NCBI GenBank assembly: GCA_003228875.1
Contig: QIGK01000051.1
Location: forward strand, 1 to 33,188
DNA from: Rhodobacterales bacterium
GTDB lineage: Bacteria; Pseudomonadota; Alphaproteobacteria; Rhodobacterales; Rhodobacteraceae
DNA: 33,188 bases
Direction: 5' to 3'
Part shown: positions 1 to 33,188 of the stretch, piece by piece
How positions within the stretch are numbered: the stretch's first letter is position 1
How the letters are laid out: each line of letters starts with the position of its first letter
Notes under the pieces: generated by a model
Databases searched by the model: none
What the model saw: only the letters and a program-made list of their open reading frames with translations
Told to the model about the DNA's origin: nothing
Translations under genes and position numbers: made by a program

Positions 1-714
1 CTTGGGGATTTTCGGTGCAGCACCGACCACACCCGCACAGCGGATGAGTATTTTGTCTGGCTGAAACACCTGATGAACCATGCGGGCATTACTGGCAAGA
101 TAAACAGGGTGATCATTTCGTCCACGGTTCCGCGCGTTGTTTATAACCTGCGGGTGTTATGCGACCGCTATTTCAATTGTCGGCCACTGGTTGTTGGAAA
201 ACCCGAGGTGGAACTTGGCATGATCCCGCGCGTTGACCCTGACACGCTGGTCGGATCGGACCGGCTGGTCAATTCTGTGGCGGGGTTTGATCGGTATGGC
301 GGCAATCTAATTCTGGTAGATTTTGGCACTGCAACAACGTTTGACGTGGTGGACCATGACGGTGCCTATGTTGGCGGCGTTATCAGCCCCGGCGTTAATG
401 TCAGCCTTGAGGCGTTTCACCACGCTGCGGCCGCATTGCCCCATATTGACGTAACCCAGCCCGACAAAGTTGTCGGCACAAATACGATCACCTGTATGCA
501 ATCAGGCATTTACTGGGGTTACATTGGGCTGATTGAAGGCATATGTAAACGCATAGCAGAGGAACGCGAGCAGGCGATGAAAATCATCGGCACTGGCGGC
601 CTCTCTCCCTTATTTGCGCAGGGCACCGATATATTTGACCATCTGGACACGGATTTGACCGTGCATGGTCTGGTGTTGATTGCGGCATTAAACAGAAAGA
701 AATTGAATGACTAA
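1..714 (+). CDS. coaX: Type III pantothenate kinase, 5' end outside the window
   Basis: CoaX phosphorylates pantothenate in the first step of coenzyme A synthesis. The reading frame is open from base 1 and reads family sequence before the first ATG at 73 (STDHTRTADEYFVWL), so the gene starts upstream of the window and that ATG is internal. The visible 237 residues suggest that only about 20 N-terminal residues are missing, including the first ATP-binding aspartate motif. Visible landmarks are PRVVYNLRVL, the VGSDRLVN motif, the DFGTATTFDVV core and a C-terminal GTGGLSPLF phosphate-binding stretch. The stop overlaps the start of the RNase J gene by 8 bp, so the two are probably translationally coupled. 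In Rhodobacterales coaX usually follows birA and the nuo operon, which would lie just outside. Confidence 0.96.
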   Translation, partial: LGDFRCSTDHTRTADEYFVWLKHLMNHAGITGKINRVIISSTVPRVVYNLRVLCDRYFNCRPLVVGKPEVELGMIPRVDPDTLVGSDRLVNSVAGFDRYGGNLILVDFGTATTFDVVDHDGAYVGGVISPGVNVSLEAFHHAAAALPHIDVTQPDKVVGTNTITCMQSGIYWGYIGLIEGICKRIAEEREQAMKIIGTGGLSPLFAQGTDIFDHLDTDLTVHGLVLIAALNRKKLND

Positions 715-2377
715 GAATAACCGACTGATCTATCTGCCCCTTGGTGGCGCAGGAGAGATCGGCATGAATATGTATTTGTATGGCTATGGCCCCAAAAACA
801 ACGAAAAATTTATACTAGTAGACGTGGGCGTGGCTTTTCCTGATATGGAAAGCAGCCCCGGCGTTGACCTGATTATGGCTGACCCGACTTATATCACCGA
901 TCGCGCTGACCGGTTAGAAGGCATTTTCATCACCCACGCCCATGAGGACCATATCGGTGCATTGGGGCATTTATTCCCGCGCTTGCAAGCGCCGATCTAT
1001 TGCCGTGCCTTTACCGCAGCGATTGCGCGCAACAAAATGGAGCGTGCAGGCCAAGACCCTGAAATGGTGCGCGAGATTGGCGTGTGGCCAGAAACCGTTG
1101 AGGTTGGACCGTTTGAGGTTGGCTTTGTGCCGATCTCCCATTCCATCCCCGAGGCTTCGGCGCTGGTGATCGACACTCCGGCGGGGCGCATATTCCATTC
1201 AGGTGACTTCAAAATTGATACGGATCCTGTGGTTGGTGAGGCGTTTGACGCCAAACTGATGCAGGAAATTGCTGCGGACGGGATAATGGCTTTTGTCTGT
1301 GACAGCACCAATGTTTTCTCGCCCGAGCCGGGGCGCTCAGAATCGTCACTGCCGCCAGCCATTACCCAAATGATGCGCGAGGCCACCGGTATGGTGGTTG
1401 CCACCACATTTGGCAGCAATGTCGCGCGCCTCAAAACACTGGCCCAAGCGGCGGTGGATGCCGGGCGATCAGTTGTGGTTGTGGGCCGCGCCATGAGCAC
1501 CATGATCAATACCGGTCAAAGCACCGGTGTTTTGACCGATTTTCCGCCGATTGTTGATCTGGAAGATTCCAAAGATATTCCGCGTGATCAATTGATGGTT
1601 CTGGCAACAGGATCACAAGGCGAACGCCGCGCGGCAAGTGCGCAACTGGCGCAGGGCAAATATCGTGGCTTGGAAATGAAAGACGGCGATACGTTTTTAT
1701 TCTCAAGCAAAACCATTCCGGGCAATGAAATCGGGGTAGGGCGTATTCATAATATGTTTGCCCAAAAAGGCGTAAACGTGGTGTCGGGTGATGACCGATA
1801 TCATGTGTCGGGCCACGCCAACCGCCCTGATTTGCTGGAATTGCAACGCCTGTTAAACCCTGATTTGGTGATCCCGATGCACGGCGAATACCGACATTTG
1901 CGTGAACACGTGATCCTGTCTGAGGGCAATGGCCGCAAAGCGGTGATCGCCTCAAACGGGGTGATGATCGATATTACGAATGACGCCAAAATTGTCGAAA
2001 ACATCGACACGGGCCGTTTGTATCTGGATGGCACGGTATTAATTGGCGCGTTGGATGGCATTGTGCGGCAACGGCTGCAATTTGCCATGCGCGGCCATGT
2101 GGTGGTCAGCCTGATGATCGATGATGATCAGGGCTTGATTGACGGAGTTTGGGCCGAGGGTCACGGTTTGCCGGATGCTAGAAATGCCAAAAACGGTCTG
2201 GATGGCTTGTTGGAAGAAGCCATTGAAAATGATCTGCGAAAAGCTAAACGTGGCGCGCTAAGTGACGACGAAGCGGTTGAAATGATTGTTTCGCGCGCTA
2301 GCAATCGGGTGTGCAAAACCGCGATTGGCAAAAAACCGGTCTGCACTGTGCTGATCAACCGGATGGTGGCAGAGTAA
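707..2377 (+). CDS. rnj: Ribonuclease J
   Basis: A 556-residue metallo-beta-lactamase/beta-CASP ribonuclease that degrades and matures RNA in the cytoplasm with endo- and 5'-3' exonuclease activity. The zinc-binding motif HAHEDH is at residues 77-82, with further ligands in PISHS (H145), HSGDF (D167) and MHGE (H392). beta-CASP motifs are visible as CDSTN (198-202), TGSQGE (301-306) and HVSGHA (366-371). Length is normal for the family. The ATG at 707 overlaps the end of coaX by 8 bp. After the stop there is a 23-bp repeat seen again near 23.26 kb, then a hairpin terminator shared with the convergent helicase gene. Confidence 0.97.
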   Translation: MTKNNRLIYLPLGGAGEIGMNMYLYGYGPKNNEKFILVDVGVAFPDMESSPGVDLIMADPTYITDRADRLEGIFITHAHEDHIGALGHLFPRLQAPIYCRAFTAAIARNKMERAGQDPEMVREIGVWPETVEVGPFEVGFVPISHSIPEASALVIDTPAGRIFHSGDFKIDTDPVVGEAFDAKLMQEIAADGIMAFVCDSTNVFSPEPGRSESSLPPAITQMMREATGMVVATTFGSNVARLKTLAQAAVDAGRSVVVVGRAMSTMINTGQSTGVLTDFPPIVDLEDSKDIPRDQLMVLATGSQGERRAASAQLAQGKYRGLEMKDGDTFLFSSKTIPGNEIGVGRIHNMFAQKGVNVVSGDDRYHVSGHANRPDLLELQRLLNPDLVIPMHGEYRHLREHVILSEGNGRKAVIASNGVMIDITNDAKIVENIDTGRLYLDGTVLIGALDGIVRQRLQFAMRGHVVVSLMIDDDQGLIDGVWAEGHGLPDARNAKNGLDGLLEEAIENDLRKAKRGALSDDEAVEMIVSRASNRVCKTAIGKKPVCTVLINRMVAE

Positions 2378-2401
2378 GGTAAAGCGGCTGCCAAACGGCG
2401 G

Positions 2402-2424
2402 TGGCCTCGCTTTGCTCGGCTTTG
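2402..2424 (+). repeat. Short dispersed repeat, copy 1 (downstream of rnj)
   Basis: This 23-bp stretch is identical at 22 of 23 positions to the reverse complement of 23253-23275. Both copies lie a short distance downstream of a stop codon (rnj here, the threonine dehydratase there), and both are oriented in the direction of the upstream gene. This copy has no stable hairpin partner next to it. Confidence 0.6.
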
Positions 2425-2458
2425 GATTATGCGGATTTCAGAAGTGACAATTAACCAT

Positions 2459-2487
2459 AAAAAACGCCCCAAAAGCGGGGCGTTTTT
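2459..2487. terminator. Bidirectional hairpin terminator between rnj and the DEAD-box gene
   Basis: CGCCCC at 2465-2470 pairs with GGGGCG at 2477-2482 around a 6-nt loop. The stem is preceded by an A run and followed by a T run (2483-2487), so it can work as a rho-independent terminator for both strands. The stop codon of the convergent helicase gene (2489-2491) sits directly against the T tract. Confidence 0.9.
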
Positions 2488-2488
2488 G

Positions 2489-4282
2489 TTATTCCTCAGC
2501 CGTAGGCGCTTTGGCAGTAATACGCGCCCGTTTTTTTGGCTTTTCCGGTTCAGGCACCGGAGCCGCCTCAACCGTTTCAACTGGTTTTGGCTTGGCGCGT
2601 GATTTGCGTTTTGGCTTTTCTTTAAGGGCTTCTGCTTCCTCAACCGGCGCTTTTGCTTTTGCCCGCGACTTGCGTTTTGGTTTTTCTGTTGTGGCTTCGG
2701 CAACGGCTTCAGGTGCAGCTTTTGCTGTGGTCCGCGCCCGGGTTTTGGTTTTTGGCTTTTCAGCGATTGGTTCCGCAATTGTTTCAACAGCGACTTCTTT
2801 AACGGCCACTTCCTCAACCGGTGCATCGGCTTTGGCGCGGGGTTTGCGCTTTGGTTTTTCTTGAACGGCTGGCGATTCGGCCTTTTCGATTTTCTCAACA
2901 GCTTCTTCAACGGCTACGGCGCCATCGCGATCCGCTGATAATTTGACCGGTCGAGTCATGAAGGCTGGTAAATGGTCGCCCATACCCATCGGCCCACGAT
3001 TGCCACGCCGGTTGTCTTGGCGAGGCTGGCGCGCTGCTTGTTTCTTAGGTTGTTCAGCTTTTGGTGCAATTTCGGCAGGTTTTTCAACCGGCGCAGGGCG
3101 CGGCTTAGCGGCCGGCTTTTCAGGCGCATTTTTGCTCAGTGGATTTTCCATTCGCGGTATTTCCTGTTTTACCAATTCTTCAATGGCATCCATATGTTTT
3201 TTGTTGAAAGGCACACAAATTGTAATGGCCTTGCCCAGTTTGCCCGCCCGGCCTGTCCGGCCGATGCGATGCACATAATCTTCGGCGTGAATCGGCACAT
3301 CAAAGTTAAAAATATGGCTCACATTCGGAATATCTAACCCACGAGCAGCCACATCCGAGGCCACCAAAAATTTCAATTCTCCTTCGCGGAAGGAATTGAG
3401 AATTTTCATCCGCGTGATCTGGTCAAGATCGCCGTGAATGGGGTTTGCATCCAAGCCATGTTTTTTCAAAGATTTTGCAACAATATCAACGTCTACCTTG
3501 CGATTACAGAAAATTATCGCGTTGGTTAGCGCATCGCCTTCAGACTTCATTATTGCCCGCAAAACGTCGCGCTTTTCCTTGGCGGTCCGGTCTTTGCGGC
3601 TGGGCGTGAATTCGCAAATCGCCTGTGTGATTGTTTCCGAAGTCGTGGCCTGACGCGCCACTTCGACCCGCACAGGATTGTGCAGGAATTCCTCAGTTAT
3701 ACGGGTGATTTCCGGTGCCATGGTAGCAGAGAAAAACAAGGTCTGGCGGGTGAAAGGTGTCAGCTTAAAGATACGCTCAATGTCAGGGATAAAACCCATA
3801 TCAAGCATCCGATCAGCTTCGTCCACCACCATGATTTGCACATTGGTCAGCATCAGTTTGCCGCGCTCAAAATGGTCTAGCAAACGGCCCGGCGTGGCAA
3901 TTAACACGTCAACGCCACGGTCAATCAGGCGGTTCTGGTCCTTAAAACTAACGCCGCCAATCAGCAGCGCCATGCTTAATCTATGGTATTTAGCATAGTT
4001 TTCAAAATTTTCAGCGACTTGGGCCGCCAGTTCTCGGGTTGGGCACAAGATCAGGCTGCGCGGCATTCTTGCGCGGGCGCGGCCTTTGGCCAGAATGGTT
4101 ATCAAGGGCAGGGTAAAAGACGCGGTTTTACCGGTTCCGGTCTGGGCAATGCCCAAGACATCTCTGCCTTGCAGCGCATGGGGGATTGCCTCTGCCTGAA
4201 TGGGGGTTGGAGTTTCATAGCCGGTATCGGCCACTGCTTTAAGAACCTTCGGGTCGAGGTCCAGATCACTAAATTTGGTCAT
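2489..4282 (-). CDS. DEAD-box RNA helicase, RhlE-like, with long basic tail
   Basis: ATP-dependent RNA helicase (597 residues) for RNA remodelling, ribosome assembly or RNA decay. Motifs in order: Q motif TPTPIQ (25-30), motif I AQTGTGKT (46-53), PTRELA (81-86), DEAD (154-157), SAT (185-187), ARGLDIP (313-319) and HRIGRTGR (338-345). From about residue 380 the protein is low-complexity, rich in Lys, Ala, Pro and Glu, with recurring KPKRKxRAK blocks, probably a disordered RNA-binding tail. An upstream in-frame ATG at 4357 exists, but MTKFSDLDLD at 4282 matches where the family begins. The gene stands alone and faces RNase J tail to tail. RhlE class is inferred from the core; the tail is variable in this family. 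Confidence 0.93.
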   Translation of the reverse strand: MTKFSDLDLDPKVLKAVADTGYETPTPIQAEAIPHALQGRDVLGIAQTGTGKTASFTLPLITILAKGRARARMPRSLILCPTRELAAQVAENFENYAKYHRLSMALLIGGVSFKDQNRLIDRGVDVLIATPGRLLDHFERGKLMLTNVQIMVVDEADRMLDMGFIPDIERIFKLTPFTRQTLFFSATMAPEITRITEEFLHNPVRVEVARQATTSETITQAICEFTPSRKDRTAKEKRDVLRAIMKSEGDALTNAIIFCNRKVDVDIVAKSLKKHGLDANPIHGDLDQITRMKILNSFREGELKFLVASDVAARGLDIPNVSHIFNFDVPIHAEDYVHRIGRTGRAGKLGKAITICVPFNKKHMDAIEELVKQEIPRMENPLSKNAPEKPAAKPRPAPVEKPAEIAPKAEQPKKQAARQPRQDNRRGNRGPMGMGDHLPAFMTRPVKLSADRDGAVAVEEAVEKIEKAESPAVQEKPKRKPRAKADAPVEEVAVKEVAVETIAEPIAEKPKTKTRARTTAKAAPEAVAEATTEKPKRKSRAKAKAPVEEAEALKEKPKRKSRAKPKPVETVEAAPVPEPEKPKKRARITAKAPTAEE

Positions 4283-4481
4283 GTTTTTCCGTTTACTGCG
4301 GTCAAAAATATGCCGCAAGTCAAACGCGGCGCCGGCAACCGAATTGTTGCCATTCATCTTGAGGCTTTGTTAGCGATTCTCCCGACATAGGTCAATCTCC
4401 CTTGCGAAAAAGAACGTTATTCTGCTTTTCTTGGGTCGAATTGCCGCTTATATCTGGCGAGAATTATAAGGAATAGGTCAG

Positions 4482-5273
4482 ATGTTGGACAAAGCGCAAA
4501 AAGTCTATCGTGGGTTGGAGTATCTTAAGGTCACCTCTGTTCGGCATTGGACAGACAAAACTTTTTCGTTCACTTGTGAGCGGCCAAACGGGTTTCGGTT
4601 TCGTTCGGGTGAATTTGCCATGATTGGGTTGCCAAACGGTGAAAAAGCCCTGACGCGCGCCTATTCAATTGCCAGCCCGAATTGGCATGAGGAACTGGAA
4701 TTTTACTCCATCAAAGTGTCCGATGGCCCGCTGACCAGTCGTTTGCAGCATCTGAAAATTGATAATCATATTTTGATTCGTCCCAAACCGGTTGGAACAT
4801 TGGTGCATGACGCGTTGACACTGGGTAAGCGGTTGATTTTGTTCTCGACCGGGACAGGGATTGCACCCTTTGCCAGCACAATACGTGACCCCGAAACCTA
4901 TGAAAAGTTTGATGAAATCATCCTGACGCACACCTGCCGCGATATGGCAGAACTGGAATATGGAAAACATCTGATGGCCGAGATAACCTCGGATGAACTG
5001 TTGCAAGAACTGGTGGGCGACAAGCTGCGCTTGATCAGCACAACCACCCGAGAGCAGGGCGTTGATATGGGCCGTATGACGGATTGGTTGAATGACGGAC
5101 GATTTGAAGTGACCACAGGGGCTGGGTTGAACCCAGTTAGTGACCGAGTGATGATCTGCGGGTCAATGGACATGCTGAAGGAACACAAAGCCATCTGCGA
5201 AGCGGCGGGCATGGTTGAAGGTTCAAATTCTGAACCCGGTGACTTTGTGATCGAAAAGGCGTTTGTTGATTAG
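4482..5273 (+). CDS. fpr: Ferredoxin/flavodoxin--NADP+ reductase
   Basis: FAD enzyme (263 residues) that moves electrons between NADPH and ferredoxin or flavodoxin. The FAD-binding RAYSIAS motif is at 59-65, the NADP-binding GTGIAPF at 124-130 and MICGS at 224-228. The C-terminus ends in the EKAFVD tail of the bacterial FPR type. AAGGAA lies 8-9 nt before the ATG. The stop overlaps the stop of the convergent cytochrome gene by 4 bp. Its promoter must lie in the 200 bp shared with the divergent helicase gene; I see no convincing sigma-70 boxes there. Confidence 0.95.
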   Translation: MLDKAQKVYRGLEYLKVTSVRHWTDKTFSFTCERPNGFRFRSGEFAMIGLPNGEKALTRAYSIASPNWHEELEFYSIKVSDGPLTSRLQHLKIDNHILIRPKPVGTLVHDALTLGKRLILFSTGTGIAPFASTIRDPETYEKFDEIILTHTCRDMAELEYGKHLMAEITSDELLQELVGDKLRLISTTTREQGVDMGRMTDWLNDGRFEVTTGAGLNPVSDRVMICGSMDMLKEHKAICEAAGMVEGSNSEPGDFVIEKAFVD

Positions 5274-5731
5274 CTGTTGGCGTCGATTTCTGCTGCGGTG
5301 CGCTCGGCTTGAACATCGCGCTCAACATCCGACCAAGTGGATTTGATATAGTTCCAGACATCATCAATTTCGCTATCGCTTAAAAGACCTTCAAATGCTG
5401 GCATTCCGCTTTGGAAATCCTCCAGACCCCGCGCTGCCATTGCTTTTGCACCGCCCAATTGGGTGTAATCAAACAGCAAGCTATCGTCATGATGCCATGT
5501 GTGGCCACTGGCATCATGCGGCGGGGCGGGAAAGATGCCAAATTCATCCGCGGTTTGCCATTCCGGCTGGCCCTCAAGATTTACACCGTGGCAGCTTGCG
5601 CAATTATCCCCATATAAGGCTTGGCCACGGAGAATTGATTCTGCATTATTCGGGCCACCGGAATTGCTGAAAAACCAGATTGCAGCAATGCCAGCAGTAA
5701 CCAATACAAATAGGCTGGTAAATATTTTCAT
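5270..5731 (-). CDS. Membrane-anchored monohaem cytochrome c
   Basis: A 153-residue class I cytochrome c. Residues 4-22 form a hydrophobic N-terminal segment, a signal anchor or uncleaved signal peptide, placing the haem domain in the periplasm. The haem motif CASCH is at 44-48 and the likely axial methionine is M110 in SGMPAF. The domain carries an unusual His/Asp-rich middle (PPHDASGHTWHHDD, 71-83). It lies 31 bp downstream of prfC on the same strand and overlaps fpr tail to tail. The electron-transfer partner cannot be told from context. Confidence 0.9.
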   Translation of the reverse strand: MKIFTSLFVLVTAGIAAIWFFSNSGGPNNAESILRGQALYGDNCASCHGVNLEGQPEWQTADEFGIFPAPPHDASGHTWHHDDSLLFDYTQLGGAKAMAARGLEDFQSGMPAFEGLLSDSEIDDVWNYIKSTWSDVERDVQAERTAAEIDANS

Positions 5732-5762
5732 AAGGCAAACTTTAAGCGTTTTTGAAGCGGTG

Positions 5763-7358
5763 TCAAATTTGCATTTCCTTAACAGCGGTTAGTTTCAGAT
5801 CAGGAAAATCACGTTCAACACGGTCTATATCCCATTGTAATCGCGTTAAATAAACCGGATCGCCGTCGTGGTCATTTGACATCTGGCCTTTGTTCAAATT
5901 GATAAAGGCATCGACCTTGTCTTTTGGGCCGGAAAGCCAGCGGGCTGATTGGTATTGCGTGGGCTCAAACCGCACCGGCAGCCCGTATTCCAGCTCTATT
6001 CGGCTGGTCAACACGTCAAATTGCAATGCGCCAACCACGCCAACTATCCAGCCTGACCCGATCACCGGCTTGAACACTTTGCTCGCACCTTCTTCGGCAA
6101 ACTGGGTCAGGGCTTTTTCCAGATGTTTGGCTTTTAGCGGGTCAAGTGCGCGCACGGTTTGCAGTAATTCAGGGGCAAATGAGGGAATGCCAGTAAATCG
6201 AATATCTTCCCCCTCGGTCAGGCTGTCGCCGATGCGTAACTGGCCGTGATTGGGGATACCGATGATGTCTCCGGCCCATGCGTCTTCGGCGATTTCACGA
6301 TCATTTGCTAGGAATAACACGGGGTTAGAGATCGCCATCTGTTTGCCGGACCGGATGTGTTTGAGCTTCATGCCACGTTTGAAATGGCCCGAACACAGGC
6401 GCACAAAGGCAACGCGGTCACGGTGTTTTGGGTCCATATTGGCTTGAACCTTGAAAACAAAGCCGCAAACCTTTGTTTCTGTTGGAGAAATGCTGCGCGG
6501 CGTCGCAGGGCGGATTTGCGGTTCGGGGCCGAATTTAGCGATTCCGTCCATTAGTTCCTGCACCCCGAATGAATTGATCGCGGAGCCAAACCAGATTGGG
6601 GTCATGGTGCCCTCAAGGAAGGCTTTTCGGTTGAAGGCTGGCAGGAGTTCTTTAACCATTTCAACGTCTTCTATGAGTTTCTCAAGAAGTTCTGCGGGCA
6701 CATGTTCCGCGATTTGCGGGTCATCGAGACCGTTGATCGAGATACTGCTGGCCACCACATTCCGATCAGCCCGATCCATCAGTTCCAGACGGTCGTTTAT
6801 CAGGTCGTAACAGCCGATAAAATCACGCCCAACCCCGATCGGCCAGCTTGCCGGGCACACATCAATCGCGAGGTTTTCTTGAATTTCATCAATGATTTCA
6901 AGGACGTCACGGCTTTCACGGTCCATCTTATTACAGAATGTCAGGATCGGTAGGTCGCGCAGGCGGCAGACCTCAAATAATTTCTGGGTCTGGGATTCGA
7001 TGCCTTTTGCGCCGTCAATTACCATCACGGCGGCGTCCACGGCTGTGAGAGTGCGAAACGTGTCCTCAGAAAAATCTGCATGGCCCGGAGTATCAACAAG
7101 ATTAAACCAGAAGTCTTTGAATTCAAACGACATTGCCGAGGCGGAAACCGAAATGCCACGGTCTTTTTCCATTTGCATAAAATCCGAACGTGAGCGCCGC
7201 GCCTCGCCTTTGGCGCGCACTTGGCCAGCCATCTGAATGGCACCGCCATAGAGCAAAAACTTCTCGGTCAGGGTCGTTTTACCTGCATCGGGATGCGAGA
7301 TAATCGCAAATGTGCGGCGGCGCGCGATCTGGGGGTGCAATGTCGAATTTTCGGTCAT
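5763..7358 (-). CDS. prfC: Peptide chain release factor 3
   Basis: Translational GTPase RF3 (531 residues), which removes RF1/RF2 from the ribosome after termination. G motifs: SHPDAGKTT (21-29), RGIS (68-71), DTPGH (89-93) and NKMD (143-146). A longer open frame starts at 7457, but homologues begin about 12 residues before RRRTFAIISHPD, which fits the ATG at 7358. No good Shine-Dalgarno sequence is visible before it, so the start is chosen by family comparison. It is divergent from the BrnA-like gene across 147 bp. Confidence 0.96.
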   Translation of the reverse strand: MTENSTLHPQIARRRTFAIISHPDAGKTTLTEKFLLYGGAIQMAGQVRAKGEARRSRSDFMQMEKDRGISVSASAMSFEFKDFWFNLVDTPGHADFSEDTFRTLTAVDAAVMVIDGAKGIESQTQKLFEVCRLRDLPILTFCNKMDRESRDVLEIIDEIQENLAIDVCPASWPIGVGRDFIGCYDLINDRLELMDRADRNVVASSISINGLDDPQIAEHVPAELLEKLIEDVEMVKELLPAFNRKAFLEGTMTPIWFGSAINSFGVQELMDGIAKFGPEPQIRPATPRSISPTETKVCGFVFKVQANMDPKHRDRVAFVRLCSGHFKRGMKLKHIRSGKQMAISNPVLFLANDREIAEDAWAGDIIGIPNHGQLRIGDSLTEGEDIRFTGIPSFAPELLQTVRALDPLKAKHLEKALTQFAEEGASKVFKPVIGSGWIVGVVGALQFDVLTSRIELEYGLPVRFEPTQYQSARWLSGPKDKVDAFINLNKGQMSNDHDGDPVYLTRLQWDIDRVERDFPDLKLTAVKEMQI

Positions 7359-7462
7359 GGCGCGCGTATATGGCAGCGGGTTAACAAGGGCAAGAAAAAC
7401 GCGAAAACCGGTGTAATTTTTGTATAAGTTTTGCGTAAGTTTTCCATATGCCGCCAATTTGT

Positions 7463-7478
7463 TAACCTTTTTGGGTTA
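7463..7478. promoter_or_regulatory. Inverted repeat upstream of the BrnA-like gene
   Basis: TAACC (7463-7467) and GGTTA (7474-7478) form a perfect 5+5 inverted repeat with a 6-bp T-rich spacer, 27 bp before the ATG at 7506. Ribbon-helix-helix antitoxins commonly bind such sites to repress their own gene, so this is a candidate autoregulatory operator. The arms are short and chance occurrence is possible. Confidence 0.35.
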
Positions 7479-7505
7479 TTTTTAGGAAAATTTGAAAGGG
7501 TGACG

Positions 7506-7823
7506 ATGGGAAAACGACTATCAAAAAATGAAAGAGATGCGGAGCGGCAACTGGAAGAAATGCGGCTGAATACTTTAGAGGTCGAAAAGTTCATGAAAAT
7601 GTATGAATTTCTGCCAGAAGGCTGGTCGAACTTAGAAAGGGACCATCCGACTTTTCCGCATAAACAACAAGTGACGTTCCGGCTGGACGGTGACGTGCTG
7701 AAATGGTTCCGCAATATGGCGCGCGGTTATCAAGCCCGCATCAACGCGGTGCTGCGGCTGTATATGCTGGCGCGGGTGTCAAAAACGGTTGAGACTTTGG
7801 ATGAGATGGAGGTGGAGTGGTAG
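7506..7823 (+). CDS. BrnA-like (DUF4415) ribbon-helix-helix protein, orphan
   Basis: A 105-residue protein whose C-terminal half (about 54-86) reads QVTFRLDGDVLKWFR...GYQARINAVLRLYM, the pattern of BrnA-type antitoxins that bind DNA as ribbon-helix-helix dimers. The N-terminal half is charged, probably helical, and unrecognised. The ATG at 7506 has AAAGGGTG a few bases upstream and is preferred over an in-frame ATG at 7431. BrnA genes normally sit just downstream of a BrnT toxin gene, but upstream here is the divergent prfC gene and no toxin ORF is present. It ends 3 bp from the stop of the convergent pentapeptide gene. It may be a stand-alone regulator. Confidence 0.8.
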   Translation: MGKRLSKNERDAERQLEEMRLNTLEVEKFMKMYEFLPEGWSNLERDHPTFPHKQQVTFRLDGDVLKWFRNMARGYQARINAVLRLYMLARVSKTVETLDEMEVEW

Positions 7824-7826
7824 GGG

Positions 7827-9023
7827 TTATTTTGGCGCGGCTTTGGCGAGTTGCAAAAGTTTCTGCGCGGCCTCATACCCGCTGGTGATCCATGCGGCGG
7901 TTTGCGGAAAGATTGCGGCGATTTCAAGCGCGACTGCACCAACTGCGCCGGTCAGCACAGCTGCTATTCCGGCCACCAAAGCGGGGCGCGCCATTTTGTA
8001 TCCGTCTTTGCCAAGAGATTTGAGTTCGCTAAAGGTAGCGTGAAGAATGTTAATAACAATATTGCGTGCTGCAAGCAGCCCATCGGGTGTATCATTTAAC
8101 AGATATTCATCCAGCGTTTCGGGCAGTTCCGGGTCAAAAATATCTGGATGATCGGCTGCATCGGTTTTAACTTTTTCAAGCTCGCGGTGCAGGGTATCGC
8201 TGTGTTCTTCGGTGGTTTTTACATCATCGCGGGTTTCATCCAGAAATTCCTGCCAGTCGGGCATGCGGGCGGCCAATAAGCCATGGGCCATCAAAATCGC
8301 ATCAACATAGCCGATTTTTTCAGGTGCGACTTCTGAAATCGCTTTGCGCTCACCATCAAAAATAAGCTGTAACTGGTTGCCTTTAAGATCATCATATGGC
8401 ACATGGGCAAGGGCCATATATTTGTTCAAGGCGGTTTCAAAGGCTTTTGAGATATTATCAAAACTGCCGGAATCATTCAGGGTTTTGATGTCGTCTTTCA
8501 GATCAACATAAAGCGTTTCCAGAATGTCACGCGCGGGGGCGGGGCTGTGTAACAGGCTGTAGGCGCCGTTGATAAAAGCAACTTGATCGCCGCTGGATTG
8601 TTTGGTGGGGGTTTTCAGGGTGTTTTTCAGGCCGGGCGGCCATTCCGGCCAGTGATCTGGGTGATGCAGGCCATCGGGCAGAATGACACCGGTATCACCA
8701 TCTATTGAATTTAGCTGGGTTTGACTTAAATTAAGAACATCATCAAGGTTTACGGATTTAATGTTCGCCCCCCTCAGGTTCGCCCCGAACAGGTCCGCCC
8801 CCCTCAGGTTCGCCCCGAACAGGTCCGCCCCGCTCAGGTCCGCCCCGCGCAGGTTCGCCTCGTGCAGGTCAAATCGACCATATTCATCAAGTTTACCTGT
8901 TTCTTTAAATGCAGTACAGATATTTGTATTTGAAAAATCGGGCTGGAAACCATCATTTATCCGCCGCGCATTCCACGCCTTAACGCCTTCAAGTAGCCAT
9001 TTAAGATGTTGCGGATTACCCAT
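7827..9023 (-). CDS. Pentapeptide-repeat protein with C-terminal hydrophobic helix
   Basis: A 398-residue protein of unknown function. The N-terminus has the [12 protein letters not shown] lead-in often seen before such repeats. Residues 54-98 are pentapeptide repeats of the A(D/N)L(R/S/F)G type, expected to form a short right-handed quadrilateral beta-helix. The segment around 99-125 ([24 protein letters not shown]) is a usual C-cap of these proteins. Residues 150-340 are acidic and mostly helical, with no domain I recognise. Residues 346-372 are strongly hydrophobic, a possible membrane segment. AGGGGG lies 5-6 nt before the ATG. It sits in an accessory segment between prfC and the thiolase gene. 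Confidence 0.88.
8766..8870. repeat. Seven 15-bp tandem units inside the pentapeptide gene
   Basis: Seven consecutive 15-bp units each encode five residues of the beta-helix. The 30 bp at 8766-8795 are repeated exactly at 8796-8825, so recent duplication or conversion of a two-unit block is likely. The length is in frame, so unit gain or loss would only lengthen or shorten the helix. Confidence 0.9.
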
Positions 9024-9087
9024 ATTTCCCCCTGTTTTACAAATAGATATGCAGGCCTATTGCCAAATGCAATCTTGTGATCGGCAT

Positions 9088-9141
9088 TTACCCTAACGTG
9101 CCGCCAGTGATGATGGCCGCAATCGTTTTATCCAGCTTCAT
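9088..9141 (-). pseudogene. Remnant of a short-chain dehydrogenase (3-hydroxyacyl-CoA dehydrogenase-like) gene
   Basis: An ATG that overlaps the thiolase stop (ATGA) opens a 17-codon frame reading MKLDKTIAAIITGGTLG and then TAA. The first 14 residues match the usual beginning of type-2 3-hydroxyacyl-CoA dehydrogenases of the SDR superfamily, in which TGG is normally followed by xSGLG and the rest of the Rossmann fold. Here homology stops right after GG and nothing SDR-like follows. I read this as the stub left when the accessory segment at 7.4-9.1 kb joined, or when DNA was deleted. It is too short for certainty, but the coupled start and the match are hard to dismiss. Confidence 0.6.
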
Positions 9142-10319
9142 GGCAGTTCAATCGCAAGGGCTGTGCCTTCGCCGCCGCCAATGCAGATCGCGGCCATGCC
9201 TTTGCTTAACCCGTGATGTTCAAGGGCGTGCAGCAGGGTGACAATAATACGCGCCCCCGATGCGCCGATCGGGTGGCCAAGCGCACAGGCACCGCCATTG
9301 ATGCTAAGCTTTTCACGGGGAATATCCATTTCGGCCATAAAGGCCATGGGGACCACGGCGAAGGCCTCGTTGACCTCCCACAGGCCCACATCGGTGGTTT
9401 TCCAGCCCAGTTTCTCAAGCAGGTTTTGCGTGGCTGGAACCGGCGCGGTGGTAAACCAGCCCGGGGCTTGGGCATGGCTGGCATGGCCCATGATGCGGGC
9501 GCGGATTGGCAGGTTGGCAGCTTTGGCATCTGATTGACGCATCAGCACCAGCGCGGCGGCTCCGTCGGAAATGGATGAGGCATTGGCGGCCGTAACCGTG
9601 CCGTCGGGTTTGAAGGCGGGGCGCAAATGCGGGATTTTATCGGGCCGGGCATTGCCGGGTTGTTCATCAGTTGTGATGGTAGTTTCACCCTTGCGGGTTT
9701 TTAGGGTGACGGGGGTGATTTCGGCATTAAAATCGCCGTTTTTGATGGCGGCGACAGCGTTGGACAGGGATTTTAGGGCGTAGGCGTCTTGGTCTTGGCG
9801 GGTGAATTGGTATTTCTCGGCGCAATCCTCAGCAAAAGACCCCATCAGGCGGCCTTTGTCATAGGCGTCTTCCAGCCCGTCAAGGAACATATGGTCCAAG
9901 GTTTGCGCATGGCCGATACGCGCGCCGCCGCGCATGTTTGGCAACAAGTAAGGCGCGTTGGACATGCTTTCCATACCGCCTGCAACCACAATTTTGCCGT
10001 TGCCTGCCAGCAGTTGATCATAGGCCATCATGGTTGTTTTCATACCGGAGCCACACATTTTGTTTAAAGTTGTGGCGGGCACATGTTCGGGTAATCCGGC
10101 GGCAAAACCGGCTTGGCGGGCGGGGGCCTGGCCTTGGCCGGCGGGCAGCACGCAGCCCATTAGCAATTCGTCAACTAATGCTGGGTCGATGTTTGCGCTT
10201 GACAGGGCGGCGCTTATCGCCGCGCCGCCAAGCGTGGATGCTGACGCGCGGCTTAAGGCGCCCTGAAATCCACCCATCGGGGTGCGGCTGGCGCCTATGA
10301 TGACAATGGGGTCTTGCAT
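9138..10319 (-). CDS. Acetyl-CoA acetyltransferase (thiolase)
   Basis: A 393-residue thiolase that condenses two acetyl-CoA, or cleaves 3-ketoacyl-CoA. The acylated cysteine is C89 in NKMCGSG, NEAF is at 317-320, the catalytic H349 is in ALGHPIGASG and the second cysteine is C379 in CIGGGEG. Length and motifs are complete. The ATG directly follows the stop of the upstream regulator gene (TAAATG), so the two are probably one transcript. The downstream partner gene is reduced to a 17-codon stub. Biosynthetic versus degradative role cannot be told from sequence alone. Confidence 0.95.
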   Translation of the reverse strand: MQDPIVIIGASRTPMGGFQGALSRASASTLGGAAISAALSSANIDPALVDELLMGCVLPAGQGQAPARQAGFAAGLPEHVPATTLNKMCGSGMKTTMMAYDQLLAGNGKIVVAGGMESMSNAPYLLPNMRGGARIGHAQTLDHMFLDGLEDAYDKGRLMGSFAEDCAEKYQFTRQDQDAYALKSLSNAVAAIKNGDFNAEITPVTLKTRKGETTITTDEQPGNARPDKIPHLRPAFKPDGTVTAANASSISDGAAALVLMRQSDAKAANLPIRARIMGHASHAQAPGWFTTAPVPATQNLLEKLGWKTTDVGLWEVNEAFAVVPMAFMAEMDIPREKLSINGGACALGHPIGASGARIIVTLLHALEHHGLSKGMAAICIGGGEGTALAIELP

Positions 10320-11297
10320 TTAATGCTCCTGCGCGCCGCGCTCGCGGTAAGGGGTGGTCTGAAAATAGCTGCGATAGCACTTTGAGAAATGCGAGGGTGA
10401 GGAGAATCCGCAAGCAAGCGCTACGTTTATGACTGACATTTCAGTTTGTAACAGTAGGTTACGAGATTTTCTTAATCTTAATTCCATATAATATCGCTTG
10501 GGGGAACGATCCAAATAACGCCGGAAAAGCCGCTCCAGCTGCCGTGTCGACATACCGACATTCTTGGCCAGATCGGAGGGGGAAATCGGTTCTTCCAGAT
10601 TTTCCTCCATCAAATGGATGACCCTGGCAAGTTTTGGATGGCGCACGCCAATGCGGGTCGGAATGGACAGGCGCTGGTCATCTTTGTCGGTGCGAATGGC
10701 GGTGTGGATCAGCTGGTCAGCGACCGCATTGGCAAGGTCGGAGCCATGATCTTCGGCGATTAGTTTAAGCATCAGGTCAATGCTGGCAGCGCCCCCCGCA
10801 GAGGTATAACGGTTGCGATCAATGGTAAATATGGCGGTGCTGAGTTCGAGTTCGGGGAATTCCTCCAGAAAGGACTCGCGGTTTTCCCAATGGATGGTAG
10901 AGCGGCGGCCCTCCAGCAGGCCAGCTTTGGCCAGAACATAAGTGGCGGTGCAAAGCGCACCAATGGCCATGCCTTTACGAGATTCGCGCCGTAACCAGCC
11001 CATGACCGGTTTGGTGGTCGCAGATTTGATGTCCATGCCGCCACAAACGATAATGACTTGATCACGATCGAGTTCGGAAAACGCGCCGTCTACGACCAGT
11101 GCCGCACCGTTAGAACAAACCGCGTTTTCGCCGGTTTCTGAAATAAATTTCCACTCATATAAGGTTTTTTCAGCGGAGCGATTGGCAATGCGCAAGGGTT
11201 CAACTGCGCTAGCGAAAGCGGTCATCGAAAAATTCGGCAACAGCAAAAACACATACCGGGAAACCGTTGCGTTTTTATTGGTTCGGGAATCGGCCAT
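10320..11297 (-). CDS. GlxA-family transcriptional regulator (DJ-1/PfpI-like domain plus AraC HTH)
   Basis: A 325-residue regulator. The N-terminal two thirds is a DJ-1/PfpI-type glutamine-amidotransferase-like sensor (VIIVCGGMDIKS; GALCTATYVLAKAGLLEGR), and the last about 100 residues are an AraC double helix-turn-helix with the signature MSVINVALACGFSSPSHFSKCYR. GbdR and related carnitine/betaine regulators have this architecture, but the ligand is not evident. A GTG at 11312 is in frame; the ATG at 11297 has an AAAG element at a better distance and is preferred. It abuts the thiolase gene, which it may control. Confidence 0.9.
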   Translation of the reverse strand: MADSRTNKNATVSRYVFLLLPNFSMTAFASAVEPLRIANRSAEKTLYEWKFISETGENAVCSNGAALVVDGAFSELDRDQVIIVCGGMDIKSATTKPVMGWLRRESRKGMAIGALCTATYVLAKAGLLEGRRSTIHWENRESFLEEFPELELSTAIFTIDRNRYTSAGGAASIDLMLKLIAEDHGSDLANAVADQLIHTAIRTDKDDQRLSIPTRIGVRHPKLARVIHLMEENLEEPISPSDLAKNVGMSTRQLERLFRRYLDRSPKRYYMELRLRKSRNLLLQTEMSVINVALACGFSSPSHFSKCYRSYFQTTPYRERGAQEH

Positions 11298-11482
11298 TAT
11301 CACATCTTTCACAGCGCTTTTGCCTACTGTGTTTTAGCGCAGACACAGCGTCAAGAGAATTCAGCATGGCCCAAATTCGAAAAAAATCGCGACATGCCAC
11401 CCCTGTGGGCTCTGGTCAAATAATAAGCACTGCATTATAAGCCCATCACGTTAAATTTAATCTGCCATTAAGGAGTATTGAC

Positions 11483-12853
11483 ATGGCTAACACTTGGAAC
11501 AAATCTGACTGGCGCAACAAGCCCCGGGTCCAGATGCCCGAGTATCTGGATAAATCGGCGCTGAGTGCCGCAACAGAGCGTTTGGCCAGTTATCCTCCGT
11601 TAGTTTTTGCCGGAGAAGCACGCCGTTTGACCCGCCAGTTGGGTGAGGTTGCCAATGGCAATGCGTTTTTGTTGCAGGGCGGTGATTGCGCGGAAAGCTT
11701 TGCTGAGTTTTCGGCAGATATGATCCGTGATACCTATAAAGTTATGTTACAAATGGCCGTAGTGCTGACCTTTGGTGGCAAGACGCCGGTTGTTAAAATT
11801 GGCCGGATGGCGGGGCAATTCGCCAAGCCGCGCTCAGCTGATTATGAAACTGTTGATGGGGTGGAATTGCCCAGCTATCGCGGTGATATTATCAATGGGT
11901 TTGAATTTGGCGAGGAATCCCGCATTCCTGATCCGGATCGTATGTTGCGCGCCTATTCACAGGCGGCGGCGTCATTGAATCTGTTGCGTGCATTTTCGCA
12001 AGGTGGGTTTGCCGACATCAAACGTGTGCATAGCTGGACATTGGAAAGCACAAAGGGTGCGGCAGAATATGAAGAATATCATGCGCTGGCCAGCAAAATT
12101 TCAGAATCGCTCGATTTTATGGAAGCGGCTGGAATTTCGGGTAAAACTGTGGATGCCATGAAACGGGTGGATTTCTATACCAGCCACGAAGCGTTATTGC
12201 TTGAATATGAAGAAGCGCTTTGCCGTCAAGACTCGTTGACTGGCCAATGGGTTGCGGGTTCTGGCCATATGATCTGGATTGGCGATCGCACCCGTCAACC
12301 GGATGGTGCGCATGTGGAATTTGCCAAAGGGGTGATCAACCCGATCGGGCTGAAATGCGGCCCGACGATTTCCACCGATGACCTGTTGCGCCTGATTGAT
12401 ACCCTGAACCCAGAAAACACTGCTGGGCGTTTGACCCTGATTGCACGATTTGGTGCGGGCAAAGTTGGCGATTATCTGCCAGCGCTTATTCGTGCGGTTG
12501 AGGCTGAGGGGCGCAAGGTGGTTTGGTGTTGTGATCCGATGCATGGCAATACGGTTAAATCGGCCAGCGGCTATAAAACCCGACCCTTTGATAAGGTATT
12601 GGCCGAAGTGCAGGAGTTTTTCCAAATTCATCATGCTGAGGGCACCCATGCGGGTGGCGTGCATTTTGAGATGACCGGCAAAGACGTGACTGAGTGTGTT
12701 GGCGGTTTGCGGGCGGTCTCGGATGAGGATCTTTCCAGCCGTTACCACACGGCTTGTGATCCGCGCCTGAATGCCTCGCAATCTTTGGAACTGGCGTTTT
12801 TGGTGGCACGAGAGCTGGGCGCACAAACAGAAGCACGTCGCGTCGCGGTGTGA
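11483..12853 (+). CDS. Class II 3-deoxy-7-phosphoheptulonate synthase
   Basis: Class II (plant-type) DAHP synthase, 456 residues, joining phosphoenolpyruvate and erythrose 4-phosphate in the first step of the shikimate pathway. Visible motifs: GGDCAES with metal-binding C69, [14 protein letters not shown] (105-118), [26 protein letters not shown] and [14 protein letters not shown] strong AAGGAG lies 8-10 nt before the ATG. The stop overlaps the start of the phosphatase gene, suggesting joint expression of aromatic and serine synthesis. I saw no attenuator-like leader peptide in the 185 bp upstream. Confidence 0.96.
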
Positions 12854-13698
12854 TGTTTCTGGTATTAACTGCGGCGGCTGGGGTTAGCGACACTATCGTA
12901 ACTTTGGCCGCCGAACAGCTTGACGGCGCAGAAGCACCGCGTCGGCTGTCAGATCACGCGGTTGATATCCGGTTTCGCGGTGCGGTGCCGGAAATTGCAC
13001 CTATTGCGGGTGTTGACCTTAATGTAGTGCCCGAAATCAATCGTCGGAAAAAACTGCTGATTGCTGATATGGACAGCACCATTATTCCGGTGGAATGCAT
13101 TGATGAGCTGGCGGATTTTGCTGGCGTTCGCGCACAAGTTTCCAAAATTACCGAGCGCGTCATGACCGGTGAGCTGAATTTCGAAGCATCGATTGATGCG
13201 CGGGTTTTGCTGTTGGCAGGGCTAGATGCCAGTGTGTTGCAGCAATGTTATGATGAACGGGTTTCCTTAAACCCCGGCGCCCGGACGTTGGTGCAGACCA
13301 TGAATGCAATGGGCGCAATGACAGCGCTTGTTTCCGGCGGGTTTACCTTTTTTACTGAAAAAGTTGCAGCAGAAACCGGGTTTCAGGTGAACCGTGCCAA
13401 CATTCTGGAAATTAAAAATTCGGCTCTGACAGGCAAAGTCCGACGGCCGGTTCTGGGGCGCGAAGCCAAGCTGGAGGCGCTGAACGCTTTTTGTGCGGAG
13501 CGCGGAATATCGGCGCAGGACGTCATAACCGTTGGCGACGGAGCCAATGATTTAATGATGATCGAAGCCGCAGGCATGGGCGTTGCTTACCATGCAAAAT
13601 CCTCGCTTAAGGCCGCTGCCGATGTGGTGCTGGACCATTCTGACCTGACGGCTTTGCTGGCTTTGCAAGGCATTGCGGAGGCTGACTACGTTTCCTGA
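12853..13698 (+). CDS. serB: Phosphoserine phosphatase
   Basis: HAD-superfamily phosphatase (281 residues) that performs the last step of serine synthesis. The nucleophile motif DMDST is at 72-76, SGG at 161-163, the conserved lysine near K206, and GDGANDLMM at 228-236. The 70-residue N-terminal part is the variable, ACT-like region of alphaproteobacterial SerB. The ATG at 12853 shares a base with the upstream stop (TGATG); a GTG at 12850 is an alternative. The 3' end overlaps the convergent PAS gene by 13 bp. Confidence 0.95.
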   Translation: MFLVLTAAAGVSDTIVTLAAEQLDGAEAPRRLSDHAVDIRFRGAVPEIAPIAGVDLNVVPEINRRKKLLIADMDSTIIPVECIDELADFAGVRAQVSKITERVMTGELNFEASIDARVLLLAGLDASVLQQCYDERVSLNPGARTLVQTMNAMGAMTALVSGGFTFFTEKVAAETGFQVNRANILEIKNSALTGKVRRPVLGREAKLEALNAFCAERGISAQDVITVGDGANDLMMIEAAGMGVAYHAKSSLKAAADVVLDHSDLTALLALQGIAEADYVS

Positions 13699-14321
13699 TC
13701 TTTGTCTGAAACCAGCCGCAAATGCCCGCGTTTTAGCGATTTTTCGATATCGGGATTGCTGTTATTGGTGACCGACTGAAGGCCGTCTGTGCCAAAAGCA
13801 GCCTGAACTTCGGCAAAACCCTGAACGCGGGTTTCACTGGTATCAACCGCGGTCAGTTTTTGTCCGGCAATGCCAAATCTTAAGGGCGCCAGATAAGGCA
13901 CAACCGGCGGTGAAACACAGCCTAGAATACGGTTCACATCACCAAAATCGCTGCGCAATGGCAGCAACAGCATTTTGAGCGAGATTACATTGTCATGCAG
14001 GTCTTGGGCCACCAACGTCAGTTCAGCAATGCCGGGGCGGGCCAAAACTTGACCAAGCAACAGCGCCAATTTTTCACGGTAAAGGTTTTGCATCATGGAG
14101 CTGGCCAACTGGCCGCGCACCTCATACCCCATCATTTCACACAGCATCATGCCCGAATGGCGAATGCGGTATTGTTCGGGCACAGCGTTTTCGAGAATAA
14201 AAATATTTTCAAGCATCTCGGGGAATTGGCGCGGGTCGATCAGTGACCTGAATGGGACTTCTTCGTCAACGCGCAAGCTTTCCCAGTGGTTGAGTAGCTT
14301 TTGAAACTGAATATTCGGCAT
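13686..14321 (-). CDS. PAS-domain protein (PAS_5 type)
   Basis: A 211-residue protein resembling the alphaproteobacterial PAS_5 (formerly DUF1457) family: LLNHWESLR near the N-terminus, then VPFRSLIDPRQFPEMLENIFIL and a PAS-like region with RIRHSGMMLCEMMGYEVRGQ. No kinase, cyclase or output domain follows, so it is probably a small sensor or partner protein. The open frame extends to 14573, but homologues begin close to MPNIQFQKLL. The gene is alone on its strand, divergent from yicC and overlapping serB tail to tail. Its signal is unknown. Confidence 0.8.
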   Translation of the reverse strand: MPNIQFQKLLNHWESLRVDEEVPFRSLIDPRQFPEMLENIFILENAVPEQYRIRHSGMMLCEMMGYEVRGQLASSMMQNLYREKLALLLGQVLARPGIAELTLVAQDLHDNVISLKMLLLPLRSDFGDVNRILGCVSPPVVPYLAPLRFGIAGQKLTAVDTSETRVQGFAEVQAAFGTDGLQSVTNNSNPDIEKSLKRGHLRLVSDKDQET

Positions 14322-14507
14322 AAAAATCTCGTGTTTATAAAGCGATGCCGCTAAACAGCGGAGTTGTCGCAATTTCACCGATAACACTAATACAATTTTA
14401 CACGCATGTAACGAATGATCTTTAAGTATCGTTAACGCTGAAGCTTTGGTTGACCGGATGCAAGCCAAAAGATAGGTGTTAGCGGCTGGATAATAAAGGG
14501 TTTTTGG

Positions 14508-15394
14508 ATGACACGCCAATCTATGACAGGCTTTGCAACGTTGGACGGTGCGCGGGATTTGCTTAGCTGGCAATGGGAAGTTCGTTCAGTTAACGGCAAA
14601 GGACTGGATTTGCGGTTGCGACTGGCTGAAGGGCGCTGGAAAAGCCCATCCGGGCAAAAGCACCGGAATATATCGGGCGGGGCAATGTCTCGCTTAGCCT
14701 CAAGGTTAAGCAGCGCGCGGGGCAGGGGATTCCGCAGGTTAATGATGCGGTTTTGCAGGCTGTGATGCAGGCGGTCATACAAACCTATAAAGCGGCTGAG
14801 GAACAAGGCATCAAAACCCATCCGATCAGCGCGCCTGATGTTTTAGGCTTGCGCGGCGTGATGGAATACGGGATTGAGGAAAAAATTTCAGATGCCATAA
14901 TTACCGAGGTATCAGCGCAAATTCCTGAGGTTTTTGCCCTGTTTCAAGCGGCTCGGCAGTCTGAGGGGGCAGCTTTGTCACGAATATTAGCGGCGCAATT
15001 GGACCAGCTGGCTGTGTTAATCGACGCTGCGGCAATTTCGGCTGAGGCGCGGCTGGCAAAATCCGGCGATTTGCTGCGAAACAAAGTAAGCGCTTTGCTG
15101 GAGACCACGGAACTGGCAGATGAATCGCGATTGCAACAGGAATTGGCATTGTTGGCGGTCAAAGCGGATGTAACCGAAGAAATTGATCGCCTGAAGGCCC
15201 ATATAGATGCAGCGCGGCTATTGCTGGCCAACCCAACCCCTGTGGGGCGAAAATTTGATTTTTTAATGCAGGAATTTAACCGTGAGGCCAATACTTTGTG
15301 CGCTAAATCCGGCTCGGTTGAATTAACCGCGATTGGGCTTGACCTGAAAACAGGTATCGATCAAATGCGCGAACAAGTTCAGAATTTGGAGTAG
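14508..15394 (+). pseudogene. yicC: yicC, interrupted by a frameshift
   Basis: YicC is a conserved endoribonuclease-type protein involved in RNA turnover. Codons 1-42 from the ATG at 14508 give the family start (MTRQSMTGFA...VNGKGLDLRLRLAEG). Family sequence then continues in the frame one base earlier, from CTGGAAAAG at about 14635 (LEKPIRAKAPEYIGRGNVSLSL), to the stop at 15394. The break lies at the GGGCG near 14631-14635. One missing base would restore a protein of about 295 residues; from memory homologues have two or three more residues here, so a 7-base deletion also fits. It is followed directly by gmk. It could be a true lesion or a sequence error. Confidence 0.88.
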
Positions 15395-15396
15395 CT

Positions 15397-16038
15397 ATGC
15401 CGGTTGAACGCAAAGGTTTATTGATTATTTTATCCTCACCATCGGGGGCGGGGAAATCCACGCTTTCAAAACGCGTTTTGGAAAATGACAGCGAAGTGGT
15501 GTTTTCAGTTTCGGCCACCACCCGCGCGCCACGTAAGGGTGAGGTTGATGGGCGAGAATATTATTTCAAAACCCGAAATGAATTTGAAAACCTGATTAAA
15601 AACAACGGTATGCTGGAACATGCTGAAGTGTTTGGCAATTTATACGGATCCCCGCGCGCGCCAGTTGAGATAGCGATTGAGGCGGGTAAAGACGTATTGT
15701 TTGATGTGGATTGGCAGGGTGGGCAGCAAATTCGAAATTCAGTTTTGCAGCAATCGGTTGTGTCGATATTCATACTGCCGCCCAGCATTGCAACCCTGCG
15801 CCAGCGCCTTGTTGAGCGCGGGCAAGACAGCATTGAGGTGGTTGCAAAACGCATGGCACAATCGCGAAATGAAATCAGCCATTGGGCGGAATATGATTAT
15901 GTGTTGATCAACGATGATCTGGATCGCGCTGAGACTGAATTGCGGGCTATTGTTGCGGCGGAACGTTTGCGCCGTGATCGTCAAACCCGTTTGAGCGGTT
16001 TTGTGCAACGGCTGAACACCGAATTTGAGGCATTATAA
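15397..16038 (+). CDS. gmk: Guanylate kinase
   Basis: Converts GMP to GDP with ATP (213 residues). The P-loop [10 protein letters not shown] is at 13-22, followed by the GMP-binding region ([17 protein letters not shown]) and the lid region ([11 protein letters not shown]). The ATG follows the yicC stop after 2 bp, with TTGGAG upstream, and the gene ends TAAATG against the carbonic anhydrase-like gene, so all three are one transcription unit. Complete and typical. Confidence 0.97.
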
Positions 16039-16560
16039 ATGATATACGCGCTGGATGGGATAAAACCGCAACTGGCAAAGGATAGCTGGGTTGCTGACAA
16101 CGTGGTTCTGGTTGGCGATGTGGTGCTGGAAGCTGCTTGCTCAATTTGGTTTGGCGCAGTTTTACGGGGCGATAATGAACAGATTCTGGTTGGGCAAGGC
16201 AGTAATATTCAGGAAAACTGCGTTTTGCACACCGATATGGGGTATCCGCTGGTGATTGGCGCTGGTTGCACCATTGGCCACAAAGCCATGCTGCATGGCT
16301 GTGTGATTGGTGACAATTCATTAATCGGTATGGGCGCTATTGTGTTAAATGGTGCGAAAATTGGCAAAAACTGTCTAATTGGGGCAGGGGCGTTGATTCC
16401 CGAAGGCAAAGACATTCCAGACGGTGCATTGGTGATGGGCAGCCCCGGTAAGGTTATCCGGCAACTGGATTTTACCGCAATCAATGCATTGCGGGAATCT
16501 GCGTTGCATTATCAGCAAAACATGCGGCGGTTTCGCGATGGTTTGCAGCTAGAATCGTAA
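16039..16560 (+). CDS. Gamma-carbonic anhydrase family protein
   Basis: A 173-residue left-handed beta-helix protein made of hexapeptide repeats (about 13-135), such as [26 protein letters not shown]. Three histidines at positions expected for the trimer zinc site are present: H64, H81 and H86. Family members hydrate CO2, or serve as assembly or metal-binding proteins without proven activity. The ATG directly follows the gmk stop. The last 12 bp overlap the convergent chpT gene. Confidence 0.92.
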
Positions 16561-17142
16561 ACTCAGCGTTGATGGCGAAAACTGTGCGGTCAGGGTGATG
16601 TTGATGGTCTCAGCAATGTCGCGTGCCAGTAGAAACTGGATTTCCTGTGATGCCAACTGGCCAAACGCGTCACCGTTTAATAATGCCTTCCACAAGGTTT
16701 CCGGCGGATCAAGCCGATCATTTTTGACGGATATTTCCCAACCTGAATCGGTTGGCAGGCACCGGATTAAACCGCCGCGCGGCAGGCTGGATTCAACACA
16801 TAAAAGCAATAAATACAATAGCTTGACCAGATTTCGATTTCGATCCCCCCAAGGTTCTGAGAATTCAACAGATATCCGGCCATTGGCAAACATTTTTTGG
16901 GCAACCGATGCTGCTGCGGTGTGGCTAACCATGGCATCAACGCTGCTGGCACCAAAAGCCACGCGAAAAAACATCAACTTGGCTTGGGCATTCTCAGCGC
17001 TTTGGCTTATCAGCTCCATTTCAGGCGAGGGGCCGTTCAGTTCCTGCATCAGTTCGACGCCGTTGCTGATCGCACCAACCGGGCTTATAAGATCATGACA
17101 AATTCGCGATGAAATCATATCAGCGAGATGTTTTGGGTGCAT
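16549..17142 (-). CDS. chpT: Histidine phosphotransferase ChpT
   Basis: ChpT relays phosphate from the kinase CckA to CtrA and CpdR in alphaproteobacterial cell-cycle or motility control. The 197-residue protein has the phosphorylated-histidine region [19 protein letters not shown] with H16, and a C-terminal degenerate ATPase-like fold without ATP-binding motifs. The track-type start at 17157 is a TTG; the ATG at 17142 with AGGAGC just upstream is clearly the better start. The gene is divergent from a DUF3553 gene across only 26 bp, so both promoters must be very tight or lie inside the other gene. Confidence 0.92.
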
Positions 17143-17168
17143 AAAATGCTCCTGCAAAGAAAGGGCCT

Positions 17169-17342
17169 GTGTTGAATACGATCTTGACCCCAGGAATGTT
17201 GGTGCGCCACCCCAAACAGCCCGATTGGGGGTTGGGGCAAGTGCAATCGGCGATAAATAACCGTATCACGGTAAATTTTGAACATATGGGCAAAGTGGTT
17301 ATTAACGGGGCTGAAATTGATCTTGAACTTATTCTGAATTAA
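17169..17342 (+). CDS. Small DUF3553 protein with a non-ATG start
   Basis: A 57-residue frame starting at GTG 17169 (TTG 17172 is the alternative) reads LTPGMLVRHPKQPDWGLGQVQSA and continues ITVNFEHMGKVVINGAEIDL to a TAA. This is the DUF3553 pattern, a small SH3-like barrel resembling the UvrD/PcrA C-terminal and CarD-type interaction modules, with conserved HPxxPDWGLGQVQS. AAAGG lies a few bases before the GTG. Function is unknown; by analogy it may bind RNA polymerase or a helicase. It is easily missed because it has no ATG near the start. Confidence 0.85.
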   Translation: MLNTILTPGMLVRHPKQPDWGLGQVQSAINNRITVNFEHMGKVVINGAEIDLELILN

Positions 17343-17475
17343 GGATTGCGCAACTATTGCACCAATCTGGTTAACGGGAAATGAATTTTTGCGAGGCTTG
17401 CCATCTTCGGGTAATTTCGATAGTTAAATGGCCAATTTGTGGCCTGTGACCGGCCCTTAGCCACGGACACAATAT

Positions 17476-18255
17476 ATGAAAACGGATGCAAACCGGTTTG
17501 AGGTCAGGCTGGCGGAAAATGATGCGGATATTCGCGCGGCCCAGCGGTTAAGATACCGCGTTTTTGTTGAAGAAATGGGCGCGGATGTTAGTGCTGAGGA
17601 CCATTCGCAAAAGATAGAGCAAGACCGGTTTGACCCGTTTTTCGATCATCTTTTATTGATTGATAAAGCAATTGGTTCTGACGGTGCTGACCAAAATGTT
17701 GTTGGCGTTTACCGTTTGATGCGAGATGGGGCAGCCCGTGCCGGTGTCGGGTTTTACGGGGCTGGTGAATATGACCTTTCCAAACTAGAAGCCAGCCCTC
17801 GAAAAACTGTTGAATTGGGGCGGTCCTGCATTGCCAAAGAATATCGCGGCGGCGTTGGCATTCATCTGCTATGGGATGGTTTGGGGGATTATGTGACCTC
17901 AAACAATATCGAAATTATGTTTGGGGTTGCGTCGTTTCACGGGACTGATATTGACCCGCTTAAAAATGCGTTGGCCCATTTGCATCATTCTTATCTGGCA
18001 CCGGATGATCTGCGGGTTAAAGTGCTTGAAAAGCATTATGTCAGCCTGAACCAGATGCCGGCTGACCAGATTAATCAAAAGATGGCATTGCGGCAAATTC
18101 CTTCGCTTATCAAGGCTTACTTGCGATTGGGTGGGTTTGTCGGCGATGGGGCCTATGTGGATCGGGATTTTAACACGGTGGATGTGTGTTTGATTATGGA
18201 CACTAAACGCATGGTGACAAAATACCGAGATTTTTACGCGCGGGATCGGGGCTAG
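17476..18255 (+). CDS. olsB: L-ornithine N-alpha-acyltransferase OlsB
   Basis: Acylates ornithine with a 3-hydroxyacyl chain from ACP to make lyso-ornithine lipid (259 residues). The GNAT-like N-terminal fold has AAQRLRYRVFVEEMGA, then VELGRSCIAKEYRGG and HLLWDGLGDYV, typical of OlsB. The neighbouring acyltransferase gene, 3 bp downstream, supplies the second step, so the two form the ornithine-lipid operon. These phosphorus-free lipids matter under phosphate limitation; no clear Pho box was seen in the 133 bp upstream. The ribosome binding site is weak. Confidence 0.94.
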   Translation: MKTDANRFEVRLAENDADIRAAQRLRYRVFVEEMGADVSAEDHSQKIEQDRFDPFFDHLLLIDKAIGSDGADQNVVGVYRLMRDGAARAGVGFYGAGEYDLSKLEASPRKTVELGRSCIAKEYRGGVGIHLLWDGLGDYVTSNNIEIMFGVASFHGTDIDPLKNALAHLHHSYLAPDDLRVKVLEKHYVSLNQMPADQINQKMALRQIPSLIKAYLRLGGFVGDGAYVDRDFNTVDVCLIMDTKRMVTKYRDFYARDRG

Positions 18256-18258
18256 AAT

Positions 18259-19083
18259 ATGGCTTGGAACGCGGTGACCCCCCCCATACACCCCAAACTT
18301 GGCGTGTTTGGCTGGCTGCGGTTTTCTGTCAGGGCAGTGTTTTTTGGCGTGATTTCAGTTGTTTTGGTTAGCGCGCTGGTTTTGGCCTATTGGCTGGAAC
18401 GCCTGTATAATGGTCGCCTGATCAGTGGCAAAATTGCCCGGCTATGGGGGCGTTGCGGGCGGATATGTTGCGGGCTGACGCTGGAAATTCAAGGTGAGGA
18501 AATGCAACATGGTGGCGCGATTGTTGCCAATCATGCTAGCTGGATTGATATATTCACCTTACATAACGCCGCTCATATCCATTTTGTTTCAAAATCAGAG
18601 GTGGCAAACTGGCCCGGCATTGGCTTTATGGCGCGGGTCTCTGGCACGGTATTTATTGTGCGAAAACCAACCGAAGCCAAACGCCAGCAAGCGGCCATGG
18701 CGGAGCGGATCAGGGCTGGCGACAAGCTGTGCTTTTTCCCCGAGGGCACCAGCAGCGATGGTCAACGGGTATTACCGTTCAAGTCATCCTTGTTCAGCGT
18801 TTTTCATACAGCGGAGCTGCGCGATTCCGTGTGGGTGCAGCCGGTTAGCGTGACTTATATTGCACAAAAAAATCAGCCCAAAGAATTTTATGGCTGGTGG
18901 GGCGAAATGGAGTTTTTTGCCCATGCCAAGGTAATGTTTGGCCTGTCGCGCGGCGGGAAAGTTGTGGTGACCTATCATCCGCCACTTAAAGCCGCAGATT
19001 ACGCAGACCGCAAGCACCTGTCGCAAGATGCGGAAATTCTGGTGCGGGCAGGGGTGCAGAAAAACCTGTTGGCGGCGACTTAA
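18259..19083 (+). CDS. olsA: Lyso-ornithine lipid O-acyltransferase OlsA
   Basis: A 1-acylglycerol-3-phosphate acyltransferase-family enzyme (274 residues) that adds the second fatty acid to lyso-ornithine lipid at the inner membrane. Residues 20-44 form an N-terminal membrane segment, the catalytic HX4D is NHASWID with H92 and D97, and the FPEGT motif is at 160-164. Assignment to OlsA rather than PlsC rests on its position directly after olsB. The 3' end overlaps the convergent ThiE-like gene by 4 bp. Confidence 0.9.
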   Translation: MAWNAVTPPIHPKLGVFGWLRFSVRAVFFGVISVVLVSALVLAYWLERLYNGRLISGKIARLWGRCGRICCGLTLEIQGEEMQHGGAIVANHASWIDIFTLHNAAHIHFVSKSEVANWPGIGFMARVSGTVFIVRKPTEAKRQQAAMAERIRAGDKLCFFPEGTSSDGQRVLPFKSSLFSVFHTAELRDSVWVQPVSVTYIAQKNQPKEFYGWWGEMEFFAHAKVMFGLSRGGKVVVTYHPPLKAADYADRKHLSQDAEILVRAGVQKNLLAAT

Positions 19084-19694
19084 CCTAACTGGGCAACTAT
19101 GGCTTGCAAAGCGGCTTGCGGGTCATTTTCGCCCCAGATTTCTTTGCCAAGGCAAATAAAATCAATGTGGTCTTTGACGCTGGCCAGTGTCGTGTCATTT
19201 ATGGCGCCTTCAGCCACCACTGGAACTTCGATTATTTCTGACCACCATTGGAAAAGCTCTGGTGATGCCGTTGATCCGTCACCTAGGCCGGTATCAGCCA
19301 GCGGGCCAAAGCTGACATAATCAACGCCAATTTCGGCAGCGGTTATGCCCGCATGTTTTGAAGTGCCACAAAAAGCGCCGATGATGGCGTCTTTGCCGAG
19401 TTGCTTACGTGCCTCGCGGATGGATTTGGCCCCATCGGTAATATGCACGCCGTCAAGCCCGTGGGTTTCGGCAAGACGAAAATGGTTGTCGATAACAATG
19501 GCAATATCACGGCTATGGCAAATTTCGCGCAAGGCATCCGCGGCGCGGCCAAGTGTTTTTGCTTCATTTGTTGTCATGGAAATCCGCAGACAGGCGATGG
19601 GGATTGCATCCAGAATTTTGGCTAAAACCGGCGTGAAATCGGCAAGATCAAACTGTTCAGGGGTTTGCAGGTATATCTGGGCGGTGTCGGTCAT
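19080..19694 (-). CDS. ThiE/TenI-like TIM-barrel protein
   Basis: A 204-residue protein of the thiamine-phosphate synthase family. Family features are DGVHITDG (81-88), CGTSKHAG (109-116), VDYVSFGPLADTG (124-136), VPVVAEGAI and a C-terminal LGKEIW. The N-terminal Q-x-R-x-K substrate motif of true ThiE appears as C-L-R-I-S (35-39), and the ND metal-site motif as DN (69-70). It may therefore be a TenI-like or specialised paralogue rather than the thiamine synthase. A good AAAGGAAACC precedes the ATG. It is the last gene of the enolase run. Confidence 0.8.
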   Translation of the reverse strand: MTDTAQIYLQTPEQFDLADFTPVLAKILDAIPIACLRISMTTNEAKTLGRAADALREICHSRDIAIVIDNHFRLAETHGLDGVHITDGAKSIREARKQLGKDAIIGAFCGTSKHAGITAAEIGVDYVSFGPLADTGLGDGSTASPELFQWWSEIIEVPVVAEGAINDTTLASVKDHIDFICLGKEIWGENDPQAALQAIVAQLG

Positions 19695-19737
19695 CGGGTT
19701 TCCTTTTGGGGGCTTTTAGCCGCCGCGTTGCGCGGGT

Positions 19738-20163
19738 TCAATCCCCCGGCTGCCAATTTGGCGGGGCCATGTGAAACCCCGAAAAATCAAATGCAGGTGA
19801 GACCGAGCAACTGACCAGCGACCAATCGCCCGTGGATCGGGCCGATTGCCAATGTTGAATTGGCACGGTGAAATGGCCGTGTTGCCCTGCCAGAATGTCA
19901 GGGCCAAGGGTAATTTGTTGCACCGGGCCTGCGTCGTTTTCGGCCAGCGACAAAGTAAGAGGCGCACCGGCGTTGAAATACCAGATCTCGGTTGCATCAA
20001 TTCGGTGCCAATGGGATTTTTGGTTGGCTTCCAGCAAGTAATAAATGCAGCTACCCGAGGGCCGCGCGGCAATCGAATTGGCGACCCATGTTTGGCGGTA
20101 CCAACCACCTTCGGGATGGGTTTTTAGATTCAGGTGTTGAATGATGTCTTTGGCAATATTCAT
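19738..20163 (-). CDS. Cupin-fold protein (DUF985/Cupin_5)
   Basis: A 141-residue single-domain cupin of the DUF985 type: LKTHPEGGWYRQTW near the start, then IYYLL, SHWHRIDATEIWYFNAGAPL with the metal-site histidines, and a C-terminal CSVSPAFDFSGFHMA. Members are small cytoplasmic proteins of uncertain function, some related to sugar epimerase-like cupins. The ATG at 20163 is preferred because a longer frame from 20199 would overlap the upstream small gene. It sits 19 bp after that gene and 43 bp before the ThiE-like gene. Confidence 0.85.
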   Translation of the reverse strand: MNIAKDIIQHLNLKTHPEGGWYRQTWVANSIAARPSGSCIYYLLEANQKSHWHRIDATEIWYFNAGAPLTLSLAENDAGPVQQITLGPDILAGQHGHFTVPIQHWQSARSTGDWSLVSCSVSPAFDFSGFHMAPPNWQPGD

Positions 20164-20182
20164 TGTGTTACCGTCTGCAAGG

Positions 20183-20401
20183 TCACCGGCCGTTTTCAAC
20201 CATACGCTTAATTTTTACGGCTTTTTCAAAATGGTCAAGCTGGTGGGTTTTGATCCACCATTCTGCCGCCTCAAACAGCAGTTCCGGCCTGTCGTTTTTG
20301 TTTTTGAAAAACGCATAGAATGACAAGCCGACATTGGTGCCTTTTTTTGCGATTTTTGCGTCACAGACATCAATGATGGCTTGTCTGAATTCCGGTGTCA
20401 T
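20183..20401 (-). CDS. Small conserved protein (probably DUF6500)
   Basis: A 72-residue soluble protein (VCDAKIAKKGTNVGLSFYAFF... AAEWWIKTHQLDHFEKAVKIK). I recall similar small proteins in Rhodobacterales annotated as DUF6500, but the name is from memory. The start lies 4 bp after the enolase stop, which argues for a real, co-translated gene. Function unknown; the sequence looks like a compact helical protein. Confidence 0.72.
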   Translation of the reverse strand: MTPEFRQAIIDVCDAKIAKKGTNVGLSFYAFFKNKNDRPELLFEAAEWWIKTHQLDHFEKAVKIKRMVENGR

Positions 20402-20405
20402 TAGC

Positions 20406-22633
<2,228 letters not shown>

Positions 22634-22653
22634 TGGAAAGACCTTATTAAGTG

Positions 22654-23079
22654 TCAGGTCTCATCCTTATCAGAGATCGGGACGCCGTAAAGCTCCATTT
22701 TATGGCCAAGCAATTTATAGCCCAGTTTGGCAGCGATTTTTTCCTGTAAAGTTTCGATTTCAGGGTCACAAAATTCAATTACTTCACCGGTTTGCACGTT
22801 AAACAGATGGTCGTGATGGTCGCGTTCGGCGTCTTCATAGCGGCTTCGGCCATCGCCAAATTCGTGGCGCTCAAGGATATTGGTTTCTTCAAACAATTTA
22901 ACAGTACGATACACGGTGGCGAGGCTGATTTTAGGATCAACCTTACTGGCGCTTTTGTAAATTTCTTCAACGTCGGGATGGTCAAACCAACCTTCCAGAA
23001 CTTCGGCAATAACGCGGCGCTGGCCGGTCATGCGAAGCCCCGCTTTTTCGCAGCGTTTTAGGATTGTGTCGGTGGTCAT
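22654..23079 (-). CDS. Fur-family metalloregulator (Fur/Mur type)
   Basis: A 141-residue metal-responsive repressor. The winged-helix domain is at 1-80 (GLRMTGQRRVIAEVL, HPDVEEIY, ISLATVYRTVKLFEE), and the metal-binding HHDH at 88-91 is followed by GEVIEF. It has no C-terminal CxxC zinc pairs. In rhizobia and Rhodobacterales such proteins often act as the manganese regulator Mur rather than as an iron Fur. The gene heads a run of minus-strand genes reaching to the ThiE-like gene. Fe versus Mn specificity is inference. Confidence 0.92.
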   Translation of the reverse strand: MTTDTILKRCEKAGLRMTGQRRVIAEVLEGWFDHPDVEEIYKSASKVDPKISLATVYRTVKLFEETNILERHEFGDGRSRYEDAERDHHDHLFNVQTGEVIEFCDPEIETLQEKIAAKLGYKLLGHKMELYGVPISDKDET

Positions 23080-23303
23080 GGCGGCCCGCTATTGGTTGGG
23101 GTTTGACTATAACGCGGTTTTTCATATGGGGAAACCGTTATTCCTGAAACCCAACGGGCCGAGCGTCGGAATTGATTTATGGGTTATTTAAGATCCCTGT
23201 TGCGCCAACATTGGGTTAAAGTTGGACGTTCCCAGATGATTATTGAATACCGCAAAGCCGAGCCAAGCGAGGCCATGCCTCGGCGGGGAAAGGGTTGGGG
23301 TGG
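23080..23303. other. 224-bp gap between the Fur/Mur and threonine dehydratase genes
   Basis: No gene is supported here. It should hold the promoter of the Fur/Mur gene (a TATAGT-like -10 box on the minus strand near 23107-23112, without a good -35). It also holds the second copy of the 23-bp repeat (23253-23275), a small hairpin (CGAGGC-CAT-GCCTCG, 23268-23282) and CCAAC/GTTGG half-sites near 23205-23225. An open frame starting at 23179 runs into the dehydratase antisense and is not credible. Confidence 0.5.
23253..23275 (-). repeat. Short dispersed repeat, copy 2 (downstream of the threonine dehydratase gene)
   Basis: Read on the minus strand, this matches 2402-2424 at 22 of 23 positions. 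It lies about 30-50 bp past the stop of the dehydratase gene, as copy 1 lies about 25-45 bp past rnj. On this side it overlaps a perfect 6-bp stem with a 3-nt loop (23268-23282). Confidence 0.6.
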
Positions 23304-24263
23304 TTACGTTGTCAGTGTGGTGAATTTATTAAGGCTGATATTGCTGCCACAGGCCAATAGACCAACCTTTTTACCGGTGCATTGTTGGCGGAGCGGCCCG
23401 AGCGCCCCTGCCAAAGATGCAGCGCAGGCCGGTTCAGGCATCAGTTTCAGACTGATGTTCATGATCCGCATTGCATCGCGCAAGGCATCATCGCTGACCC
23501 TGACAATCTCGGTCACATATTTTTGGGCCAGACCAAACGTGTATGGCAAAGCAGTCGGAGAGCTTAGCGAATCTGCAACGCTGCTTACTTTTGCCAAAGC
23601 CTCCGGCTTGCTGGATTGAAAGCTGCGATACATCGAATCGGCGCCAAAAGGTTCAACGCCGTAAATCTCAATCGCTGGGTTCGTTAACTTAAACGCCGCA
23701 GCCATGCCGCTGATTAACCCACCACCGCCCACCGGCAAGATGGCAATATCCAGATCCGGCACGGCGTTGTGGTATTCTAGCCCGCAGGTTGCTGCGCCTA
23801 ACGACATATAAGGGCTTTCAAACGAGTGCAGGATGGTGCGGGATTCCGATTGTGCAATGTCTTGCATGGCATCAAATGCTTGGTGGATGTTATCACACAG
23901 GATAATTTCCGCACCTAGGTCACGACAACCGTTAAGGCGAAGGGCGTCCGCCGCACGCGGCACCGCGATTTTGGCATGAACACCAATGTTTTGCGCCGCC
24001 CATGCCACTGCCAGTGCATGATTGCCAGCGCTGGCTGCAACTACTCCGGCTTTGCGCTGTACATCGGTTAGGGCCGCCATCGCCAAAAAACAGCCGCGCG
24101 CTTTGAAAGATCCGGCTTTTTGCAGCAATTCAAGTTTCATCGACACGCGGCTGCCCTTGGGAAGCAGCGTTTCCAAACCGGTTTGCCGGAGATCAACAAC
24201 CGGTGTCTGGATGATTTTGCCAGAAAGCTGTTTGGCGGCGATTTTAATGTCTGACAGGTTCAC
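23304..24263 (-). CDS. Threonine/serine dehydratase (PLP fold type II)
   Basis: A 319-residue PLP enzyme deaminating threonine or serine to 2-oxo acids. The cofactor lysine is K54 in KAGSFKARG, SAGNHA is at 78-83 and the phosphate-binding loop GGGGLISG is at 179-186. There is no C-terminal ACT domain, so it is the short, non-isoleucine-regulated type. The start is GTG at 24263, overlapping the antiporter stop as GTGA. A longer frame to 24377 runs through the antiporter gene and is rejected. Confidence 0.92.
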   Translation of the reverse strand: MNLSDIKIAAKQLSGKIIQTPVVDLRQTGLETLLPKGSRVSMKLELLQKAGSFKARGCFLAMAALTDVQRKAGVVAASAGNHALAVAWAAQNIGVHAKIAVPRAADALRLNGCRDLGAEIILCDNIHQAFDAMQDIAQSESRTILHSFESPYMSLGAATCGLEYHNAVPDLDIAILPVGGGGLISGMAAAFKLTNPAIEIYGVEPFGADSMYRSFQSSKPEALAKVSSVADSLSSPTALPYTFGLAQKYVTEIVRVSDDALRDAMRIMNISLKLMPEPACAASLAGALGPLRQQCTGKKVGLLACGSNISLNKFTTLTT

Positions 24264-25507
24264 GGCTGGTCTTGCCCTTTGCCGAGTTTCTTTGCCAGCG
24301 GCGCAATGGTCAGGCCCTGAACAATGATGCTGAACAGCACCACGATATAGGTGATGGTCAGGATCAGCGGTTTCCATTCATTTTCAGGAATTGACAGGGC
24401 CAGCGCCACCGATATGCCGCCTTTTAGCCCGCCCCATGTCATAATAGGGATCACATCGCGGCGGTGTTTAATCCATGGCGATAACAGGGTAATTGGCACT
24501 GAAACAGCGACAAGACGGGCGACTAGAGACAGCACAATACCCAACATTCCGGCCAGAACCGCATCCATATCAAAAGTAATGGCAAAGACTTCAATGCCGA
24601 TCATCAGGAACAGCAATGCATTGAGAATTTCGTCAATCAGGGTCCAGAATGCGGTTAGGTATTCGCGGGCTTGGTGGCTCATGCCGTGTTTCGTGCCAAC
24701 ATCGCCAATAAACAGCCCCGCAACCACTGCCATGATCGGGCCGGACATATGCAAATATAGCGCCAGCTCATAGCCGCCAAGTGCTAGGCCCAAGGATAGC
24801 AACACCTCTAGCGGGTAGTCATCAATCCGCTTCATGACCTGAAACACTGTCCAGCCCAGAAATGCGCCCAACATGGCCCCGCCAATGGCTTCGCGGCCAA
24901 ACAAGGCTAAGGCGGACCACAGGCTGGCTTCATTGCTGCCTTCGGTTGGAAAGGCCAGCGCCACAATGAACAGGAACACCACATAGCCAACCCCGTCATT
25001 AAACAGGCTTTCGCCGGCAATCTGGGTTTCAAGGGTTTTGCGCAGCTTGGCCTTTCGCAGCACCCCAAGCACCGCCACCGGATCGGTTGGCGAGATCAGC
25101 GCTCCAAAAACCAGCGCCACGATCAGCGGCACGCCAAGGATCAAGTGCAGGCCAAAACCAGCGATCGCAGTGGAAAGACCAACCCCAAGGGTGGCCATCA
25201 GTGCTACTGTCCATGCCTGCGCGCGCAGATCAGCAACATTGACATGCAGCGCGCCGGCAAACAGCAACAGCCCCAGCATGCCTTCCAGCAACGTGTCGGA
25301 AAACTCAAGATTTTCCACCGCAGGGCGGATGGTTTCCAGCAAATTAAGTTGAGGGGCAAAGGCATCCAGCAGCATCACCAGCAAGGATGCCACCAACGCC
25401 ACCACAAGAATACCGATGGAGGAGGGCAGTCTAAGAAAAAAGTAATTTATTGAGCCAAATAACCCAGCCATGACAATCATTAACGATGCGATTTGCAGAA
25501 CTGTCAT
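24260..25507 (-). CDS. Na+/H+ antiporter, CPA1 (NhaP-like)
   Basis: A 415-residue inner-membrane cation/proton antiporter with about 11-12 hydrophobic segments. The CPA1 ion-site motifs are visible: ALISPTDPVAVL (137-148) and GESLFNDGVG (165-174) with the key aspartates. No C-terminal regulatory TrkA-C or cyclic-nucleotide domain is present. AAAGGAAACC precedes the ATG. It overlaps the dehydratase start by 4 bp, so the two are co-expressed, although their functional link is not obvious. Confidence 0.93.
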   Translation of the reverse strand: MTVLQIASLMIVMAGLFGSINYFFLRLPSSIGILVVALVASLLVMLLDAFAPQLNLLETIRPAVENLEFSDTLLEGMLGLLLFAGALHVNVADLRAQAWTVALMATLGVGLSTAIAGFGLHLILGVPLIVALVFGALISPTDPVAVLGVLRKAKLRKTLETQIAGESLFNDGVGYVVFLFIVALAFPTEGSNEASLWSALALFGREAIGGAMLGAFLGWTVFQVMKRIDDYPLEVLLSLGLALGGYELALYLHMSGPIMAVVAGLFIGDVGTKHGMSHQAREYLTAFWTLIDEILNALLFLMIGIEVFAITFDMDAVLAGMLGIVLSLVARLVAVSVPITLLSPWIKHRRDVIPIMTWGGLKGGISVALALSIPENEWKPLILTITYIVVLFSIIVQGLTIAPLAKKLGKGQDQP

Positions 25508-25560
25508 CTGGTTTCCTTTGTGAGCAAGATCGGCTTAACACAATTTGGTCAGAGGAAAAC

Positions 25561-25590
25561 AAAAAAAACCCGCGCTTGTTTCAGCGCGGG
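25561..25590 (-). terminator. Rho-independent terminator of the iron-binding protein gene
   Basis: CCCGCGCT (25569-25576) and AGCGCGGG (25583-25590) pair perfectly around a 6-nt loop. On the minus strand the stem is followed by eight T residues (25568-25561). It begins 12 bp after the stop of the substrate-binding protein gene and separates it from the antiporter gene. Confidence 0.95.
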
Positions 25591-25602
25591 GTTAATTGGA
25601 TT

Positions 25603-26598
25603 TTAGCCGTCAAAATCGACGATTTCGACTATTTGCAAGGCACGGCCGCGCAGGCGCGCAATATCAACCAGCGGGGTTGGATCAGCAGTGAATTCACCCC
25701 ATCCCGCCACCAGCGCGCTGGCAGGCGTATCTTTGCGTAACGGGTATTCATAATTTGCTTCGGCATAAATGCTTTGCGCCAAGTCGCCAACCAGAAATTC
25801 CATCAGCTTTAGCGCGTTTTCAGGATTTGGAGACGATGCCGTCATGGCCATGCCGGAAATATTGATATGGGTGCCGGCATTGCCCAAAGTCGGGAATATC
25901 AGCTTAACCGATTCGGCCCATTGAACCTGTTCCGGATCAGCCAGCATTGCCCCCATATAATAGGTATAGCCAATCGCAAGGTCACATTCGCCTGCCCAAA
26001 TCGCCTTAACCTGCGCGCGATCATTGCCTTGTGGTCGCCGCGCAAGATTGGCTTTTACGGCTGTGAGCCAATCAATGGTTTCTTGTTCGGAATAATGGAC
26101 CAAATAGGCGGCAACCAGTGCGATGTTATAGTCATGGGTACCCGAGCGTGAACAAATCCGGCCGCGCCAAATCGGGTCTGCAAGCTGCTCATAAGTGGTT
26201 ATTTCGCCGTCGCCAACACGATCCACCGATGCATACAGAATGCGTGCCCTTGAGGTCAGGCCAAACCAGTTGCCATCAGGGTCACGATAGGGTGCGGGAA
26301 TGGCGGTAGTAATAGTTTCAGATTTAACCGGTTGAATCACCCCTGCTTGTTGGGCAGCATCCAGATTTGCAATGTCGGTGGTCAGAATAACATCAGCTGG
26401 CGATCGCCGGTTTTCGGCTATCAGCCGTTCCAGCATGCCTTGTTTCAAAAACACAACATTGACCGAAATTCCGGTTTCAGCGGTAAAGGCTTCTAATATC
26501 GGGTTAATTAAGTCCGGTTGCCGGCTGGAGTAGATGTTAACCTCTTGCGCCACCACCGATGTGCTGATCAAGGTTGCAATTATGGCAAGGAATTTCAT
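25603..26598 (-). CDS. Fe3+ ABC transporter periplasmic binding protein (FbpA/FutA type)
   Basis: A 331-residue periplasmic ferric-iron binding protein. Residues 1-17 are a signal peptide (cleavage after VVA, before QEVNIYSSRQPDL). Family motifs include FTAETGISVNVVF, ADVILTTDIANLD, RSGTHDYN and the iron-binding tyrosine pair in GYTYYMG. The ATG at 26598 has GGAG eight bases upstream, better than the ATG at 26610. It is single-gene: its own promoter and terminator flank it and no permease or ATPase gene is in the window, so the transporter must be encoded elsewhere. Confidence 0.93.
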   Translation of the reverse strand: MKFLAIIATLISTSVVAQEVNIYSSRQPDLINPILEAFTAETGISVNVVFLKQGMLERLIAENRRSPADVILTTDIANLDAAQQAGVIQPVKSETITTAIPAPYRDPDGNWFGLTSRARILYASVDRVGDGEITTYEQLADPIWRGRICSRSGTHDYNIALVAAYLVHYSEQETIDWLTAVKANLARRPQGNDRAQVKAIWAGECDLAIGYTYYMGAMLADPEQVQWAESVKLIFPTLGNAGTHINISGMAMTASSPNPENALKLMEFLVGDLAQSIYAEANYEYPLRKDTPASALVAGWGEFTADPTPLVDIARLRGRALQIVEIVDFDG

Positions 26599-26613
26599 GG
26601 GGTGCTCCATTGT

Positions 26614-26628
26614 TGACTAAATCAGTCA
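26614..26628. promoter_or_regulatory. Palindromic operator before the iron-binding protein gene
   Basis: TGACT (26614-26618) and AGTCA (26624-26628) form a perfect inverted repeat with a 5-bp spacer. It lies between the -10 box and the ribosome binding site on the minus strand, around the expected transcription start, where a repressor would block initiation. An iron-responsive repressor is the natural guess; which one is not shown. Confidence 0.6.
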
Positions 26629-26630
26629 GA

Positions 26631-26659
26631 TAAATACCCAAGTGTTTTAGTCGGGTCAA
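26631..26659 (-). promoter_or_regulatory. Sigma-70-type promoter of the iron-binding protein gene
   Basis: On the minus strand TTGACC (-35, 26659-26654) is followed after exactly 17 bp by TATTTA (-10, 26636-26631). The gene starts about 33 bp further on. Two identical 13-bp direct repeats straddle the -35 box. Confidence 0.7.
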
Positions 26660-26677
26660 TACTTAAGTGTTTTAGTC
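26640..26677 (-). repeat. Pair of 13-bp direct repeats in the iron-gene promoter
   Basis: GACTAAAACACTT on the minus strand occurs at 26677-26665 and again at 26652-26640, 25 bp apart. The first copy overlaps the mazG stop codon and lies just upstream of the -35 box; the second fills the promoter spacer. They share the GACT core with the downstream palindrome, suggesting several binding sites for one regulator. Confidence 0.65.
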
Positions 26678-27508
26678 AGCAATATTCTGCTTCTCATTGG
26701 CTTTAACCGCATCCCACAAAGCATCCATTTCAGTTAGGGTTGATTGCGCCGGAGATTGGCCTTTTTTGGCTAATTCAGTTTCTATGGCATTGAATCTACG
26801 GGTGAATTTTTGGTTGGCTTTGCGCAAAGCAGTTTCTGGATCAACTTTCAAATGCCGCGCAAGATTAGCCATCACAAACATTAAATCACCAAATTCTTCT
26901 TCTACTTCGTCAATTGACAGTTGATTACGAGCCTCGACCAGCTCTGCGCTTTCCTCAATTATTTTATCCAGAACTTGCTCTGTTTCAGGCCAGTCAAACC
27001 CAACCCGTGCAGCGCGATTCTGCAATTTAATGGCGCGGGTCAGGGCGGGCAGGCCCAAGGCTATGCCATCCAGAACCGAAACTGCTTTTTTGTTTTTACG
27101 TTCCTTGGCTTTGATTTGTTCCCAGTCCACCACCTGTTGCTCTGCGGTTTTGTCGCGGCTTTCATCACCAAAAACATGCGGGTGGCGGTAGATCATTTTG
27201 TCGGAAATTAATTGCACCACATCGTCAAAATCAAAGGCCCCGATTTCGGTGGCCATTTGGGCATGATAGATGACATTCAGCAGCAAATCACCAAGTTCAC
27301 CGGGCAATTCATCCATGGCGTTACGTTCAATTGCGTCTGCGACCTCGTAAGCTTCTTCTATGGTATAAGGCGCGATGGACTTGAAATCCTGCTCAATATC
27401 CCAGGGGCAGCCGAATTGTCGGTCTCGTAACCGGCGCATTATTTCCAAAAGGCGGGGCAGGCCGCCATTTTCATCATGCACCAGCTTATCTGATTCGTCC
27501 TGATTCAT
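26672..27508 (-). CDS. mazG: Nucleoside triphosphate pyrophosphohydrolase MazG
   Basis: Hydrolyses (d)NTPs to monophosphates, cleaning nucleotide pools (278 residues). Two MazG domains are seen: the first with FGCPWD, TIEEAYEVADAIE (49-61) and ELPGELGDLLLNV (67-79), the second with IIEESAELVEA and EEFGDLMF. Metal-binding acidic clusters are intact. The ATG overlaps the P450 stop as ATGA, so its translation may depend on ribosomes reaching the end of that gene; the nonsense codon inside the P450 gene could reduce this. Confidence 0.95.
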   Translation of the reverse strand: MNQDESDKLVHDENGGLPRLLEIMRRLRDRQFGCPWDIEQDFKSIAPYTIEEAYEVADAIERNAMDELPGELGDLLLNVIYHAQMATEIGAFDFDDVVQLISDKMIYRHPHVFGDESRDKTAEQQVVDWEQIKAKERKNKKAVSVLDGIALGLPALTRAIKLQNRAARVGFDWPETEQVLDKIIEESAELVEARNQLSIDEVEEEFGDLMFVMANLARHLKVDPETALRKANQKFTRRFNAIETELAKKGQSPAQSTLTEMDALWDAVKANEKQNIAD

Positions 27509-28692
27509 ACCTGAACCATCAACTTTTCAAGGCCGTGAAAGTGATAACGGTTGGCATAAACCGGTTGTTCGGAAATTTCCAAGTCTGGGAATCGCTCAAA
27601 CAAAATTGGTAAAGCAATAGCCATTTCCAGTCGCGCCAACGGGGCGCCAATGCAAAAATGCAAGCCCGCGCCAAAGCCAAGCTGGCCAACGCCGCCACGA
27701 GCAACATCAAACTGATTAGGGTTTTCATAGCGCTCAGGGTCACGATTGGCCGCAGCAAGCATCAGGCCAACACTGTCACCGCGCTTAAAATCATGGTCAA
27801 AAACCCGCATGTCTTACAACGCGATACGGGTGAACATGTGCAAAGGCGGATCAAAACGGATGGTTTCATCAACCGCGCGTAAGGTGCTTTTTTCATCTTT
27901 GAAAAAGGAAATAGGCGGCTGACCGGTTTCCAGCAAAACCTTGACCGCGTTGGAAATACTATGAACGGTGGCTTCGTGACCGGCATTAAGTAAAAGAATA
28001 CAGGTTGTTATAAGTTCTTTTTCAGACAATTTTTCATCCTGATTTCGGGCTTTAATCAGGTGCGAAATTAGATCATTTTGCGGGTTTTTTTGGCGTTCGA
28101 GCATTAATTGCTGGATATAGTCAGAAAAAGCAAGGCTGGCGGTAACAGCGCGGTCTTCTATGTCGCGATCGCGGCGGGCTTGATACATGGCCACCATGTC
28201 ATGGCTCCAACGCAACAACTGAGGCCCCATGTCTTCGGGGACCCCAAGCATTCGGCAAATGATTATGACCGGAATATGTTCAGCAAAGTCTTTAATAAGA
28301 TCAAATGGTTGATCGTTAATCTTATCACAAAGAAGATGGCTGATTTGGTCAATTTCAAGGGCCAGATCATTAACGCGGCGGTTGGTGAATGTCCGCACCA
28401 GCAGGCTGTGAATTCGGGTATGTTTTGGGGGCTCCAACTCCAACAGGGAATGTTGTTCCAACGCGTAAAAAGATGCGAGATGTTCAGGCGTTTCAGCCTT
28501 TAGATCAGCGGGCATTTCACGACCGAACCTGCGGTCGCGCAACAGATCATTGACGGATGAAAAGCCCGTCGCACAAGGAATACTGTAATCATTCCAGTGG
28601 AATAGCGGGCCTTGTTCGCGTGCGATATCATAAAACGGATAGGGATTCTGGACAAAATCAGGGTCAAGCGGCGATTGGTCCAGCGATTTCAT
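27505..28692 (-). pseudogene. Cytochrome P450 with an in-frame nonsense codon
   Basis: The whole 396-codon frame encodes a bacterial class I P450. The N-terminal 292 residues contain the I-helix region (LLNAGHEATVH) and the ExxR motif (ETIR), then TAA at 27814-27816. The same frame continues without shift with DMRVFDHDFKRGDSVGL and the haem-binding FGAGLHFCIGAPLARLE. The usual residue at the stop is Glu (LEDM), so one change GAA to TAA explains it. The truncated product lacks the haem cysteine and would be inactive. A separate start at 27810 could give only the C-terminal fragment. Both ends keep ATGA overlaps with neighbours. Sequence error is possible. Confidence 0.92.
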
Positions 28693-29843
28693 CCAGCACG
28701 TTCCAACGCTTGTTCAATATCGGCAATCAGATCATCCGCGTCCTCAATACCGATGCTAAGGCGCAGCAATGTATCGGGCACAATCGAATTTGGCCCCTCA
28801 ACCTTGATGCGATGTTCAATCAGGCTTTCGACCCCGCCAAGCGATGTTGCGTTGATAAACACTTGCACAAAACGGCTAATATCATGGGCGGTTTGGCGGT
28901 TTTTCATCAACAAGGAAATCATGCCGCTAAAGCCGTTTTTCATCTGTTTACGGGCAATAGCATGGCCGGGATGTGATGGCAGGCCGGGGTAAATCACTTT
29001 GTCAATTTTAGGATGGTTTTCAAAATGTTGCGCGATCCGCAAAGCGTTCGACGAGGCCCGCTCATAACGCAAAAACAAGGTGCGGATGCCGCGCACCAAC
29101 AACCATGCCTCAAATGCTGCCATGACATTGCCGGTCAAGGTTCGGATGTTTTGCAGTTCAGCCCAAAATTCGTCGGCTTTGGCGCAGGTTAACACCCCTG
29201 CGGTAATATCGGAATGGCCGCCAAGATATTTGGTGGCGGATTGAAAAACCAGATCTGCGCCTAGCGAAAGCGCTTTTGTGGTGCAGGCAGGGGCAACAGT
29301 GCTGTCAACCACCAGTCTTGCGCCCACCGAATGCGTGATTTTGGCAGCCTCTGCAATATCAATCACATCCCAATTCGGGTTGATGGGCGATTCGATCCAG
29401 ACCAGTTTGGTTTCGGCACGCACAGCGTCTGACAGCGCGGCGGGCATTGTGGCATCAAACAGTGTGACCTTGACGCCGCGCGTTTGCTCGATATGCAACA
29501 ACCAGTTGATAACGCCATGATACATGACGTTGGGCGCAACAACATGGTCACCGGCGCGCAAGGTTTCCAAAACTGTAACAATTGCCGCCATGCCGGATGC
29601 AAAAACCATGGCGTCCTCGCCGCCGTCCAGATCGGCCAAAAGTGCCTCTGTGGTTTTGATGGTTGGGCCTCCGGAACGTGCATAGATATAGTCCTGCCGA
29701 CCCTCACCTTGATCATCGCGCGCATAAGTGGAAGAAAGCTCAATAGCTGGGGTCACCGCGCCGGTTTTCTCATCAATATGGCGAAGGGCTTGGGCTGCGC
29801 GGGTGGCCGGAGCCAATTTAAGCTGGCGCGGCGACCGATCCAT
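28689..29843 (-). CDS. PLP-dependent Cys/Met metabolism enzyme (cystathionine beta-lyase-like)
   Basis: A 384-residue member of the trans-sulfuration family (cystathionine gamma-synthase, beta- and gamma-lyases). The cofactor lysine is K205 in SATKYLGGH, D180 contacts the PLP ring, and YARSGGPT is at 55-61. ESPINPN and the C-terminal GxESLIEHR region are normal. Which reaction it catalyses cannot be decided from sequence; beta-lyase is the commonest label. It starts directly after the gpt stop (TAAATG) and overlaps the P450 start (ATGA). Confidence 0.88.
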   Translation of the reverse strand: MDRSPRQLKLAPATRAAQALRHIDEKTGAVTPAIELSSTYARDDQGEGRQDYIYARSGGPTIKTTEALLADLDGGEDAMVFASGMAAIVTVLETLRAGDHVVAPNVMYHGVINWLLHIEQTRGVKVTLFDATMPAALSDAVRAETKLVWIESPINPNWDVIDIAEAAKITHSVGARLVVDSTVAPACTTKALSLGADLVFQSATKYLGGHSDITAGVLTCAKADEFWAELQNIRTLTGNVMAAFEAWLLVRGIRTLFLRYERASSNALRIAQHFENHPKIDKVIYPGLPSHPGHAIARKQMKNGFSGMISLLMKNRQTAHDISRFVQVFINATSLGGVESLIEHRIKVEGPNSIVPDTLLRLSIGIEDADDLIADIEQALERAG

Positions 29844-30347
29844 TTAGTCGGTGCCTCGGTAGGGTTCAACATATTGCATCGCCATGTCCCACGGAAAGAA
29901 AATCCACGTATCTTGGGAAACTTCGGTGATAAAACTGTCGACCATCGGGCGGCCCATTGGTTTGGCATAAACCGTTGCAATATGGGCTTTGGGATATTTT
30001 TTCTTGACCACTTCAAGGGTTTTGCCGGTGTCCACCAGATCATCGACAATCAAAATCCCGGTTCCGTCGCCAATCAGGGCTGCGTCCGGTGATTTCAGCA
30101 CAATCGCTTCGGAGCGGGATTGGTCATCATAAGACTTAATGCTGATGGTATCGACGGTGCGAATATCCAATTCGCGCGCGATGATCATCGCTGGTGCCAT
30201 GCCGCCGCGCGTTATGGCAACAATGGCTTTCCATGTGCCGCCATCGGGGCCCATTTTTTCAAGTCGCCAAGCAAGCGCGCGGCTATCGCGGTGGATTTGG
30301 TCCCAAGATATATGGAACCCTTTTTCATGGGGAAGCTGGTCAGTCAT
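29844..30347 (-). CDS. gpt: Xanthine (xanthine-guanine) phosphoribosyltransferase
   Basis: Purine salvage enzyme (167 residues) making XMP or GMP from the base and PRPP. The PRPP-binding loop [13 protein letters not shown] is at 98-110, with [10 protein letters not shown] (44-53) forming the other pyrophosphate contact and WIFFPWD near the C-terminus at the base site, as in E. coli Gpt. It overlaps the fabI stop as ATGA and abuts the next gene, so it is inside a tight operon. Confidence 0.94.
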
Positions 30348-31165
30348 TCTTTTTTTCCTGTGACTACATCAATGTCAGGGGCGTCTTCGGCTTTCATGCC
30401 GACTACATGATATCCGCAATCAACATGGTGGTTTTCGCCGGTAACGCCGCTGGAAAGGTCTGACAGCAGATACATTGCCGATTTGCCCACATCATCGGTC
30501 GTAACATTGCGCCGCAACGGTGAATTCAGTTCATTCCATTTCAGGATATACCGAAAATCACCAATGCCGCTGGCGGCAAGCGTTTTAATTGGCCCAGCAG
30601 AAAGGGAATTTACCCGAATATTTTTTGGCCCCAAATCCATGGCCATGTAACGCACCGAGGCCTCTAACCCGGCCTTGGCGACACCCATGACGTTATAACG
30701 GGGCATAACCCGCTCTGCGCCAAAATAAGTAAGCGTCAAGCAGGCGCCGCCATCGGGCATCATTTTTTCGGCCCGTTGCACCACAGCAGTAAACGAATAA
30801 ACTGAAATATCCATGGTCATGGCGAAATTTGCCGCGCTGGTGTCTACGTAACGGCCGCGCAACTCGTTTTTGTCCGAAAATCCAATGGCATGGACCAAAA
30901 AATCCAGCTTGCCCCATTTTTCTTCCAGTTCAGCGAAAACCGCGTCAATCGAATCGCTATCGGTTACGTCACATGGCAGAACGATGTCAGCGTTAATGGA
31001 TGCGGCCAGCGGTTTAACCCGTTTGCCAAGCGCATCACCCTGATAAGTAAACGCCAGTTCGGCACCTTGTTCATGGCACATGCGGGCAATCCCCCATGCG
31101 ATGGATTTATTGTTTGCGACGCCCATTATAAGGCCACGCTTTCCACTCATTAGTCCCGAGCCCAT
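30344..31165 (-). CDS. fabI: Enoyl-[acyl-carrier-protein] reductase (NADH)
   Basis: Last reductive step of fatty-acid elongation (273 residues). Atypical SDR motifs of FabI are present: [11 protein letters not shown] (15-25), [12 protein letters not shown], catalytic Y147 and Y157 with K164 ([19 protein letters not shown]), and the [12 protein letters not shown] substrate loop. The ATG at 31165 has AAGGG 8 nt upstream, so I keep it over the ATG at 31150. First gene of the compact fabI-gpt-PLP enzyme-P450-mazG run, divergent from pdxH. Confidence 0.95.
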
Positions 31166-31273
31166 GGTTTAACCCTTTTGTTATTGCCCAATCCGACAAT
31201 GTCTAAAGGAATGCGCTTGCAGCTTCAAGAATGATTGCGCGATACTGGCAAAGTAACCGGTCAGGAGGCATCG

Positions 31274-31885
31274 ATGACAAACCCATCTCGCAGCGGCATA
31301 TTTGCCGGAGAAGACCCATTTTTGATTGCGCGTGATTGGCTGGCAGAGGCATCGCTGACTGAGCCAAACGACCCAACCGCCATCGCGTTGGCCACCGTTG
31401 ATGCGGATGGAATGCCAAATGCACGTATGGTTTTGTTAAAAGACATCACCGAGGATTCATTTGTTTTTTATACCAATTATATCAGCGCTAAGTCGGTCGA
31501 GATTTCAAGCAATGGCAAGTGCGCTTTTGTGATGCATTGGAAATCTTTGCGTCGCCAAGTGCGGGTGCGGGGCTATGTTGTCAAAGAAGACGGGCCAGCG
31601 GCTGACGCTTATTTTGAATCGCGAGGCTTGCAAAGCAAATTAGGCGCGTGGGCATCACACCAATCACAACCGCTGGAATCGCGGGCGGCGCTGGTTAAAC
31701 GGGTTGCGGGCATAACGTTGGCCCATGGCGTGAAACCCAAACGCCCACCATTTTGGGGCGGGTTTCAGATTTTTCCTGTTGAGATAGAGTTTTGGGCTGA
31801 TGGCAAACACCGTTTGCATGACCGGTTCAAGTGGCAAAGAACCACTTCAGATGACCCTTGGGATGTTTCACGCCTTAACCCTTAA
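31274..31885 (+). CDS. pdxH: Pyridoxamine 5'-phosphate oxidase
   Basis: FMN enzyme that makes pyridoxal phosphate (203 residues). FMN-contacting RMVLLKD (51-57) and [10 protein letters not shown] (65-74), the LRRQVRVRG strand (92-100), [11 protein letters not shown] (124-134) and the C-terminal [10 protein letters not shown] are all present. An ideal AGGAGG stands 5 bp before the ATG at 31274, so an upstream in-frame ATG at 31235 is not used. It is divergent from fabI across 108 bp. Confidence 0.96.
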
Positions 31886-31908
31886 GGCAATTATTCCAAA
31901 ATTTGGCC

Positions 31909-31944
31909 AAAAAGTGGTAAAAATCCGCCTAAAATGTGGTGAAA
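31909..31944. repeat. Two AT-rich GTGGT repeats upstream of the cold-shock gene
   Basis: AAAAGTGGTAAAA (31910-31922) and AAAATGTGGTGAAA (31931-31944) lie 21-22 bp apart, two helical turns, and end about 15 bp before the -35 box of the cold-shock gene. Same-face spacing suggests a protein-binding pair. The regulator is unknown. Confidence 0.45.
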
Positions 31945-31958
31945 CCTTTATGTCAGGC

Positions 31959-31988
31959 TTGCTTACACTTGATCCCTGAACCTATAAT
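31959..31988 (+). promoter_or_regulatory. Promoter of the cold-shock gene
   Basis: TTGCTT (-35, 31959-31964) is followed after 18 bp by a perfect TATAAT (-10, 31983-31988). Transcription would start near 31995, giving a leader of about 80 nt, long enough for the temperature-sensitive folding known for other csp messages. Confidence 0.75.
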
Positions 31989-32073
31989 ACTTTGCGTGGC
32001 GGCGGCAGTTCTGTTCATTTGTGTGGTGATTGGCCTATCTAGCGCGTTGAAATATTAAGCATAACGGGGACAT

Positions 32074-32580
32074 ATGATAAAAGGCCGAGTTAAGTGGTTT
32101 GATGCCGCAAAAGGATACGGGTTTGTTGTCGCAGATGACACAAACGGTGACATCCTTCTTCACGCAAATGTTTTACGAAATTTCGGACGGGGTTCGGTGG
32201 CAGAGGGCGCAGAAATTGTGTTTGCAGTGCAAGAAACCGAACGTGGCCGACAGGCTGCTGAAATATTTGAAATCCATGCACCTATAGAAACATTGGGCGA
32301 AGTTCATGTTTCTGAAAATTCGATCCCCTTGCCAAATGTTGAGGGGGTAGCTTTGGCACCCGCACGGGTCAAATGGTTTGACAAAGCCAAAGGTTTTGGA
32401 TTTGCAAATACTTTTGGCAGCTCCGAAGATATTTTTCTGCATATGGAGGTCATGCGCCAATACGGGTTTTCTGATCTTTCCCCCGGTGAGGCAATCGCGG
32501 TGCAAGTCGTTGATGGACCGCGTGGACGTATGGCAGGCTCACTTTATTCATGGGATAGACCGTTAAATGGCTCAGTTTAA
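32074..32580 (+). CDS. Two-domain cold-shock protein
   Basis: A 168-residue protein with two cold-shock domains. The first (3-69) has KGRVKWFDAAKGYGFV; the second (about 97-165) has ARVKWFDKAKGFGFA and DIFLHMEVM. RNP1-like (KGYGFV, KGFGFA) and RNP2-like (DILLH, DIFLH) motifs are present in both. Such proteins bind single-stranded RNA or DNA, often as RNA chaperones; double-domain forms are usual in alphaproteobacteria. ACGGGGAC precedes the ATG. Its last 14 bp overlap the DUF192 gene. Confidence 0.94.
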   Translation: MIKGRVKWFDAAKGYGFVVADDTNGDILLHANVLRNFGRGSVAEGAEIVFAVQETERGRQAAEIFEIHAPIETLGEVHVSENSIPLPNVEGVALAPARVKWFDKAKGFGFANTFGSSEDIFLHMEVMRQYGFSDLSPGEAIAVQVVDGPRGRMAGSLYSWDRPLNGSV

Positions 32581-33052
32581 GGGAATAGGAGCATTATTAG
32601 CGGCGATTGTCAGCCTTAATGCCGGAAGCGTTGCTGCACTGGATTGCGATATCGGGCGGCTAGACATCAAAAGCGGTGCGAACACGTCACGTTTTGTCAT
32701 CGAAATTGCCGATACCAATGAACTGCGCGCCACGGGGTTGATGAACCGAGAATCCATGGATGCGTTTTCGGGTATGCTTTTTGTTTACGATGCTCCGAGA
32801 TCTGTGTCGTTTTGGATGAAAAACACCCTGATTCCGCTCGATATGCTTTTCATTGGTGAAACCGGTGAAGTTTTACGGATTCATGAAAACGCAATTCCTT
32901 TGGATGCGACATCGATTCCCGGTGGCACAGACATTCAATATGTATTCGAAATCAATGGCGGGATGGCCTCTTTGTTGGGTATTACAGAGGGTGCGCAAAT
33001 CAAACATCCTCAAATTGATGCCGATTTGGCGATCTGGCCCTGCGATGATTAA
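32567..33052 (+). CDS. Exported DUF192 protein
   Basis: A 161-residue protein with an N-terminal signal peptide (hydrophobic 6-24, cleavage after about A24, before LDCDIG) and a DUF192 domain: ELRATGLMNRESMD, GMLFVYDAPRSVSFWMKNTLIPLDMLFI and a C-terminal GITEGAQI. Function is unknown; the family is widespread and probably periplasmic here. The start overlaps the cold-shock gene by 14 bp, so the two are likely co-transcribed. A tRNA gene follows after 54 bp. Confidence 0.9.
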   Translation: MAQFKGIGALLAAIVSLNAGSVAALDCDIGRLDIKSGANTSRFVIEIADTNELRATGLMNRESMDAFSGMLFVYDAPRSVSFWMKNTLIPLDMLFIGETGEVLRIHENAIPLDATSIPGGTDIQYVFEINGGMASLLGITEGAQIKHPQIDADLAIWPCDD

Positions 33053-33106
33053 TATTTGAAATTAGCGCTTTTCATTTCAAGCAAACCCCATTAGATCAAG
33101 CCTCGT

Positions 33107-33183
<77 letters not shown>

Positions 33184-33188
33184 TTTTC

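Follow-up and report, generated by a model that had tools for sequence, protein, structure and literature searches.

A cytochrome P450 gene probably inactivated by a recent nonsense mutation within an operon-like gene run of a Rhodobacterales bacterium

A cytochrome P450 gene of a Rhodobacterales bacterium is interrupted by one in-frame stop codon (Table 1). This is probably a real nonsense mutation that recently inactivated the gene, in a lineage from which dispensable genes are disappearing; I give this reading about three chances in four. The window, that is, the whole stretch of DNA that was analysed, is an entire contig (C42) of 33,188 nucleotides from a draft genome (2.61 Mb, 146 contigs, 90.4% complete). 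A single nonsense change, most likely of a Gln codon to TAA, would have occurred after the split from the nearest sampled relative. Translation would then end at residue 292, ahead of the haem-ligating cysteine, and no working enzyme would be made, while the remainder of the gene would be without visible decay as yet. The operon is presumably still transcribed, with mazG made from its own start codon, and this genome would be losing several genes, P450 among them.

Table 1. Positions of the P450 pieces, their neighbours and the other broken genes. Positions without a locus prefix are those of the window.
Feature	Position	Strand	Remarks
P450 5′ piece	27814..28692	-	292 codons and the premature TAA; I-helix motif AGHEAT and ExxR motif ETIR
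Premature TAA	27814..27816	-	Codon 293 of the P450 frame
P450 3′ piece	27505..27810	-	101-residue ORF with ATG three bases past the TAA; haem-cysteine motif FGAGLHFCIG
mazG, nucleoside triphosphate pyrophosphohydrolase	26672..27508	-	NF007113, 350.6 bits (cut-off 208); 4-base overlap with the P450 end
Cys/Met-metabolism PLP enzyme, cystathionine lyase/synthase type	28689..29843	-	PF01053; 4-base overlap with the P450 start
Xanthine phosphoribosyltransferase gene	29844..30347	-	NF006613, 238.7 bits (cut-off 138); upstream, same run
Short-chain dehydrogenase gene, enoyl-ACP-reductase type	30344..31165	-	Upstream, same run
yicC, second broken gene	14517..15394	+	7-base deletion near 14633-14640 shifts the frame
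DAO/GCV_T oxidoreductase	L162:1147-3189 (G000 contig 13)		Lacks 89 and 26 residues; TAA
Universal stress protein (Usp) gene	L150:11747-12151 (contig 1)		Lacks a start; TAG
AtuA-family gene	L155:12980-14322 (contig 6)		Frameshift

The P450 frame runs on the minus strand from the ATG at 28692 to the TGA at 27505. When it is read through, 292 open codons precede the internal TAA and 102 follow it before the terminal TGA. The Pfam p450 model (PF00067) matches each piece separately (E 9.8e-08, 31.6 bits, and 8.1e-13, 48.4 bits), and both pieces exceed the curated cut-off of 22.8 bits; no NCBIfam P450 model matched at or above its cut-off. The stop lies inside unbroken homology, residues 1-393 aligning with the nearest relative at 81%. 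Thus, the original prediction of a single nonsense codon in a P450 frame that is open on both sides was borne out. Three further P450 genes are present in the same genome, and no stop was reported in them.

Both the ExxR motif and the haem-cysteine signature FxxGxxxCxG are present in the read-through frame. AGHEAT (residues 237-242) and ETIR (residues 276-279), which I take to be the I-helix and ExxR motifs, lie N-terminal of the stop. FGAGLHFCIG, presumably the haem-cysteine motif, occupies residues 340-349 of the read-through frame downstream of the TAA, and the Cys codon itself (27654-27652) is in the lost part, as had been predicted. No single continuous frame includes the haem cysteine, owing to the TAA at codon 293. 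Since the haem-cysteine motif is located past the stop, the 292-residue product should be unable to bind haem normally.

Is the stop codon shared by related bacteria? In 119 homologous loci with scores of 300 bits or more (111 distinct sequences; some loci are one place present in two collections), the matched frame is free of stops. Among the matches listed in a genus search (12 of 13 genomes at E <=0.001, the own genome counted) and in a family search (240 of 295 genomes at 1e-40 or better), the stop was found in the window alone. The comparison for which the original prediction had called thus revealed no relative sharing the TAA, and the lesion is private among the relatives seen. A disabling change relative to intact orthologs, one mark of a pseudogene, is present.

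At the position of the stop, 110 non-redundant homologs have E (91), Q (7), D (5), A (3), or M, K, S and R (one each). Glu had been predicted at this position, and it is indeed the residue of the family majority, but Gln stands there in the two closest homologs. These come from the Rhodobacteraceae metagenome-assembled genomes JALSGU010000012.1 (L065, 81% identity) and JAESRG010000069.1 (L116, 73%), and both have the codon CAA, one base from TAA. The window sequence forms a clade with them (support 100/99) in a tree of the best 45 of 112 rows. Because both nearest sequences read CAA, the ancestral codon most likely encoded Gln and not Glu. A single base change explains the stop, as had been proposed, and one transition in a Gln codon would be the most economical history.

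The P450 gene is joined to both neighbours by intact ATGA overlaps of four bases, in agreement with the original prediction. The lyase stop codon (28691-28689) overlaps with the P450 ATG (28692-28690), and the stop codon ending the P450 frame (27507-27505) overlaps with the mazG ATG (27508-27506). For the PLP enzyme, no NCBIfam model was above its cut-off among those shown. In a set of 33 hand-picked loci, a lyase match lies directly upstream of the P450 gene in 18, and mazG lies no more than 60 bases downstream in 12. Seven loci of this set belong to the genus; all seven have the lyase upstream, and six have mazG close downstream. The placement of the lyase and mazG in relatives thus indicates that the operon-like layout, P450 included, is inherited in place. 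A foreign or misplaced P450 fragment was ruled out, as the lyase and mazG flank P450 in relatives too. At L065:1947-3233 (minus strand), an oppositely oriented M20-peptidase gene separates P450 and mazG, which are adjacent in the window and in six of the seven genus loci.

The age of the lesion was assessed from the substitutions on each branch, with L065 as the sister, L116 as the outgroup and P450 codon 293 excluded. On the window branch, changes at codon positions 1, 2 and 3 number 29:18:59 in P450 and 26:15:44 in the intact mazG (p 0.66). This pattern indicates that selection constrained the P450 protein over most of the period since the two lineages parted, and its resemblance to that of intact mazG makes the lesion look young. 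The recent, strain-specific loss that was one option in the original prediction is thus consistent with both the substitutions and the absence of the stop from relatives. At 128 positions conserved in at least 90% of the sequences, the window departs at seven and L065 at six, five departures being common to both. A long-dead gene was ruled out by the codon-position counts together with these departures.

There is also a hint that P450 may have been less constrained already before the stop arose. The end branch of the P450 protein is 0.21 for the window versus 0.09 for L065. The ratio of amino-acid to third-position changes is 27:59 on the window branch and 14:64 on the other branch (p 0.05, one of four tests). 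Set against the three neighbours together, which have 40 and 37 amino-acid changes, the 27 and 14 changes of P450 do not differ significantly (p 0.17). Ahead of the stop, the window departs at six of 95 conserved positions, where the mean is 2.6 and 12 of the 110 other sequences reach six; most of these six departures are common to the intact L065 gene.

The chief rival of a genuine young nonsense pseudogene is a base-call or assembly error, according to which the organism carries an intact P450 gene and the TAA arose as a mistake of the consensus. I consider this unlikely but worth serious weight. The lesion concerns a single base, there is little decay around the TAA, and a draft genome in 146 contigs with 90% completeness is of uncertain quality, all of which would fit an error. 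The condition of other genes in the same genome counts against it. In yicC, the N-terminal family domain is divided over two frames, the first part being out of frame with the rest, and in BLASTN alignments with each of the two nearest relatives a net 7-base gap falls at one and the same site. The yicC domain is unbroken in three of six other genomes searched and was not found in the remaining three. Since it was not found in those three, yicC may be dispensable in this group.

A survey for further lesions took the window and the initial 20 kb of each of contigs 1-20 of this genome (G000), 433 kb altogether, and set them against 2.0 Mb from a family member whose sequence is a single contig (G105). 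At least five genes were broken among the 216 frames tested, some of which were antisense; about 2% broken is a rough rate, as the sample was non-random and included the window precisely because of its lesion. The survey gave 36 flagged rows representing 11 genes, six of which were dropped because the reference frame was antisense or had a spurious upstream part, as judged partly by eye. These were the flags in L156 (hydantoinase), L164 (CPSase), L155:17221-18084 (SMC), L150:7714-8241, L159:2415-2825 and L155:9291-10240 (response regulator). In the reverse test, none of 232 G000 frames was broken in the G105 DNA after the same check, and each of four flagged rows (three places) was fully covered by one open frame. 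This survey superseded a preliminary one, which had many false flags from antisense frames and lacked P450 and yicC in its list. When the 26 stop flags of the preliminary survey were rechecked, one open frame was found to span most of the intervals. Apart from the lesions already named, four intervals (L150:13029-13877, L150:19102-19998, L160:5025-6187 and L160:10505-11089) were less well covered, and five broken genes is therefore a minimum.

Besides P450 and yicC, the broken genes are those of the oxidoreductase, Usp and AtuA (Table 1). Unbroken copies exist in three, six and four, respectively, of six genus relatives, where only matches of more than 60% were counted for the oxidoreductase and AtuA. 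The 7-base deletion in yicC, the two losses of residues accompanied by a stop in the oxidoreductase, and the startless Usp gene with its stop are not base-call errors. Base calling would hardly produce multi-residue losses together with stops, and these point to what seems to be real gene decay in this genome. Still, the other lesions could partly arise by misassembly, and the P450 lesion and the AtuA frameshift could each be an error when taken singly.

Where several alleles coexist, a draft consensus may represent just one of them. The TAA might thus be present in part of the population and have been caught by the consensus, P450 being a trait that is present or absent within the species. 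The lesion looks young, which suits such a polymorphism, but one genome of the species was examined, and I give this reading a small chance.

Could the two pieces still be of use to the cell? Translation might stop at the TAA and restart at the in-frame ATG just beyond it (27810-27808), with the pieces assembling into an enzyme that works or is regulated; alternatively, read-through of the TAA might occur at a useful rate. PMC12548453 presents reinitiation as one of two models for the coupling of neighbouring genes, and PMC7918605 reports that many bacteria have genes in which purifying selection continues despite an in-frame stop, the phenomenon being widespread. There is also little decay in either piece, but a young lesion predicts the same. 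The break is absent from every homolog seen, which gives no sign of selection for it, and no Shine-Dalgarno-like run was recognised by eye ahead of the ATG. Moreover, 19 of the 31 window genes end in TAA as their normal stop, which argues against useful read-through and rules out a reassigned stop or a general TAA suppressor. I therefore regard a two-piece or read-through enzyme as very improbable. Likewise very improbable is a naturally split P450 whose two chains assemble around the haem, the stop being a control of dosage rather than a lesion.

Because the stop is absent from every relative seen, nothing favours a function for it. A recent inactivation by a nonsense mutation remains my preferred reading. 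Ribosomes might restart at the ATG three bases beyond the TAA, but nothing supports such a restart. If they did restart there, they would produce the 101-residue C-terminal piece and keep moving towards mazG, and this would perhaps help mazG translation.

Taken alone, the P450 lesion is one more young bacterial pseudogene and represents ordinary gene loss. When yicC and the other three broken genes are considered with it, the lineage seems to be losing peripheral functions. Automated annotation may show two short P450 genes at this locus. No literature on P450 pseudogenes of Rhodobacteraceae or on P450 with mazG in Roseobacter was found, which carries little weight.

Among known structures, the best PDB matches of the P450 are 8yhn (residues 7-394, 276 bits) and CYP164A2 3r9b (residues 8-393, 236 bits), with moderate similarity only. 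The P450s of L065 and L116 are much closer, resembling the window gene over nearly its full length and likewise lying next to a PLP lyase gene. They differ from it in having no stop and Gln in place of the TAA, and L065 differs further in the M20-peptidase gene on the other strand between P450 and mazG. Bacterial pseudogenes with a single nonsense change likewise have one stop in an otherwise intact frame, have intact relatives and are confined to one genome. Nothing notable distinguishes the window P450 from such typical cases, and it would represent an early stage of them.
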